Of a stretch of DNA of 64,000 bases, positions 1-64,000 are shown in pieces. The DNA is from Natronogracilivirga saccharolytica (GTDB taxonomy: Bacteria > Bacteroidota > Rhodothermia > Balneolales > Natronogracilivirgulaceae), in NCBI RefSeq assembly GCF_017921895.1, contig NZ_JAFIDN010000006.1, positions 62,001 to 126,000 of the forward strand. Direction: 5' to 3'. The translations under genes and the position numbers were made by a program. How positions within the stretch are numbered: position 1 is the stretch's first letter; every line of letters starts with the position of its first letter. The notes below the pieces were generated by a model. The model made no database searches and was not told the DNA's origin. It was given only the letters and a program-made list of their open reading frames with translations.

Positions 1-836
1 ATATCCATCCGTACCCTGGCAAACATGCCCGGACTCAGACGGTGATCCGGATTATCAATGCGGATTTCCACACGAAATGTCCGGCTGACCGGATCCACTG
101 TCGGACCAATGAAATCAACTTCTCCCTCAAATGTCTCTCCGGGATAAGTGTCAGGCATCACATCCACTTCCATTCCATAATAAATCAGAGGGAAATACCG
201 CTCTGAAATATTGATTGTCACCTTGACCGGATCCACGGTCATCAGTGTCATCAGTGAAGGCCGCTCTCCGCCGGGTGAAAACTGTTCTCCTTCGACAAAG
301 TATTTATCTGTTATCACGCCGTCGATGGGCGCCCGCAGGTCCGTGTCTTCCCTGAGCTGTTCGTAGGAACTTTTGGCATTGTCATACTGCGCCTGTGCCT
401 GCTCAAGCTGCTGTCCTGAGACTGCTCCTGCTTCCGCCAGGTTTTCCAGTCTTCTTACTTCATTGCAGGCAGTATTCATCTGCACTTCCGCCTGGTTCAG
501 ATTGCTGCGATCCATCTCGGCCAGAAGATCGCCCTTTTGCACCTTGTCGCCCTCCCTGGCATGAATGGATAAAATCCGCGTACCCGCTGCACCTGAGATA
601 AATGCGTATTCCCACTGTTCGATGTTTCCGGGATACGTGCGTGTGAGGTGCCAGCTTTCACGATTAACACGGACCGTGCGGACAGGAACTGCTTCATCTT
701 CTTCGGTCTCGTATAATACGGTGGATTCATTTTCCTGATTGTTATTCTGATAAAAAATGAATCCGGCCGCTATAAGTACAGCTGTAATAATCAGTGCTGC
801 TCCAATTTCTTTCTTTTTATTTGTTCTTTTTTCCAT
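1..836 (-). CDS. RND efflux periplasmic adaptor (membrane fusion protein), C-terminus cut by window edge
   Basis: The minus frame starts at an ATG at 836 and stays open to base 1, giving about 278 visible residues; the gene continues to the left. The N-terminus is basic, followed by one hydrophobic anchor (about residues 11-28). A split lipoyl-like domain follows (GDKVQKGDLLAEMD, then LRAPIDGVITDKYF) flanking an alpha-helical hairpin of roughly 45 residues. The beta-barrel part has the RND-adaptor signatures VDPVKVTINISERYF and VDPVSRTFRVEI, then HRLSPGMFARV. Family role: it bridges an inner-membrane RND pump and TolC. It starts 42 bp after the tolC-like stop, and the pump gene is expected just outside the window. 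The substrate cannot be told. Confidence 0.88.
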   Translation of the reverse strand, partial: MEKRTNKKKEIGAALIITAVLIAAGFIFYQNNNQENESTVLYETEEDEAVPVRTVRVNRESWHLTRTYPGNIEQWEYAFISGAAGTRILSIHAREGDKVQKGDLLAEMDRSNLNQAEVQMNTACNEVRRLENLAEAGAVSGQQLEQAQAQYDNAKSSYEQLREDTDLRAPIDGVITDKYFVEGEQFSPGGERPSLMTLMTVDPVKVTINISERYFPLIYYGMEVDVMPDTYPGETFEGEVDFIGPTVDPVSRTFRVEIRIDNPDHRLSPGMFARVRMD

Positions 837-878
837 GACGCTTTGCTATGTAGAAATAATAGTAGTTCTTGTTAATTT

Positions 879-2258
879 TCAGTCTGTAGCATGCACACCC
901 AGGATGCGTTCCAGTTCCAGGGTGGCGTTCATATAGTCAAACAGTGACTGCAGATAGTTCAGACGGGCTTCGGTGGTGGCGAGCTCGGCGTCATTGACCT
1001 CGATAAGCGTATGTGAACCGCTTTCGTAACCAACTCTTGCTATTTCGTAACCACGCTCGGCCATCTCCACATTGGCTTCCTGTGCTTCAATTGCAGCCCC
1101 TGCCTGTCTCATTTCGTCGAGGGCGTTCTGATAATCCACTTGCACAGATTCCTCTAAAAACTCCCTTTGTGACTCCTGCTGCTCAAGCTGCAGCTGCGAC
1201 TGCTGTCTCTGTAAACGCCGTTCAAAACCGGAAAATAGAGGTATACTGAGGTTTACCCCTACAAAAGTGGTCGAAACCCAATCGTAGTCAAACGGTTCAA
1301 ATGTGTTTCCCTGCGCCTGCTGGGTGTGTGACCCGATGAGAGACAGTGACGGTACATATGCCGCACGGTCCAGACTCAGTTGCGCTTCGGCAACCTCCAG
1401 CCGCGCATCTTGCTGCATAAGATCCGGGTTCGATGAAAAGTCCTGCGTCAGCAATTGATCCTGTCCGGATGCGCCCTTTTCAGAATAGAGCTTTTCCAGT
1501 GTCCCTTCCAGGGAAATATCCTGGTCAACCGGAATGGCAGTCAGCAGCTTCAGATAGTTCACTGCACCGGTGAACGCATTCTCAGCCTGCCGCACTTCGG
1601 GTTTCAGATTTTCAAGCTGAACACGTGTCCTGATTTCATCATATTCCGGTGCCACTTGTTCTTCTACCATCGATTTCACCAGCTCAAGATCCGTCTGACG
1701 CCTCTCTTTGCTGATTCTGAGCGCTTTCAGTGATTCTTCCGCCAGTTTTACATTCAGCCAGGCCTGTTGTACCTCCTCCTTCATTTCCTGGCGAGTTGCT
1801 TCCATCATCACCTCCGACATTGCCTCATTTGCTTTGGCCAGCGACACTCCCCTGATCACACTCTGGTTGTATATGGGCATGGACAACTGCGCACTGACAT
1901 CAAAGTTGTGATCTGTACCTGTTTCGAGGCGGTCACCAAGCGGGCTGTCCGGAGGCAGAAAGATAACCGGCAGATCTACGTAATTCTGATAGCTTCCCTC
2001 AATAGTAACACGCGGCAGGTATCCGGTTTGCGCTTCCCTGCGGGCTGCTTCGGAAATCTGGCTTTCAAACCGGGCATCACGTATTTGCTGACTGTTTTCA
2101 AGTGCTTTTCTAATGGCGTCATCCAGTGTAAGTGAAATGGTTTCTTTATCGTCCTGACTATTACCTGAAGATTCTGGCCCTTCAGGCTGGGTTGCAAACA
2201 CCCTGGCAGGATCCGCCAGAACAGCCACTGATATGAATATTAATATGAGTCGGTACAT
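879..2258 (-). CDS. TolC-family outer-membrane efflux protein
   Basis: A 459-residue protein with a signal peptide (MYRLILIFISVAVLADPARVFA) and two long alpha-helical repeats rich in Glu, Gln and Ala, as in the TolC/OEP family. The second half carries the family-like stretch SIPLFSGFERRLQ, and the end YMNATLELERILGV is typical of these exit ducts. It should form the trimeric outer-membrane channel of the tripartite pump encoded with the adaptor downstream. The frame is open 75 bases further upstream, but that start would overlap the tetR stop and bury the signal peptide. The ATG at 2258 leaves a 13-bp gap to tetR and is preferred. Co-transcription with tetR and the adaptor is likely. Confidence 0.9.
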   Translation of the reverse strand: MYRLILIFISVAVLADPARVFATQPEGPESSGNSQDDKETISLTLDDAIRKALENSQQIRDARFESQISEAARREAQTGYLPRVTIEGSYQNYVDLPVIFLPPDSPLGDRLETGTDHNFDVSAQLSMPIYNQSVIRGVSLAKANEAMSEVMMEATRQEMKEEVQQAWLNVKLAEESLKALRISKERRQTDLELVKSMVEEQVAPEYDEIRTRVQLENLKPEVRQAENAFTGAVNYLKLLTAIPVDQDISLEGTLEKLYSEKGASGQDQLLTQDFSSNPDLMQQDARLEVAEAQLSLDRAAYVPSLSLIGSHTQQAQGNTFEPFDYDWVSTTFVGVNLSIPLFSGFERRLQRQQSQLQLEQQESQREFLEESVQVDYQNALDEMRQAGAAIEAQEANVEMAERGYEIARVGYESGSHTLIEVNDAELATTEARLNYLQSLFDYMNATLELERILGVHATD

Positions 2259-2271
2259 GAATGGTATGATT

Positions 2272-2952
2272 TTATTGTGTTGCGGTTGTGACAGGACCGG
2301 AGCCGTCCCGGAAGGTTTGATAATGATCAACAAGCTGGTCTATTCGGCGACGGCCCTTTGCCGTAGTGATACCCCGCATAAAGTGCAGGAATATGTGGCG
2401 AAACAGCTCAGGCCGGGGGTACTCAGTTACAGGAAACAGCTCATAGTTGACCAGCTGTCGCATTTGCTCACCGAACAGCCGGGCAACGATATCGGAATTC
2501 ACTTCCTCCAGAAACCAGCCTTCGTGTTTACCTTTTTCCAGCAGTGCGGTGATATCGTTATATATTCTGGAGGACGTCTCTTTCTGAATGGTTTCGTAAA
2601 GCCTGGGATAATTGCGCCGCATCTGTTCAAACAGGACCGGATTGATTTTCTCCAGCTGCCTGACGCCAAACTGCATCAGTGCCACCATTCCGTCGATGAC
2701 CTGTTTGTGTTCATTCAGTATTTTTTTTCTGTGACGATCTCTTACGGCCGACTGATGCTTCATACTGTGGAAAATCAGATCCTCTTTATTCCGGTAGTGT
2801 GAGTACAGTGTGTTCTTGGACATGCCCAGTTCAGCAGCAACATCTGTCATGCTGACACACGTCAATCCCTGTTTGCGAAACAGTTCATAAGCTGCCTTTT
2901 CAATCTGTTCCCTGATCGGGTGATGTTTATTGAGCATATTTTCATTGAACAT
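2272..2952 (-). CDS. TetR/AcrR-family transcriptional regulator (efflux operon)
   Basis: A 226-residue regulator. The N-terminal helix-turn-helix (about residues 14-60) has the family pattern AAYELFRKQG, then MTDVAAELGMSKNTLYSHY, followed by a helical ligand-binding domain. It is the first gene of the tolC-adaptor operon, so local autoregulation is the simplest reading. A perfect 8-bp inverted repeat with a 12-bp spacer lies 61 bp upstream of its start (3013-3040), and nearly the same sequence lies before the OMP gene at 4719-5348. It resembles the second TetR (3920-4555) over its whole length (shared NPVLxExxRR, FPVTEYPR and KG near the end), so the two are paralogues. An ATG at residue 6 is an alternative start. 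Confidence 0.9.
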   Translation of the reverse strand: MFNENMLNKHHPIREQIEKAAYELFRKQGLTCVSMTDVAAELGMSKNTLYSHYRNKEDLIFHSMKHQSAVRDRHRKKILNEHKQVIDGMVALMQFGVRQLEKINPVLFEQMRRNYPRLYETIQKETSSRIYNDITALLEKGKHEGWFLEEVNSDIVARLFGEQMRQLVNYELFPVTEYPRPELFRHIFLHFMRGITTAKGRRRIDQLVDHYQTFRDGSGPVTTATQ

Positions 2953-3012
2953 ATTGTTCGTTGGACATATCGGCTTGAGTTTTCTTGGTGTGAATGAGAT
3001 CCGTGAGACAAC

Positions 3013-3040
3013 GGAAACTTATAATACGAATAAAGTTTCC
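3013..3040. promoter_or_regulatory. Palindromic TetR-type operator upstream of tetR/tolC operon
   Basis: The arms GGAAACTT (3013-3020) and AAGTTTCC (3033-3040) are exact reverse complements around a 12-bp spacer. The element matches 23 of 28 positions with the one at 5434-5461. On the minus strand it contains a -10-like TATTAT (3026-3021) at the same offset as TATACT in the other copy, so a bound repressor would cover the promoter. That the TetR at 2272-2952 binds here is inferred. Confidence 0.7.
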
Positions 3041-3052
3041 ATATGTTGCATT

Positions 3053-3097
3053 TTTTTTTGAAAAAAAAAGCCCATCCCCCGAAAGAGGATGGGCTTC
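3053..3097 (-). terminator. Rho-independent terminator after the DUF4168 gene
   Basis: The arms AAGCCCATCC (3068-3077) and GGATGGGCTT (3087-3096) form a perfect 10-bp stem. Read on the minus strand it is followed by a long T run (3067-3053 apart from one base). It lies about 100 bp past the stop of the minus-strand gene ending at 3199. Confidence 0.85.
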
Positions 3098-3198
3098 TGA
3101 TTGAGCTCATATGAGCACATTCATTTTGCAGTCACTTTTCAAGCCGTATTGCAGGACGCACCTGCTATATTCCGGCTTGCAAGTACAACAGTTAACTA

Positions 3199-3738
3199 TT
3201 AGTAACCTTCTGGCTGTGGTTGCTGCTGAGGCTGCTGCTGTCCCTGCTGCATTTGAGCTTCCTGGATCATTTGCTGCACGCGCTGCTGCAGTTCAGGATC
3301 CTGTTGAACAGCCATGTTGATTTCCTGGAATCGGTCCATATCCATACCTTCATCTTCAATGGCTTCGGTCAGGTCGGCTTCCATTTCCTGCTCAATCTCC
3401 TCGATTTTTTCAAAGGCACTTTCAAACTTTTCCATGTCTTCTGCGGACACGTCCAGTTCGTCAGTAGATTGTCCCATTTGCTGGGCCTGCATGATTTCGT
3501 TGTACGTCTGTACGTCGATACCCTCTTCATCCACAATCGCCACCATCTCTTGCTGGGATTGTGCCTGTACCGTTTGTGCATTCATGGAAGCATCAACAAA
3601 TACCTGCAGTTCTTCATCGGAAACTTCGATCTGCGGAGCTTCGTCCTGAGGAGGCTGCTGGAATTGTGCTTCCGCCGGCATGGCAAACATAGCGAACACG
3701 GCGGCGATGATTCCGGTGAAAATGGATTGTGATTTCAT
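3199..3738 (-). CDS. DUF4168-like secreted protein with glutamine-rich tail
   Basis: A 179-residue protein. The start at 3738 is chosen because AGAGG sits 6 nt upstream and the following MKSQSIFTGIIAAVFAMFAMPAEA is a clean signal peptide; the frame is open 30 bases further up. The mature part contains two copies of a pattern like that of DUF4168: VSDEELQVFVDAS...INVQTYNEIMQAQQ in the first and MDMDRFQEINMAVQQDPELQ in the second. Both are acidic and helical. The last 25 residues are almost only Gln, Pro and Met. The protein is probably periplasmic; no enzymatic motif is visible. It sits alone between two tetR genes with its own terminator. The family has no established function. Confidence 0.75.
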   Translation of the reverse strand: MKSQSIFTGIIAAVFAMFAMPAEAQFQQPPQDEAPQIEVSDEELQVFVDASMNAQTVQAQSQQEMVAIVDEEGIDVQTYNEIMQAQQMGQSTDELDVSAEDMEKFESAFEKIEEIEQEMEADLTEAIEDEGMDMDRFQEINMAVQQDPELQQRVQQMIQEAQMQQGQQQPQQQPQPEGY

Positions 3739-3919
3739 AGATACCTCTTTTCGGTTGTTTTGTTTCATTAATTGAAATAGTAACCCGATAAACTATGCAT
3801 TACTCCGGATATTGCCGTTTTTATATTATTTAACAACATGTTAAGAGAAATAACAGAAATTAAAGCCCGGCAAGAAAATAATCATGCGCAGAGTCAGCGC
3901 GGCAAGTCTGTTATATCGC

Positions 3920-4555
3920 CTATTTTCTGAAAAAATCCCCTTCATATTTCCGGTATGCCTGATCCAGGAGAGATTTTCCTTTTTCAGTAATAATACTTCT
4001 CAGAAAATTCAGGAAAACATACTCGAAAAGCTTCGCCCGCGGATACTCGGTCACCGGAAACAAATCGTAATCATGGATATGTTTAGTCTGCGCCATAAAC
4101 AGCTTGGCCACAATATCGCTGTCCACTTCTTCCATTATGACCCCCTGCTGCTTACCCTTCTCAAGCATCTTGAGAATTTCATCATAACTTTGCTCGTACT
4201 GCTCTTTGCGAATGACATCGGAAACCGCGCGGTACCTTCTGCGAAGCTCTTCGAGCAGAACGGGATTCATTTTTTCATAATCCTTCATGGTATCGACCAT
4301 AACCATCACAAGGCCTTCAATAATATTGGGCGCGTTAACAAGAACTTCCCTGTGCTTGCGGAACCGGTCCTCAATTCCCTTTTTGAAAACATGGTATAAC
4401 AGATCTTCCTTGTTTCTGTAATATTTATATAATGTTTTCTTGGAGATCCCCATCTCCCTGGAAATATCATCCATGGTAACATAGGTAATACCATGCTTCC
4501 GGAATAAGTTTCCGGCAACCTCCAGCAGTTCATCTGACATTCCACTTCTACCCAT
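3920..4555 (-). CDS. TetR/AcrR-family transcriptional regulator, second paralogue
   Basis: A 211-residue regulator. The HTH includes LFRKHGITYVTMDDISREMG and ISKKTLYKYYRNKEDLLYHV, and the helical C-domain shares MNPVLLEELRRRY, FPVTEYPRAKLF and ITEKGKSLLDQ with the TetR at 2272-2952, so this is a duplicated pair. The frame is open to 4702, but those 49 extra residues read through the terminator of the gene upstream. The ATG at 4555 (MGRSGMSDEL) or the one at 4540 fits the family. Its recognition helix (KKTLYKYY) is close to that of the paralogue (KNTLYSHY), so both could recognise the same palindromes. No GGAAACT palindrome is seen before this gene. Confidence 0.88.
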   Translation of the reverse strand: MGRSGMSDELLEVAGNLFRKHGITYVTMDDISREMGISKKTLYKYYRNKEDLLYHVFKKGIEDRFRKHREVLVNAPNIIEGLVMVMVDTMKDYEKMNPVLLEELRRRYRAVSDVIRKEQYEQSYDEILKMLEKGKQQGVIMEEVDSDIVAKLFMAQTKHIHDYDLFPVTEYPRAKLFEYVFLNFLRSIITEKGKSLLDQAYRKYEGDFFRK

Positions 4556-4627
4556 ATACTTCCTTTTGGTGCATAAACCCTGAAAAAAACATATACTGAC
4601 AACGCTGTAAAGGTAGTGTTTTTCACA

Positions 4628-4661
4628 TAAAAAATGGCCATGTTTGTCACGACATGGCCAT
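4628..4661 (-). terminator. Rho-independent terminator after the PorT-like OMP gene
   Basis: The arms ATGGCCATGT (4634-4643) and ACATGGCCAT (4652-4661) are perfect complements with an 8-nt loop. On the minus strand the stem is followed by a T run, and it lies 57 bp past the stop of the gene ending at 4719. Confidence 0.85.
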
Positions 4662-4718
4662 TGCGGTTTTGGGGGGTTGTTGGAGGCAGTTATTAGCTGC
4701 ACTCTCTCCTGTTGTATA

Positions 4719-5348
4719 TCAGAATCCGTACCCCAGTGTTACCTGGAATGCACCGTTTTTCACTTCCGGATCACCCGGAGCATCAAATACATCCACAAGT
4801 CCCAGCGTATACCTGAGATCAAGATGCAATGCCCTGTTGATGTCAATTCCGCCGCCGAATGCCAGTCCGAAATCGACACTGTTGTGTGTGCTTCTGAGGT
4901 CATCGCTGTCAGCCTCTCCATAAAGTTTGAAAGACAGTGCCGGACCGGCGTACAGGTTTGGTGTGATCATGCTCTGGGTAGGCAAATGTGCCTTGAAAAG
5001 TACCGGTATTTCAAGATATCCCAGATCGTAATCTGTTTTTTGAGCTTCTCCGAGGACACCAGCATCTGCCTGACTGTATTTCATGGTGAAATTCATCTCC
5101 GGCTGGATGGAAAACGTTGGGTGGACGCGGTAGTTCAAAAAAGCACCTCCGGTAAATCCGGCCCGGACCGTGGTACCTCCGACATCATCTCCCCAGAGAT
5201 CGGAAACCGTGAGACCCGCGTTGAGTCCCCAGGTAACCGGAGAATATTCCATTTGTGACTGTGCATGGGCATTCTGCCCGGATCCGAGTGTCATGACAGT
5301 AAGTACTGCTGCAGCCAGTAAAGACGAATAAATTTTTTGCTTTTTCAT
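4719..5348 (-). CDS. PorT-family outer-membrane beta-barrel protein
   Basis: A 209-residue protein. The start at 5348 gives a signal peptide ending in NAHAQ; the frame is open 60 bases upstream without a better start. The mature part is a run of alternating beta strands: WGLNAGLTVSDL, GFTGGAFLNYRVHPTFSIQPE, YLEIPVLFKAHL, PNLYAGPALSFKL, FGLAFGGGIDI, HLDLRYTLGLVDV. The end NGAFQVTLGYGF is aromatic, as expected for barrel insertion. This pattern is that of the PorT/OMP_b-brl_2 group of 8-stranded barrels in Bacteroidota. A palindrome shared with the efflux tetR and a TTGCCT-17-TATACT promoter lie upstream, so it probably belongs to the same envelope-stress or efflux regulon. Function beyond barrel is unknown. 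Confidence 0.82.
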   Translation of the reverse strand: MKKQKIYSSLLAAAVLTVMTLGSGQNAHAQSQMEYSPVTWGLNAGLTVSDLWGDDVGGTTVRAGFTGGAFLNYRVHPTFSIQPEMNFTMKYSQADAGVLGEAQKTDYDLGYLEIPVLFKAHLPTQSMITPNLYAGPALSFKLYGEADSDDLRSTHNSVDFGLAFGGGIDINRALHLDLRYTLGLVDVFDAPGDPEVKNGAFQVTLGYGF

Positions 5349-5433
5349 AGTGGTGTAATGTTTTGGGTAATAGGTTGTTACTTCTCTCAATAATTGTTCC
5401 ATGTTCACAAGGTCATCAGACTTGTTTCATCAT

Positions 5434-5470
5434 GGAAACTAAGTATACTAATAAAGTTTCTTATAGGCAA
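5434..5470 (-). promoter_or_regulatory. Promoter with overlapping TetR-type operator for the OMP gene
   Basis: The element GGAAACT...AAGTTTC (5434-5461) matches 23 of 28 bases with the one before tetR. On the minus strand a sigma70-like promoter overlaps it: TTGCCT (5470-5465), 17 bp, TATACT (5447-5442), about 90 bp upstream of the start at 5348. Repressor binding would occlude the -10. The promoter call comes from sequence match; the regulator is inferred. Confidence 0.65.
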
Positions 5471-5795
5471 TACGTTTCCGTGAGGATATGACATTTTTTT
5501 TTAGTTGCCCGTTATTTCGCTTCGCTATACACACCAGGTAATATCTCCGAAGAGAGTTCTGATGTACACCTTTGCACTTAATTCATTAGCGACGGCGAGG
5601 ACATTACTGACTGGGGAGGAGCTCCGGCCCTATGCAAACGAAAAACTTCGATGAACCAGAAGGATTTGCTGAGAACAGCACAAAATAGATAACACAAGTG
5701 GCCTCCACTGTATTCATTTATTCAGTATACAGACTGATATTACCATTGCATACATGATCATGCTTTGCATTTAAATACAAACACCAGAACTAAAA
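5471..5795. other. Intergenic stretch, no gene seen; likely promoter region of the peptide genes
   Basis: No frame with coding character is visible. It holds an inverted pair CTGTAT/ATACAG around 5709-5733 and a CATGATCATG palindrome near 5753-5762, both upstream of the peptide gene. Either could be an operator, but neither is supported beyond symmetry. Confidence 0.3.
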
Positions 5796-5808
5796 AAGGA
5801 GGACTATC

Positions 5809-6003
5809 ATGGGTGATAGAAGATCTGCTCTGCTGCAAAACCTGTCCCCTGAAGAGAGGACCGGCATCCACGGCGGAGGCGTTATCACTACTGCCATTGT
5901 ATCGTTTTTAAGCGCTACGGCTTTCCACACTTTAAAAGAGGCCTACAATGACTGGGAGGCACATGTAGAAGCCTTCAACGAAGGAAGGGAAAGTATGCAG
6001 TAA
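5809..6003 (+). CDS. Double-glycine-leader peptide precursor 1 (bacteriocin-like)
   Basis: A 64-residue peptide behind a very strong ribosome-binding site (AAGGAGG at 5796-5802, 6 nt before ATG). Its first 24 residues match the GG-type leader used in Bacteroidota and class II bacteriocins: LQNLSPEERTGIHGG, i.e. a hydrophobic residue, Leu-Ser, two acidic residues, Ile and Gly-Gly. Cleavage after GG would release about 40 residues beginning GVITTAIVSFL, with a hydrophobic helix (with SFLSA, an SxxxA packing motif) and an amphipathic acidic tail. A second GG peptide follows 32 bp later and a small membrane protein after that. A peptidase-C39 ABC exporter would be expected, but none lies in the window. 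Bacteriocin function is inferred; a signalling peptide is the alternative. Confidence 0.72.
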   Translation: MGDRRSALLQNLSPEERTGIHGGGVITTAIVSFLSATAFHTLKEAYNDWEAHVEAFNEGRESMQ

Positions 6004-6035
6004 TCACTGAAACTATAACAAAAGAGATGAGATAA

Positions 6036-6215
6036 ATGGATACCTTGAACACTAATGTCAAAGAACTCACTAAAAGTGAACTGACCAGCATCAACGGTGG
6101 AGACGACTTGTCGGAGAGCATCTTCCGTTTTTTTGGCAAGATTGTCGGAGCTATTGAAAACTTTGAGTTTGACAGTGATGTCGCAAGCTCAGGAGTTGGG
6201 CGCGTTACCCGATAA
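6036..6215 (+). CDS. Double-glycine-leader peptide precursor 2 (bacteriocin-like)
   Basis: A 59-residue peptide, ATG at 6036 with GAGATGAG upstream and TAA at 6213. The leader VKELTKSELTSINGG fits the GG consensus better than precursor 1. The predicted mature peptide has about 37 residues: an acidic start (DDLSES), an amphipathic or hydrophobic helix IFRFFGKIVGAIENF carrying a GxxxG motif (GKIVG), and a Ser/Gly-rich end. Two adjacent GG peptides, one with GxxxG and the other with a small-residue xxx motif, are how two-peptide (class IIb) bacteriocins are built; that family match is inference. The gene is co-directional with precursor 1 and probably co-transcribed. Confidence 0.72.
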   Translation: MDTLNTNVKELTKSELTSINGGDDLSESIFRFFGKIVGAIENFEFDSDVASSGVGRVTR

Positions 6216-6217
6216 CA

Positions 6218-6259
6218 GCAACTGATTTTATCTGTCGCATCACACAGAGAATCAGTTGC
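6218..6259 (+). other. Stem-loop directly after the second peptide gene
   Basis: The arms GCAACTGATT (6218-6227) and AATCAGTTGC (6250-6259) are perfect complements. An inner TCTGT/ACAGA pair (6231-6235, 6244-6248) extends the stem, with an 8-nt loop. It starts 3 bases after the TAA. No T run follows, so it may stabilise the 3' end of the peptide mRNA rather than terminate. Confidence 0.6.
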
Positions 6260-6280
6260 ATTAACAGACAAGCTGCATGA

Positions 6281-6316
6281 GCAAGAGGGGCAGTTGTTTC
6301 TGGCTGCTCCTCTTGC
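6281..6316 (+). other. Second strong stem-loop before the membrane-protein gene
   Basis: GCAAGAGGGGCAG (6281-6293) pairs with CTGCTCCTCTTGC (6304-6316): 13 bp with a single G-T pair and a 10-nt loop. It ends 17 bp before the next ATG and lacks a T run. It could attenuate or process the transcript so that the peptides are made in excess over the downstream protein. Confidence 0.55.
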
Positions 6317-6332
6317 GTAAAATTCTGAGACT

Positions 6333-6566
6333 ATGATAAAAAAGTTAAGAGCCTTCTACCGGTCATACTGGCGCAAAATCATGCTCTACTCACTCATACC
6401 CGCGGTTGCCGCTCTTATTTTTATCGAAGGGTATAATTTTCTTTCAGGCTATGATGACTTCAGCATACAACGGGAACTGAGTATGTTCGTCCAGTTTTAT
6501 ATCATTGCGTTCATTGTGTATTCGGTATCATATTACCGGAAAAAAAGGAAAAGCAATCAGCATTAG
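6333..6566 (+). CDS. Small two-helix membrane protein, candidate immunity protein
   Basis: A 77-residue basic protein with two predicted membrane segments, IMLYSLIPAVAALIFIEGY (about residues 16-34) and MFVQFYIIAFIVYSVSYY (about 51-68), and a Lys/Arg-rich end RKKRKSNQH. I recognise no family. It lies downstream of the two GG-leader peptides in the same direction, separated only by two hairpins. Small basic multi-helix membrane proteins in that position are often bacteriocin immunity proteins, so this is the leading guess; an unrelated orphan membrane protein is possible. No clear ribosome-binding site is visible. Confidence 0.55.
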   Translation: MIKKLRAFYRSYWRKIMLYSLIPAVAALIFIEGYNFLSGYDDFSIQRELSMFVQFYIIAFIVYSVSYYRKKRKSNQH

Positions 6567-6763
6567 AGGGCATTTGGACAACCACAAAATGAACCTTTCT
6601 TGAAAACAAATGAATTCCGAAAATTTTCACTGAAATCTTTATGACAGATACATTAGCGCAAAATCTGCAGCAAAACGATTGATTCGGCCACAGTGTTTTG
6701 ATATGTAGCGGATGTTCAGAAGTTTTTTTTCGATCGGAACAGGAACCCAAAACACCAGAGATC

Positions 6764-7051
6764 ATGCATACATACATTATATTGAGCAAGATTTCTCCTG
6801 ATGCGATGAAGGAACCGGACGATTTCAAAAAAATGGCCGAAACGGTCAAGCAGAAAATCAGAAAAGAATGCCCGGATGTAACCTGGAAGGACAGTTATGC
6901 TGTTAAAGGCGCTTATGATGTGGTGGATATCCTGGAGTCCACAGACCCGGGCCAGGTTGACAAAGCATCGATGATCATCAGATCCCTTGGACGGTCCGAC
7001 ACAGAAACAATGCAGGCAACTCCGTGGAAAGAGTTTCTGAATCTGTTATAG
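6764..7051 (+). CDS. GYD-domain protein
   Basis: A 95-residue protein with the fold pattern of GYD-domain (PF08734) proteins: TYIILSKISPDAM, a helix KKMAETVKQKI, then the hallmark strand-turn KDSYAVKGAYDVVDILES and a terminal helix. The family is ferredoxin-like and small, with no established function. An in-frame start lies 66 bases upstream, but the ATG at 6764 begins at the usual family N-terminus. No operon partner is obvious; the preceding gene is 197 bp away. Confidence 0.78.
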   Translation: MHTYIILSKISPDAMKEPDDFKKMAETVKQKIRKECPDVTWKDSYAVKGAYDVVDILESTDPGQVDKASMIIRSLGRSDTETMQATPWKEFLNLL

Positions 7052-7278
7052 TTGTCCTTGTTCAGCGTTTCTTCGCAGGTTAAGAAAAATACTTTATGCG
7101 GAGTTTTCGTCCAGCCTTTTAGGAGCAGCAACTTATGTTGTCAAAGAATCAATAGAGTGAAGTAACAAGGAACAACAATAACTGGATTTTCCAGAACCCC
7201 CTAAACTCAGCTGGGTGGAATTGTTTGAAATGAAACGGTCTATCACTGGAACCAAATAGTCGACCGTTTGTCGGGAAC

Positions 7279-8076
7279 CTAAGCGGGACATAACGCCAGA
7301 CAGGCCCCCACCGGATCCTCAATAACCGCATATTCAATCTCTTCATCATCCCTTTTCATGATCTTGAGGACTTTGCCATCTTCATCCGCTACGCGACGGA
7401 GGCTTTCTTCGAGGTCGCCCACGGGGAGGTAAATCAACCATACGGGAGGCAGGCCCACATTTACTCCTCGTGCATGACAAACGCCCGCCACCGGTCTTCC
7501 ATGCTCATCGAGCATGTTGTAGTCGGCATAGTGCTCACCGCCATGTTCCATACCGACCTCATGAACCGACCACCCGATGACCTGACGATAAAAATTCCGG
7601 GTGTTAATGGCATATGAGACCGTCAGGTCAACCCAGTAGATGCGGCCAACTGTCACCGCATCAATACTTGAAGCCTCAACACTTGCGGGAATCGCCTCCG
7701 AAGGAATGACCGGGATAATGCCGAATGCCGCTCCATTCGGATCACGCAGCACCGCCCACTGGCTTTTTCCTTGGTCATCACGGTGTTGCATCAGCTCGCT
7801 TCCACCCAGATCAAGCGTGCGCTGCACACTGGCCGATACATCGGCGACCTGAATGTGCGGCATCCAATGTAGTGGAAGGTTCATATATTCCTCACTGCGC
7901 ATGCCCAGACCAATGATGGACACTCCCAGGTTGTTCATAAGATCATCCTCACGCCAGAGCGGTTTCTCACCTGTGCTGAGTACACGTGAATAGAAGCGCA
8001 CCTCTCGTTCGTGTTTCGGAACGGCAATGTCCGCGCTGAGTACACCACCAACGCGTGGGGCAAAGTGGTTATTCAT
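7279..8076 (-). CDS. VOC-family protein with two glyoxalase-like domains
   Basis: A 265-residue protein with two vicinal-oxygen-chelate halves. The first runs to about residue 125 (GGVLSADIAVPKHEREVRFY, HWMPHIQVADV, WAVLRDPNGAAFGII). The second runs from about 143 (GRIYWVDLTVSYAINTRNFY, PVWLIYLPVGDLEESL, EYAVIEDPVGACLALCPA). The layout resembles the glyoxalase/bleomycin-resistance proteins, which act as isomerases, dioxygenases or binding proteins. Substrate and metal ligands are not assignable. A structured repeat array fills the 640 bp upstream. Confidence 0.8.
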   Translation of the reverse strand: MNNHFAPRVGGVLSADIAVPKHEREVRFYSRVLSTGEKPLWREDDLMNNLGVSIIGLGMRSEEYMNLPLHWMPHIQVADVSASVQRTLDLGGSELMQHRDDQGKSQWAVLRDPNGAAFGIIPVIPSEAIPASVEASSIDAVTVGRIYWVDLTVSYAINTRNFYRQVIGWSVHEVGMEHGGEHYADYNMLDEHGRPVAGVCHARGVNVGLPPVWLIYLPVGDLEESLRRVADEDGKVLKIMKRDDEEIEYAVIEDPVGACLALCPA

Positions 8077-8183
8077 AGCTCTATCCTGCAGTAATTATAT
8101 AATTAATAGTTGAATGGAATTACGTTTTTTCTATCAGCGCGGTACTTTTAAAAATCCTGATCCCAATTATCGTGCTGAAACAT

Positions 8184-8620
8184 AAAGTGCACACGAAATA
8201 CCCATGACAGAGCATAAGCACTGACACACAGGCGTATTATTAAAAACTGTCATGGTATTTCACATCGTGACCTTAGGTTCACCTTTCATTATAAATCGAA
8301 AATTTTAAACAGATGAAATGAACATGACCGGGTCGGCGCCCGGACACACAGGCGCATGATTACATACGGTCATGACATTGCATGTGACGACATAAACCCA
8401 AACATTTAAACAGATGAAATGCCCATGGCGGCTTACCGTCACACAGGAGCATGATTATAGCCAACATGGGTACTACATGTGACGTCAGAATCACAAATTA
8501 TAAACACATGAAATGATCATGACCGGCTGAAATCCGGACACACATGAGCATGATTAAAACGTCATGGACATTCTATGTGACCGCTTGAATCAAAAAATTT
8601 TAAACACATGAAACGAAACT
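8184..8620. repeat. Tandem array of four ~95-123 bp units, each a covarying hairpin
   Basis: Units: 8184-8306, 8307-8407, 8408-8501 and 8502-8601, with a fifth beginning at 8602. Units 2-5 open with AAACAGATGAAATG or AAACACATGAAAYG. All four full units carry a conserved core (CACACAGGMG or CACACATGAG then CATGATTA or TATTATTA; 8223-8242, 8343-8362, 8439-8457, 8537-8556). The core lies in the loop of a long stem whose sequence differs between units but stays paired: GAAATAC..CATGACAG with CTGTCATGGTATTTC in unit 1, CATGACC/GGTCATG in 2, CCCATG/CATGGG in 3, CATGAC/GTCATG in 4. A small inner GC hairpin sits 5' of the core in units 2-4. No reading frame runs through. Confidence 0.82.
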
Positions 8621-8716
8621 TGCCCGTGGACTGCGTTGTCCCTAGAATGACTTGCTTAAAACCGGGTTTCCTGGTGAAAAACGCAGATTATGACACCGGT
8701 ACATTTTCGGTTGAAA

Positions 8717-9094
8717 TTAACTATTGGAATCGAAACACAACAGCATCACCACACCGGCCGGATCTGATATCCAGTGACCATCGAGTTTTTCAGGCAACTT
8801 CTCCAATTCATCACGAAATGAGACTCCACTACCCCGAAGAAGTTCCCTGGCATGATTCATATCATCGGATTTCAGCTCAAGCCAGATATCTGTCTGACTA
8901 TAAGTATCAACCCGGTCGAACCAAATTCGCAAATTCCCGGAGTCACAATACCACGACTCAGCCAGGGAATCATCCTCTGCTTTGATCAATTTCATCCCCA
9001 GAGTATCCCGATAAAATCTTAATGTATCATCATAACGATCTTTCGGAATCTTGATGGCAATGTTCGTTCCAAATTGAAATTCAGGTTTACTCAT
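8717..9094 (-). CDS. VOC-family glyoxalase-like protein, single domain
   Basis: A 125-residue protein with one VOC fold: NIAIKIPKDRYDDTLRFYRD, then DIWLELKSDDMNHARELL, and GHWISDPAGVVMLLCFD at the end. It resembles the glyoxalase/bleomycin-resistance superfamily; the substrate is unknown. Its first bases overlap the end of a broken phnB-like gene (9087-9364) in an ATGAGTAA arrangement, which suggests the two were once translationally coupled. The array at 8184-8620 lies directly downstream. Confidence 0.78.
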   Translation of the reverse strand: MSKPEFQFGTNIAIKIPKDRYDDTLRFYRDTLGMKLIKAEDDSLAESWYCDSGNLRIWFDRVDTYSQTDIWLELKSDDMNHARELLRGSGVSFRDELEKLPEKLDGHWISDPAGVVMLLCFDSNS

Positions 9095-9364
9095 GTTGTG
9101 GTTGTTTTGATTTCAGTTCACAATTGACCATCCATTTTACTCCATATTTATCCCGTACCATCCCCGAATAGTGCACCCCAAAACATCTCTTCCAGATTCA
9201 TTATTACTTCACCGTTACGGGAAAGCTTCTCAAACATGACACATGCTGTCTCCTGATCCTCAATCAGGTTTATCACCAATGCAACTTTCCCGTGAGGTGC
9301 AGATTCATTGGAGGGCCTCCTCACACACTCCGTTGAAATTCAGATAGGGGATGAGTTTCATCAT
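9087..9364 (-). pseudogene. Degraded phnB-like (VOC/3-demethylubiquinone methyltransferase-type) gene
   Basis: The minus strand keeps the PhnB N-terminus (MKLIPYLNFNGVCEEAL, from 9364), then jumps to sequence that should lie about 60 residues further on (SAPHGKVALVINLIED, then FEKLSRNGEVIMNLEEMFWG). Near 9175 the frame shifts, after which GMVRDKYGVKWMVNCE, the family C-terminus, reads on to TAA at 9087. Intact relatives have about 140 residues. The gene therefore carries one internal deletion and at least one frameshift. The reading of these pieces as one gene rests on family recall. Confidence 0.7.
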
Positions 9365-9615
9365 GCTCAGTATTTTTGTGATGGATGTGATTCTAAATTA
9401 AGGTAAATACGGAAATCACCAATGGACAGGGTTTATTTACTGAAGCAACTTGCATTGAATGAAAACCGCGAACAACTCAGAACTCCGGTTGAGCCTCGGG
9501 TCCCTTCTTTATCTGAAGCTACTCAATCCCCCGAAATCCAAGATATCCAAATACCCGGATCCCGGGATGATCTCAACTTGCTGTTCTATGTTTTTTTACA
9601 TCACAAAAAGGTTCC

Positions 9616-11373
9616 TTATCGCGGCATCTCATACAAATGATATGGCTCCAAAATACCGGCAACCCTGGCAACTTGAATAACAGGAACCAGTTGCTGATGA
9701 ACACCTCGCCAGGTTTCAGCTATTAACAGTTTTTCACTGCGGTCCGGTCCTTCGCCGGTAATAAAATCCCAAAAGCCGGGAGGGGGAGGATAGTTCTTCA
9801 GTTCTATATCGGTATCAGGGTCGATCCCGGCTTCCTCCCGGACAAGATTAAGGGCAGTGTGATAACCTCCCAACGCATCAATTAACCCCAGATCCCGTGC
9901 ATCCGAACCAGTCCAAATGCGGCCTTTGCCAACTTCATGAACTTCGTCAAAGCTCATGCCCCTGTCATCGGCCACTCTTTCCACAAATTGTTCGTAGTTG
10001 TAGTCCAGCCAATCACTTTGTCGCTCGCGCTGATGTTCGTTATAGGGTTCAGAAGCGGCAAAGTAATCGGAACTTGGTGAGGTGCTGACATGATCGGGAT
10101 TAATACCGAAATCTTTCAGCAGTTCGCTGGTCACAAATTTTCCATGGACCACTCCGATTGATGCCGTGATTGTTGAAGGTTGCGCTACAATTTTATTGGC
10201 TCCCATAGCCAGATAGTATCCTCCGGAACCGGCAACGTTTCCCATGGTGGCAATGACCGGAATGCCCTGTTCTCTTGCCTGATGAATTTCCCGTCGTACG
10301 GCTTCTGATGCCCATGGAGCACCTCCGGGACTCTCAATCCGGAAAATAATTGCATCCACCTCATCTTCCACCGCAGAACGAAATGCTCGTGCCAGTGTTT
10401 CGGAACCCATTACCGGTTGCATCATTATCGGATCATACCGGCTTTCACCACCAACTATAGCACCTTCTCCCTGGATTAATGCTACTTTGGCTCCGTTATC
10501 CCAATAACTGCCGGCCTCGCCATAGTAGTTTTCAAGGTATAAGAACTCGGCATCATCACCAAGTTCGTCCCGCATCAATGCAAAAATCTCATCCCTGTAG
10601 ATCAGGCTGTCCACAAGTCCGTGGTCAAGAGTAAGGTGACCGTACCATGGGCCCTCATCAACCACCTTCCGGGCCTGATCCGTGTCAATCTTCCGTCCCT
10701 CAGCTATAGCTTCAGTTAGATGTGCATATTGCGAATTTATTATTGCTTCGTTCGCTTCCCGGAAAGGCTCCGTAAATTCCGATTCTGTAAGCATATCTTT
10801 GGCACTTTTGTACTCATAACGGTGATCATAATCCACCTCAATGCCATGTTTCCTGAAAAAATCACCAAGAAAAAACTGCTCACTTCGCAATCCCACCAGA
10901 TTGACATCTCCTCCCGGCTGCATGAATATTCGGTCAAATGCCGTTGCAAGATAGTAGGAGTAAGTAGCATTTTCCACTTGACCGAAAGTTTCAGAGTAAA
11001 GATAAGCCGGCTTGCCTGATTCGCGGAAAGATGTCACCGCTTCCCTGATTTCCTCAGCTTGTCCGATATTCATGGTATTTCCGCTAACCCGTACCAGGAG
11101 ACCGGAAACCCGGTCATCATGTTTTGCCTGTTCCAAACCATCCACAATGGTTTTGATGTCGATTCCCTCTCCGGTTAATGCCCGGCCTACCGGGTCACCC
11201 GGTACAGTTTCCATAACGGACTGATCCAGATTCAGTTCGACAATGGTGTTAGAGGGAACATCTTCAGAAAGCGCCTGGAACAACCAGACTAATAAACTGA
11301 TGAAAATTACAGCAATGACGGCCATCCCAATCCAGGCCATAATTCGGTATATCAGTGTTGGTTTAGATCTCAT
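9616..11373 (-). CDS. sppA: Signal peptide peptidase SppA, long (67K) type
   Basis: A 585-residue protein with one N-terminal membrane anchor (about residues 12-33) and two tandem ClpP-like domains, as in the long SppA form. The N-terminal domain carries the Lys-containing stretch RYEYKSAKDMLTESEF, which in E. coli holds the catalytic lysine. The C-terminal domain has GNVAGSGGYYLAMGANKI with the serine nucleophile position, followed by TASIGVVHGKF. The protein cleaves remnant signal peptides in the membrane. It sits between a broken phnB-like gene and an M1-peptidase relic and has no operon partner. Confidence 0.93.
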   Translation of the reverse strand: MRSKPTLIYRIMAWIGMAVIAVIFISLLVWLFQALSEDVPSNTIVELNLDQSVMETVPGDPVGRALTGEGIDIKTIVDGLEQAKHDDRVSGLLVRVSGNTMNIGQAEEIREAVTSFRESGKPAYLYSETFGQVENATYSYYLATAFDRIFMQPGGDVNLVGLRSEQFFLGDFFRKHGIEVDYDHRYEYKSAKDMLTESEFTEPFREANEAIINSQYAHLTEAIAEGRKIDTDQARKVVDEGPWYGHLTLDHGLVDSLIYRDEIFALMRDELGDDAEFLYLENYYGEAGSYWDNGAKVALIQGEGAIVGGESRYDPIMMQPVMGSETLARAFRSAVEDEVDAIIFRIESPGGAPWASEAVRREIHQAREQGIPVIATMGNVAGSGGYYLAMGANKIVAQPSTITASIGVVHGKFVTSELLKDFGINPDHVSTSPSSDYFAASEPYNEHQRERQSDWLDYNYEQFVERVADDRGMSFDEVHEVGKGRIWTGSDARDLGLIDALGGYHTALNLVREEAGIDPDTDIELKNYPPPPGFWDFITGEGPDRSEKLLIAETWRGVHQQLVPVIQVARVAGILEPYHLYEMPR

Positions 11374-11564
11374 AATTACATCCGGTTAGAAGTTTTTAGA
11401 GTTACCTTCTGAATTCATTATAACTTTTACCGAATTTCAGGGAAAGAGGTTTCAGGATCCGACTAACACTTTGTATCAGGTTCAATTACGTTCGAGAATT
11501 GCAAAAAGGCTAGAGTTTAGAATCCTTCACAATGTTAGCATTAAATATTTCCGGAGTCACCTGA
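11374..11564. other. Intergenic, no gene seen
   Basis: About 190 bp between sppA and the M1-peptidase relic. No coding frame, strong palindrome or promoter is evident; it may be further decayed pseudogene sequence. Confidence 0.3.
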
Positions 11565-11770
11565 TGGCAGATACGGATTGAATACCAGCTCTCATATCCA
11601 CTTCTTCTTCATTACGCAGATTGTGAGCAAATAACTCATTCAGTAAGTTATCCGGACAAAGGGGATTGGCAGAATGATTGCCACCAAAGGTGAGTTGTTT
11701 CGTGAGCAATAAGGCAGTAAAGTTCTCTCACTGTTTCGTAATCATCCGCAACAGAAACGAACCTGTCACT
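11565..11770 (-). pseudogene. Relic of an M1-family (HExxH) zinc metallopeptidase
   Basis: On the minus strand the frame reads RFVSVADDYETVRELYC then LIAHETTHLWWQSFC, with the zinc motif HETTH at 11704-11690. After a one-base frameshift it reads NPLCPDNLLNELFAH. In M1 peptidases HExxH is followed 18 residues later by the third zinc ligand within NE; here the NE falls 17 residues on, one short, as expected from a small deletion. Stops occur on both sides. About 65 codons of a 600-plus-residue enzyme are left. Confidence 0.6.
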
Positions 11771-11895
11771 GGTATAATTCTACTAGAAGATGCAATTAAG
11801 ATCGGTGGCGTGTACAGATTGACATCCCAATGCAATACTTACTTACATTGGATGCCGCACACAATCTCAGATGTAAATGACCAGACCACTATTAG

Positions 11896-11935
11896 AAAAA
11901 AAAGGCCTCCACATTTATCATATGAAGACCTTTTT
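11896..11935 (-). terminator. Terminator after tRNA-Pro
   Basis: On the minus strand AAAAAGGTCTTC pairs with GGAGGCCTTTTT (GT pairs allowed), followed by a T run. It starts immediately downstream of the tRNA 3' end. Confidence 0.7.
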
Positions 11936-11937
11936 CG

Positions 11938-12011
11938 TCGGGGCGACAGGATTTGAACCTGCGACCCCTTGCACCCCATGCAAGTGCGCTACCGGACTGC
12001 GCCACGCCCCG
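11938..12011 (-). tRNA. tRNA-Pro (anticodon GGG)
   Basis: The minus strand folds into a cloverleaf: acceptor stem CGGGGCG/CGCCCCG with discriminator A, a D arm with GGTAGCGC, an anticodon arm CTTGC-ATGGGGT-GCAAG giving anticodon GGG, and a T arm with GGTTCAAATCC. It reads proline CCC/CCU codons. CCA is not encoded. A terminator follows directly. The sequence beyond its 3' end holds a decayed peptidase gene, so the locus may have taken insertions. Confidence 0.95.
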
Positions 12012-12147
12012 AACTTTAATCGCCGGTGAATAACACCGGCTCAGATAACCACTTCTTCTGCAACCAAATCTAAAGGTTGTTTTCTGAAGAATTATAAAGA
12101 TAATAATTTGTGCACTGCTACACAATTCCCGGCATCGCCGGGCACTG

Positions 12148-13317
12148 CTATTCTTCAACCTGACTGGGATAACAGCCAAGGATTTTGAAATGCGCAGCCT
12201 TGTTTTCTATTTCCTTCAGGGCTTTTTTCATACCGGACTCCTCCTTGTTACCCTCGAGATCTACATAAAACAGATACTGCCAGGGTTTGCCGATACGCGG
12301 ACGTGACTCAAGCTTGGTCATGTTGATTCCGTACCGGTCCAGTACTTTCAGACACTGAAGCAGTGCTCCTTTTTCATGCACCGTGGCAAGCAACAGGGAC
12401 GTTTTGGTCGGAATCTGCGGATCGCACACCACCGGATCCCGCGAAACAATCACAAAACGGGTATAATTACCAGGCTGGTTGGCCAGGTCCTTTGCAATGA
12501 TATCCAGGTCATACAGCTCGGCTGCGTAAGTACTTGCTATGGCTGCCTGGGTCGGATCACCGTCTTCCATGACCTTTTGAGCCGCCATTGCCGTATCGGT
12601 GTACGGTTCAATACGGCAGTGTGTCATTTCAGCCAGAAAACGGCTGCACTGGGATATGGCCTGGGGATGGGAAAGAATTCGACGGACCGATGAAAGCGGC
12701 GCCGGCTCACAAGTCATCAGGCAGTGGTTCACCCTGAGGATCTCTTCTCCGATTATGTGAAGTTCTTTCTCTGCCAGGAGGTCATACGTGTCGTTGATAG
12801 AACCTGCCGTGGTATTTTCAATCGGCAGAATTGCAACATCGGTCTCGCCCTCTTCCACGGCAATCGCAGCCTGCTCAAACGTCTTGAAACCCACGCAGCG
12901 GACATCGTCATACCGCTCCGAGAAGTGCCGCATTGCTGCCTGGTGACTGTAAGCTCCGCGGGTTCCCTGATAGGACACCGAAATGGTGCGTACATCCAGC
13001 TTGTTGTTCTGGTGATCAAGCAGGGAATGGCTTTGGAACCGGACCGACTGATAAATGATCTCCCGGAATAGCTGCTCGGTGAAGTAAGGGTCAATACCCT
13101 CCTCAAGCGCCATTTCACGCACTTTCTTCAGCAAAGCATCCTCACGATGTACATCGCGGATGGTGTCATCGTCTTCAATCTTGTTGGCAAACACCTCCCG
13201 GACCACACTGTGCCGCTCGGCCAAAGTCCGGATCAGCTGCTTGTCCAGCTGGTCAATTTGTTTGCGATAATCGGAGATATTCTCCTTTTCTTCCGGGTAT
13301 TTTTTCTTTTCTGACAT
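12148..13317 (-). CDS. pheA: Bifunctional chorismate mutase / prephenate dehydratase (P-protein)
   Basis: A 389-residue protein making phenylpyruvate from chorismate. The N-terminal AroQ-type chorismate mutase domain (about residues 14-95) has DYRKQIDQLDKQLIRTLAER and ends QLFREIIYQSVRFQ. The prephenate dehydratase domain (about 112-285) begins ISVSYQGTRGAYSHQAA and contains LPIENTTAGSINDTYDLL and NYTRFVIVSRD. The C-terminal ACT domain has TKTSLLLATVHEKGALL and the Phe-binding ESRPRIGKPWQYLFYVD, so feedback inhibition is expected. ATG at 13317 follows GGTAGGA. The frame is open for 141 bases upstream but without domain content. No aro neighbours occur. Confidence 0.95.
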   Translation of the reverse strand: MSEKKKYPEEKENISDYRKQIDQLDKQLIRTLAERHSVVREVFANKIEDDDTIRDVHREDALLKKVREMALEEGIDPYFTEQLFREIIYQSVRFQSHSLLDHQNNKLDVRTISVSYQGTRGAYSHQAAMRHFSERYDDVRCVGFKTFEQAAIAVEEGETDVAILPIENTTAGSINDTYDLLAEKELHIIGEEILRVNHCLMTCEPAPLSSVRRILSHPQAISQCSRFLAEMTHCRIEPYTDTAMAAQKVMEDGDPTQAAIASTYAAELYDLDIIAKDLANQPGNYTRFVIVSRDPVVCDPQIPTKTSLLLATVHEKGALLQCLKVLDRYGINMTKLESRPRIGKPWQYLFYVDLEGNKEESGMKKALKEIENKAAHFKILGCYPSQVEE

Positions 13318-13504
13318 TCCTACCTGAATTCTGCCACTTTCATGATCTGATATCAACCTTACTGTGTAACCGCCTGCTTCTTTTTCTGCATCCCTGTCTG
13401 ATATTTTGCAGACACTGTTTGAAACAGCTATGAAAAATACGGAATTATGCCGTCCCAATCATTTCCATTTGATTATGAAAAATGTAACGGAAACCGCACT
13501 TTTC

Positions 13505-16500
13505 TCAATAGTCATAGCGCCACATCATATCCACGCCGCTGCGGTAATCATCCCCGGCCGTAATCACCAGCTCCAGATTTCTGGTGATCAGGTATTCAAT
13601 GAGCACCTGCCGGCCGGCATCTGTCCCTCCAAGCTCCTGCAAAAATGCAATAAATATGCGATCGGATATAAATTTCCCCGCCTTGATTGTGGTCCCGCCA
13701 CCGCCACGCCGGCTATTCTCTATTTCTATAACATCGATTCCGAGCCGATCCGCAGCAAGGGTCTCAATGCGATCCAGCAAGACATCGACGGCAATATTTG
13801 TCGCCAGGCTGCCATCCGACCGGCCCGATACCGTCTGTTCCCATCCAGCCAGGGCATGAAACGGCCTGCCGAACAGCGTATAACTGATGATATCCTGAAG
13901 CTCCATTTCAGGCTCGCTTTCGTATTCGAACTCCGGGTCAGACAGCGTCCCGGTGATTACATAATAAATGTTGATTTCCTCATACTGCTGTCGCGGCTGA
14001 TAAAGAGTGCGGATATCAAGCGCCGGATTGGCCGGATCCCCGCTGAATGTGACATCCCCGCGTTCCAGTCGAAACCGTTTGTTGAAAGTGGTTACATGGC
14101 CCGAACTGATCCCCATGTCCCCAAAAAGCTGAACCTCGTCAAACGGTGCTTTGACAAGATCCACTTCACCACGCAATGCAAGATTCAGTTCCGGATCCCG
14201 GCGCGTCCGGACAAAGGCATTGCGATCTACACTAAAGTTGACCTCCATGGCCAGTCGTTCAAAAAAATCCGGTCCCTCGGGAATATCACGATCTTCTTCA
14301 TCGAGTATTACCTCCTCGATCTCCCGCTCGCCGAAATCATCCAGGTAAAGGGTTCCGCGCTCCCAGCGCACATCACCGGCAAGACGGGGCTCTTGAAGGG
14401 ATCCGTCAAGGCGCAGATCGAGTCCTGTAAATATCTCAATATCCCGCGTATTGAATACGCGGAAATTTGTGGCGTTGAAACGCAGATCCAGATCCTGCGG
14501 GACCAATCCGTCCATGTCAATATGCCCACGGCCATTGAACGAACCGCTGCTCTGAACAGCCAGACGTTCCAGATTAATCCGGCCCTGCTCAAACAGGGCA
14601 TCAAGCCGGATTCGTCGAAAGGTAACTTCATTCGGAACCACACGGATCTGTCCCGCAGAAAGATTCAGGCTGCCATCCATTTCAGGTGCGTCAAAAACGC
14701 CGGCAATTCTGATGTCCGCATCAAGCCGGCCCTCAAGATTCCGCAGTTGATCCCGCTCCAGAAAATCGTTGAATGCCGCCAGATTAAATTCACTGGTGTA
14801 AATGGATATATCGAGCGGGTCATCGCTTTTTGGACCGTCAAATTCGAGAGTTCTGAAGTCCAGGTGAAGGGGGACGCGGCCGCTGATATCGGCGGCTTTT
14901 TGTCCGAGAGAGTGTACCCGGGATATCAGTTCGAGGTTCTGATGGGCGTGATCATAATCCCAGGACAAAAGCAAGGTGTCCACAGCCACACCGGACAGCG
15001 CTCCTTCACTGAGTTGCAGTTCGCCATACATTTCGGGGCTTCCTGCTGATCCGGACAGTGTGGTCTGCAGTGAGAAATCGCCTCTCATGCCATCAAGGCC
15101 AAGACCAGAGAGCATTTCCTCAAACTGCATCAAATCGAGAGGATCGACCCGCAGGTATCCGCTGATTTCTTCCTCAAAAAATGCATCGCCAAGCTGATCG
15201 GGATCGCGGGGTTCGAATGGCAGGTTAAATTCAGACCGCATCAGATTCTGCCCCGCGTGCCATACCGATGCATCCGTAGCCAGTCGCTGATTGGCAATGT
15301 TCAGGGCAAATCTCATTGAATCAAGTTCGATGTGATCCCGCTTGAATGAGGTCACATCGGCATAGGCATCGGCTTCAAGCTGATCTTCGCCGAAAAGAAA
15401 CTCAATGCGCCCGGTGAACAGGGCTTCAAACAGCGGATCGTTAAGGAAGACATACTGAATCTGTCCGAGATCCACACTGTCGGCGGCAAAAAAGCCACTC
15501 CAGGGCTCATCAGGCTTCTTGTCGAGTGCCATAGATAGTTCAGATTCCCGATCAGACACCAGGCTGATAGTCTCAACCTGAACCCGTTCATCGGCGAACA
15601 CCACATTGAAAGGCTGTTGAAGCCGGTAAATTCCTGCAGGATCAACAAACTGCATTTCGCGCGTATGTATCAAGACCGAATCTGCCACCAGGTAATCCGC
15701 CCGTTTGCTGAATCCGCTTTCATTTTCAACATTGAATTCGAAATTATAGGATCCTGAAACGGCCTGTTCGCCGACATTACCCTCAGTGACAACCGAAATA
15801 TCGCGTATCGACCGATCGCCAATGGAAGGAGAACGAATCACAAGATCGGCATTGTAGGAAGTTTCTCTGGCAATATCTGCTTTGGCATCACCCTCCATGC
15901 GCTCCACCCGGATGGTATCATATTGCAGGCTGTGCAGATCCAGCTTCGACGAAAGCTCCAGATTGCCAAGCGTATCGGCTTGAATATTGCCGCTCATGTT
16001 ACCCATAGCCTGCAGACTGTCAACTCCTGCGAGCCCGGCAAATCCCCGAAGATCAAGGAGTTCAAGGTCAAAATCGAGCCGGTTTTCCACATCTCTGAAA
16101 TTAAAGAGATTTTGCCGCATTGTCAGTTCTGCTACGGCAGGGGCACTTTTTAAAAACGCATGGTTGACATATGCAATGCCATTTTCAAGCAGCATATCGA
16201 CCTTTATGGAATCAATGGACTGCCGGTTAATTTCGGATTCACGAAGCAGAACATCGGCATTGAGCACCATGGTTTCGGGATCGAAACCTTCTCCATTCGC
16301 AGAAACCACCCCGTTCAGATGCGTCGGCAGCATTTCGAGCCCCGGAAAAGCGCTGGCATCGAGATTCCGGAAACCGGCTTCCGCTGAATATTGCGGGATA
16401 TCGCGCTGCCACAGCAAGTTGGCAGACAGGTCGATTTCTGCACCGGCCGTTTTTGTGAGCGCAATCACATCGAGGGTGTCGGCTGTTACCTCCGCAGTGA

Positions 16501-17992
16501 TTTCGGTCGTCAGTTCGGGCATGTCAAGCAATTCCAGCTGGCTGATGGTCAACCCGGCCATCCATGGCTCCTCTCCCGGCTGCAATCCGTTTCCGGACGC
16601 CCACCCCTCCAGCGAGATCACGCCGGCAAGCCGGTCCATTCCCGACCAGTGAGCCGGATCGAGTGCCTCTCCCCGCCACGAGACCTTCCAGGAAATCTCC
16701 TCATCCCACCACCGGTTTGCCTGAAGATTCGCTGCAAACGACTCCCCGCTTTTATACAAGGCCAGATCCGTCTCCAATACTCCTTCACCCGCATTAAATC
16801 CCATTTCCAGCCCGCTCAAACCATGACCGTCAAAGGCAATATCCTGCACATTCAGATTTCCGGTAACACTCACACGATCCCACTCAGGGACCGGAACAGA
16901 TCCTTCAAGATGCAACGACATCCCGCCAATGGCGGCATCCAGCGTATCATCCCCCGTCAGCGTCGCAGCATCAACCCGTCCCGAACTCATCGAAACTCCC
17001 GTAAGGACAGGTTCCTGCAAAACCGACCATCTGGTATCAATCTGCAGGTCCTCAAGTCCGGGCGCATGAATCGTAATCCCGGCCTGCAGATCCTGCCGGG
17101 AACCACCGAGACGGACCCGTATATCCAGATCCTGCCGGATCGGATATGCATCGAAGTAGGACTCCGCCTCCTGCCATGAAAGCGGATCCAACAGCGTTTC
17201 CAGATCCACAGATGAGGTGATGGTGTCGTAGGTTCCGGATGTCTCCAGCAATGTGTAGGCACTGGTGACAAGCAGGCGGTCGAGCGTGATACGCCGGCCG
17301 TCCCAGGATGCTTTCGAACGAAGCTTTACCGGCTCCTCCATGCGCGATTCATGCAGTGACAAGTCCAGTTTTCCGATATCGACAAAAAAACCGCGTTCAT
17401 CCCGGCCGAGGCTGGACACAAGCTGCAGATCGCGGATGCTCACCGGCTCGTCCGGCAGAACCGCGCGAGCATCGATTGCAATTTCAGATGCCGTGAGGCG
17501 GACATCACTCAAAATAAATTCAAACGCATCATCATCAGGTTCATCCGGTGCAGCTTCATCAGCTTCGGGCAAAAGGGCAAGGATATTCCAGTTGCCATAC
17601 TCATCCTGCCGCAGATCGGCCTGAACCCCGTGAATATGCACTTTTCTGACTTCCAGCGGCCGGCGGAATATCACATCCGCCAATGACCACGAAATATGAA
17701 TCGAATCAATGGCCGCAACGCCGGACTCAGGGCCTCCTTCTCCGGGCTCGTGAAGCGAAACCTGCAGGATATTCAGATGCGACCAGAGGTCGCCTTCCAG
17801 CCGGCCGATCCGCAGTTCGGCATCGAGCGTTTCAGAAGCTCTTTCCTCGATCTCGTTTCGCAGATAATCCAGCAGCAGGTCCGACCGCAGCGCAAGTCGC
17901 AACCCGCCCAGCAGGATCAAAACCACCAAAAGCGTGATCCATGGCCATTTACGGCGTTTTTTCGCACTATGAGTTTCCTTTGATTCCGTCAT
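13505..17992 (-). CDS. tamB: TamB-like translocation/assembly protein (DUF490)
   Basis: A 1495-residue protein: a short basic N-terminus, one membrane anchor (WPWITLLVVLILLGGLRLAL, about residues 17-36), then over 1100 residues of repeated beta strands as in the AsmA/TamB groove proteins. At the end is the family DUF490 domain (about 1160-1495; GDVTFSGDPANPALDIRTLY and IEIENSRRGGGG). TamB proteins span the periplasm and are thought to help membrane protein insertion or lipid transport. It starts 10 bp after the Omp85 gene, the usual tamA-tamB layout. ATG at 17992 is preferred over the frame start 75 bases earlier, which overlaps that gene. A long antisense frame across it is a shadow. Confidence 0.93.
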   Translation of the reverse strand: MTESKETHSAKKRRKWPWITLLVVLILLGGLRLALRSDLLLDYLRNEIEERASETLDAELRIGRLEGDLWSHLNILQVSLHEPGEGGPESGVAAIDSIHISWSLADVIFRRPLEVRKVHIHGVQADLRQDEYGNWNILALLPEADEAAPDEPDDDAFEFILSDVRLTASEIAIDARAVLPDEPVSIRDLQLVSSLGRDERGFFVDIGKLDLSLHESRMEEPVKLRSKASWDGRRITLDRLLVTSAYTLLETSGTYDTITSSVDLETLLDPLSWQEAESYFDAYPIRQDLDIRVRLGGSRQDLQAGITIHAPGLEDLQIDTRWSVLQEPVLTGVSMSSGRVDAATLTGDDTLDAAIGGMSLHLEGSVPVPEWDRVSVTGNLNVQDIAFDGHGLSGLEMGFNAGEGVLETDLALYKSGESFAANLQANRWWDEEISWKVSWRGEALDPAHWSGMDRLAGVISLEGWASGNGLQPGEEPWMAGLTISQLELLDMPELTTEITAEVTADTLDVIALTKTAGAEIDLSANLLWQRDIPQYSAEAGFRNLDASAFPGLEMLPTHLNGVVSANGEGFDPETMVLNADVLLRESEINRQSIDSIKVDMLLENGIAYVNHAFLKSAPAVAELTMRQNLFNFRDVENRLDFDLELLDLRGFAGLAGVDSLQAMGNMSGNIQADTLGNLELSSKLDLHSLQYDTIRVERMEGDAKADIARETSYNADLVIRSPSIGDRSIRDISVVTEGNVGEQAVSGSYNFEFNVENESGFSKRADYLVADSVLIHTREMQFVDPAGIYRLQQPFNVVFADERVQVETISLVSDRESELSMALDKKPDEPWSGFFAADSVDLGQIQYVFLNDPLFEALFTGRIEFLFGEDQLEADAYADVTSFKRDHIELDSMRFALNIANQRLATDASVWHAGQNLMRSEFNLPFEPRDPDQLGDAFFEEEISGYLRVDPLDLMQFEEMLSGLGLDGMRGDFSLQTTLSGSAGSPEMYGELQLSEGALSGVAVDTLLLSWDYDHAHQNLELISRVHSLGQKAADISGRVPLHLDFRTLEFDGPKSDDPLDISIYTSEFNLAAFNDFLERDQLRNLEGRLDADIRIAGVFDAPEMDGSLNLSAGQIRVVPNEVTFRRIRLDALFEQGRINLERLAVQSSGSFNGRGHIDMDGLVPQDLDLRFNATNFRVFNTRDIEIFTGLDLRLDGSLQEPRLAGDVRWERGTLYLDDFGEREIEEVILDEEDRDIPEGPDFFERLAMEVNFSVDRNAFVRTRRDPELNLALRGEVDLVKAPFDEVQLFGDMGISSGHVTTFNKRFRLERGDVTFSGDPANPALDIRTLYQPRQQYEEINIYYVITGTLSDPEFEYESEPEMELQDIISYTLFGRPFHALAGWEQTVSGRSDGSLATNIAVDVLLDRIETLAADRLGIDVIEIENSRRGGGGTTIKAGKFISDRIFIAFLQELGGTDAGRQVLIEYLITRNLELVITAGDDYRSGVDMMWRYDY

Positions 17993-18002
17993 GAGTATGT
18001 TA

Positions 18003-20027
18003 TTAAAACGCCTGTCCGATACTGAAATGTATCCCCCACCGGTCAAAAGACCGGCCAAAATCTTCACCGTTGTATATATTGAGATCCTCGTCGGTCGGAT
18101 TCAGCTTTCTTGCCAGGTCAATACGGATCGGTCCGATCGGAGAGTTGTACCTGAAACCACCGCCCAAACCGAACTGAAGATCACCGGCATTAATATCTTC
18201 AGAATCCTCCCAGACCGCACCGCCGTCCAGGAAGACCGCCATTCCGAACCGCCGTATGATCATTCCCAAATCCTGTCTGAGCTCCAGGTTAATATTGTAC
18301 ATCGCCTTTCCGCCGGCAGGAACATATTCTTTGAAATTGCCTTCGTCATCCAGAACTGCCCGTTTGGGGCCAAGTTCCCTCCGCTGCCAGCCCCGAACCG
18401 AGCTGGTGCCGCCGGTATAAAACCGGACATTCGATGGCAGGTCATCCACACTGGCATTGGTGATCAGTCCGCCTTCATTCCGGATGGCGAACTGGGTACC
18501 TTCGCCGATATCGAGATATCGTCTTATATCCAGCTTGTAGCGGTTATAGCGCAAGGAGCCCGTACCCAGAAAACCTGAAAACTCGGCATGCGGACGAACC
18601 ACCCAGCCCTGGTACCGTTCAATCTCAAGCTGGTTGTGGTAGCCGGAAAGCTTGAGAGCAGATATGTTATAACGCTGTTCGTCTTCCGGCAGATCAACAT
18701 CCGGATTGTAAATCTGTTCCCGGTTGCGTGTAAACTCGTAGGAAACGGTTCCGGCTGTTTCTCTGCTGACTTGATATATAAAGCTGTTATTGAGACCTCC
18801 CCTGAGCAGCAGATAACCTCGTTCGTCAAGTCTTTGACCGAAAGGGGAAATATTGATCCTGCTTTTCGGATTGAACACATACGGAATGAAGTAGTCCATG
18901 CTTACTCGCTGTTCAAGAAAAGAAGCCCGGGTGGTCACGCTGAAGTTGTGGGCGTTGCCAAGCGGGTTGCGATGCTGCCAGGAAACACCGATCCTGGCAA
19001 TCTCCTCAATGCCGATGCCTCCCTGAACTCTGAGGCTTCGCAGTGCGTGCTCTCTGACCCTGACATTGATGTCAACTATGGAGTCCCGGGATTGAGCCGG
19101 CATGTTCACGGTCGCAAAACGGAAAAGCGGATGTCCGAATATCTCCTGCTGAGCGTTTCTCAGTTTTCGGGAGCTGTACTGCTCGCCGGTCTTGAGACCG
19201 GATTGACGCCGTACAAGATCGGCGGATACGGTTTCATTGCCATCGATGTTAACGTCACCGAAATAGGATATCGGACCCGGGGTGATAGTGACAAGCACAT
19301 CGGCATGCAGGCCGGTGGTATCTACATTGGCTGTGACAAACGTATTGGCATGGGCAAATCCCATGTTTCTCAGCACCGACTGGAAATGCCCTTCGACATC
19401 ACTGTGTTGGATCAGCTGATACCGTCGTCCCTCCTGCATGTCATTGCGTTTCATCGCGCGTTCAAAAACCCGGTGATTCTGCAAATATTCCACCGTTTCG
19501 GCATCAGCGTCGATTTCGTACCGCACTGTGTCGATGATTGTCGGTTTACCTTCATCAATTTCAAAAATCACGGTTCGTGACCAGTCCCTCCGGCCCTGTT
19601 CCACTCGGGAGTCAACATCTACCTTAGGAAACCCCCGCCGCTGATAGTACCGCTGGATGCGGATCACATCGCGGCGCAGCTCGGTTTCATCGAAATCAAA
19701 ACCGGATCGGTTCCAGAACCTGAGTTTCCGGAAAAATGATGGAGCTTCGAGGCCGATAATTCTCCTGATTGTCATTCCGGAGTACGTTTCATTCCCCTCG
19801 AAATCAATGTTCCACACACGCCCGGGCTGGTCACCGTTGGCCTGCATCGACACGGGAAACCTGCCTCCTGAAAACCGGGCAACGCTTTGTTTTTCAGATG
19901 CATCCTGATCGGACTGGTACAAATGATACCTGTTTCCGCTAGCCAGGTCGTCCCAACCGGCGGAATATGAGGGACAGGCATCAACAAAACCCAACAATAA
20001 GAACAGCAGCACGCTCAGATAACGCAT
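18003..20027 (-). CDS. Omp85/TamA-type outer-membrane assembly protein
   Basis: A 674-residue protein with a signal peptide (MRYLSVLLFLLLGFVDA), POTRA domains (about residues 60-330; first NIDFEGNETYSGMTIRRIIG, later YFGDVNIDGNETVSADLVRR) and a C-terminal 16-stranded barrel ending IHFSIGQAF with the terminal Phe. The signature FRYNSPIGPIRIDLA is near the end, and RFYTGGTSSVRGWQ matches the barrel lid-lock region. With tamB 10 bp downstream it is best called TamA; it could also be described as BamA-like. The frame opens at 20057, but the ATG at 20027 gives a normal signal peptide. It is divergent from ndh across a 265-bp gap. Confidence 0.9.
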   Translation of the reverse strand: MRYLSVLLFLLLGFVDACPSYSAGWDDLASGNRYHLYQSDQDASEKQSVARFSGGRFPVSMQANGDQPGRVWNIDFEGNETYSGMTIRRIIGLEAPSFFRKLRFWNRSGFDFDETELRRDVIRIQRYYQRRGFPKVDVDSRVEQGRRDWSRTVIFEIDEGKPTIIDTVRYEIDADAETVEYLQNHRVFERAMKRNDMQEGRRYQLIQHSDVEGHFQSVLRNMGFAHANTFVTANVDTTGLHADVLVTITPGPISYFGDVNIDGNETVSADLVRRQSGLKTGEQYSSRKLRNAQQEIFGHPLFRFATVNMPAQSRDSIVDINVRVREHALRSLRVQGGIGIEEIARIGVSWQHRNPLGNAHNFSVTTRASFLEQRVSMDYFIPYVFNPKSRINISPFGQRLDERGYLLLRGGLNNSFIYQVSRETAGTVSYEFTRNREQIYNPDVDLPEDEQRYNISALKLSGYHNQLEIERYQGWVVRPHAEFSGFLGTGSLRYNRYKLDIRRYLDIGEGTQFAIRNEGGLITNASVDDLPSNVRFYTGGTSSVRGWQRRELGPKRAVLDDEGNFKEYVPAGGKAMYNINLELRQDLGMIIRRFGMAVFLDGGAVWEDSEDINAGDLQFGLGGGFRYNSPIGPIRIDLARKLNPTDEDLNIYNGEDFGRSFDRWGIHFSIGQAF

Positions 20028-20292
20028 CAAGCCTTCATTTCTGACGATTACGTTCAATTTACAAGAAATGCAATTCCGGTAAATAATAACAGAAAATAAT
20101 CTAACTGTTTAGCACAAGAAATAGTATAACAAAATCGGGCTCTACATGAATGCTGCAGCCCGTGGTTTTGTTTTGAGGGCATAATATGCGACCTGCGAAT
20201 TGTCACCGATTTTCATCCCCGACTGATAGCAACTCCGATTTCCGTCACCTACCTGTCATCTTCTCCAGGTAAACCCTCCAGATATACCCACC

Positions 20293-21657
20293 ATGCATAC
20301 CCAGGATAAAGAAAAAAGAAAAAGAATTATCGTCGTTGGCGCCGGTTTCGGCGGTCTCAAAGCGGTCCAAAAGCTTAAAAAAAAGCAGGTTGACATCACC
20401 CTGATCGACAAGACCAACCACCATTTGTTTCAGCCGCTTCTTTACCAGGTTGCCACGGCAGCTCTGGCTCCCGGTGATATTGCCATTCCGGCACGCACCA
20501 TATTCAAAAATGACCGAAATGTGAACGTACTGATGGGCGAGGTAACCCGGGTTGACAAAGAGCGCAAAGTTGTCCGGATGGACAAAGACCAGGAGCTTTC
20601 TTTCGACTACCTCGTACTGGCCCCGGGCGCCCGGCATTCCTATTTCGGAAATGATCACTGGGAAGAAAAGGCGCCCGGACTCAAAACGCTTTCTGATGCC
20701 CTTGATATTCGTGAAAATATTCTGCTCTCCTTCGAGAAGGCCGAGCGGGAACACAACGAACAGAGGAGAAAAAAATACGAAACCTTTGTTGTGGTTGGCG
20801 GCGGTCCGACCGGAGTAGAGGTTGCCGGCGCAATTGCCGAAATTGCCTCCAGGGCTGTAAGGGAAGATTACCGGAATGCCGATCCCGGCCTGCTGGAAAT
20901 TCATCTCGTCGAGGGACAGTCACGGATTCTCGGCATGTATGACGAAACACTTGGCGAACGCGCAGTCCGTGACCTTGAGCGCATGGGAGTCACCGTCTGG
21001 CTTAACAGCATGGTTACCGGAATTGATGATGATGGTGTGGCTGTCAGGGTAGCCGGTGAAGATAAACTCCGTAACATTGCAACCGACAATGTCATCTGGG
21101 CGGCCGGAAATGCGGCATCACCACTGCTGCGTACCCTTGATGTTCCGCTTGAGAAGGACGGACGCCTGCATGTGGATCAGGATTTGTCGGTACCCGGCCA
21201 CCCGTCCGTTTTTGTGATCGGTGATGCTGCCATGCATATTGACAGCGAAGGGCGCGAGACTCCGGGCATTGCTCCGGGTGCTATACAGCAGGGAGAGCAT
21301 GCCGCCCGCAACATCATATCGGATCTGAAAGGCGGTTCTCGTGAACCCTTCTCTTACTTTGACAAAGGGAGCATGGCAACCATCGGACGGGCAAAGGCTG
21401 TTGCCGAAATCGGCGGACAAAAATTCAGCGGCTTTTTCGCGTGGATACTCTGGTCGCTGGTGCATGTGTTCTTTCTGATCGGCTTCCGGAACCGTTTCCG
21501 TGTAATGGGCGAATGGGTCTGGTATTACATCACTTTCCGGGGCGGCTCACAGCTGATCACACGAAAGAAAATAGGTGAGTCGGAACTTCGCGGCAGCAGC
21601 AAGGCACAAAGCAGCAGCAGAGAGGAAAAACAAGCCGAAGAACTGCATCTCAACTGA
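20293..21657 (+). CDS. ndh: Type II NADH dehydrogenase (NDH-2)
   Basis: A 454-residue flavoprotein that passes electrons from NADH to quinone without pumping protons. The FAD-binding site is IIVVGAGFGGLKAV (residues about 13-26) and the NADH site VVVGGGPTGVEVAGAIAE (about 166-183). HHLFQPLLYQVATAALAP and GHPSVFVIGDAA are family marks. The C-terminal region has a hydrophobic stretch, FFAWILWSLVHVFFLIGF, then RFRVMGEWVWYYIT for membrane attachment. It is monocistronic, convergent with the YfcC gene and divergent from tamA. Confidence 0.94.
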   Translation: MHTQDKEKRKRIIVVGAGFGGLKAVQKLKKKQVDITLIDKTNHHLFQPLLYQVATAALAPGDIAIPARTIFKNDRNVNVLMGEVTRVDKERKVVRMDKDQELSFDYLVLAPGARHSYFGNDHWEEKAPGLKTLSDALDIRENILLSFEKAEREHNEQRRKKYETFVVVGGGPTGVEVAGAIAEIASRAVREDYRNADPGLLEIHLVEGQSRILGMYDETLGERAVRDLERMGVTVWLNSMVTGIDDDGVAVRVAGEDKLRNIATDNVIWAAGNAASPLLRTLDVPLEKDGRLHVDQDLSVPGHPSVFVIGDAAMHIDSEGRETPGIAPGAIQQGEHAARNIISDLKGGSREPFSYFDKGSMATIGRAKAVAEIGGQKFSGFFAWILWSLVHVFFLIGFRNRFRVMGEWVWYYITFRGGSQLITRKKIGESELRGSSKAQSSSREEKQAEELHLN

Positions 21658-21661
21658 TAAC

Positions 21662-21746
21662 AGTGTTCCTGCGGCATATTCCGGAGTACTGCATGTTTCG
21701 GAGTGCGGCACGACCCTGTGTACTGCACATTCCGGAGTGATGTACG
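21662..21746. repeat. Degenerate 17-bp minisatellite
   Basis: About five 17-bp units: AGTGTTCCTGCGGCATA, TTCCGGAGTACTGCATG, TTTCGGAGTGCGGCACG, ACCCTGTGTACTGCACA, TTCCGGAGTGATGTACG. The TTCCGGAGT or TTTCGGAGT starts at 21679, 21696 and 21730 fit multiples of 17. It fills the gap between the convergent ndh and YfcC genes. Confidence 0.5.
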
Positions 21747-21763
21747 TTCCAGCGACAGGGGGA

Positions 21764-23188
21764 TCACGAGTAGCCCGTAAACACGGCAATTGCAATGGCA
21801 ATCACGGCTACCAGATAGAACCAGAGCAGCCGCGGTGCCAGCCATGCCGCCCATGTGCTCCACGGTACTTTTGCCATCCCGAGAACCGCCATGGTGACCC
21901 CGGATGTCGGTATGATCATATTTGTGATTCCGTCACCCATCTGAAACACAAGAACGACCGTCTGACGTGTCACGCCAACCAGATCCCCGAGAGGAGCCAT
22001 TATCGGAATGGTCAGCGCCGCCTGACCGCTGCCGCTGGGGACCACAAAATTGATCACCGACTGCACGATCAGCATAATTTCAGCGGATACCACCGGATGC
22101 CAGCCTGCAATGGCATTGGACATGCCATACAAAATAGTGTCAATAATTTGTGCATCTGTAATGAGCAATAAAATTGAACGGGAAAGCGCGATAACGACTA
22201 CCGCTCCAAGTACATCCTTCATGCCCTCAATGAATGCATTTGCCGCTTCATTGCCGGAGAGGCCGCCAAGTACGGCAGATATCACCCCGAGCGCAAAGAA
22301 CAGTGCCGCCATTTCGGCAATGTACCAGTCCAGACTTGTAGCACCGTATATCAGCAGCACGATGCCGGCCGCAAACACAATCAAAATGGACAGCTGATTC
22401 CAGGTAAACGGTTCGTTGTCCTCCTCATTGGCCGTCAGCTCTTCGTCACGGCTTTTGTCCAGTTCATATACCGGGGATTTCGCAGGGTCACGATGAATGC
22501 GCCATCCGTAAGAGCTGACAATCCAGATAGCAACAGCGGTAGTTGCAAGCCACAGCAGAATACGAAATTCCCATCCCGACAATAACGGAATCTCAGCCAA
22601 ACCCTGCGCCACACCCACCGTAAAGGGATTGACCACAGCACCGGCAAATCCCGCACTGGCCCCGATGAACGGCACCGAAACGCCCACAATCGAGTCATAT
22701 CCCAGTGCCAGTGCAAGCGGTACAAAAAGCGGAATAAATATGATCACTTCCTCCGACATCCCGAATACACTTCCCATGACCGAAAAAATGATAATGAACA
22801 CGGGTATGAAGAACGGCCGCAGGAAATCGTTGCGGTTGAACAGAATGGCTGCCTTTTGAATTCCGCGGGCGAAGGCGCCTGTTTTCTGGATGATGGAAAA
22901 GGCTCCGGCAACAATGAAAATGAAGGTGATAATGAGGATGGCGAAGGAGTCGGTAAACCCGTTGATCGGCGCCATCAGCAGTTCAATGATACCGGCGGGC
23001 TCGGACTCCACCCGCTCAAATGAGCCCGGATCCACGACCTCTCGTCCCTCTTTCTCCACGCGCTCATAGGCCCCTCCCGGTATAACCCAGGTCAGTGCAG
23101 CAAAAAAGCACAACAAGCCAAGTATAAGAATGATGGTATTCGGAGCCCGGAACCGGGTCAGCCAGCCGGCAGCACTTCCTTTACTCAT
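21764..23188 (-). CDS. YfcC-family (C4-dicarboxylate/basic amino-acid-type) inner-membrane carrier
   Basis: A 474-residue protein with about 12 membrane spans. Family marks: the N-terminal TIILILGLLCFFAALTWVIPGG, GSVFGMSEEVIIFIPLFVPL, and near the end VPSGSGQAALTIPIMAPLGD, which is the conserved re-entrant motif. YfcC relatives are called dicarboxylate or arginine/amino-acid carriers, but the substrate cannot be read from sequence. It follows nhaC-like by 69 bp in an apparent operon with the T9SS cargo gene, so sodium-coupled uptake is a reasonable guess. Confidence 0.85.
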   Translation of the reverse strand: MSKGSAAGWLTRFRAPNTIILILGLLCFFAALTWVIPGGAYERVEKEGREVVDPGSFERVESEPAGIIELLMAPINGFTDSFAILIITFIFIVAGAFSIIQKTGAFARGIQKAAILFNRNDFLRPFFIPVFIIIFSVMGSVFGMSEEVIIFIPLFVPLALALGYDSIVGVSVPFIGASAGFAGAVVNPFTVGVAQGLAEIPLLSGWEFRILLWLATTAVAIWIVSSYGWRIHRDPAKSPVYELDKSRDEELTANEEDNEPFTWNQLSILIVFAAGIVLLIYGATSLDWYIAEMAALFFALGVISAVLGGLSGNEAANAFIEGMKDVLGAVVVIALSRSILLLITDAQIIDTILYGMSNAIAGWHPVVSAEIMLIVQSVINFVVPSGSGQAALTIPIMAPLGDLVGVTRQTVVLVFQMGDGITNMIIPTSGVTMAVLGMAKVPWSTWAAWLAPRLLWFYLVAVIAIAIAVFTGYS

Positions 23189-23257
23189 AACTTCGCATGG
23201 TTAATTTCGATGGAATCATCAAGTATACGTCACCCGTATAATTTTAAAAAGTATCAA

Positions 23258-25306
23258 TTACCCCTCCCCGAACCGCACGGGCTTTCCAAAACGGTATACT
23301 ATACCAACCATAACTGCCATCGCCAGAGGATAGATCATCCAGACCGGCAATCCGATTACCGCGGATGCGATCATCGCCAGAACGCTGAGTCCGCCGACAA
23401 CCAGCGCATACGGAAGCTGCGTGTTGACATGTGTCACGTGATCGCAGTGACAGGCAAGGGAACTGAGGATGGTCGTATCGGAAATCGGAGAACAGTGGTC
23501 GCCCCAGACTGCACCGGCGAGTACGGCGCTGACGCTGCTGTAAATGAGCGTCTGTGTTGCTGCAGAATCAAGTCCGGCCGTATCGCCAAGCGACCAGGTC
23601 AGCGGAAGCACCAGTGGCATCAGAATACCCATCGTACCCCAGCTTGACCCTGTTGCAAAACTCGTAACACCTGCAAGGATGAAAATGATAACGGGTACCC
23701 AGTACGGACTCAGAATTCCTTCCAGGAGCGATACCAGAAACCCTGCCGTATCCAGCTGCTGGGTGACCATGCCCAGCGACCAGGCAAGCACAAGAATAAT
23801 CAACCCTTCGAACATCAGGTGCATGCCCCTGAACATGCCTTTGAACATCTGTTCGATGGTCAGCAGCCGCTGGCTGACCGTCAGTACCGATGCAAGAAAC
23901 AGGGAGAAAACGGATCCCCAGACCAAGGCGGCATAGGAGTCGGATGTTCCAGCAATCTCCTGCAGCGTATCACCCTCACCGGTCACCCAGAGTCCGGCCA
24001 TGGTTGCGATGATGAGTCCGAGTATCGGGATTGCTGCGTTCATCCAGTGGGAGACCCGGCCGGAGGCGCCGTTATCTGCTGCATCAGCAGGTTTCTCATC
24101 CTCCTGGTCTTTAACCTGTGATGAGTCCCTGCCGTCGGCGGCCTCCTGCTCCACTCTGCGCATCGGACCGAAATCACGTCCGCTGTATGCGATGACGGCA
24201 ACAAAAATGATGGCCAGGAACGCGTAAAAATTGTAGGGCAGCGAGTTCAGGAAAATGAGATAGGCGGCTTCCGTAAAACCCGGGATTGCAGATTCCGCTT
24301 CCCGGATGTAGCCGACCACGGCTCCGATCCAGGTGGATATCACGGCAATGATGGCAACCGGAGCCGCGGTAGAGTCAACCAGATAGGCAAGTTTCGCGCG
24401 TGATATGCGCAGCTGGTCGGTCAGCGGACGCATGGTGCTTCCGACGACCATCGTATTGGCATAATCGTCAAAGAAAACGGCGTAGCCCAGTCCGGTTGTC
24501 GACAGCTGTGCCCTGCGGCGCGTAGTTATCAGCCTGGTGATGGCATGGACGATGCCGCGGGTCCCGCCGTTGGCCCCGATGATGCCGACCATGCCGCCGA
24601 TCAGCAGGCTGAAAACCAGAATGCTGACGTGATCGGCATCGGCAACGGAGGGAATAATATATTCGCTTACTGATGTGAAGAATGTCGTGAATACGGCAGG
24701 CAGGGATGCTCCGGAAACGAGCCAGGCGCCCATCCAGACGCCGAGAAACAACGCCAGCAGCACCTGCCGGAGCGTCAGCGCTATGACGATCGCAATCACG
24801 GGCGGCAGGATGCTTATCCAGCCAGCACTTTCATCCGCTTTTCCAGTTATCCCCTTATCTGCATCTTCCTGGCGATCTGTTTCATCTTCAATAGCGGACC
24901 GGTCGAATTCGCGGTCTTCAACAGAAACATCCAGTTCCAGATCGTCGGGACTTACAAAGTCAGCCGTATCCTGATCCTGACCGGTTTCCGTTAATGCCTC
25001 TTGTTCTGTGTCTGAGCCTGGCACGAATCCCTGCTCTGAATCTGATCCTGACTCAGACCCCGGCTCTGATTCAAACTCTGATTCAGATTCCGGCTCTGCT
25101 TCTGCTTCTGCTTCTTCTTCCGGCTCACTGCAATCCGGAACACTCTCAACTTCCTCTATATTGTCAAAAGTAAAATCCTCGCAATCCTCTTCCGGTGTAT
25201 CTGCCTGCAGCGGTATAAAGGACAGGAGCAGCACAGATACCGCCAGAAAAGACGCAAAGGTCCGGTTTGACCGCCGGGAGGGCGGCCCTGCTGGGCATTC
25301 AGCCAT
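23258..25306 (-). CDS. NhaC-family Na+/H+ antiporter with acidic extracytoplasmic N-terminal extension
   Basis: A 682-residue protein. The last 520 residues form a 12-14 helix antiporter of the NhaC type, including GLGYAVFFDDYANTMVVGST, YLVDSTAAPVAIIAVISTWIG, TSFATGSSWGTMGILMPLVL and AVWGDHCSPISDTTILSSLA. In front, after a signal-like segment (ASFLAVSVLLLSFIPLQADT), sit about 120 residues made mostly of Glu, Asp and Ser with Glu-Ser repeats before the first transport helix. NhaC proteins export Na+ for H+ and usually lack this. The extension suggests a Na+-rich exterior. The gene follows the T9SS cargo gene by 38 bp. Confidence 0.87.
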   Translation of the reverse strand: MAECPAGPPSRRSNRTFASFLAVSVLLLSFIPLQADTPEEDCEDFTFDNIEEVESVPDCSEPEEEAEAEAEPESESEFESEPGSESGSDSEQGFVPGSDTEQEALTETGQDQDTADFVSPDDLELDVSVEDREFDRSAIEDETDRQEDADKGITGKADESAGWISILPPVIAIVIALTLRQVLLALFLGVWMGAWLVSGASLPAVFTTFFTSVSEYIIPSVADADHVSILVFSLLIGGMVGIIGANGGTRGIVHAITRLITTRRRAQLSTTGLGYAVFFDDYANTMVVGSTMRPLTDQLRISRAKLAYLVDSTAAPVAIIAVISTWIGAVVGYIREAESAIPGFTEAAYLIFLNSLPYNFYAFLAIIFVAVIAYSGRDFGPMRRVEQEAADGRDSSQVKDQEDEKPADAADNGASGRVSHWMNAAIPILGLIIATMAGLWVTGEGDTLQEIAGTSDSYAALVWGSVFSLFLASVLTVSQRLLTIEQMFKGMFRGMHLMFEGLIILVLAWSLGMVTQQLDTAGFLVSLLEGILSPYWVPVIIFILAGVTSFATGSSWGTMGILMPLVLPLTWSLGDTAGLDSAATQTLIYSSVSAVLAGAVWGDHCSPISDTTILSSLACHCDHVTHVNTQLPYALVVGGLSVLAMIASAVIGLPVWMIYPLAMAVMVGIVYRFGKPVRFGEG

Positions 25307-25344
25307 TCGATGCTCAGTGACAGGCCGGGTTTGGATGGTCAGAA

Positions 25345-26517
25345 TTATTTAATCAGCATGAATTGCCCGCCCGGGGAGACGGTCCGGGATTCCCTTTCGG
25401 CGGTGAATTGAATGCGGTAAATATACGCACCACTGGAGAGATTGTCAGCCTGATAACGGATGGCATGTTTGCCTGCGCTCATGGAGCGGCCGGAAACTGG
25501 TATATCGACCAGCCTTCCCTGCTGGTCATAAATCCGGACATCCACCGATCCGGGCTCAAAAAGTTCAAAAGAAAGCGTTGTGGCTGCGTTGAACGGATTC
25601 GGAAAATTGGCATTCAGCGTGATCATACCCGGCTTTTCAGCCTCCGCCTCCTGATTGTCCGCTCCGGCCGATGTATCTCTGCTGTCATCAAATGATTTCA
25701 GCACAATCTCACGGCCTTCGATTTGTGCGAATTCCATCTCAATTTCCAGATCGTTGTCCCGGAATTCGATGATTTCCGGCTCTGATTTTTCCCTGACGAG
25801 GCCATAACCCGTTGCAAACTGGAACGTAATCCCGTAATCATCCAGCAAGTCAAATGTAAAGGGCGTTTTCTGACCAAAAAACTCGACATAAACAGTTACA
25901 TCTATGGATAAAGACGGACGAAATGTCACCACTTCCAGATCTCCGTAAGGCAGTTCCAGCAGCTCGTCATCTTGCCGCTGGTTGGATACCCTCAGCGTCA
26001 CATCCATCGAATCAGACACCGCCGGCACTTCATCTTTGATCTCTTCCGGAACCGGTATTGTTACTTCCTGCTCGGTCATGAGCCACCCCTGTCCGATTCC
26101 CGCTGACAACCGCATGACATCCAGCCGGGCATCCAGGTCAATATCAAGGCCAAACTCATCAAAAAAACTCAGGTCGACAAGCCCCTCCAGCGTGGTGTAC
26201 AGAGTATCGCCATGGGCATTGAAGTTATAGGGGAACGGATCGGCTCCTTCTTCGCGCCGGTCGAGATCATAGCGTATGTGGTCCGGTGACTGCTCATCCA
26301 GAGATAGCAGACGAATGATTACATCGAGGCCGTCATCCTGAGACTGATCATCAGGATCGGTTATGGTTTGATCAAACCGGCTCTCGGCCGGATATGCCCC
26401 AGGCATGTAATCAGCCGCATTCTGGGACAGGGATGCCACCGGAAGTGTCGTCATCAGAAAAATGAGCAACGTTCCGGCAGCGTTTGAGATAGTCATCTTT
26501 TTCCGGGGCAGAAACAT
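25345..26517 (-). CDS. Secreted protein with C-terminal T9SS type A sorting domain
   Basis: A 390-residue protein with a signal peptide from the ATG at 26517 (or 26496, MTISNAAGTLLIFLMTTLPVA). The body (about residues 60-290) is acidic, with unrecognised beta-rich modules (YVEFFGQKTPFTFDLLDDYG, QFATGYGLV). The last 75 residues carry the type IX sorting domain: LNANFPNPFNAATTLSFELF, SVDVRIYDQQGRLV, NLSSGAYIYRIQF, ending in LIK. The protein should cross the outer membrane through PorT/Sov-type machinery and be cleaved or anchored at the surface. It is first in a likely operon with nhaC-like and YfcC genes, an unusual place for T9SS cargo. Confidence 0.82.
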   Translation of the reverse strand: MFLPRKKMTISNAAGTLLIFLMTTLPVASLSQNAADYMPGAYPAESRFDQTITDPDDQSQDDGLDVIIRLLSLDEQSPDHIRYDLDRREEGADPFPYNFNAHGDTLYTTLEGLVDLSFFDEFGLDIDLDARLDVMRLSAGIGQGWLMTEQEVTIPVPEEIKDEVPAVSDSMDVTLRVSNQRQDDELLELPYGDLEVVTFRPSLSIDVTVYVEFFGQKTPFTFDLLDDYGITFQFATGYGLVREKSEPEIIEFRDNDLEIEMEFAQIEGREIVLKSFDDSRDTSAGADNQEAEAEKPGMITLNANFPNPFNAATTLSFELFEPGSVDVRIYDQQGRLVDIPVSGRSMSAGKHAIRYQADNLSSGAYIYRIQFTAERESRTVSPGGQFMLIK

Positions 26518-26692
26518 AATCTCAGGGGTAGTTTTGGTGGATGTTGCAGTGAAGCTTCGTTTGTGAAACCTCATAAATCAACCGTGCCGCAAGTATAAAT
26601 GGTCTTATTCATTCGTGCAAGCTACTAATAATTCATCAGTAACGCATCCGGCAAAATTCCGGAAGGCGAATAACCGCAGCTGCAGCACGAAT

Positions 26693-28420
26693 TCATCCAA
26701 GCTTGTCAATGGCGGTATCGAGTCTGCGGACCACCTCCTCCTGCCCCAGCAGCTCCAGCGCCCCGAAAAGATCGGGCCCGGACCCCGAGCCTGTAACGGC
26801 AATGCGAAGCGGCATCATCAGCTTGCCGAAGCCGACACCTTCTTCCTCAATGACTTCAGACAGAATCGATTTCAGCTCCGCGGCCTTGAATGAAGCCGAG
26901 TCCAGTGCGGAAATCCGGTCGCGATATCTGGCGACCCGGTCTGCCGTACCCTCTTTCCATCCTTTTTTGACCGCTTTTTCATCATATTCGGCAGGCGGCT
27001 CAAAAAAGAAACGTCCGGCATCCAGGAATTCAGGGAGCCGCGAAACCCGCTCCTTAAGCAGGCTCACCATTCCGGTCAGAAAATCCTTGTCTTCGATGAG
27101 TGCCTGCTGCTGCGGGGACAACTTCTTCACATCACTCTCCGCACCGGGCAGCCCCCGCTCCTGAATGATCATTTCCAGTTCCCCGGCCAGTTCTTCATCA
27201 CTGCGTCGGCGCATATAGTGCTCATTGAACCAGAGCAGTTTTTTAAAATCGAATATGGCGCCGCTTTTGCCCACCCTGTCCAGGGAAAACTCCGAAGTCA
27301 TTTCCTCCAGTGTCATTTCCTCACGATCCTCACCGGGACTCCATCCCAGCAAAGCCAGGAAGTTGACCACGGCATCGCGCTCATACCGCTCACGCCGGTA
27401 ATCACGGACATTTACGGGGATACCCTCTTCTTCGGCTTTGCGCTTGGACAATTTGCCGCCGCTTGGTGACATGATGAGCGGCAGGTGAGCCATGGAAGGC
27501 GGTTCCCAGCCAAGATACCGGTACAACAGGATGTGCTTTGGAGCCGAGCTGAGCCACTCTTCACCGCGAATAACATGTGAGACAGCCATTTCGTGATCAT
27601 CGACCACATTTGCGAGGTGATAGGTCGGCAGACCATCGGCCTTCAGCAGTACCTGATCGTCAAGTCCATCGGACTCAAATGAAACCGGTCCGCGCACAAG
27701 GTCATCAAACCGGATGGTTTCTCCTGCCGGTATTTTCAGCCGCACCACATACTCAGCTCCTTCCTCAATCATCTCCTGCATCTGCCGGGCATCCATGGTC
27801 AAACTGTTGCGCATCTCCATACGTGTTTGTGCATCATATTTCGGCACCGGATTGTCAGCGGTTCTCAGGCGCTCGCGCATTTTTTCAATCTGCCCGACGG
27901 TGTCGAATGCATAGTAGGCATGACCGGCATCCACAAGCTGCCTGGCAATTTCGGCATAGCGTTCGCGGCGCTTGCTTTGATGGTAAGGCCCGAATGTTCC
28001 TTTATACTCAGTCTGCGCATTAGCCTTGCGGGTTCCGTTTTCCGTGCTTTCTGTCGTTTTCCCGGATTGCTGATCTCCGTCAACCGCACTTCCTTCACTG
28101 CCGGCTTCGCCTGCATCATATTCAATTTTTGAAATTTTCCTCGGTTTTCCCCCGGCAGCATCGGCGTCTGAGGACTTTTCATCTTCACTTATTACAACCG
28201 GTCCTTCGTCCGGATGCAAACCCGCCCAGGCAAGACTTTCCAGAATATCCTGTTCCGCTTCCTCAACATATCGAGCCTGATCGGTGTCTTCGATGCGCAG
28301 TATGAACGTTCCGCCATGCCGGCGGGCGAAAAGGTAGTTGTACAGTGCGGTTCGCAGACCTCCAATATGGAGCAGTCCTGTTGGTGATGGTGCAAATCGG
28401 ACACGGATATCGGAATTCAT
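26693..28420 (-). CDS. gltX: Glutamyl-tRNA synthetase with internal acidic insertion
   Basis: A 575-residue class I synthetase charging tRNA-Glu. The HIGH-type motif is APSPTGLLHIGGLRT and the KMSKS-type motif is GGKLSKRKAE; the catalytic domain continues with YHQSKRRERYAEIA and HLANVVDDHEMAVSHVIRGEEW. Between WAGLHPDEGP and TFGPYHQSKR, where relatives have about 5-8 residues, is a roughly 60-residue Glu/Ser/Gly/Thr-rich insertion (about residues 77-139). The anticodon-binding domain follows to the C-terminus. Family members have about 490-510 residues, and the excess equals this insert. The gene is monocistronic and divergent from wbqC-like. Confidence 0.93.
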   Translation of the reverse strand: MNSDIRVRFAPSPTGLLHIGGLRTALYNYLFARRHGGTFILRIEDTDQARYVEEAEQDILESLAWAGLHPDEGPVVISEDEKSSDADAAGGKPRKISKIEYDAGEAGSEGSAVDGDQQSGKTTESTENGTRKANAQTEYKGTFGPYHQSKRRERYAEIARQLVDAGHAYYAFDTVGQIEKMRERLRTADNPVPKYDAQTRMEMRNSLTMDARQMQEMIEEGAEYVVRLKIPAGETIRFDDLVRGPVSFESDGLDDQVLLKADGLPTYHLANVVDDHEMAVSHVIRGEEWLSSAPKHILLYRYLGWEPPSMAHLPLIMSPSGGKLSKRKAEEEGIPVNVRDYRRERYERDAVVNFLALLGWSPGEDREEMTLEEMTSEFSLDRVGKSGAIFDFKKLLWFNEHYMRRRSDEELAGELEMIIQERGLPGAESDVKKLSPQQQALIEDKDFLTGMVSLLKERVSRLPEFLDAGRFFFEPPAEYDEKAVKKGWKEGTADRVARYRDRISALDSASFKAAELKSILSEVIEEEGVGFGKLMMPLRIAVTGSGSGPDLFGALELLGQEEVVRRLDTAIDKLG

Positions 28421-28823
28421 ATGTCTTTCCTGGTTGGTTTTTCTTTTAATTTCGGTTCAGTCTGATCTGTTTGTGCCCGCTTCTCCCCGGCAGAGCCGCG
28501 TTTCTCCCGGTGACACAATCGGGTACATATCATTTCTGAACTTCATCTTTATTTACCCAAAGGTACAAGTATTGTACCTGCTTTTCATCCGTGAGAATAA
28601 ACACCGGCAAATTTTGCTTTTTTTATGAAACCGGGTCACTCCCCTCTGCTCTTGCATGAAACTCAACTTTTTTCTTAATGCGTACTGCGATATTTTCGGT
28701 TTGCGATTCAATATATCGGAATGTTCATTTTGCCGGCAATGATGGGGCAACAGGCTTTTTGCCCCTCGCTTGTTGCGTATAAACATACAGGCCGGACAGG
28801 CTGATAACGTCAAACTGGAAAAA
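28421..28823. other. Divergent intergenic region with a 19-bp palindrome
   Basis: About 400 bp between gltX and wbqC-like with no supported gene. AGGTACAA-GTA-TTGTACCT (28561-28579) is a perfect 8-3-8 palindrome, and the minus strand reads TACCTTTG across its edge (28565-28558), a match to the Bacteroidota -7 consensus TAnnTTTG. It may be an operator over a gltX promoter; nothing shows what binds it. Confidence 0.45.
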
Positions 28824-29576
28824 ATGCCATCCATGACACCCGATTCCGGAAGCGGCAGCTCCAGACCGGCAGCGGTGGCGCTTTTGCTGCCGGGATATTC
28901 TCCGGATCTGGAGTGGCTGGCCCGCGCCCTGCTGGCCGGTCATATAATTCTGGATGATGAACATCCGTTTTCAAGAAAAAGCCGGGTTCACCGAACGAAA
29001 ATCCGCACCCCTGACGGACACCAGTGGCTCACCATACCGGTTGCAACCGAAGATCGCCGAAAGCCCGTCAATCAGGTAAGAATCGACCATGGCCGCCCAT
29101 GGCTGAAGCATCACTGGCAGGCCCTTGAATTCAATTATCGCAACAGCCTCTATTTTGATTACTACGAGCCGGAAATCCGCGCGGATCTGGAGGCAGCATC
29201 GGAGTGTGAGATGCTGCTGGATGCGGTCCGGCACATGATGGAGCGGCAGTTCACCTACCTGGAATGTTCTATTTCCTTTGACTGGATGAGTGAGCTGAAA
29301 AGCAACTGTCCGGAGTCAGCTGAAACGGATTCCCCGGCAGAAACACCTGGCCGGATGCTTTCCGGACACACTGACTTGCAGGATCCCGTCGTTTGGCAGG
29401 AGCCCCGGAGCCGCAACTACCAGAAGCCGCACCCCGATGCGGCCGGTACGGAGTTTTGGATCCCGGAATACCGCCAGCACTTCCCCGGTTTTGTACCCGG
29501 ATGCGGCCTGCTTGATGTATTGTTTGAATACGGACCTGACGCCTGGCAGGTCCTGGACAGCATTTCGATCAAATAA
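28824..29576 (+). CDS. WbqC-like family protein
   Basis: A 250-residue protein with the WbqC family (PF08889) pattern: RSRVHRTKIRTPDGHQWLTIPV, W-KHHWQALEFNYRNSLYFDYY, and a terminal FVPGCGLLDVLFEYGPDAW. The family occurs in Bacteroidota and in O-antigen clusters; some members are predicted deacylases/hydrolases, and the function is not settled. The frame opens at a TTG (28770), but the ATG at 28824 (after GGA) or 28833 is the more usual start. It converges with a sugar permease across a terminator. Confidence 0.8.
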   Translation: MPSMTPDSGSGSSRPAAVALLLPGYSPDLEWLARALLAGHIILDDEHPFSRKSRVHRTKIRTPDGHQWLTIPVATEDRRKPVNQVRIDHGRPWLKHHWQALEFNYRNSLYFDYYEPEIRADLEAASECEMLLDAVRHMMERQFTYLECSISFDWMSELKSNCPESAETDSPAETPGRMLSGHTDLQDPVVWQEPRSRNYQKPHPDAAGTEFWIPEYRQHFPGFVPGCGLLDVLFEYGPDAWQVLDSISIK

Positions 29577-29578
29577 AG

Positions 29579-29620
29579 CAAAGGCCGCCTCCCTTCCGGA
29601 TCAAAGGGAAACGGCCTTTG
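29579..29620. terminator. Bidirectional terminator between wbqC-like and the sugar permease
   Basis: CAAAGGCCG (29579-29587) and CGGCCTTTG (29612-29620) are perfect complements; inner TCCCTT (29590-29595) and AAGGGA (29604-29609) also pair. The outer stem starts 2 bases after the TAA. It serves the convergent gene ending at 29681 too. Confidence 0.65.
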
Positions 29621-29680
29621 GCATTGTCTGATTCATGATGATGAACCAATCCGGTTCACCTCATGCCTGATCATTGCTCA

Positions 29681-31123
29681 TTACTCTTTATGAGATGGAT
29701 CAGCACCCATTGTTGGTGACGGAGCTGCGGCAGCACCCTCCTTGGGTTTGATCTTGCTTCCGACCAATGCGAAGAACAGGATATAAGCGTAGCAGATAAC
29801 AGGTACGATGAATGCCACTTCAATATTGTAAAGATCCGCAACGGCTCCTGTTACAACCGGGACTATCGCGCCACCTACAATCATGGTATTGATGATACCC
29901 GATGCCAGACTGACTTCGCTCCTGTCCAGTCCTTTAACTGCAAGAGAAAAGATATTCGGGAACATGATTGAGTTGAACAGACCAATGGTCACAATCGTCC
30001 ACAGCGCCAAACGTCCTGTAGACAGCATGGAAGTTATTGCCAGAACCATTGCTACAATGGCAAAGATAGCAAGGATCCGGTTGGCATTGCCAACACCAAG
30101 TTGCATCAGTCCATAATTAAGGACGGCAAATCCAAGAAATACCATCGCCATCTGCAGGTTCCAGTCAAGCGTATAGAAACTTACAATGAATGCCCAGACC
30201 AGGACACCGAGAACCATCAGCATCTTGGTTTGCTTGTTCTTTATATCGGACATCGAAATGGCCCCGAACAGACGGCCGATCATGGCACCTGCCCAGTAGA
30301 GTCCTACGAACTGAATTGCAAGAGACCGGCTGATGCCTCCGCCAAGGTCCGGCTGCACTATATAGGATGATATGGCGGTTCCGATACTCACTTCGGCTCC
30401 CACATAACAGAAGATCCCGAAAGCGCCAAAGAGCATGTGTCTGTACTTGAAGGTACTGGAGAAATTGCCTTCACCTTCCTGGCTGAGATTCGGCAGCCGG
30501 ATCCATGCTACGGCAATACCGATAACCAGGGTTACCCCTCCGATAATCAGAAAAGGAAGCAGCAAATCACCCGGCTGAACCGCAGCTTCTGCAATGACTT
30601 CCTCGACCGCACCGTCAATAGCTTCGGCAGGTATGATAAGCGCTACAATGAAAAGCGGCGCCAGCCAGGTTGCAATTGAGTTCAGTGACTGGGTGAGATT
30701 CAGTCGGCCGGAAGCTGTTTCCGACGGACCAAGCTCTGTCACATACGGGTTGGCAGCAGTCTGAAGCAGAACTGTTCCCAGTGAAAGAATGAAAATGGCA
30801 CCCAGGAAGAAAGGGTAGGATTCCAGTCCGATTGCAGGATAAAACAGGAATCCGGCCACCGCATAAATGAGCAGTCCTGCAACAATGGAGTTTTTGTATC
30901 CAATCGTCTTGACTACCCAGCCTGCTGGTATTGAAAAAACGGCATATGAAATAAAAAAAGCTGAGTTAACCAGAAATGCCTCGGTATAACTCAGGTCAAA
31001 TGCTTCCATTACGGGGTCACTCAGCGTAATAATAAACGTAGTGACAAACCCGAAAATGAAGAAGACCATGGAAATGAATACCATTCCCACTTTCATGGTT
31101 TTACTGTCCAGATTGTTTGACAT
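29681..31123 (-). CDS. Sugar MFS transporter (FucP/GluP-like)
   Basis: A 480-residue carrier with 12 predicted membrane helices. Family marks: MVFFIFGFVTTFIITLSDPVME at the start, ILSLGTVLLQTAANPYVTELG in TM4, and LNLTQSLNSIATWLAPL after it. These are typical of the FucP/glucose-galactose permeases of Bacteroidota, which import sugar with H+ or Na+. The ROK kinase gene lies 73 bp upstream in the same direction, so uptake followed by phosphorylation of a hexose is likely. The exact sugar cannot be told. Confidence 0.88.
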   Translation of the reverse strand: MSNNLDSKTMKVGMVFISMVFFIFGFVTTFIITLSDPVMEAFDLSYTEAFLVNSAFFISYAVFSIPAGWVVKTIGYKNSIVAGLLIYAVAGFLFYPAIGLESYPFFLGAIFILSLGTVLLQTAANPYVTELGPSETASGRLNLTQSLNSIATWLAPLFIVALIIPAEAIDGAVEEVIAEAAVQPGDLLLPFLIIGGVTLVIGIAVAWIRLPNLSQEGEGNFSSTFKYRHMLFGAFGIFCYVGAEVSIGTAISSYIVQPDLGGGISRSLAIQFVGLYWAGAMIGRLFGAISMSDIKNKQTKMLMVLGVLVWAFIVSFYTLDWNLQMAMVFLGFAVLNYGLMQLGVGNANRILAIFAIVAMVLAITSMLSTGRLALWTIVTIGLFNSIMFPNIFSLAVKGLDRSEVSLASGIINTMIVGGAIVPVVTGAVADLYNIEVAFIVPVICYAYILFFALVGSKIKPKEGAAAAPSPTMGADPSHKE

Positions 31124-31196
31124 GATTTATGATTTGATTAATAATTGACCTTATTGATGATAATCCCCTTCTGCTGACTGAGCTGCATACTTTCTG

Positions 31197-32153
31197 CTAC
31201 TTGACATCTTTCCAGATAAGTGAACTTGATCCCAGCACGGCGACATTCCGGTCCATAAGCTGAGATGGCTTGACATCAACCTTACCCTTAAACGGACCCA
31301 TTACAAATTCTTCGAGATATTTCTTCGTGGGCTTCAGAATGTAGTCACCGGATTTGGCAAGACCCCCAAACAGGAAGATTGCCTTCGGACTGGTATGGGC
31401 AACGGAATCGGCAAGTTTTCTGCCAAGAATTTTCCCTGTGATCTCAAAGGCTTTGAGAGCGACCGGGTCATCTTTTTTTGCTTCATTGTATATCAGCTCC
31501 GAATCCATCTCATCGAATGAATACTTTACCAGATTGGATCCCCTGCTGTCATGAGCAAGGAGCTCAAACACTGTTCGCTTGATGCCGGGCGCCGAGACAT
31601 AGGTTTCCAGGCATCCTTTGTTTCCGCAGCCACACTGCCGGCCATCCACTTCAACATTGGTATGTCCAAGCTCACCTGCAAACCCGTCATGTCCGTAGAC
31701 CAGATCACCATTGACAATAATTCCGCTTCCCAAGCCGGTTCCCAGAGTGATCATGATAAAATTGTCGATGCCTTGTGCACCACCGTAAACTTTTTCCCCG
31801 AGTGCCGCTGCGTTGGCATCATTGGTAAGACGCACAGGAACGTCGTAGTATTTGTTAACCATCTCAGCCAGCGGAATGATGCCCTTCCAGTTCAGGTTCG
31901 GAGCATTCTCAATGGTTCCGCGGTAAAAGTTTCCGTTAGGAGCTCCGATTCCGACACCAATAACCTTGCAGGGGGCCTCCAGGTTTTTTTCACGCTCCTT
32001 GATATCCTTGAACAGATTTGCCAGGTAATCCTCGATTTTGTCAAATTTGTCACTTGGCGAGGAGCCCTCTTCAAATATTTTTCCATCTCTGTCTACAAAG
32101 CCAAATTTGGTGAACGTACCGCCAATATCTATCCCTACGACGTATTCTTTCAT
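31197..32153 (-). CDS. ROK-family sugar kinase (glucokinase-like)
   Basis: A 318-residue kinase. The N-terminal phosphate loop is VGIDIGGTFTKFGFVD; the sugar site contains NDANAAALGEK and GFAGELGHTNVEV, and the zinc motif GRQCGCGNKGCLETYVS holds the expected cysteines. The second phosphate site is NFIMITLGTGLGSGIIV. It phosphorylates a hexose, most likely glucose, for glycolysis. It sits first in an operon with the FucP-type permease. The second ROK gene at 55845-56804 lacks the zinc cysteines, so this is the conventional copy. TAACACAGGATAAATACC precedes ATG. Confidence 0.9.
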   Translation of the reverse strand: MKEYVVGIDIGGTFTKFGFVDRDGKIFEEGSSPSDKFDKIEDYLANLFKDIKEREKNLEAPCKVIGVGIGAPNGNFYRGTIENAPNLNWKGIIPLAEMVNKYYDVPVRLTNDANAAALGEKVYGGAQGIDNFIMITLGTGLGSGIIVNGDLVYGHDGFAGELGHTNVEVDGRQCGCGNKGCLETYVSAPGIKRTVFELLAHDSRGSNLVKYSFDEMDSELIYNEAKKDDPVALKAFEITGKILGRKLADSVAHTSPKAIFLFGGLAKSGDYILKPTKKYLEEFVMGPFKGKVDVKPSQLMDRNVAVLGSSSLIWKDVK

Positions 32154-32197
32154 GGTATTTATCCTGTGTTAGTGATATTCAATAATTAAATGCGACT

Positions 32198-32230
32198 CAA
32201 ATGTATTTGCCGGCTGTAAGTATTTGCAAC
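32198..32230 (-). promoter_or_regulatory. Candidate Bacteroidota-type promoter of the ROK/permease operon
   Basis: The minus strand reads GTTG (32230-32227), 21 bp, then TACATTTG (32205-32198), a full match to the -7 consensus TAnnTTTG, 45 bp upstream of the ROK start. The OMP promoter at 5434-5470 is more E. coli-like, so usage is uncertain. Confidence 0.4.
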
Positions 32231-32707
32231 AAAGATGTGAAAAATAACTTAATAAATGCAACCGCTTTTCTAAATAAAAAAGTCAGTTATTGTTGAATCT
32301 GACAGTATCATGTCGTTCTGTTTTTAATCATAAAAACGAACAAATCCTTGCAAAAAACCTCAAAATGCAAAAATTTTGCCCTTGTTTTCACATCCGGAAC
32401 ATGCATGCCGGATGATTGCACGGCATTTCTTTTACCATATCTGAACCCATTTTGCAATCATTTCCGGATCGTTACTGTAATTCAATTCTGTATTGATAGC
32501 AACCGCCACCTGTCAGACATACGTTTCTTACCTGTTGAATTACTGCCTGAATTTGTATCTTTCCACAGTTTTACCAATATATGCACCTGTATATCTGACC
32601 CCTGCTCACAACTGCAGGAATATCAACACCCTGTCAATTATTACGGGACAGAAAATTATTTCAGAATTTGCAATTGATTACGATCGCCTGAAAAACATCA
32701 TTTTTTT
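32231..32707. other. AT-rich divergent intergenic region, no gene seen
   Basis: Between the ROK operon and the large dehydrogenase gene. Short frames exist but have cysteine-rich, unrecognisable translations. No strong palindrome or ribosome-binding site stands out. Confidence 0.4.
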
Positions 32708-35626
32708 ATGTCTACCTCTGCTTCGAAAACGGCTCACTCGCCTTCTCCCCTGACATTTTATACCGATACTCTTACACGCCAGCTTTACTCGAGTGACGCT
32801 TCCCTGTATCAGGAGCTGCCTTCAGCAGTTACGTTTCCAAAATCGCCTGAAGACCTGATACAGCTTCTGGATCAGGCACGAAGTAAGAATCTATCTGTCA
32901 CCATGCGTGCTGCCGGTACCAGCCTGGCAGGTCAGACTACCGGTGATGGAATTGTTGCCGATATTTCCCGTCACATGCACCACATACTGGATATTGATGC
33001 GGACAACCGCACCGCCAGGGTTCAGCCGGGAGTCATCCGGGATCAGCTGAACCGGGAAGCCGGCAAACACGGACTGCTCTTTGGTCCGGACACTTCCACG
33101 ACCGACCGGTGTATGCTTGGCGGCATGATCGCCAATAACTCCTGCGGCTCCTACTCCATCAAATACGGAACGACAAGAGAGCATGTCATTGAACTTGATG
33201 TCATTTTAAGCGACGGAAGCCGCGCCACTTTCAAACCGCTTGACGAAGATAAGTTGCATCAAAAAATGGAGTCGGACACTTTCGAGGGTAAAATTTACCG
33301 TGAGATGATTTCCCTGCTGAAAGATAACAGGGATCTCATCCTCGAAAAGTATCCCCACCCGGAGGTAAAACGCCGCAATACCGGATATGCGCTGGATAAA
33401 TTGTGCGAAATGCATCCGATTACACCCGGCGGACGTCCGTTCAATATGTGTGAAATGCTGTGCGGGAGCGAGGGTACACTTGCGTTGTTTAACGAAGCGG
33501 TCGTGCGCCTCGAAAAGCTGGAGAAGCACAAACTGCTGCTCATTCCTCAGTTTGAATCACTTCACGAGGCCCTGCGCAGCACCGTCGAAGCCGTTGCATT
33601 CGATCCCGCTGCAGTGGAACTGGTCGATCAGTTCATCCTGGATGCTACGAAAGGCAATGTCGAACAGAACCGAAACCGCTTCTTCCTGGAAGGCGATCCC
33701 AAGGCGCTGTTGATTATAGAGTTTCAGGGTGATGACATGGATGAGCTTCGCGATCGGGCAAACAGTCTCAAAGACCGGCTGAAGGAAAAGAAGCATGGCT
33801 ATGCACACAGTATCATGGAGCAGCCGGATGAACAGGCTCGCGTGTGGAATTTGAGAAAAGCCGGACTTGGTCTGCTCATGGGCTATCTTTCCGACTCAAA
33901 ATCACCCGAATTTGTTGATGACACTGCGGTAAGGGTGGAAGATCTTCCTGACTACATCGCCGACTTTCAGAAAATTCTGAAAAAGCATGACACCGAAAGC
34001 GTCTACTACGCCCACGCTTCCGTAGGTGAACTGCATCTGCGACCCATTCTCAATGTCAAGACACAGGAAGGCATCGATAAAATGAAGGCGATTGCGGAAG
34101 AAGTTGCCGATCTGGTCGCCAAATACCGCGGCTCTCTTTCCGGTGAACACGGTGACGGCCGGCTTCGGTCACATCTTATCGAACACATGGTGGGACCGGA
34201 AATCATGCAGCTGCTGCGCAGAGTCAAAACACTTTGGGATCCGGACAACCTGCTGAACCGGGGCAAAATTATAGATCCTGAGCCGATGGACACAGACCTC
34301 CGCTATTCTCCGGAATATCCGGAAATTAAGGTGGATACCGTATTCAAGTGGCGCGCTGAAAACGGATTCGGAGAGGCACTGGAGTTGTGCAATGGTGCCG
34401 GTGTATGCCGGAAAAAAGCAGAAAGCGGCGGTACCATGTGCCCTTCCTACATGGCCACGCTTGAGGAAAAGGACAGTACCCGCGGCCGCGCCAATGTATT
34501 TCGCCAGATTTTCTCAAACCGCCAGCAGGATGGATTTACAGCTCAGGAAATCAAGGATGCCCTCGATTTGTGCCTGAGCTGCAAAGCGTGCAAAACAGAG
34601 TGCCCGGCAAATGTGGACATGGCCAAAATGAAAGCCGAGTTTACCCACGGCTGGCATCAAAAAAACGGCACCTCGCTCAGCTCGCAATTTTTTGGGAATG
34701 CCGCCCTGCTTTATCCTCTTGCCGGCACATTTGCTCCGCTTGTCAATTACATCAACAGCCTTGCGCCCGTAAAAGGCATCTATCAGTATCTGCTGAATGT
34801 CCATCCGGAACGCAAGCTGCCGGATTTTGCCTCTCAGACCTTCATGAGCTGGTACAAGAAATTCCGGCGGTCTAATAAAATGCGCCCTGCAGATGAAAAC
34901 ACAAAAAAAGTAGTACTGGTTGTGGACTGGTTTACCGATTATCACGAGCCATCTGTAGCAAAAGCGGCTTTGCTTGTGCTTGAGCGACTGGGGTGCCATG
35001 TCCATGTGGTTGGTCCGCTTGAAAGCGGCCGGACACACCTGTCGCGTGGCATATTAGACAAGGCAAAAACGATCGCCCAAACAAATATTAAAAAAATGAA
35101 GCCGTACGTTGATTCGGATTTCCGGCTTGTCGGACTTGAACCCAGCGAAATCCTTACTTTCCGGGACGAGTTCCTTGATCTGTGTGACGATGATCAGCTT
35201 GAGGATGCCAGAAATGTAGCCGCCGCATCTTTCATGTTTGAGGAGTTTCTGACTGACGAAATTGATGAAGACCGGTTTTCTGATTGCTTTAATGGTGTCG
35301 GTCAGCAAGTACATGTTCACGGACATTGTCATTCCAAGGCCCTGGTCGGAAACAGTCCGGTTCTGGAGGCGCTGAAACGAGCCAATTATCTTCCTGTCGA
35401 AATGAAAACCGGCTGCTGCGGAATGGCCGGCAGTTTTGGCTATGAGGAAAAAAACTACAAAGTGTCCATGGATATCGGTGAGCTGACACTCTTTCCTCAG
35501 ATCAGGAAAATCAATGATAATGGTATCATCTGCTCTCACGGCTTTTCCTGCCGGCATCAGATATCCGACGGTACCGGCAGAGAAAGCCGGCACACATCGG
35601 AAATAGTCTGGGACAGCAGAAAATAA
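32708..35626 (+). CDS. FAD-linked and Fe-S D-2-hydroxyacid dehydrogenase (YdiJ-like)
   Basis: A 972-residue oxidoreductase. The N-terminal VAO-type FAD domain (about residues 38-260) contains MRAAGTSLAGQTTGDGIVAD and GSEGTLALFNEAVVRL. An FAD-oxidase C domain follows (to about 520; HASVGELHLRPI). Next is a two-cluster ferredoxin-like part: CNGAGVCRKK, GTMCPSYMA, CLSCKACKTECPANVDM. The C-terminus has a cysteine-rich GCCGMAGSFGYE motif of heterodisulfide reductase type. This layout is that of YdiJ, which oxidises D-2-hydroxyglutarate or D-lactate and gives electrons to an acceptor. The window also holds lhgO for the L-enantiomer. It is monocistronic. Confidence 0.87.
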   Translation: MSTSASKTAHSPSPLTFYTDTLTRQLYSSDASLYQELPSAVTFPKSPEDLIQLLDQARSKNLSVTMRAAGTSLAGQTTGDGIVADISRHMHHILDIDADNRTARVQPGVIRDQLNREAGKHGLLFGPDTSTTDRCMLGGMIANNSCGSYSIKYGTTREHVIELDVILSDGSRATFKPLDEDKLHQKMESDTFEGKIYREMISLLKDNRDLILEKYPHPEVKRRNTGYALDKLCEMHPITPGGRPFNMCEMLCGSEGTLALFNEAVVRLEKLEKHKLLLIPQFESLHEALRSTVEAVAFDPAAVELVDQFILDATKGNVEQNRNRFFLEGDPKALLIIEFQGDDMDELRDRANSLKDRLKEKKHGYAHSIMEQPDEQARVWNLRKAGLGLLMGYLSDSKSPEFVDDTAVRVEDLPDYIADFQKILKKHDTESVYYAHASVGELHLRPILNVKTQEGIDKMKAIAEEVADLVAKYRGSLSGEHGDGRLRSHLIEHMVGPEIMQLLRRVKTLWDPDNLLNRGKIIDPEPMDTDLRYSPEYPEIKVDTVFKWRAENGFGEALELCNGAGVCRKKAESGGTMCPSYMATLEEKDSTRGRANVFRQIFSNRQQDGFTAQEIKDALDLCLSCKACKTECPANVDMAKMKAEFTHGWHQKNGTSLSSQFFGNAALLYPLAGTFAPLVNYINSLAPVKGIYQYLLNVHPERKLPDFASQTFMSWYKKFRRSNKMRPADENTKKVVLVVDWFTDYHEPSVAKAALLVLERLGCHVHVVGPLESGRTHLSRGILDKAKTIAQTNIKKMKPYVDSDFRLVGLEPSEILTFRDEFLDLCDDDQLEDARNVAAASFMFEEFLTDEIDEDRFSDCFNGVGQQVHVHGHCHSKALVGNSPVLEALKRANYLPVEMKTGCCGMAGSFGYEEKNYKVSMDIGELTLFPQIRKINDNGIICSHGFSCRHQISDGTGRESRHTSEIVWDSRK

Positions 35627-35719
35627 GCCTCAAGCCTGTTGCAGCACGCAGCTTCCGGTTGCAGATTTTAATCAGGCATGCGGAAAGCAGGCAGGCAGAC
35701 GGGTTCCTGAATACGTTAA

Positions 35720-37000
35720 TCAGGAACGACCATTCCCGGCACTCTCTTCCTGTCCCTTTTTCACAAGAGCTACGGCCCCTTTGATATCAAAAGTATTGAT
35801 CTCAACAGGTTTGGCATAGTCCATTACAGGAATTTCTGCTCCGTTCTTACTGACCAGCCGGTATTCGGTACACATTGACCGCCCGTCAATCACTTTCTTC
35901 AAATGCTCAACCGCTTTGGCCTGATCATCTGGATGAACCAGCTTCTTCCATCCTTCGTGCCCTTCGCACTCTGACGGATCATAACCGGTGATATTCTCCA
36001 GATCTTCTGACAACCAGCGGAACTCCGGCGCCCCAGCTTCGCTGAAACTGAGACCGTATTTGAAATCGCTTTTGGTGTTGAAAATGCGGCTGAAGTCCTG
36101 ATTCCGCTGGTACAATGTCTTCAAAACCTTTTTGCGAAGAGAAATATTACTGACTTCCATCCGCATTACTTTTTCTGTTTTGAGCTCCAGCGGCTTGATG
36201 GTAGCTTCCACCTGAATCGGCAATCCGCTTTTGTGCTCAAAAATAAACCGGTAGTCAGACTGTGTTTCAAAATTGGCATCCCAAAGCTCCTGAAAGCGTT
36301 CCTTGAGAATAGCCCCGTGTTTTTCGGGCATTATCTCCCAGACTTTCATTTTCTGGAGCTCTTCCTTCTCATAACCGATCAGCTCCTGCAAAGATTTATT
36401 GGCAAACCTGATGGTACCGTCGCCGGCAATATCCAGAATAGTTCGTTTGGACGTCTCATAGAAATCATCCATTTCCACTTTGCTGTCCACGAGGGTCTGC
36501 TCAACACGTTTTCTTTCGGTGATATCATGCTGATAAGAAACCCAGTGGGTGATTTTTCCGCCTTCATCAACAAGAGGATGGATATCCCATTGATTGATGA
36601 ACTCAGATCCGTCTTTGCGGTAGTTCACGGTTTGTCCGAAGAACGCCTTGCCTTCAATCAGGTTATCTTTCAGACGATCCAGCGTTTCACGATCAGTCTT
36701 GGGACCCTGTAAAATTCTCGGCGTCTGCCCGATGACCTCCTCTTTTTTGTATCCGGTCATTTTTTCAAACCCTTGGTTAACGTACACAATTCTGGGTCCG
36801 GGGCTTTCCAGGTCAAGTTCTGTTATTACGATGGATTCATAATCATTTCTGATGGCGGCTTCAAGAAGTGAAAGCTCTTTCTTTGCCTGATCTCTTTCTT
36901 CAATAATTTCTTCAAACAGATCCTTTAATGCCTCAACAGACTTCTCGTCTTTGGCATGAGCGCGAATTATTTTTATAACTTCAAGGATATCCATATTCAA
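35720..37000 (-). CDS. PAS-domain signalling protein without an output domain
   Basis: A 426-residue protein made of an N-terminal helix (about residues 1-45) and three PAS domains: about 50-165 (NQGFEKMTGYKKEEVIG, GQTPRILQGPKTDRETLD), about 175-290 (ANKSLQELIGYEKEELQ) and about 300-410 (ENITGYDPSECEGHEGW). There is no kinase, GGDEF, HTH or MCP domain. The first PAS looks like a LOV module but has TP in place of the NC of the flavin-binding GRNCRFLQ motif. It may sense and pass a signal by protein contact; partner unknown. Its neighbours show no shared operon. Confidence 0.75.
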   Translation of the reverse strand: MNMDILEVIKIIRAHAKDEKSVEALKDLFEEIIEERDQAKKELSLLEAAIRNDYESIVITELDLESPGPRIVYVNQGFEKMTGYKKEEVIGQTPRILQGPKTDRETLDRLKDNLIEGKAFFGQTVNYRKDGSEFINQWDIHPLVDEGGKITHWVSYQHDITERKRVEQTLVDSKVEMDDFYETSKRTILDIAGDGTIRFANKSLQELIGYEKEELQKMKVWEIMPEKHGAILKERFQELWDANFETQSDYRFIFEHKSGLPIQVEATIKPLELKTEKVMRMEVSNISLRKKVLKTLYQRNQDFSRIFNTKSDFKYGLSFSEAGAPEFRWLSEDLENITGYDPSECEGHEGWKKLVHPDDQAKAVEHLKKVIDGRSMCTEYRLVSKNGAEIPVMDYAKPVEINTFDIKGAVALVKKGQEESAGNGRS

Positions 37001-37256
37001 ATTGCAGTATTAGTATAGGTTTATGTGCACAGGATTGCAATGCAATAATATATGCGGAACATACTGTAACAATTAGAGCAATTTACCATTCATATACATG
37101 GCATAAATCCACTCTATCAAAACAATAATTCCCGGACTCCCCGAATCGTTCCAATATTTTTATTTTTTTCCATCCGCAGCATTTGATTGCATTGCGAAGC
37201 GAAGTCCGTTCTGCCGGATCAAAAATTGAACCCTGCTATTCCTCAAGCTGACTGAG

Positions 37257-38078
37257 TCAGGAGCTTTCCAGTTCCGACTGACGGAAGCTGGACATCTCCG
37301 GATCTTCATCAGACTTCTCTCCCAGGTGTTTTTGCATTTCATAACGCAGTTTCTGAATGGTCATGCCACTGGTCAGGGCTCCGTTCTGGGCAATCGACAC
37401 CCGCCCTGTTTCCTCTGATACCACAATAACCAGTACATCGTTCACTTCACTGATTCCCAGCGCTGCTCTGTGCCGCGTGCCAAAAACAGATGAAATATTG
37501 GGGTTCTGACTTATCGGGAGATAGGCGCTTGCCGCTACAATCTTGTTATCCCGTATTATTACAGCACCATCGTGCAGAGGTGTTCCACGGTTGAAAATGG
37601 TAAGCAGCAGCTCGCTGCTTACAGATGCATCCAGTTCCACACCTTTGTCTACCAGATCATTCAGTGTCGCACCCTTCGCAAAAACGATCAGTGCTCCGGT
37701 TTTAGAACGTGAAAGAGATTTCACCGCCTCTATTACCTCGTCAATCACCGAATAGGATCCGCCACGGTCGAAAAATTTGTAGAGACTGGTATTCTGACCA
37801 ATGTTGTACAGCAGTTTTCGGATCTCAGGCTGAAAAATAATAATTACTGCAAGAATACCGACATCCAGCAGACGTCGCAGAATAAAATTAATTGTGGTAA
37901 GTCCGAACAGACTCACAGCAGCATTGATGGCAAAAACGATGACAAGTCCTATCACAACAGGAACGGCGAATGACCCGCGAATCCATCGGTAAAGCAAAAC
38001 GATGACCATCGCTATTATCAGCGTCTCAATGAAGTCTTTCAGGCCGAATTCCAGAAATCCGAATGGTAAGATTTCCAA
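37257..38078 (-). CDS. cdaA: Diadenylate cyclase, membrane type
   Basis: A 273-residue enzyme making c-di-AMP from two ATP. Three membrane helices fill the first 95 residues, then comes the DAC domain with GTPLHDGAVIIRDNKI (DGA motif), FGTRHRAALGISE (RHR motif) and VSEETGRVSIAQNG. The order folP then cdaA, 88 bp apart, is conserved in Bacteroidota-like genomes. c-di-AMP commonly controls potassium and osmolyte levels, fitting a salt-stressed organism. No cdaR (YbbR) gene follows; the next gene is the unrelated PAS protein. Confidence 0.92.
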   Translation of the reverse strand: MEILPFGFLEFGLKDFIETLIIAMVIVLLYRWIRGSFAVPVVIGLVIVFAINAAVSLFGLTTINFILRRLLDVGILAVIIIFQPEIRKLLYNIGQNTSLYKFFDRGGSYSVIDEVIEAVKSLSRSKTGALIVFAKGATLNDLVDKGVELDASVSSELLLTIFNRGTPLHDGAVIIRDNKIVAASAYLPISQNPNISSVFGTRHRAALGISEVNDVLVIVVSEETGRVSIAQNGALTSGMTIQKLRYEMQKHLGEKSDEDPEMSSFRQSELESS

Positions 38079-38166
38079 CGTGGTATCTGTTGTGAGAGGT
38101 TGCGGGTAACAGGAAACAAGATATCAGAAGGTTTTGAAAGTGCCCCGGAAGTGCCGCAACAGCCGG

Positions 38167-39063
38167 TTATCTGATGTTTCTTACCGATCTGTATATGTTG
38201 ATGCCGTCAACGGCTTCGCGGACATCGTGCACACGCAGTATATCAGCACCCTGCATAAGTGCATGATAATGAAGCGCCAGTGTCCCGGCAAGCCGCTGGT
38301 CGACCGGGCGTTCACCGCTGTCATCAGCCAGAACCTTCCCGATCACCGACTTCCTGGAAGCTCCGATCAAAACCGGATACCTCAATGCTTTAAAGGTATT
38401 GAATTGTGCAATGATTTGCAGATTGTGATTTACAGTTTTTCCAAAGCCAATTCCCGGATCAATTACCACCTGCTCAACTCCCCTCTTTCCGGCCATTTCC
38501 GCCTGTTTTTTCAGAAATCCCGCAATTTCTCCAATGACATCACCGTACTGCGGACTATGCTGCATAACTTTCGGAGTTCCGCGGCTGTGCATGATAACCA
38601 GTATCGCTTCGTACTCAGCAGCAAGGTCTGCAAGCCGGGGCTCTTTCTGAAGGCCGCTGACGTCGTTGATCATCTGCACGCCATAATCGAGAGCACGCCG
38701 GGCCACCTCATATTTTGTCGTATCGATGGAAAACATCGTTGACGGAAAAGTGCGGACGACCTTGCCTATCACCGGTATCACGCGATCCAGCTCCTCTTGT
38801 CCGGATACCGGTTCCGATCCCGGGCGGGTAGACTCGCCCCCGATATCCACAATAGCCGCGCCCTCCCTGATCATGCGCTCTGTGCGCCTGGCTGCTTCAT
38901 CTGCTCTGCTGTAAATGCCTCCGTCAGAAAAAGAATCGGGGGTCACATTCAGGATACCCATGGCTGCAGGGGTATCAACCTCGACAAGCCCGGAAGCAGC
39001 AAGCGCCTTGCCCTTGAGGACAAAGCGCTTGTCAGAAATATCACCGGATTCTGTATTGGGCAC
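38167..39063 (-). CDS. folP: Dihydropteroate synthase
   Basis: A 298-residue folate enzyme joining 6-hydroxymethyl-dihydropterin pyrophosphate and p-aminobenzoate. The signature MGILNVTPDSFSDGGIY lies at about residues 35-51, then IVDIGGESTRPGSEPV. The third DHPS pattern VIDPGIGFGKTVNHN and ending IYRSVRNIR follow. The first 30 residues are extra but carry no recognisable domain; the start at 39063 gives the only long reading. It lies upstream of cdaA on the same strand. Confidence 0.93.
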   Translation of the reverse strand: MPNTESGDISDKRFVLKGKALAASGLVEVDTPAAMGILNVTPDSFSDGGIYSRADEAARRTERMIREGAAIVDIGGESTRPGSEPVSGQEELDRVIPVIGKVVRTFPSTMFSIDTTKYEVARRALDYGVQMINDVSGLQKEPRLADLAAEYEAILVIMHSRGTPKVMQHSPQYGDVIGEIAGFLKKQAEMAGKRGVEQVVIDPGIGFGKTVNHNLQIIAQFNTFKALRYPVLIGASRKSVIGKVLADDSGERPVDQRLAGTLALHYHALMQGADILRVHDVREAVDGINIYRSVRNIR

Positions 39064-39101
39064 AGTTTATCCTGATATATGCAACATGATTGTGACCGGT
39101 G

Positions 39102-39434
39102 CTACTGTCCCTCAATCATATCGACAGTTTTCTCTTTCTCAGCCCACTCGTCGGCATCAGGAAGAGGATCCTTCTGCTCGTTGATCACCTTGTCATCCCA
39201 GAGTTCGGCCAGACGCTCGTTCAGCTCGATGTAGTGCTCCCATTTTTCAGGAACTTCATCGTCCGGGAAGATGGCCTCTACCGGACACTCAGGCACACAG
39301 GCGTCGCAATCGATGCAGTCATCAGGGTGAATGGTGAGGAAGTTCGGACCTTCCCTGAATGCATCAACAGGGCAAACTGTGACACAATCGGTATATTTGC
39401 AATTAATGCACGGTTCTGCTACTACGTAAGTCAT
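39102..39434 (-). CDS. fdxA: 7Fe ferredoxin (FdxA type)
   Basis: A 110-residue electron carrier. The N-terminal half has [18 protein letters not shown], giving a [3Fe-4S]/[4Fe-4S] combination, and [17 protein letters not shown]. The remaining 50 residues are helical and acidic, as in FdxA of proteobacteria and Bacteroidota. It lies 38 bp upstream of folP on the same strand. Redox partners are not apparent in the window. Confidence 0.9.
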
Positions 39435-39589
39435 GCGATATGTCCTTGGCTTGGTTCTTAATTTCGTTTTGAGCTGATGACCTCAGCCAAATACTGCTTT
39501 ATTATTACTCTTGCGGCAATTGCAGGGCAAATTATCTGAAATATAAGTCAGATTCAATCCAAATAACCTTTTGAAGCTTCTCAAAGCTG

Positions 39590-40798
39590 TCATTCGAGCA
39601 AAAAGTGACGGACCTCTTCCAGTGATCCGTCGTTATTCGCGGGCTCCAGATCCAGGATATGACATACCAACTCGTAGATGTGAATCAGTTCAAAAGGTTC
39701 AACGTGCAGCGCTTCATGGAAATCCGGTCCTTTCGCCAGAAAGAAGGTCTGCATTTCCGGCTCACGGTGATCCCATCCATGATTCCCCGCCAGTACCCCC
39801 CTGCGCTCAAAAAAGGACGTACTGGTGATCGCCCAGGGCAAATCCGCAACCATAATGATCTCCGGGGTCCTGCGATGATTTCCGATACGGAACTCATCCG
39901 GCAGCTCATCACGGTAATATACCCGGTAATTTTCTTCGTTTTCCTTCAACTGATTGTAAACGGTTTCCCTCTTGCCTTCATCCGGACGAATCATCGAGAC
40001 GGGTCCCCATCCGACTACATGCACATCATCAAGATCTATGATTTCATCCAGAAAAATCACCTTGTCTTCGGACTGGGCAGCCATGCCATGGTCAGACACA
40101 ATGATTATATTGGTTGATTCTTCAAGTCCTGTACGCTGAAGCTCGGACATCAGATACCCCATGTCTTGGTCCATGCCGGCTATGGCGCGGGTAACCTCTT
40201 CACTGTCCGGACCATGACTGTGTCCCTCGGAGTCCGGACGGCTGAAATAAAGTGTGACAAAATCCGGACGGGTTTCATCATCAAGCGTAAGCCAGGTGAT
40301 AACCGAATCAATACGCTGTTCATGAGGCAGGGATCCGTCATAATCATTCCAGCGAGTCGGCCGCACACCTTGAATTTCGGCTTCACTGCCGACCCAGAAC
40401 ATGGAGGCGGTACGCACACCCTGGTTTTCGGCTGTAACCCATAGCGGCTCGCCCTCATACCACCGGCCCTTGACCAGTTCTTCACGGTTTCCCAGGCTGA
40501 AGGTGGCATCCCATTCCGGGTCATACATTGTATTTGACAAAATCCCGTGATTTTCCGGATAGAGTCCGGTGACGATGGAGTAGTGATTGGTGAATGTCAA
40601 CGTTGGAAACACGGGAATCATGTGTTCCGCTTTTACACCCCGCTCAACCATACGATCAAAATTGGGTGTTTCGGTGCGATCCAGATACTCGGGCATGAAA
40701 CCGTCGATTGAAATAAGTATGACGGCATTTCGGTCTTCTGCCGGTGCGGCACAAGATATGGCAACTACAAATAACAGAGTGTAGAGTATTCGTTTCAT
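39590..40798 (-). CDS. NPP-type ectonucleotide pyrophosphatase/phosphodiesterase, lipoprotein
   Basis: A 402-residue alkaline-phosphatase-superfamily enzyme. The N-terminus MKRILYTLLFVVAISC is a lipoprotein signal (lipobox AISC). Metal and nucleophile regions: ILISIDGFMPEYL, FPTLTFTNHYSIVTGLYPENHG (catalytic Thr), PDSEGHSHGPDSEE, IIVSDHGMAA and AGNHGWDHREPEM. It is probably exported to the periplasm or outer-membrane surface and hydrolyses phosphodiesters or nucleotides. The start at 40798 gives the lipobox; the frame is open 30 bases upstream. It is alone on its strand. Confidence 0.88.
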   Translation of the reverse strand: MKRILYTLLFVVAISCAAPAEDRNAVILISIDGFMPEYLDRTETPNFDRMVERGVKAEHMIPVFPTLTFTNHYSIVTGLYPENHGILSNTMYDPEWDATFSLGNREELVKGRWYEGEPLWVTAENQGVRTASMFWVGSEAEIQGVRPTRWNDYDGSLPHEQRIDSVITWLTLDDETRPDFVTLYFSRPDSEGHSHGPDSEEVTRAIAGMDQDMGYLMSELQRTGLEESTNIIIVSDHGMAAQSEDKVIFLDEIIDLDDVHVVGWGPVSMIRPDEGKRETVYNQLKENEENYRVYYRDELPDEFRIGNHRRTPEIIMVADLPWAITSTSFFERRGVLAGNHGWDHREPEMQTFFLAKGPDFHEALHVEPFELIHIYELVCHILDLEPANNDGSLEEVRHFLLE

Positions 40799-41044
40799 TG
40801 GCTGATTCAATTTGAATTTTTGGGGCATTTTATATTAAAACGGCATTCAGGCGGATATGTTCCTGCCGTGCCATGGGATATCTAATAATACTAATTTAAA
40901 TTCAACTACCCATCCGGAACAGGGTTTCTGTTTTACAGTACCCGCAGAAATCACTTTCGGTTCTGCACTTTTTTTGGATATCTTGGTCACAGGCGACATA
41001 CCGAAAGGTGATCCTTGCCAAAAATGACAAAAATGAGAGTTCCT

Positions 41045-41509
41045 ATGAAGTCTGTCTTATCAATTGCCGCAATTATCATTTTCCTGACTGCTTTCAGTAT
41101 GCCTGCCAGCAGCCAGGATTATCAGAGGAGCAGGGGTATCGGTGTAATACTCGGTGATCCGACAGGCATCAGTGTAGCTTACAGGGTCTCACAGTCAAAT
41201 GCTTTTTCGGGTGCTGCCGCATGGCACCTGAGAGACAATCCGAAGCTTCATCTTCACCTGGATTATCTTTTTTACAGATTCAACATCCTGGAAGTGGATC
41301 GGGGAGAACTGCCTTTATACTTCGGTGCAGGGGGAAGACTTCGGTTTGACAGTGACAACAAGCTGGGCGTACGGTTTCCTCTGGGCATTGCATATCATTT
41401 TGACAATGATCCCTTTGAGCTGTTTCTGGAAATTGTGCCTATACTGGAGCTGGTTCCGGAAACATCATTTACCGGGAACAGTGGTATCGGAATCCGGTAT
41501 TATTTTTAG
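41045..41509 (+). CDS. Small secreted beta-barrel or lipocalin-like envelope protein
   Basis: A 154-residue protein. The start at 41045 (GAGAG upstream) gives a signal peptide ending in MPASSQ. The mature part is made of short beta strands (RGIGVILGDPTGISVAYRVS, LPLYFGAGGRLRFDSDNKLG, FELFLEIVPILELV) and ends GIGIRYYF with a terminal Phe, suggesting an 8-stranded outer-membrane barrel. I recognise no named family. Its only plus-strand position between two minus-strand genes hints at independent expression. Confidence 0.65.
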   Translation: MKSVLSIAAIIIFLTAFSMPASSQDYQRSRGIGVILGDPTGISVAYRVSQSNAFSGAAAWHLRDNPKLHLHLDYLFYRFNILEVDRGELPLYFGAGGRLRFDSDNKLGVRFPLGIAYHFDNDPFELFLEIVPILELVPETSFTGNSGIGIRYYF

Positions 41510-41568
41510 GATACCCGTACCCGGTGATTCATCTGATTCGACCTGGCCTGGCATGCTGATGAAGGCAA

Positions 41569-42816
41569 TCAGGCAGGAAAACGAAATACCTTGCCCTCCC
41601 GGGCCAGTTCTACGTGCGTATCAGTGCCCCTGGCCATTTCCTGGGCTTCTTCCTCAATCCGAAACAGATCATCGTCAACCAAATCCGGACCAAAATGGGT
41701 CAGGATCAAATGCTTGACTCCATTCTTTATGGATCGTTCGACCACGATTTCCCATGCAGAATGACCCCATCTTTGTTTATGCTGATACTCCTCGTAATCG
41801 AACTGGGAATCGTGAATAAGAACATCCACCCCTGAAACAAAGGAGTCAAATTGCTTCAGGTAGGCATAGCTTTTCCCTTTGGAACTGCTTTCATCTTTGG
41901 TACTCAGCTCATTATCCGGTGCAAACACGAAACTGCGCTTACCAATCTCAAACTTGTAAATTGCCGTTTCAACGGGATGATTAGCCGTTATATGCTCCAC
42001 ACTATACCCGTCATAGCGCTGCAAACCCCGGGTCTGGGTCAGATACTCCAGATCAGCCTTGAACATGTGAGAGGTTATGGGGGAATATGTGTACGACATC
42101 TGGTCAACCAGCACTTCCTTGGTTGAACCGGATATCTGCTGCGGCATGTGAACCTGAAACTTGTTTCCTTCTTTATAAAGCGGCTTGAAAAACGGAAAAC
42201 CCTGAATATGGTCCCAGTGTGCATGGGTCAGGAAAATCCGGCCCTCACAGTTTTCAACGCTTTTATCAACTTCATCACCAAGCACCCGCAGGCCGGTCCC
42301 GGCATCAATGATGAGCATTTTTTTCTGACCGGGAATCTTTACCTGAAGGCATGTACTGTTGCCGCCGAATTCCGCATATTTTGCGCCCGGACATGGAACT
42401 GATCCTCTCACACCCCAGAACGTGAGTTTTATGGACTCACCGAGTATTTCATCGATTTTTTCAGTGAGTTTACTGTACACCATCGGTTTGTGGAAGAAAT
42501 CCGTCACTCCGGACTTCATGGCCACTTCTTTTTCGACAGGGTAATCGCGTCCGGTAAGTACCAGAATGGGAATTTTGTTATAGTCTTTGTCATCCTTCAG
42601 GGTCTTGCACAGGTGAAGACCGTTGCCGTCCGGAAAATGCAAATCCATGATGATCAGATCGGGCCTGACCTGCTTTACGCGATCTATCGCTCCCTCGAAT
42701 GTATTGTGCTGATAAAAAACATACCCCTTTTTTTCAAGGAATGATCCGACAAGATCACAAAGTGTCAGATCATCTTCGATCATCAGTATCTTGACCTCTT
42801 TTTTTACTTTAGCCAT
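41569..42816 (-). CDS. Response-regulator receiver fused to a metallo-beta-lactamase hydrolase
   Basis: A 415-residue protein. Residues about 8-125 are a receiver domain with ILMIEDDLTLCDLVG and the phosphoacceptor aspartate in LIIMDLHFPDGNG, then VLTGRD and HKPM. From about 130 comes a metallo-beta-lactamase domain of the PhnP/phosphodiesterase-like type: WGVRGSVPCPG, LIIDAGTGLRVLG and the zinc motif LTHAHWDHIQGF. Later metal ligands are VLIHDSQFDYEEYQ, RWGHSAWEI and LILTHFGPD. This suggests a hydrolase (possibly cyclic-nucleotide phosphodiesterase) switched by phosphorylation. No histidine kinase is next to it. The fusion seems uncommon. Confidence 0.85.
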   Translation of the reverse strand: MAKVKKEVKILMIEDDLTLCDLVGSFLEKKGYVFYQHNTFEGAIDRVKQVRPDLIIMDLHFPDGNGLHLCKTLKDDKDYNKIPILVLTGRDYPVEKEVAMKSGVTDFFHKPMVYSKLTEKIDEILGESIKLTFWGVRGSVPCPGAKYAEFGGNSTCLQVKIPGQKKMLIIDAGTGLRVLGDEVDKSVENCEGRIFLTHAHWDHIQGFPFFKPLYKEGNKFQVHMPQQISGSTKEVLVDQMSYTYSPITSHMFKADLEYLTQTRGLQRYDGYSVEHITANHPVETAIYKFEIGKRSFVFAPDNELSTKDESSSKGKSYAYLKQFDSFVSGVDVLIHDSQFDYEEYQHKQRWGHSAWEIVVERSIKNGVKHLILTHFGPDLVDDDLFRIEEEAQEMARGTDTHVELAREGKVFRFPA

Positions 42817-42929
42817 CGCCTGATTTTTATCTGCCTAGATCATAGGGATTTAGGCGCAATTTATATTTTTTTTACTTTTATTTGAAATTTGTTTTATCAA
42901 CAGGAACAGTGCCAAGGTTGCGTAAAATC

Positions 42930-45089
42930 TTACTCCTCCTGATCCCTTCTCAACTGTTCCAGCTTTTCCTGTTTTTTTTCAAGTTTTTCCTCTGTTTTGT
43001 CAATTTTTTGCTGAATTTCATCAATCAGGACATTGCCTTTGCCTCCCGGATTTATGAACGTCATGGTATCTTTATATTTCATGATCTCCTCATGAAGTTC
43101 ATCGCACTCTTTTTTCAAACGAAACAACTCGGATCGCCGTGATTTATCTGCAGAGGAAGCACGTTCAGCATTTGCTCCCTTTCCTTTTTCCCGCAATCGC
43201 TGATAGAAGGTGTCGCATACCTCCTTATAATCTTTATCAATTTTACTTTTCTTTCTTAACGGCACGAAACCGACTTTCTTAAATTTTTCCTGCAACTCTT
43301 TGAACTGATCAACTGCTTTATCCGGCTCTTCCGACCCGGCCAGTCTGGAAAGTTCATCAATAACCTTGCGCTTCTCTTCAAGATTGGCCTTTTGTTCTTC
43401 GCGAACAGACTTGTAAAATTCATTCCTGTTTTCATAAAATGTGTCCATCGCTTTTTTAAAACGATTCCACACTTTCTGGGCCTTTCTTCTGGGTACGGGT
43501 CCGGTCTCCCTCCAGGTCTCCATCAGTTTCTGCATGTCAGATGCAGCTTCGGTCCAATCCGTCCGGTCCCTGATCTCCTCTGCTTTTTCACATAAGGCTG
43601 CTTTCTTTTCGTAATTCTCTCGCTCCTGTTCACGAATAGTATCAAGATTCCGGCTTTTTCTTTCGTTGAACTTGCGCGTAGCCTCATTGAAGCGTTCCCA
43701 CAGCTCGTCATTTTTCTCTTTGGGAACAGGGCCGATCTGCTTCCACTTCTTATGGAGATTGTTCATTTCTCTGACTGCCACCGCCAGATCATCATCCTCA
43801 AGCAGTTTTTCTGCGGTTTCACAAAGCGCAGTTTTCTTCCGTATATTTTTCTGCGTTTTCTTACGGAAGGCCTTGTTGTACTTCATCTTTTTTGCGAAGT
43901 ACTCATCTCTGACGGTTTTAAACTTCTCCCAGACCTGGTCTGCCTGCTCTGCGGGAACCCTTCCAATTTTTTTCCATTGCCGTGACAGCTCCTCCATCTC
44001 TTTATCCGTCTGCTCCCAGTTCTCTGAATCCTCTCCGAGAGATGAAACTATCTGCTCCATTTTTTCGAGAACGGTGAGTTTTCCGACAAGATTTTCTTCC
44101 TCCTTTTGAGCTCTTTTGACAAGAATCTCCACTTTCTTGTCATTGAACTCTTTCATCAAATCTCTGAACTTTTTCTCCTGTTCCTCACTTTCACTGTCGT
44201 TGGGAACATCCTTGATGTCTTCCCATTGATTATTGAGCTTATTAACCTCCCTGAAAGCCTGCCACCGTTTTTTATCGATAACATCCTGAAGCTTGTCCAA
44301 TATTTTTGCACGTCTGTCAAGATTCTGACGCTTCCGCTCGCGGCGCTGCTTCTGCCAGTCTTCCTTTCTTTTGGCAAATTCTTTTTCCGCAGCCAATCTG
44401 CGTTCCAGCAACTCGGGGTAGCTGTCTTCCGATGAAAGAGTTTCATCCGCCTGCAGAATTTCTTCCCATTTGAAGCGAATGTTATCCAGTTCATGCTGCA
44501 CAAACTGCCAGTCACTTTGCCCGGACAATGACTCGGCTTTTTCTGTCAGTTCAGCCAGTTCAGACACCGGCTCCGGGTAATCAGCAGCCGGCTTAAGCTG
44601 TTTTTCTTCGTCTTTCTTTTCACTTTCAGGTTTTTCAGTTTCGGCTTTTTCAGTATCAGGCACTTTTTTATCAGCATCCCTGTCATCCCCGCTTTCTCCG
44701 GTTTCGGGGGTCTCTTGTACTTGCTCAGCACGTCCGGCATCGGCCGGTTCTTTATCAGAAACTGACTGTTCCGGGGGCCGGGACTCTCCGGATGCTTCAT
44801 CAATTTTCCCCATCAATGCATCAAAGTCGCCGATAGCTTTGGCATTTTTCACTTCTTCCCGAAGAATTTGCAGTTTGCTGTTTCGCTGTTCCGGATCTTC
44901 CATATTAGTTACAGTCCGCAGGCATGCATCTACATATTTTTCAAGACCGGAAAACATTCTGGTGAAGTATTGAACGGCATCATCCTGGTGCTCCGGGTCA
45001 GCTTTTGATAACTCCTTGCCCTCAAAGTATTTATTGTCTATCTGAATGATCCGGCCGTCACTGGTAATCTTTGAATATTCTTTTTCCAT
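42930..45089 (-). CDS. DUF349-repeat protein
   Basis: A 719-residue, highly charged, mostly helical protein. An N-terminal acidic linker (about residues 105-195, rich in Glu, Lys and Pro) is followed by several DUF349 repeats with W-W or W-R at the ends (for example MEELSRQWKKIGRVP, NNLHKKWKQIGPVP, QKLMETWRETGPVP and FKKVGFVPLRKKSKI). It ends in a coiled coil (EEKLEKKQEKLEQLRRDQEE). DUF349 proteins are conserved in Bacteroidota and Actinobacteria without a firm function; single-copy expression and coiled-coil content hint at scaffolding. It ends 113 bp before the REC/MBL gene. Confidence 0.82.
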   Translation of the reverse strand: MEKEYSKITSDGRIIQIDNKYFEGKELSKADPEHQDDAVQYFTRMFSGLEKYVDACLRTVTNMEDPEQRNSKLQILREEVKNAKAIGDFDALMGKIDEASGESRPPEQSVSDKEPADAGRAEQVQETPETGESGDDRDADKKVPDTEKAETEKPESEKKDEEKQLKPAADYPEPVSELAELTEKAESLSGQSDWQFVQHELDNIRFKWEEILQADETLSSEDSYPELLERRLAAEKEFAKRKEDWQKQRRERKRQNLDRRAKILDKLQDVIDKKRWQAFREVNKLNNQWEDIKDVPNDSESEEQEKKFRDLMKEFNDKKVEILVKRAQKEEENLVGKLTVLEKMEQIVSSLGEDSENWEQTDKEMEELSRQWKKIGRVPAEQADQVWEKFKTVRDEYFAKKMKYNKAFRKKTQKNIRKKTALCETAEKLLEDDDLAVAVREMNNLHKKWKQIGPVPKEKNDELWERFNEATRKFNERKSRNLDTIREQERENYEKKAALCEKAEEIRDRTDWTEAASDMQKLMETWRETGPVPRRKAQKVWNRFKKAMDTFYENRNEFYKSVREEQKANLEEKRKVIDELSRLAGSEEPDKAVDQFKELQEKFKKVGFVPLRKKSKIDKDYKEVCDTFYQRLREKGKGANAERASSADKSRRSELFRLKKECDELHEEIMKYKDTMTFINPGGKGNVLIDEIQQKIDKTEEKLEKKQEKLEQLRRDQEE

Positions 45090-45308
45090 TGATCAGGAAC
45101 AACTACAATTAATAACTAATAGTTAAATCTCTAAAACTACAATCGGCATGTACTTGTGAGACAGTACCGGCTAAATTACTCAATCCGTACTGGTTACAGT
45201 TTTTTATCAGCTTTGGAAAAGTGATTAATAACAGCATATCAGAATAACAAAAAAAGCCGGAATAGTAAATATCGCGGATGTTCTTCAAAAGTGGACTTTG
45301 TTTTTAAA

Positions 45309-46094
45309 TTATTTTTTCATCGCAACTTCCCCGATTACAAGGCCCAGACGCACAGGAAGCCACTTGCTTAGCAGATAGGGTATGCGCAAAAAGGACCGTG
45401 ATAATTGCAGGGATCTGTTGCGGACAAGCCCCCGCAGGCCTTTCAATGCAACCTCCTCCGGATTCTGCGGTAATCTGAATGCGGTTTTTCGCCTGTCAAC
45501 CCCGGCCCGGGACATAAACTCCGTCCTGACCGGACCTGGACATAAAACGCTGACATGAACGCCGGTACTCCTGAGCTCCCTTCGCAGGCTCCTGGAGAAG
45601 TTGATAACAAATTGCTTGGTAGCGGAGTAAACGGAGAAATAGGGAATCGGAAGAAATCCCGCCATGGAAGACACATTCAGCACCCCGCCTTCCCCTCTGC
45701 GGATCATATCAGGCAGCAACAGGCGGGTAAGGCTTACAAGTGTATTCATATTCAGCTGCATCATCTGCTCATACATCTCCACACTGCCATCCATGAACAA
45801 GCCGTTAAAACCGAAACCGGCATTATTGACAAGGATATCAATTTGCAAACCCTTTTTACCGATATCCTCAACCAGCTTCGCCGCACTCTCCGGTTCAGAC
45901 AAATCACATGCTATGATGGTTACATCTGATTTGAATTCCCTGCTTATTTCGTCAGCCAGTTTTTCAAGGCGATCTTTCCTTCTTGCGGTTATAACCAGAT
46001 CTGCCCCGTAAGATGCCAGCAGGCGGCTGAAGGATATGCCTATCCCCGAAGACGCACCGGTGACCAGCACCGTCTTGTTTTTATAATACTCCAT
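45309..46094 (-). CDS. Short-chain dehydrogenase/reductase
   Basis: A 261-residue SDR. The NAD(P) site is VLVTGASSGIGISFS, with ADLVITARRK marking NADP preference, DILVNNAGFGFNGLF, and the catalytic YSATK within YFSVYSATKQFVINFS; VSVLCPGPVRTEF follows. The closest general type is the DltE/YkvO-like reductases; substrate unknown. ATG at 46094 (MEYYKNKTVLVTGAS) is preferred over an upstream start 30 bases earlier. It sits 113 bp downstream of mscS on the same strand. Confidence 0.85.
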   Translation of the reverse strand: MEYYKNKTVLVTGASSGIGISFSRLLASYGADLVITARRKDRLEKLADEISREFKSDVTIIACDLSEPESAAKLVEDIGKKGLQIDILVNNAGFGFNGLFMDGSVEMYEQMMQLNMNTLVSLTRLLLPDMIRRGEGGVLNVSSMAGFLPIPYFSVYSATKQFVINFSRSLRRELRSTGVHVSVLCPGPVRTEFMSRAGVDRRKTAFRLPQNPEEVALKGLRGLVRNRSLQLSRSFLRIPYLLSKWLPVRLGLVIGEVAMKK

Positions 46095-46207
46095 TGGGAT
46101 GTATTTATGTATATTTGCGAACAATGTGCCGGATGATCACCTGCACATTCCTTCATGTTCATGCAGCTTGTCGTGCCCGGACCGGCACCGCGGTTAACGG
46201 AAAGCGG

Positions 46208-47047
46208 CTATTTCCCGCCATTTTTCTGAAACAGATGCACATCTCTTTGAGGGAACGGAATGGTAATCCCACCCTTGTCAAATCTCTGTTTGATGTCCTT
46301 GGTAAGTGCAAGCCTGGTAGCCCACCAGTCCGGTCCCTTTGTCCATGGCCTGACCAGCAGATCAACAGAACTGTTGCCAAGTTCGCCAACCGCAAGCAGG
46401 GGCTCGGGATCTTTCAAAACACGCTCATCTGCATCAAGTGCCTCCTGGATAATTTCAAAAGCCTTGTCGATATCATCGGAATAGCTGATACCAAACACCA
46501 TATCGACCCTTCGAAGCTCATTCCTTGAGAAGTTTTTGATGTTTGCCCCCCAAATATTCGAATTCGGAACCAGGAGATACACATTGTCGAGCGTATGCAT
46601 TTTTGTCGTAAACAGGCCGATCTCATCCACAATACCCATCGTCCCTCCGGCATCTATAAAATCACCTACATTAAACGGGCGGAAGGTAAGCAGCATCACA
46701 CCGGAGGCCACATTGCTCAGGGTTCCCTGCAAAGCCAGGCCAATTGCAAGTCCCGCCACACCAAGCAGGGCAACAAGGCTTGCCGTTTCAATGCCAAACT
46801 GCCCGAGAACGGCAATCAGTGTAGCAAACAGAATAATAATTTTCGCTGCTTTGGCAATAAGCGGAGAAAGTGTGTTGTCTATGCGCTCCGATTTGTCGCA
46901 TGCTCTGAACACCCGTTTGCTGACCCAGCTGGCCACAAGCCAACCAACAATAAGGATGACAATAGCACCTAATACGTTTAGTCCGTAGGGAACGATTTCC
47001 TCTACGATCATCTCTGCAACTTCCCCCATTTCACTGTTTATGCCCAT
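46208..47047 (-). CDS. mscS: Small-conductance mechanosensitive channel MscS type
   Basis: A 279-residue channel of about the E. coli length. Three membrane helices are visible: LNVLGAIVILIVGWLVASWV, KIIILFATLIAVLGQFG, and the pore helix with GVAGLAIGLALQGTLSNVA then LLTFRPFNVGDFI. The vestibule beta domain and alpha/beta C-domain follow (LVPNSNIWG, FGISYSDDIDKAFEII). A strong AGGAGAAATC precedes the ATG. It releases osmolytes on hypo-osmotic shock, in keeping with salt adaptation suggested by NhaC and CdaA. Apparently monocistronic. Confidence 0.93.
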   Translation of the reverse strand: MGINSEMGEVAEMIVEEIVPYGLNVLGAIVILIVGWLVASWVSKRVFRACDKSERIDNTLSPLIAKAAKIIILFATLIAVLGQFGIETASLVALLGVAGLAIGLALQGTLSNVASGVMLLTFRPFNVGDFIDAGGTMGIVDEIGLFTTKMHTLDNVYLLVPNSNIWGANIKNFSRNELRRVDMVFGISYSDDIDKAFEIIQEALDADERVLKDPEPLLAVGELGNSSVDLLVRPWTKGPDWWATRLALTKDIKQRFDKGGITIPFPQRDVHLFQKNGGK

Positions 47048-47152
47048 GATTTCTCCTGTGTTACGTAATTAATGGATACGAATCTCTTTTCCGCAAGCCC
47101 TATGGACAAGGTAACTTTGTCTGTTTTCAGAATTTACGTTATTTCCGCCGTT

Positions 47153-47192
47153 AAAAAAAAAGGGCAAACCGTGAAAAAAAACGGCCTGCCCT
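47153..47192 (-). terminator. Rho-independent terminator after dps
   Basis: On the minus strand AGGGCA...TGCCCT pairs (arms 47161-47166 and 47187-47192), with inner ACCGT/ACGG pairing, followed by a T run at 47153-47160. It lies 32 bp past the dps stop. Confidence 0.82.
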
Positions 47193-47224
47193 GAAACTGC
47201 AATGCTTACGGTCTGTGCAGATAT

Positions 47225-47719
47225 TTACTGAAGATGGCTGCGCAGCATCCATGCCACTTTCGAGTGATTTCTCAGTCGCTCGGTCACCAGGTCAAGAGAC
47301 GCCTCATCACCTGCTTCTTCGCACGGACCCAGTGCTTCTCTTGCTGTGCGGATGAGAGTTTCATTTGATTCCTGAAGTCTTTTTACCATGACCTCTGCAC
47401 TTGGCACATCCTCTTCTTCTTCGATGCTTGTTATCTTGGAATACGCTTTGAATGAACCCGGAGCAAAATGTCCCAGTGTCCGGATCTGCTCGGCAATGGC
47501 ATCAATGGCTTCCGCGAGCTCGGTATACTGCTCCTCAAACAACTCATGCAGCGGCTGGAAATTCATACCCGTCACATTCCAGTGATAATTGTGCGTTTTC
47601 AGATACAGCATATATGAGTCGGCAAGCAGACGATTCAAAGCCGCTGCAATCTTCTCACGATGTTCATCAGTTAGTCCAATATTTATGCTCTTATCCGTCT
47701 TTTCCAGTACAGTGCTCAT
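47225..47719 (-). CDS. dps: Dps-family DNA-binding/ferroxidase protein
   Basis: A 164-residue Dps/ferritin-like protein. The ferroxidase site is THNYHWNVTGMNFQPLHELF (His ligands) and EEQYTELAEAIDAIAEQIR. The N-terminal tail is short, so DNA binding may rely on the body or be absent. It oxidises iron with peroxide and stores it, protecting from oxidative stress. A strong ribosome-binding site (AAGGAGATAATT) precedes ATG, and a terminator follows the stop. Regulation (OxyR, PerR) is not visible. Confidence 0.93.
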   Translation of the reverse strand: MSTVLEKTDKSINIGLTDEHREKIAAALNRLLADSYMLYLKTHNYHWNVTGMNFQPLHELFEEQYTELAEAIDAIAEQIRTLGHFAPGSFKAYSKITSIEEEEDVPSAEVMVKRLQESNETLIRTAREALGPCEEAGDEASLDLVTERLRNHSKVAWMLRSHLQ

Positions 47720-47790
47720 AATTATCTCCTTGTTTTTAACTTCGGTTGGCTGTTACACACTCCAACGATAGCGAAAAACTTATCGTTCTG

Positions 47791-48507
47791 TCAACTCTTC
47801 CTGTAATAGACTATCAGCCGCTGAAAGTCTTTAGGCCACGGTGCGGTAATTACTACTGTTTCTTTTGTGCCGGGATGTACAAATTCAAGACGCGAAGCAT
47901 GCAGCGCCTGACGGTCAATAAGTTTCTCTTCCTGCTCGTCTGATGCATAGTGCCGGTCGCCTACAGTAGGGTGTCCCACTTCAGCAAACTGAACGCGGAT
48001 CTGGTTTTTAAGTCCGGTCACGAGTGCGACTTCCACCAAACTGGTATTTTTGAACCGCTCTGTAACCCGGTACTTCAGCCGTGCCTCGCTTGCTTTCGGA
48101 TCAGACTTTGGAACAATAACATTGCGGAACCCCTCTTTGATCCGTTTCATGTGATGGACCAGCTCGCCTTCCGGCGGATCCGGCACACCGCGGATCAATG
48201 CCAGATATATCCTGCCCGGCTCGTGGTTGCGAAACTGCCGGATCAGATCCTTCCTGGCCCGCGGGTTTTTTGCAAACAGAACGATCCCGCTGGTAAATCT
48301 GTCAATGCGGTGCACCGTCCAGGCCTGCTTCTTCTGTTTCCGAAGGTAATCATCCAGCCGCTCCTGCAGATTGGCCGACTTCATCCCGGGAATCGGAACT
48401 GTCAGAATCCCTGCCGGCTTGTTTACGGCAATGACATCCTTATCCTCATAGAGAATCTCGGCACGTATACGCGGGGTGAGTCTTACATGCTTTTTTTTTG
48501 ATTTCAT
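47791..48507 (-). CDS. RluA-family pseudouridine synthase
   Basis: A 238-residue enzyme. The catalytic motif HRIDRFTSGIVLFAKN (Asp nucleophile) is at about residues 66-81; VVNKPAG-like VNKPAGILTVP lies before it and KNQIRVQFAEVGHPTVGD after. RluA relatives modify uridines in 23S rRNA or tRNA. It lacks an S4 domain, so it falls with the RluA/RluC-like short forms; which site it modifies cannot be told. It is 33 bp downstream of the TPR-like gene and may be co-transcribed. Confidence 0.88.
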   Translation of the reverse strand: MKSKKKHVRLTPRIRAEILYEDKDVIAVNKPAGILTVPIPGMKSANLQERLDDYLRKQKKQAWTVHRIDRFTSGIVLFAKNPRARKDLIRQFRNHEPGRIYLALIRGVPDPPEGELVHHMKRIKEGFRNVIVPKSDPKASEARLKYRVTERFKNTSLVEVALVTGLKNQIRVQFAEVGHPTVGDRHYASDEQEEKLIDRQALHASRLEFVHPGTKETVVITAPWPKDFQRLIVYYRKS

Positions 48508-48540
48508 GCTACTTTGTATCCGTAATGCATTATTGCCTTT

Positions 48541-49089
48541 TTATCTGCCGCCCGACTCCAGTTTTTTCAGAAACACCCTGCTTTCTTCGTCATCGGGAAA
48601 TTTCGCAATACAGTTCAGCATGACAATTTTTGCCTCATTTAATTTTTTCTGATGAACCAGCACAGCGGCAAGATTGCGCATTATCAGCGGCGTTTCCCCG
48701 CCATGGTCAATGCTTCTGCGGATTACTGATTCTGCTTCCCCATACTTTCTCTGTGCAGCCAGTGCATCAAACAGTTCATTTAGCAAGCCTACATGTTCAG
48801 GCCAGTATTGCAGGGCTTTGCGGTAGGATGACTCAGCCTGACTCCAGAATCCAAGCAGGCTGCATACCGATCCCATCATGAAGCGGCAGAACGCCTGATC
48901 GTCACCGGTTGTCTGCTCCTGGTAATCAACAAGCTGGTCGCCTATCGCCCGCAGTTCATTCACAGCCTGATGCAGCTTTTTTTCGTCACCCTCCGCATCG
49001 GCCGCATCCATCTTCTCAGACAAATCAACGATCTCTTCCGATAACGCAAGAAGTGATTCTTTTAGCGATGATGAGTTCCCACTGGCCAT
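48541..49089 (-). CDS. TPR-like repeat protein, function unknown
   Basis: A 182-residue helical protein. The second half (about residues 75-175) has tandem TPR-like pairs: LLGFWSQAESSYRKALQYWP, LLNELFDALAAQRKYGEAES and MRNLAAVLVHQKKLNEAKIV. The first half is an acidic coiled region. It is probably a cytoplasmic scaffold; no signal peptide. It lies 33 bp upstream of the RluA-family gene. I recognise no specific family. Confidence 0.65.
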   Translation of the reverse strand: MASGNSSSLKESLLALSEEIVDLSEKMDAADAEGDEKKLHQAVNELRAIGDQLVDYQEQTTGDDQAFCRFMMGSVCSLLGFWSQAESSYRKALQYWPEHVGLLNELFDALAAQRKYGEAESVIRRSIDHGGETPLIMRNLAAVLVHQKKLNEAKIVMLNCIAKFPDDEESRVFLKKLESGGR

Positions 49090-49124
49090 GTAACCGGAGT
49101 TATGAGCAAATCAAACCGTCCGGA

Positions 49125-49481
49125 TCAGATGCTGATATCGACATCGTGTACGTCCCGAAGGATCTGAACGGCATTCTTGTCTTTGTCCTGCATAACGCGA
49201 TGTTCCAGATTGGTAACCAATCCCGGCCGTGCTTCTTCAAATGCCTCGGTTTTTGCCTGATCCGGGGTTGTAGTGCGCAACAGCACGTAGATTTTGTCTG
49301 CCCTGATAACACTGTACAGTCCGTCCTCATTAAATGCATGTGACCTGAGCTCTTCGTACTTCTTGAAGAGATCAGAAAACGCATGTGAGTCGCCTGCTTT
49401 GTCAATAATTTCAACATCGTCCGGACCTTCGGCACTGAGTGGAATATGGCAAAGGTAAAAAAACTTGTCCTGGTAAAGCAT
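49125..49481 (-). CDS. Conserved-looking hypothetical protein
   Basis: A 118-residue acidic protein: MLYQDKFFYLCHIPLSAEGP, DGLYSVIRADKIYVLLRTTT and TNLEHRVMQDKDKNAV. No known domain is recognised. A 180-residue frame on the same strand overlaps it, but its translation is Arg/Ser/Cys-rich and looks like a shadow. The choice rests on composition. It lies 35 bp upstream of the TPR-like gene. Confidence 0.5.
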   Translation of the reverse strand: MLYQDKFFYLCHIPLSAEGPDDVEIIDKAGDSHAFSDLFKKYEELRSHAFNEDGLYSVIRADKIYVLLRTTTPDQAKTEAFEEARPGLVTNLEHRVMQDKDKNAVQILRDVHDVDISI

Positions 49482-49592
49482 GTTTGTCTACAGTATGACT
49501 TTAGAGTTTCGGAATTGGTTAAAAATGCGTTGCGGTTGTTTTGGAACCGGCAGACATGCCCCGTAACATACGAAATTATGCGCGAAAATCCG

Positions 49593-50450
49593 TCACTCAG
49601 TTCGTTCAAGCCAGCGTTCCAGGATGCGGATGACCCGCGCAATGTCCTCCAGATGCACCGCTTCGTTTATGGTATGGTAGGGATAAATGGCCGGTTCGAT
49701 TGCCAGCGAGGGAATTCCGGCGCTCTTGTCCCGGTTCAGCTCTGCCCCGTAGTGAAGATAGTCGTTGGTATTATTGGATACGAACAGATCCGGATCGATT
49801 TCGGTCAGCTGGTTTCTTACGACATCAGTACGTTTTTTCTCCGGGTCCCCGGGTTCGCACCCGGTAAAATTCCAGTGTTCGCTGTACAGGGCCACTCCTT
49901 TCTTCTCTTTGAACAACGGAGTGGTGTCCACAGTGATCACCGCTTGCGGCAGCATGTTTTCTGATATCAGGAACCGGGATATGCGCTCAGCGCCGATCCC
50001 GTGGTGCAGGCCTTTGCCATCGTTTTTAAGCAAATGCGGATGGTGTTTGAGTCCGTAACTCTCCTCCATTTCGGAAAAGAGCAGATAAAGCGGAGGGAAT
50101 GAACGCTTTTCAGCAAGTATAGCCAGCCAAATGCAGATGGCCAGCCCTGCAGTGTTATCCATCTGCCCCGTCACCCTGGTACCATCATCATGAAAAGGCA
50201 AACGGTCAGGAGGGGATTCACCAAAATGGTTGATCTTGTCGAGATGGGCAGTCAGTGCCACCGGTTTCACATCACGGTTTCCCGGCACGGCCGCAACCAG
50301 GTTGTTATCCGGAACATGATATAATTCAGACCCCGGCACCTTCTCAAGCAACTCATTCATTAACGGATGAAGGCGATCCTCGTACGATGAAAAAGAGGGA
50401 ACTGCGGCAATTTTCTCAATAATTTTAATAATATCATCCATTTTGAACAT
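49593..50450 (-). CDS. M20/M42-like metallopeptidase
   Basis: A 285-residue protein. ATG at 50450 (or 50441) begins at MFKMDDIIKIIEKIAAVPSF, as expected for the peptidase fold. Metal-binding regions: PVALTAHLDKINHF, TGQMDNTAGLAICIWLAI and LLFSEMEESYGLKHHPH, then AVITVDTTPLF and LAIEPAIYPYHTINEAV. The layout H-D, D, E-E, D, H suggests a two-metal aminopeptidase or deacetylase of clan MH. The frame opens much further upstream (50846), but that part lacks domains and overlaps the divergent gene at 50656. The substrate is unknown. Confidence 0.78.
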   Translation of the reverse strand: MFKMDDIIKIIEKIAAVPSFSSYEDRLHPLMNELLEKVPGSELYHVPDNNLVAAVPGNRDVKPVALTAHLDKINHFGESPPDRLPFHDDGTRVTGQMDNTAGLAICIWLAILAEKRSFPPLYLLFSEMEESYGLKHHPHLLKNDGKGLHHGIGAERISRFLISENMLPQAVITVDTTPLFKEKKGVALYSEHWNFTGCEPGDPEKKRTDVVRNQLTEIDPDLFVSNNTNDYLHYGAELNRDKSAGIPSLAIEPAIYPYHTINEAVHLEDIARVIRILERWLERTE

Positions 50451-50655
50451 GCTGGCTTCTGCGTTTACGGGTTCAACTCTGTGACCGGCAGTGGATAATA
50501 ATACCGGTGTGGCTATTTTGTCAAAAATAGAGTAACGTTCTGCATCGTTTAAATTAGTTAACAATGTTAAGTTGCATATCTTCACGGCCGGGCGTATTTT
50601 CGTGATCGACCGTGTTCCGTGAACATTTTCAATTTTAATTTCAGCACGTAACAAC

Positions 50656-51120
50656 ATGGATATAGATACCCGAAACAGGATCATCAGCGGAGTACTGGCC
50701 GTCATTATTATTATTTTGGCCTGGGTGCTGTATGACTCAATTACTACTCCTTTCGAAGAAGTCGAACAACGCCGGGAGGTAACCGAACAGGTTCGCCATC
50801 GCATGATGACCGTGCGCGATGCACTGGTGGAACATGAACGAAACAAGGATGAATTCCCACAGACGCTCGATGATCTGGTAGAGTGGCTTAAAACAGATGA
50901 AGATATGGTTGCGAAAGGAGACTCACTGTTTGAGTTCCGGCCTCCGCATGAATATAATCCGGACTCGCTGATTTACTCTCCCCGTACCGGAAATCGTTTT
51001 GAATACGCCCTGAATGACACCATCAGACCAAATATTTATTTGCTCGAAGATCCGGACTCGGATGATGCCATAGGTTCTCTGGATCGAACTACCCTGCGAA
51101 ACGCCGCAAACTGGAACTAA
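50656..51120 (+). CDS. Single-pass membrane protein, function unknown
   Basis: A 154-residue protein with one N-terminal membrane helix (IISGVLAVIIIILAWVLYDSI, about residues 9-29) and a charged extracytoplasmic domain. The body is acidic with helices VEQRREVTEQVRHRMM and ALVEHERNKDEFPQ and a turn-rich end. I recognise no family. It precedes the DUF3822-like gene by 10 bp and is followed by rsmD and coaD on the same strand, a set found together in Bacteroidota-like genomes. Confidence 0.65.
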   Translation: MDIDTRNRIISGVLAVIIIILAWVLYDSITTPFEEVEQRREVTEQVRHRMMTVRDALVEHERNKDEFPQTLDDLVEWLKTDEDMVAKGDSLFEFRPPHEYNPDSLIYSPRTGNRFEYALNDTIRPNIYLLEDPDSDDAIGSLDRTTLRNAANWN

Positions 51121-51130
51121 TGTCGCTATC

Positions 51131-51988
51131 ATGTCGGAAACGGATGTGCATCTTGGCCTGAGACTTGATGCAAATAAACTTTATTATGCTGTTTCCCGCC
51201 AGGACAACCCCGGCTTTATTGATCATATCGGGCAAATTGATTTCTCTTTTGATATTCCGGCATCAATCCTGAAACGCGACAGTGATACCTTTCCGACTCT
51301 TGCAGATGTCATTAATAAGCTTGTCAGGCAGCATAAGGTTACAAATACCAACCTGCTGATGCCTCCTTCTTCCGAGTGCTGGACAATCGTGCCAAAGGCT
51401 GTGCAGGAAGAAGAGGATGAACGCTATGACCATCTCAATATCCTGACCCAGGGAATAGGTGTACAGGAGACCGAGCCGGAATGGTTTCCTCTTAGCAACA
51501 GGGATTTCAAGCTGCTTGCAATCCGTCAAAAGGAACATCTTACGTCGTTTGCGCTGATGCTCCGCGAGGAGGTTGACGGTCAGCTTCACTCCGATTTCGA
51601 AATTGGTCTGAAGTGGCTTGGTTTAGACGGCCACAGAGGCTCTTTTATGTGCGTTTCTGCTTATCAGGGAGTGCTCAGCGTATCCTCATACCTGTTGGGA
51701 AAACTGCGCGCGGCAACCTACATCAGATATGACAACCTCGATGACCTGCCCTTTCTGTGGCTGCAGTATGCTTCTCACCTGTCATGGATTCAGGGAATAC
51801 ATGAAAAGGTATTGGTATTCGGAAACCGCTCCGATAAAGTCAGTGACGTTCTGGGAAGTTACTGGGATGAGTCCTCTGAAATCATTGTAATGGACTCTCT
51901 TAATAAAATGAATGTTACATCAGATGAAACTACATTCAGCTTTCCGCTGGAAGAGGCTTTTCCGGCAATTGTACTTGCCGCATCCTGA
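51131..51988 (+). CDS. DUF3822-like protein
   Basis: A 285-residue protein. It has two halves with beta-alpha content (LGLRLDANKLYYAVSRQD, IYHEKVLVF-like GIHEKVLVFGNRSDKVSD) that resemble an actin-like ATPase fold, which is how DUF3822 proteins are usually modelled. The DUF3822-rsmD-coaD order is typical of Bacteroidota, supporting the call. It overlaps no gene and lies 10 bp after the preceding single-pass membrane protein gene. Function unknown. Confidence 0.62.
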   Translation: MSETDVHLGLRLDANKLYYAVSRQDNPGFIDHIGQIDFSFDIPASILKRDSDTFPTLADVINKLVRQHKVTNTNLLMPPSSECWTIVPKAVQEEEDERYDHLNILTQGIGVQETEPEWFPLSNRDFKLLAIRQKEHLTSFALMLREEVDGQLHSDFEIGLKWLGLDGHRGSFMCVSAYQGVLSVSSYLLGKLRAATYIRYDNLDDLPFLWLQYASHLSWIQGIHEKVLVFGNRSDKVSDVLGSYWDESSEIIVMDSLNKMNVTSDETTFSFPLEEAFPAIVLAAS

Positions 51989-52076
51989 ACCGGGCCGGAT
52001 ACTTATCAGGCATCTACAGAAACATCAGTACTGTTAAAAAATTATTTCGCCGGCTATAAGCTGAGCGGTTACACCT

Positions 52077-52634
52077 ATGCGAATTATTACCGGCACCCTT
52101 AAGGGAAGAAAATTATCCGTCCCCCGGAATGTCCGGATGCGTCCGACATCCGACCGGACAAAAGAGAGCATTTTTGCCATCATTGATGTCCGAAAGCACA
52201 TCTCGGATTCCCGGGTTCTCGATCTTTTTGCAGGGTCCGGCAGTCTCGGATTTGAAGCATTGTCCCGCGGGGCCTCCGGAGTGACTTTCATAGAGTCATC
52301 CCGAAACGCCGTTGACCACATACGGAAAACTGCTGAAACTTTTGGGGTTGATGACAAGACACAGGCTGTCTGCACTTCCGTAGAGCACTTTCTGAACGGC
52401 CCCTCACAGCCTTTTGATCTGGTTTTTGCAGATCCGCCATACGAATTTGAAACCCTGCCCGGCCTCCCGGATATCATTCTTGATGGCGGGTGGCTGACCC
52501 ATGACGGATGGTTCATCCTTGAACACGACAAGCGCCACTCATTTGCAGATCATCCTAATTGTGCTTTCTCAAAACCGTACGGAAGAACAATTGTAACAAT
52601 TTTCACACAACAGATACCGGAGGACGAAACCTGA
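52077..52634 (+). CDS. rsmD: 16S rRNA (guanine-966-N2)-methyltransferase
   Basis: A 185-residue SAM-dependent methyltransferase. MRIITGTLKGRKLSVP starts the family domain; SAM motif I is VLDLFAGSGSLGFEALSRGA and the catalytic motif is DLVFADPPYEFE. It methylates G966 of 16S rRNA on the 30S subunit. It is 88 bp after the DUF3822-like gene and 87 bp before coaD on the same strand, the usual order. Confidence 0.93.
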   Translation: MRIITGTLKGRKLSVPRNVRMRPTSDRTKESIFAIIDVRKHISDSRVLDLFAGSGSLGFEALSRGASGVTFIESSRNAVDHIRKTAETFGVDDKTQAVCTSVEHFLNGPSQPFDLVFADPPYEFETLPGLPDIILDGGWLTHDGWFILEHDKRHSFADHPNCAFSKPYGRTIVTIFTQQIPEDET

Positions 52635-52721
52635 TCAGGTTGCTCTGTCCGGGGTGCATGTTTCCGGTTATTTTGTGATGTTACGTGAAGAAAACCTAAT
52701 CCTGAACCAAATCTCAGCACA

Positions 52722-53213
52722 GTGAACGTTATTTATCCGGGTTCGTTTGATCCTATCACTTATGGCCATATTGATATTCTTGAACGGGCCACTCATTTGT
52801 TTGACAAGGTGATGATTACCATTGCCGTCAATACGCGAAAAAACTCCATATTCACTCCGGATGAACGCACCGGGCTCATAGCCGACAGTATTGCTGAAAA
52901 GTCATGGGCCGGTAAAGTAGAAATTCACCAGTTCACCGGACTGCTTGTCGACTTTGCCAGGAAGAATAATGTCCGAACCCTTATACGGGGTGTGCGTCAG
53001 TTTTCCGATTACGAATACGAATTCCGCATGGCGCTGATGAACAGAAAGCTGAACAAGGACATAGACACCATTTTCCTGATGCCAAGAGAGGAACTGACGT
53101 TTGTATCAGGGTCGCTTGTCCGCGAAATTGCTTACTGGGGTGGTGATTTAAGTCATTTTGTGCCGGGCAATGTCGCTCTGGCACTTAATAAAAAGTACGA
53201 CGGACAATCGTAG
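52722..53213 (+). CDS. coaD: Phosphopantetheine adenylyltransferase
   Basis: A 163-residue enzyme, the fourth step of CoA synthesis. The start is GTG. The nucleotidyltransferase motif is VIYPGSFDPITYGHIDILER; downstream RGVRQFSDYEYEFRMALMNR and EELTFVSGSLVREIAYWGGD are family marks. It is hexameric in relatives. Co-located with rsmD on the same strand. Confidence 0.95.
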   Translation: MNVIYPGSFDPITYGHIDILERATHLFDKVMITIAVNTRKNSIFTPDERTGLIADSIAEKSWAGKVEIHQFTGLLVDFARKNNVRTLIRGVRQFSDYEYEFRMALMNRKLNKDIDTIFLMPREELTFVSGSLVREIAYWGGDLSHFVPGNVALALNKKYDGQS

Positions 53214-53245
53214 AAATAAATCCCCGTATTTTGTATCTTCACGCT

Positions 53246-53294
53246 GTGCCGGATGCATACATGATTACGTGTTTTATTCCTGACTGTCCGGCAC
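53246..53294 (+). promoter_or_regulatory. Long-loop inverted repeat in the leader of the aminotransferase gene
   Basis: GTGCCGGA (53246-53253) and TCCGGCAC (53287-53294) are perfect complements with a loop of about 33 nt, flanked by GCT and AGC. It lies about 50 bp upstream of the ATG at 53347. It may be a leader hairpin or a terminator for coaD; no T run follows. Confidence 0.4.
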
Positions 53295-53346
53295 GCAGCT
53301 CATCCGCAAACATTCAATACGGTTGGTACAAAAAAGGTAAATCATT

Positions 53347-54549
53347 ATGATCGCACAACGGGTGCAGGCCATAGCGCCATCGGAAACCATGAAAATATCA
53401 GGTCGCGCAAAAGAACTGCAGCGCGAGGGAAAATCGGTTATCTCTTTGAGTCAGGGCGAGCCGGATTTTAAAACCCCGCCGCATATATGCGAAGCGGCCA
53501 TTCAGGCTATCAAAGACGGCCATCACGGTTACACAGTCAATACGGGAAATATTGAACTGCGTGAAGCAATTTCAGATAAGTTGAAATCAGAAAACGGACT
53601 TGATTACACTCCGGATCAGATCATCCTTTCCAATGGTGCCAAACAATCCATCGGATTCTCACTGCTCGCAACCGTGGATCCGGGTAATGAAGTAATTATT
53701 CCCGCACCCTACTGGGTATCCTATCCGGAAATGGTCAAACTTGCCGAAGGCAAACCGGTGATTGTACCAACAGCTTTTGAAAATGATTTCAAGATGACGC
53801 CGGACCAGCTCCGGAATGCCATCACGGATAAAACGCGCATGCTGATTCTCTGCTCGCCATCGAATCCTACCGGCAGCTGTTACAGTGCTGATGAGCTGAA
53901 AGCTCTTGCGGACGTTCTGCGTGAATATCCTGATATACTTGTGCTTTCTGACGAAATTTACGAATACATTGTATTTGACAGCGAGCACGTGGGCATTGCC
54001 CAGGTTGCACCGGATCTGAAAGACCGCATTCTGGTCATAAACGGGTTTTCCAAAGGTTTCGCCATGACAGGATGGCGGCTGGGTTATCTCGCCAGCTCCG
54101 CCGGCATCGTGAAAGCTGTTGCAAAAATTCAGAGTCAGGAAACATCCGGACCTTCTTCAATTTCACAAAAAGCCGGAGAAGCTGCCTACACCAGCCCGCG
54201 TGATTCCGTCAAGGAAATGGTTGCTGCTTTCAGGGAGCGGCGTGACTATCTGGTTGATGCTCTCAACAGCATTGACGGCGTGAAATGTTTTCTCCCGGGC
54301 GGAGCGTTTTATGCATTCCCTGATATTTCTTCTTACCTGAATTCCGAAACACCCTCAGGCAACCGTATCACGAACAGCACCGATCTTTGCATGTTTCTTC
54401 TGGAAGAGCGCGGACTGGCTGCCGTGCCCGGCGATGCCTTTGGAGAACCCGGCGGCATCCGTCTGTCCTATGCTGCTTCGATGGATCATTTGCATGAAGC
54501 CGTCAAACGGCTTCGGGACGGCCTGAAGGCACTTGAAAAGCAGTCGTAA
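53347..54549 (+). CDS. aspC: Class I/II pyridoxal-phosphate aminotransferase (aspartate-type)
   Basis: A 400-residue fold-type I enzyme. PLP lysine site: VINGFSKGFAMTGWRLGYLA; substrate-arginine region GGIRLSYAAS; active-site SLSQGEPDFKTPPHI and ILSNGAKQSIGFSL. It most resembles bacterial class Ib aspartate aminotransferases. It interconverts aspartate and oxaloacetate with glutamate and 2-oxoglutarate. It sits after coaD and before the FmdB-like gene on the same strand. The gene symbol is by family only. Confidence 0.88.
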   Translation: MIAQRVQAIAPSETMKISGRAKELQREGKSVISLSQGEPDFKTPPHICEAAIQAIKDGHHGYTVNTGNIELREAISDKLKSENGLDYTPDQIILSNGAKQSIGFSLLATVDPGNEVIIPAPYWVSYPEMVKLAEGKPVIVPTAFENDFKMTPDQLRNAITDKTRMLILCSPSNPTGSCYSADELKALADVLREYPDILVLSDEIYEYIVFDSEHVGIAQVAPDLKDRILVINGFSKGFAMTGWRLGYLASSAGIVKAVAKIQSQETSGPSSISQKAGEAAYTSPRDSVKEMVAAFRERRDYLVDALNSIDGVKCFLPGGAFYAFPDISSYLNSETPSGNRITNSTDLCMFLLEERGLAAVPGDAFGEPGGIRLSYAASMDHLHEAVKRLRDGLKALEKQS

Positions 54550-54617
54550 ACGTTTTTCGGAATCTCAGCGTTATTTTTTATCGGATAAACACTAATCTTT
54601 ACCGAAATACTTGAGAA

Positions 54618-54944
54618 ATGCCTACGTATCAGTACAAAAGAGAAGACGGGACTACATTTGAAATCATCCAGAAGATTTCGGATGAAGCACTGAAAACATG
54701 CCCGCAGACCGGACAAAAAGTGCGCCGGGTCATAACCGGTGGCGGCGGTGTCGTGTACAAGGGAAGCGGCTGGTATGTTACGGACTACAAGAATAAATCC
54801 AACGGCAACGGGTCAGCCGCACAAAAAGCATCCGGCGGTGATTCCAGTGCCAAAACATCCGGCAACGCTGCAGGTGCCGCAGGTGCGAATGGGAGTTCAA
54901 CAGCATCATCTGATAAAGCTGCTTCTGAAAACGGATCCAAATAA
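54618..54944 (+). CDS. FmdB-like putative regulatory protein lacking zinc cysteines
   Basis: A 108-residue protein. The first 40 residues follow FmdB (MPTYQYKREDGTTFEIIQKI), but the two CxxC zinc knuckles of the family are lost: only TCPQTGQK keeps one Cys. The C-terminal half is Gly/Ser/Ala/Asn-rich and likely disordered (GSAAQKASGGDSSAKT). The zinc ribbon has therefore decayed or been replaced. It lies upstream of yraN on the same strand and 8 bp from it. Function unknown. Confidence 0.72.
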   Translation: MPTYQYKREDGTTFEIIQKISDEALKTCPQTGQKVRRVITGGGGVVYKGSGWYVTDYKNKSNGNGSAAQKASGGDSSAKTSGNAAGAAGANGSSTASSDKAASENGSK

Positions 54945-54952
54945 AACCGCAA

Positions 54953-55315
54953 ATGAACAACGTTGAGCTCGGCAAACTGGGAGAAGACCGGGCTGCGGCG
55001 CATCTTGAAACCGGTGGCTATATTATTCTTGACCGGAATTACCGGTTTCTGAAAGCCGAGGTGGACATTGTAGCTGCCACCGACAGGGAAATTGTGTTTG
55101 TGGAAGTCAAAACCCGGCGATCCCGGACCTTCGGCGAACCCGAAGACAGTGTTGATGATGCCAAAAAAAAGCAGCTTTTCAAGGTTGCTGAAGCGTGGCT
55201 GCATGAACGCCGCATGGAAGGATCACCCGTTCGTTTCGATGTCATATCCATAATGAATCCGGGTGAAAAAAAAGAGCAGGTCCGGCATATTGAGGGTGCG
55301 TTCTGGTATCTTTAG
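54953..55315 (+). CDS. YraN-family predicted endonuclease-fold protein
   Basis: A 120-residue protein of UPF0102. Marks: VELGKLGEDRAAAHLETGGY, AEVDIVAATDREIVFVEVKT and the FGEPEDSVD turn. The E-D-ExK positions are those of PD-(D/E)xK nucleases (VEVK). Relatives are suspected in recombination or DNA repair; activity is not shown. It starts 8 bp after the FmdB-like gene, suggesting translational coupling. Confidence 0.87.
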   Translation: MNNVELGKLGEDRAAAHLETGGYIILDRNYRFLKAEVDIVAATDREIVFVEVKTRRSRTFGEPEDSVDDAKKKQLFKVAEAWLHERRMEGSPVRFDVISIMNPGEKKEQVRHIEGAFWYL

Positions 55316-55408
55316 ATTCGTGAAGCCCATATGTGCTTAATACCATAAAATAATTTATTTTATATGGTATTATCACAATTCCCGTAACCTTGTCTTCACT
55401 CTTCCCGA

Positions 55409-55711
55409 ATGAACCTCCGATTCCTGAATCCATTGCGCTGGAAACGTCCTTTTCTCTTCGGTATTCTGATACTGATGCTGATTCTCTGGTTCGGATTCTT
55501 TGACACATTCAGTGTATGGACACGGATGCAGCTGAATAATGAAAAAAAAGAACTTATCAGGGAAACCGAACAGCTTCAGACCGAAGCAACAGAATTCCGT
55601 GAAAAAATGGAAGCACTTGAGTCTGACCCGGACCTTCTCCAAACCCTTGCAAGGGAAGAGTACGGCATGAGAAAACCCGGTGAGATCATTTACCGGGTTC
55701 AGGAAAAATAG
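55409..55711 (+). CDS. FtsB/DivIC-like septum formation initiator family protein
   Basis: A 100-residue single-pass protein: a basic cytoplasmic N-terminus, a membrane helix (PFLFGILILMLILWFGFFDTF, about residues 14-35), then a coiled coil (NNEKKELIRETEQLQTEATE) and the family end LQTLAREEYGMRKPGEIIYR. It belongs to the FtsB/DivIC divisome family and would pair with an FtsL-like partner. It lies 94 bp after yraN on the same strand; the following ROK gene starts 134 bp on. Confidence 0.85.
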   Translation: MNLRFLNPLRWKRPFLFGILILMLILWFGFFDTFSVWTRMQLNNEKKELIRETEQLQTEATEFREKMEALESDPDLLQTLAREEYGMRKPGEIIYRVQEK

Positions 55712-55844
55712 ATGAAGTATATATTGTCACGAGATTCTTCAGCGGTACTTCTTCCTTTCCGGAATATCATCCTTAATCACTTATAAATCATTGCTGTCCG
55801 TACATTTTTTCCTGCAATCACAATCTGAAATAATTCTTTTAAAC

Positions 55845-56804
55845 ATGTTATCCATAGGTATTGATCTTGGCGGCACCAATATAAAATCTGCTCTAATACA
55901 CCGTGATGAAGGGATTATAGCCCAGGATTCCGTCCCTACGGATGCCGGCCGCGGACCAGATTACGTTCTTGACCGTATTGCTGAGTCCGTTCAAAATACC
56001 CGGAATAAAGCCACGGAAGATCCGGTTGGTATCGGTATCGGATCACCGGGTATCATTTCCCTTGATCGTACCACAGTTTCTAATCCGCCCAACCTGCCGG
56101 GGTGGGATGTAGTAAACGTAAACGAAGAACTGAAAAAACGTACCGGACTGGATGCCGTCGTTGAAAACGATGCCAACCTGATGGCCCTGGGCTCTTCCCG
56201 TTATGGAGAAGGACAAGATCTTGACAGTCTTATCATGCTGACACTCGGAACCGGTGTCGGTGGCGGGATCATCATCAACCGGGAGCTCTACCGCGGTGCT
56301 ACCGGAGCAGCAGCCGAACTGGGACACGTCATCATTAATTTTGACGGTCCATCTTCTAACAGCAAAGCAAAGGGTGGTGTCGAGGCCTACATCGGTCAGC
56401 GTTTCCTTATCCGCAACGCTTTGCCTCTCATCAAAAAGCACCCTGACAACACTCTGGCCAAAGAGTATCTCGACAAGCCGGAAGCGCTGGAGCCGGTTCA
56501 CCTCAGCCGGGAAGCAGACCGGGGCAACAACCTTGCAGTTCAGATACTTTCTGAAGCCGGACGAATGCTCGGTTACGCCATCGTGAATTATATACATATA
56601 CTTGATATACGCAACATCATCGTCAGTGGCGGCGTTGCCAAGGCAGGTGACTGGATCCTTGAACCTGCGCGGGCAGCGGCACGCGAACGGCTCCTGCCGC
56701 CATACCTGGAAGGTTTTCAACTGAGTTATGAATCGCTGGGCAATGACGCCGCACTCCTGGGCGCCGGCAGCCTTGCATTTGAGCTTCTCGCAAATCACCG
56801 CTAA
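55845..56804 (+). CDS. ROK-family protein lacking the zinc-binding cysteines
   Basis: A 319-residue ROK protein. The phosphate loop LSIGIDLGGTNIKSALI and VVENDANLMALGSSRYG match the kinase fold, with LTLGTGVGGGIIINR as the second ATP site and AAELGHVIINF as the substrate site. The zinc motif that follows in most members is missing: FDGPSSNSKAKGGVEAY has no cysteine. The enzyme may still be a sugar kinase, as some ROK glucokinases lack zinc. The frame opens at TTG 55791, but the ATG at 55845 starts the domain. LptD begins 10 bp after its stop if the GTG at 56815 is used. Confidence 0.82.
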   Translation: MLSIGIDLGGTNIKSALIHRDEGIIAQDSVPTDAGRGPDYVLDRIAESVQNTRNKATEDPVGIGIGSPGIISLDRTTVSNPPNLPGWDVVNVNEELKKRTGLDAVVENDANLMALGSSRYGEGQDLDSLIMLTLGTGVGGGIIINRELYRGATGAAAELGHVIINFDGPSSNSKAKGGVEAYIGQRFLIRNALPLIKKHPDNTLAKEYLDKPEALEPVHLSREADRGNNLAVQILSEAGRMLGYAIVNYIHILDIRNIIVSGGVAKAGDWILEPARAAARERLLPPYLEGFQLSYESLGNDAALLGAGSLAFELLANHR

Positions 56805-56814
56805 GGTTTATTTT

Positions 56815-59586
56815 GTGCTCTCAGCACGTTTTTGCATCATAGTATTTCTGTTCACCGTCACTGGAATCACCCTGGCGGCCGGGATAAGCCATGCCCTTCC
56901 GGCACTGCACGATACCACCGTGACTACTCCTCCCGACCGGACTGATGAAGCTGACAGACAAATCGACCCCGATTCACTTCAGGAGCAGCCCGGGATTATT
57001 GATGATCCGCCCGCCGCAGAGGATGACCAGGCCGGTGTTGATGACAGGACTATCTCCGGCACCGGGGAAACCGGACAACCCGCTGAAGGTGATGATCCCG
57101 TCCACTTCTCCTCCAGCGATTCGCTTATCTTCAGCAACCGTGAAGAACGAACGGCTACGTTGTTCGGAAATGCCCGCGTCGGAAATCAGATGGGTGAACT
57201 GACGGCCGGCGAGGTGATACTCAACCTGGACAGGAACCTTATGAGTGCGCAGGCCGGCGAAGCTGCTGACACACTTTCGGAACCTGTACTGCAGCGTGGT
57301 GAAGACCGCGTCCGCAGCCAGAAAATCCAGTACAATTACAAAACAGACAAAGGCAAATTCGATGTTGCCAGAGTGTCACTCGATCAGGGAAATGTGACCG
57401 GCACCCAGGTAAAGCGCACGTCTCCGGATGTCGTCTTTGTAGATGACGGCATTTACTCTACCTGTGATCTCGACCATCCGCACTTTTATATCCGTGCAGA
57501 CCGGATGAAGGTTGTTGGCGAAGATGAAATATTTTTTACCCGGGCACGGCTCTTTATTCTTGACATCCCCTATCCCCTGGTCTTTCCTTTCGGATTTGTT
57601 CCATCGCGGATCAGCCGTAAACAATCCGGTATTCTGGAACCGGAATTTACCTACCAGGAACAGCAGCAACGCGGAATTGGCCTGCGTAACCTGGGATGGT
57701 TTCAGTACTTCAACGACAATCTGACCGGTCAGGTCGACATGGATATCTTCACTTCCGGGACTTACCGTATCAGTACCAGAATGAACTACCGCAGAACCGA
57801 CCAATACAACGGATCCGTTCAGCTTGAATTTTCCCGTGACCAGGGACTTGAGCCAACGGATCTGGATTTTACCAGAAGTGACCAGCGCAGGCTGGCTATT
57901 GACCACAGTCAGACCATAAACCCGTTTTCTTCAATATCAGCCCGGATCAATCTGCGTACTGCAGACTTTTACAACCGAAATTCCTATGATATTGACGACC
58001 GGGCGGAGGTCAGCACCAGTTCGCGGGTATCCTACAACTACAGTCATCCTGAAGGCTCTTACTCCTTTAATGTTTCATCAAACGTAAATCAGAATTTTGC
58101 GACTGATGCTACAACACTGACCGGACCTGATGCCCGTTTTTCCATGCGCAGAATTACGCCGTTTCAGTCATCCGGCCCCGGCCGCGACGAATCGTGGTAC
58201 GAATCTTTAAGCATTCAATACAATGCACGGATTCAGTCCCGCTACAATTTCCGTCCCCAGGATACGGATATCGGATTCTTCGAGGCGCTGCTCAGTCCGT
58301 CAAAGCACGAAGAGGCTACCGGGGACTTCCGCCATATCAATGCCGGACTCCGTCAGGAGGCTTCTGCCAGTCTGCAGCTGTTCAGCAATGAATTCATCAA
58401 TATGAATACCAATGTGCAGGCGCGGGAGTACTGGTATCCTGATTCCTATCGCGAGGAATGGGATCCGGAAGAGGCGCGCGTGGTCTCCAGCATGGAGCGC
58501 GGTTTTACTGCAGGACGTGATTTTCAGACCAGTGTTTCGGCCAACACAGCGATATACGGGATCAGTCCTACGGGCATCGGCCGGTTCCGCAGCTTTCGTC
58601 ATACCATAGAACCCTCACTCAGCTTCAGCTACCGGCCCGATTTCAGTGATGACTTCTGGGGATTCTACCGGGAGGTTCAGATAAATGAAGAAGGAGATAC
58701 ACGACAATATTCAAAATTTGAGGGCGGCGTTGTTGGAGGCCCCGGAGCCGGGGAGCAGCGGTCACTCGGTATCAGCATATCCAATCGTCTCGAAGCCAAG
58801 GAAGTCCGGCGGGACACCACCGGTGAGCGCAGTGAACGGAATGTGCGTCTGATTGACCGGCTGAACCTAAGCACCAGCTACAATTTTGCCGCCGAGAATT
58901 TCAATCTCGCGGATCTTTCTGCGTCAATGACCTCTTCCTTCTTTCCCAATCTCAATCTCAACGCCAACGCCAATTTCAGTTTTTATGATACGGATGACGA
59001 CGGTAACCGGATTGACCAATATTTATGGGAAGAGTCCGGGCGATTTTTGAGGATGACCCGTTTTACTTTTTCAGCGAGCACCAGTTTCAGCAGCAGCAGA
59101 GGCGGGCGAAGGGACGGCCAACGAACCGAATGGCATCACCCCGAGCACTATGATCCCTTCGACCAGGCCCGTTTTCATCCGATCGACCGTGCGATTCACG
59201 AGGGGCGGGTACAGCGTATCGATGTCCCATGGTCTTTCAGCGTCAACTTCAATTACCGGTGGCAGGAACTTCCCGGTGGTGATTCGCGTCAAAATGCCAC
59301 GCTCAATGTAAGAAACATTCAGTTCCGGCTCACTCCGGAGTGGCAGGCAGGAACAAATATCGGGTATGATTTTGTCGAAAAAGAACTGACGCCTTCGAAC
59401 TTCAGCATTACCAGAAACCTTCACTGCTGGGACCTGTCATTCCAGTGGAATCCGTTCGGCGATACCAAGTACTTCATGTTTCGCCTGACCGTCCGGGATT
59501 CTCAGATTCAGGGATTGCTGCAGAAACTGCCGGGGCTGAATAACCTTGAACGGACTTCCGGTCCAATCAACCGGTTCCCCCGCTGA
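56815..59586 (+). CDS. lptD: LPS-assembly protein LptD-like
   Basis: A 923-residue protein from GTG at 56815 (AAGG upstream), which gives a signal peptide (LSARFCIIVFLFTVTG and AAGISHALPA) and a 10-bp gap after the ROK stop. A start at 56728 is also open but overlaps the ROK gene by 77 bp. An acidic linker (about residues 30-95) precedes a beta-taco-like domain (SSSDSLIFSNREERTATLFG and TAGEVILNLDRNLMSA). The C-terminal beta-barrel follows (FVPSRISRKQSGILEPEFTY; WDLSFQWNPFGDTKYFMFRL near the end). It should move LPS to the outer surface with LptE. The ends are typical but divergent from E. coli LptD. Confidence 0.85.
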   Translation: MLSARFCIIVFLFTVTGITLAAGISHALPALHDTTVTTPPDRTDEADRQIDPDSLQEQPGIIDDPPAAEDDQAGVDDRTISGTGETGQPAEGDDPVHFSSSDSLIFSNREERTATLFGNARVGNQMGELTAGEVILNLDRNLMSAQAGEAADTLSEPVLQRGEDRVRSQKIQYNYKTDKGKFDVARVSLDQGNVTGTQVKRTSPDVVFVDDGIYSTCDLDHPHFYIRADRMKVVGEDEIFFTRARLFILDIPYPLVFPFGFVPSRISRKQSGILEPEFTYQEQQQRGIGLRNLGWFQYFNDNLTGQVDMDIFTSGTYRISTRMNYRRTDQYNGSVQLEFSRDQGLEPTDLDFTRSDQRRLAIDHSQTINPFSSISARINLRTADFYNRNSYDIDDRAEVSTSSRVSYNYSHPEGSYSFNVSSNVNQNFATDATTLTGPDARFSMRRITPFQSSGPGRDESWYESLSIQYNARIQSRYNFRPQDTDIGFFEALLSPSKHEEATGDFRHINAGLRQEASASLQLFSNEFINMNTNVQAREYWYPDSYREEWDPEEARVVSSMERGFTAGRDFQTSVSANTAIYGISPTGIGRFRSFRHTIEPSLSFSYRPDFSDDFWGFYREVQINEEGDTRQYSKFEGGVVGGPGAGEQRSLGISISNRLEAKEVRRDTTGERSERNVRLIDRLNLSTSYNFAAENFNLADLSASMTSSFFPNLNLNANANFSFYDTDDDGNRIDQYLWEESGRFLRMTRFTFSASTSFSSSRGGRRDGQRTEWHHPEHYDPFDQARFHPIDRAIHEGRVQRIDVPWSFSVNFNYRWQELPGGDSRQNATLNVRNIQFRLTPEWQAGTNIGYDFVEKELTPSNFSITRNLHCWDLSFQWNPFGDTKYFMFRLTVRDSQIQGLLQKLPGLNNLERTSGPINRFPR

Positions 59587-59736
59587 CAGCGGTTCTTCTG
59601 AAAATTCAGGCTCATCTCCGGAAGAACACTACCATAACGCTGCTGTTGACGATCTCCTCCGCAGACAACCTGGCCTGTCAAACCGACGTTTTCCCATCCG
59701 ACAGGCATTTTATCGCACGCTCAAATTCCTGCATAT

Positions 59737-60387
59737 TCACTGCTGTGTGAAACCTGAATCACGAAGCAGTTGCTCGGTCACACCTTCCCCGCTGCCTTTT
59801 TCTCTGTTTTGCATGTAGCGCAGCACATATTTGCCAAGAATGTCAAACTCGAGATTAACCCGGTCACCCTTTTTCCGGCTTTTCAGCACCGTATGATCCC
59901 ACGTGTACGGAATGATGGCAATGGTGAAGACCTGCTTTTCTTCCCTTGCAATCGTCAGACTGATCCCGTCGACGGCAATGCTTCCCCGGCCTACCACCAG
60001 ATCCTTCCACCCGGGATCGTATCCTATGGTAACCAACCAGTTCGTTCCCTCTTTCCGGATATCCTCAATTTTCCCGGTGGTGTCCACGTGGCCCTGCACA
60101 ATGTGACCGTCTATTCGCTGAGACAGTGATAATGAACGCTCTAAATTCACTTCTGCTCCGGGCTCCAGATCACCCAGTGTCGTTTTACGGAGTGTCTCCT
60201 CAACCACCTGGACAGCGACATGATCCGGTTGCTGACGTACCACGGTCTGGCAGACACCGTTCACCGACAGACTGTTGTCAACTTCCAGTGAATCCGCAAT
60301 TTTGCAGGAAATACCTATTTCTTTCCCTCCGCCGATATCTTTCACCGTAGTTACCTTTCCAAGTTCTTCGATAATTCCGTTAAACAT
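59737..60387 (-). CDS. ribE: Riboflavin synthase, alpha chain
   Basis: A 216-residue enzyme converting two 6,7-dimethyl-8-ribityllumazine into riboflavin. Two lumazine-binding repeats: residues 1-97 (MFNGIIEELGKV, LSVNGVCQTVV) and from about 98 (DGHIVQGHVDTTGKI, GSIAVDGISLTIA). It is 121 bp downstream of ribD and so belongs to the same local riboflavin group. No FMN riboswitch is recognised upstream. It converges with lptD. Confidence 0.95.
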   Translation of the reverse strand: MFNGIIEELGKVTTVKDIGGGKEIGISCKIADSLEVDNSLSVNGVCQTVVRQQPDHVAVQVVEETLRKTTLGDLEPGAEVNLERSLSLSQRIDGHIVQGHVDTTGKIEDIRKEGTNWLVTIGYDPGWKDLVVGRGSIAVDGISLTIAREEKQVFTIAIIPYTWDHTVLKSRKKGDRVNLEFDILGKYVLRYMQNREKGSGEGVTEQLLRDSGFTQQ

Positions 60388-60508
60388 AGCGCATCCGCTT
60401 TAGCTGATTATTGTTTGATAAGGTGTTACGCTGCTGGTGCTTTGATGTATGCCGCAATGGTTTCAGTAATAACTTCAGCAGTCATGGTGCTGATTTTTTC
60501 GGTCAGGT

Positions 60509-61630
60509 TCAAAAGTAGCCGGTATAGAGCATGTCATCTCCGAACTTTTCCCACCTGCCTTCACGAAACCCGATAACCTCGCTCATTCGTTCAATTCCCA
60601 GTCCCAGAAAACTGCGTGTTCCGCCCCCCAGCATCTTCGGAGCGATAAAAAGCTGGAGCTTGTCCACCAGATTTTCCCTGACCAGAGCCGATGCAAGACT
60701 GCTCCCCGCCTCAACAAGAATCGAGTTGATTCCCATGTCTCCGATTTTATTGATGGCCTGTTCCAGATTGCAGTGCCCGTTGATTTCGGAAACAGCGATA
60801 TTGGCACCTCTGAAGTAGTCCGGTTGCAACATGCTGAGCGCCGGATCGGGCTGATTGTCTGCGAGCGACCGGTTATAGGTCACTCGTATGGTTTTATCCT
60901 CATGGATGTCACTGAACAGGTGAAGGTCATCGGGAAGAGTTCCCGGGCCGTCGATGACGATACGTTTCGGCTGCCGGCCGCTGACATGCCGCACGGTTAG
61001 CTTCGGGTTGTCGAGAAGCGCGGTATTGCGGCCCACCATCACAGCATCGTACTCGCTGCGCCACTTATGCACCATTTTACGGGCTTTGTCGCCGGATATC
61101 CATTTTGAACCACCGTCAGGAGCAGCAACGTACCCGTCCAGCGTCTGGGCCACTTTCAATATCACATACGGCTTGCCAAACCTCGTATTGAAGATAAAGA
61201 CCTCATTCAGCCGCCGGGCTTCATCCTCAAGCAATCCTGTTTCCACCCTGATGCCTTTGGATTTGAGATGGGCCATTCCGTTGCCGTTTACCTGCGGGTT
61301 CGGATCTTTCATGGCTACAACCACCCGCTTCAAAGGATATTTCCCTAGTGTCTCGGCACAGGGTGGTGTTTTCCCGTGATGAGAGCATGGCTCAAGTGTC
61401 ACATATACCGTTGCATCCAGAAGGTCTGAGGGGTCTCTGACCTTTTCCAGAGCATTGATCTCAGCGTGAGCTTTTCCGTATCGCTCATGGAACCCTTCAC
61501 CTATCACACGCCCATCTTTTGAGCAGATTACACATCCGACCAGAGGATTGGGTGCAACGTACCCCTTTCCCTTCTCAGCGAGCCGCAAGGCTCTCCTCAT
61601 TCTTTTACTATCATCGTTGGAAAAACTCAT
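60509..61630 (-). CDS. ribD: Bifunctional riboflavin deaminase/reductase
   Basis: A 373-residue enzyme. The N-terminal deaminase (about residues 10-125) has KAHAEINALEKV and EPCSHHGKTPPCAETLG, giving the zinc ligands His, Cys, Cys. The C-terminal reductase (about 155-370) carries KVAQTLDGYVAAPDGGSKWI and NSILVEAGSSLASALVREN. It makes 5-amino-6-ribitylamino-uracil phosphate. Its start overlaps the stop of lhgO by 4 bp (ATGA), implying coupling. Confidence 0.94.
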   Translation of the reverse strand: MSFSNDDSKRMRRALRLAEKGKGYVAPNPLVGCVICSKDGRVIGEGFHERYGKAHAEINALEKVRDPSDLLDATVYVTLEPCSHHGKTPPCAETLGKYPLKRVVVAMKDPNPQVNGNGMAHLKSKGIRVETGLLEDEARRLNEVFIFNTRFGKPYVILKVAQTLDGYVAAPDGGSKWISGDKARKMVHKWRSEYDAVMVGRNTALLDNPKLTVRHVSGRQPKRIVIDGPGTLPDDLHLFSDIHEDKTIRVTYNRSLADNQPDPALSMLQPDYFRGANIAVSEINGHCNLEQAINKIGDMGINSILVEAGSSLASALVRENLVDKLQLFIAPKMLGGGTRSFLGLGIERMSEVIGFREGRWEKFGDDMLYTGYF

Positions 61631-62880
61631 GATGCAGATGATATCATTTTTTTAGCAATCTCTTCACCGATACGAAATGCCGCTGTGGCAGCCGGACTCG
61701 GTGCATTAATGACATGCAGTTGTCTGTTCCCGGTTATCATGTGAAAATCATCTATAATCCGGCCGCCGGGATCTATCGCTGTTGCACGAATTCCTGGTGT
61801 GGTCATGACCAGATCGTCCTTTTTTAAATCGGGAACCAGCTCCTGCACTGCCCGGGTGAATGCTCTTTTGGAGAAAGATCGTTGCACTTCTTTCAGGCCG
61901 GTCTTCCAGTATTTTTGGGCAAGTTTGCGGAATCCGTTGTAGGTGAGCGCATCTTTTAAATCTTTTTTGTTAACATCCCACCGCGAATACCCTTCACGGG
62001 AAAGTGAAAAAACGGCATTGGGGCCGCACTCGGCTTCTCCATTGATCATACGTGTGCAATGGACACCAAGAAAGGGGAACCGCTCATCCGGAAGGGGATA
62101 AATCAGATTGCGGACAAGGTGCTGTTTCCCGGATTTGATTTTGTAGTATTCGCCCCGGAAAGGTATGATTCTTGCCCCGGGATCCTGTCCCGCCATAAGG
62201 GCGATCCGATCGGACTGAAGGCCGGCACAATTAATCAGAAACCGGGCATTCAGATCACTTTCACCACCACCGGGATGATTGACGGAACGCAGTTTCAGGC
62301 GAAGCCCGTCATGTTGTACAGCAACATCCGAAACTTCCTTTTCCAGATAAATACTTCCTCCATTCTGTCGAATCAATTCGGCCAGTTTTTGACATATTAG
62401 GCTGAAGTCGGTGATGCCTGCAGATCCCACCCTGATGGCAGCTGCTCCGCTGCAACCCGGCTCCAACGAACGCAGCCTGCGCGCATCCAGCAGTTCAATA
62501 TCTTCAATTTTGTTTTCTTTGCCGCGTTCATACAGCTTATGAAGCTGATCAGTCTGAGACTTGCGGGTGGCAACTATGACCTTGCCGCACATCTCAAAGG
62601 GGAGGTTGTGCTTTCTGCAGAAGGCCACCAGCCGGTTCTTTCCGTCACGGCACCAGGAAGCTCTCTTTGAATCCGGACGGTAATAAATGCCTGAATGAAT
62701 GACACCGGAATTATGTCCGGTCTGATGTGCGGCCGGACCTGCTGCTTTGTCCACTACCGCAACATGGTCACAGAGTTTGTTATCAAGCAGATGCCAGGCT
62801 GTGGCCAGGCCCACGATACCGGCTCCTACGATAACTGGGCCATCCACCACAATTTCATTGTTTGAACCGGTCTTGTGCAC
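61627..62880 (-). CDS. lhgO: L-2-hydroxyglutarate oxidase
   Basis: A 417-residue FAD enzyme. The dinucleotide site is VIVGAGIVGLATAWHLLDNK, followed by HQTGHNSGVIHSGIYY, the family signature where FAD is bound, and FRGEYYKIKSGKQHLV. The C-terminal end has GPNAVFSLSREGYSRW and HVINAPSPAATAAFRIGEEI. It oxidises L-2-hydroxyglutarate to 2-oxoglutarate, feeding electrons to the quinone pool. It lies upstream of ribD with a 4-bp ATGA overlap. With the YdiJ-like gene at 32708, both enantiomers are covered. Confidence 0.93.
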   Translation of the reverse strand: MHKTGSNNEIVVDGPVIVGAGIVGLATAWHLLDNKLCDHVAVVDKAAGPAAHQTGHNSGVIHSGIYYRPDSKRASWCRDGKNRLVAFCRKHNLPFEMCGKVIVATRKSQTDQLHKLYERGKENKIEDIELLDARRLRSLEPGCSGAAAIRVGSAGITDFSLICQKLAELIRQNGGSIYLEKEVSDVAVQHDGLRLKLRSVNHPGGGESDLNARFLINCAGLQSDRIALMAGQDPGARIIPFRGEYYKIKSGKQHLVRNLIYPLPDERFPFLGVHCTRMINGEAECGPNAVFSLSREGYSRWDVNKKDLKDALTYNGFRKLAQKYWKTGLKEVQRSFSKRAFTRAVQELVPDLKKDDLVMTTPGIRATAIDPGGRIIDDFHMITGNRQLHVINAPSPAATAAFRIGEEIAKKMISSAS

Positions 62881-62911
62881 TCACAATCGGATTATTCTTC
62901 CGTGAACGGGA

Positions 62912-64000
62912 TTACATTGGCCCGGCCGGAGCCTGAGGCTGCGCCATCCGCTGTTGCGTTCTGAAATCACGGATGTCCGCATCGTGCTTGATGCGCTCAG
63001 TCCACACATCTCCGAAAGCAGTATTTTTTCTCTGCTGCAGCTCTTCGCGAATCTGACGGCGCTCTGCTGTTGTCATATCACCCGGATCGGCCATTCTTCT
63101 ACTGTCAACAGTTAGCACAAAAACGGCATTGTTGCCGGCTATAGCCGATGACAGCTGCCCTTCAGGCACTGAAAATGCAGCTCCGACCACTTTTGGTTCA
63201 CGACCGGCTCCCGGCACCGTTGCCGAGCTAAGGCGCACCCGCTCAGCTTCCTGAATCGTTTTATCCTGCTGTGCGGCCAGTTCGTCCAGACTCATGCCCT
63301 CCTGCAGCATTTCATTTACTCTTTGGGTCAGAATTTCTTTGCGCTTCTGATCCCGTACAAGTGATTCAACCTGTGACCGTACTTCGTCAAGCGGACGCGT
63401 ACCTTCCGGAATAACTTCATCAACGCGGAAAATCAGAAATCTGTCTTCGGTTTCGATCACATCAGAGATATCACCCCGTCTCATGGTTGCCAGTTCATTA
63501 AGGATCATCCGGCTTTGGCCCAGTCCGGAAATAAATGGATTGCCTTCCGTTGCCACGGCTTCATTCACTTCATAGCCGCTTCTTTCGGCTTCCTCCCTGA
63601 ACCCGTCAGCTTCAGCGAAGTACTGAAAGTCTTCGGCGTCATTGGCAAGCATTTGTACTGTTTCAAACGGGTCTGCCTCGATATCCTGACTCAGATCCGC
63701 AAAACGGATATCCCTGTTGGTCCGGTCGACAACCATGTAAATAAAAATGCCGTCCTCATCCTCCATCGGATCAAGCAACGTTCCGGGCGAGGCATTGAAA
63801 ATTGCGTTTGCACGTGCTTCCGGCTTGTCATCTCTGGTGATGTAGCCCATGTCACCGCCGTGCTCGGCTGAGCCGCTGTGAGTTGAGTAGTTTTCGGCAA
63901 GTCTGCTGAAGGATTCACCATCCCTGATCCGGTCTGTCAGGTCTGATGCAAGCTGCCGCCCCTCATCGTCAGCTGACAACCTGATTTGCCTGACTCTGGT
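62912..64000 (-). CDS. Parvulin-type peptidyl-prolyl isomerase chaperone (SurA/PpiD-like), N-terminus cut by window edge
   Basis: A frame open through the right edge; 362 residues visible. It holds a parvulin domain near the cut end (RVRQIRLSADDEG, FSRLAENYSTHSGSAEHGGDMGYITRDD), then a second partial parvulin-like region (EVRSQVESLVRDQKRKEILT, GAAFSVPEGQLSSAIAG) and a C-terminal helix ending QAPAGPM. The layout suggests SurA or PpiD, periplasmic chaperones for outer-membrane proteins. The N-terminal SurA-N domain or membrane anchor lies outside the window, so the type is not settled. It starts 31 bp before lhgO. Confidence 0.82.
   Translation of the reverse strand, partial: TRVRQIRLSADDEGRQLASDLTDRIRDGESFSRLAENYSTHSGSAEHGGDMGYITRDDKPEARANAIFNASPGTLLDPMEDEDGIFIYMVVDRTNRDIRFADLSQDIEADPFETVQMLANDAEDFQYFAEADGFREEAERSGYEVNEAVATEGNPFISGLGQSRMILNELATMRRGDISDVIETEDRFLIFRVDEVIPEGTRPLDEVRSQVESLVRDQKRKEILTQRVNEMLQEGMSLDELAAQQDKTIQEAERVRLSSATVPGAGREPKVVGAAFSVPEGQLSSAIAGNNAVFVLTVDSRRMADPGDMTTAERRQIREELQQRKNTAFGDVWTERIKHDADIRDFRTQQRMAQPQAPAGPM

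Follow-up and report, generated by a model that had tools for sequence, protein, structure and literature searches.

A row of three small genes on the forward strand of the window (the whole 64,000-nucleotide stretch analysed here), pepA, pepB and a gene for a protein with two transmembrane segments (two-TM), is fairly likely to be one of several dispersed cassettes for secreted two-peptide antagonism. On this reading the cassettes would be linked by a common operator, served by a peptidase-C39 exporter encoded on another contig (C9), protected by their two-TM proteins, coordinated by an HTH protein and tuned by an RNA hairpin. Secreted two-peptide antagonism systems have hardly been described in Balneolota, and antiSMASH found no bacteriocin cluster in strain Omega, a soda-lake relative (PMC6243061).

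The trio in the window

The earlier note described a 64- and a 59-residue peptide encoded in tandem and followed by a basic two-TM protein of 77 residues, and translation of the open reading frames (ORFs) gives exactly these products. pepA (5809-6003, + strand) encodes the 64-residue peptide, whose mature part is GVITTAIVSFLSATAFHTLKEAYNDWEAHVEAFNEGRESMQ with a net charge of -4; the sequence ahead of its start is AAAAAAGGAGGACTATCATG, and the ribosome-binding site pointed out there is the Shine-Dalgarno sequence GGAGGA (5798..5803, + strand). pepB (6036-6215, + strand) encodes the 59-residue peptide, with mature part DDLSESIFRFFGKIVGAIENFEFDSDVASSGVGRVTR and net charge -3, and the two-TM gene follows at 6333-6566 on the same strand. 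Upstream of the trio, on the opposite strand, lies a gene for an outer-membrane beta-barrel protein, and downstream a gene for a GYD-domain protein. No neighbours of the window trio, the GYD-domain gene included, were shared in the relatives checked, so that an empty-site comparison is impossible. PADLOC gave no match to the trio, and Rfam nothing in the region beyond a sub-threshold chance match. A palindromic repeat array with units of roughly 115-125 bp occupies window 8190-8620, and a copy of this repeat (80% over 66 nt) lies in the pepB/two-TM gap of the related genome G003 (L019 10383-10448).

Leaders and mature peptides

Double-glycine (GG) leaders had been claimed for both peptides. 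pepB is recognisable by its leader alone because it scores 26.4 bits against a leader matrix, ranking first among 450 small ORFs of the window at a level reached by no ORF in 40 shuffled windows. It also exceeds the cut-off of the NCBIfam bacteriocin-signal family TIGR01847 (16.1 bits, cut-off 15.7) and is the sole protein in the genome to do so. The matrix comprises 12 positions and was built from 81 distinct leaders adjoining C39 exporters of other Bacteroidota; it favours canonical leaders, as its training seed already demanded the GG motif. The leader of pepA is weak evidence by itself: it ranks second of the 450 ORFs with 7.4 bits, a score of which 0.4 are expected per shuffled window, and carries Arg rather than Leu or Met at position -7. 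pepA is accepted as a GG-leader peptide because of its homologues and its position.

The helix motifs of the earlier note fared unequally. The GxxxG motif of pepB (GKIVG) is present, and a small-xxx-small motif recurs in six of the seven pepB peptides compared. The SxxxA motif assigned to pepA is not conserved; all eight homologues compared do share a small-xxx-small motif (AxxxG/GxxxG) at the same place in the alignment, and in the window peptide this motif reads AFNEG. AlphaFold2 models pepA as all-helical with low confidence (pLDDT 58), a result not counted as evidence, and a search of solved structures gave no relative of pepB. A 92-residue protein of genome G082 with an AFNEGYEAG stretch was dropped as a pepA homologue, as it lacks a GG leader.

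The exporter and the trio in relatives

The earlier note observed that no C39 exporter is encoded in the window, which is correct, and proposed a search of the genome for one and of the relatives for the same trio. The genome (3.75 Mb, 49 contigs) contains one peptidase-C39 exporter over the cut-off, on contig C9: a full C39-ABC protein with an HlyD gene upstream. Its catalytic motifs (DCGAAC, His and Asp-Pro) are invariant in five relatives, and its best relatives of solved structure are annotated as ABC-type bacteriocin transporters. The genes behind the exporter, on the same strand, encode an HTH protein and then a pair of GG-leader peptides and a two-TM protein, in the trio order of the window. 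Pairwise identity between the two trios is just 21-28%, too low for a recent duplication. The window also encodes a TolC-type outer membrane efflux protein (879-2333, - strand) that adjoins a TetR gene and is a possible candidate for the outer-membrane partner of the exporter.

The named relatives bear out the earlier placing of the host as Balneolota-like, supporting the order Balneolales. In relatives the leaders and membrane protein are conserved together and directly beside the exporter. Neither of the two findings by which the earlier note would have been refuted, a genome lacking any C39 exporter or a failure of leaders and membrane protein to be conserved together, was obtained. The closest trio is that of G003 (record SLOL01), a Balneolales MAG of the same family, with pepA 46-49% identical and the trio directly ahead of HlyD and exporter. 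The arrangement of G013 (SKXL01) matches that on C9, and in G048 the order is HTH, pepA, pepB, two-TM, HlyD and then the contig end. A case outside Balneolota is a Cytophagales MAG (L125 9281-10049), where the genes right behind the C39 exporter are pepA, with a profile E of 5e-10, pepB and one for a two-TM protein. This trio was reached via its exporter; the phylum-wide pepA profile search (395 genomes) gave credible matches confined to the same order. pepA homologues thus adjoin C39 exporters, in the order pepA, pepB, two-TM, in G003, G013, the C9 locus and the Cytophagales MAG, and HlyD in G048. G060 has an orphan peptide pair far from its exporter and no recognisable two-TM gene. A related pair of GG peptides adjoins the exporter of the named strain Rhodohalobacter sulfatireducens WB101 (L098 9591-9996).

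Among 54 named Bacteroidota loci holding this exporter, a GG peptide lies within 4 kb of it in 47, a tandem GG pair is found in 28, and 15 have such a pair with a small TM ORF behind it. Over six trios, the distances for pepA, pepB and the two-TM protein show a correlation (r 0.85-0.92; permutation p 0.003-0.008), modest evidence since the six taxa share ancestry.

The two-TM protein and the hairpins

Hydropathy and an AlphaFold2 model (a two-helix hairpin, pLDDT 77) describe the third gene product as a small membrane protein, in the window with basic N and C termini. It is the putative immunity protein of the trio. The gene keeps its position in the trios, with sequences so weakly conserved (24-31%) that chance resemblance is possible among small hydrophobic proteins. 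A solitary homologue occurs in G009 (L022 6897-7088), as expected of an immunity gene; neither peptide nor C39 exporter was detected in that genome, which at 88% completeness makes these absences weak. Weak matches in G023, G026, G035, G043, G053 and G054 were dropped as they lie in unrelated loci or inside other ORFs.

The earlier note mentioned hairpins, and two strong ones lie in the gap between pepB and the two-TM gene: one at 6218..6259 and another, with a 15-bp stem, at 6281..6316 (both + strand). The gap folds with -48.2 kcal/mol (z -5.1). Every trio checked has a strong hairpin after its last peptide gene, unrelated in sequence from one trio to another. Of 61 stretches that follow the final GG peptide in named loci, 56% have z below -2, a share that drops to 17% behind peptides other than the last and to 18% at the upstream control position. 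Most of these hairpins have no clear T-run, the hairpin on contig C2 (see below) having one, and their role may be transcript termination or processing.

A shared operator and a third trio

Gibbs sampling of 15 upstream regions returned a 22-bp motif with a consensus near CACTGTATTTATTTGTTCAGT, at 23.2 bits as against 10.9-11.7 in shuffled sets, the fit being poor in G003 and G048. At most exporter loci, the motif and the 3' end of the HTH gene overlap. In the window the candidate operator is the 20-bp near-palindrome ACTGTATTCATTTATTCAGT (5707..5726, + strand), 83 nt ahead of pepA and with no HTH gene nearby. The exact pattern occurs nowhere else in the 3.75 Mb genome, and matches with one mismatch lie at the C9 exporter locus and on contig C2.

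The C2 site led to a previously unsuspected locus that the leader searches had missed. A GG peptide begins 57 nt on, and its C-terminus DGDVARSGVGSMVR matches that of window pepB, DSDVASSGVGRVTR, to a degree equalled by none of 2000 shuffles. The rest of this third trio (contig C2 446600-447275, L249) consists of another GG peptide, then a hairpin of 16 bp and a two-TM ORF of 72 residues; the trio also carries AAAAAAGGAGGTATCATG, near-identical to the pepA Shine-Dalgarno GGAGGA. Operator sites precede GG peptides in G067 (three sites), G061 (C17) and G058 (C76) as well; in G004 the site on C57 precedes a frame-broken GG peptide and two others end at contig edges. Seven sites in control genomes or of divergent variants have no GG peptide behind them; sites outside the family pattern, in G024, G036, G038, G065 and G058 (C9 and C100), serve as such negatives. 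The division into pattern variants was drawn after the motif had been seen. As the one-mismatch pattern has a few chance matches per genome, the evidence lies in the GG peptide behind a site and not in the site alone. Used in this way, the motif is a search handle for such cassettes.

The HTH protein beside the exporter

The HTH protein encoded just downstream of the exporter usually has a leader-like feature of its own. Near the C-terminus of 35 of 39 distinct proteins of this kind is a [GA]G pair, with L at -12, E at -8 and I/L/V at -4, followed by a tail of about 14 residues; 18 of the 39 real sequences reach 8 bits, compared with 0.2% of shuffled ones. Examples are L002 7804-8187 (contig C9), L098 9204-9557, L115 9198-9524 and L112 5849-6250, with others elsewhere. 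The glycine codons vary (16 combinations), which indicates selection at the level of the protein; the sequence of the tail behind the glycines is possibly shaped by DNA function, as it overlaps the operator in several loci. Balneolales genomes have at most one such gene, present in 22 of 126, and the ABC signature of the exporter is found at 16 of the 22 loci.

We tentatively suggest, as a possibility more doubtful than the cassette reading itself, that the C39 exporter binds or cuts the HTH tail, so that export capacity would set a regulator controlling the dispersed cassettes via the operator. The limited open-access literature consulted contains no description of an HTH protein with a GG tail. 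Its occurrence by exporters across Bacteroidota offers a testable new idea for the coupling of secretion and regulation.

Proposed function and alternatives

The interpretation offered by the earlier note, a bacteriocin or signalling system, is supported, and we favour the antagonistic version. The window trio and those on C9 and C2 would then be three dispersed cassettes. pepA and pepB would be made as leader-bearing precursors, cut after the double glycine and exported by the C9 C39-ABC/HlyD exporter with a TolC-type outer membrane partner. Once outside, the mature peptides, which would be helical, would probably act jointly on the membranes of close relatives, the producer being shielded by the two-TM protein from within its inner membrane. 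The common operator would coordinate the cassettes, probably bound by the exporter-side HTH protein, and the hairpin behind the second peptide gene would probably terminate or trim most transcripts, such that peptides exceed immunity protein.

A role in signalling, with the exported peptides serving neighbours as pheromones and the two-TM protein belonging to a sensor or modulator instead of being an immunity protein, appears unlikely. GG peptides have an established pheromone role in streptococci, and an operator common to the cassettes and a regulator gene adjoining the exporter would suit such a system. A signal, however, needs neither two distinct peptides in each cassette nor as many as three cassettes that have diverged; no histidine kinase was seen beside the trios, and the fast divergence of the sequences is reminiscent of an arms race.

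The gonococcal Naps (PMC11798529) and cyanobacterial EbfG (PMC4997328) demonstrate that a GG peptide paired with a C39 exporter can have a function other than an antibacterial one. Peptides that, like the Naps or EbfG1-4, act on the producer itself or its matrix by promoting autolysis or biofilm formation therefore have precedents that share both peptide type and exporter, but the small membrane protein co-conserved in each cassette fits protection better, and we think such a role distinctly improbable here. That the peptides are precursors of modified products, of lanthipeptide or radical-SAM type with enzymes encoded elsewhere, is far less probable still: GG leaders are common among such precursors in Bacteroidota (PMC10352776), but pepA and pepB of the window contain no cysteine and inspection by eye of the exporter-adjoining ORFs in L002, L019 and L064 revealed no obvious modifying enzyme. 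Chance small ORFs, which the unexceptional leader of pepA might on its own suggest, are already refuted by conservation, since homologues recognisable at the protein level keep this order across several genomes, and operator, ribosome-binding site and hairpin match.

Comparison with known systems

The cassettes are best read as class IIb-like or Cdz-like. Class IIb bacteriocins kill by means of both peptides together and are typically cationic, although the charge is perhaps not a defining property. The mature peptides here are anionic (0 to -6 across the family), for which reason membership of class IIb is not claimed; the median charge of Bacteroidota GG peptides generally is -1, and several of the relatives come from soda-lake sediment. 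The phylum is different too, and the family-level sequence match is to the leader only. In common with class IIb systems (PMC8538875) such as lactococcin G and carnobacteriocin XY are the adjacent pair of GG-leader peptides, the GxxxG-like motifs, which are so common as to be weak evidence, and the C39 exporter, found here with HlyD on another contig and adjacent in relatives. The membrane immunity proteins of class IIb have one to four TM segments (PMC6957408), and the putative counterpart here has two.

Bacteroidetocins (PMC6671954), too, come from Bacteroidota and combine GG leaders with a C39 exporter. They differ in being single basic peptides with four cysteines, accompanied by a thiol oxidoreductase and a five-TM protein and without an immunity protein, whereas inspection of the trio loci by eye showed no ORF for a thiol oxidoreductase. 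The pneumococcal blp/cib and plantaricin regulons resemble the present arrangement in having several bacteriocin cassettes, one operator and one exporter. Those regulons are controlled by a pheromone, a histidine kinase and a response regulator, whereas an HTH protein of the one-component type, ending in a GG tail, is the sole regulator seen here.

The Cdz system of Caulobacter (CdzABCDI, PMC5380434), which kills on contact by way of surface aggregates, is also Gram-negative, with two small secreted proteins and a type I exporter with its fusion protein. A small inner-membrane immunity protein is co-encoded there, its counterpart here being putative and the likeness one of architecture only. 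The cassettes of the window type are distinguished from Cdz by their dispersal and by the operator common to them.
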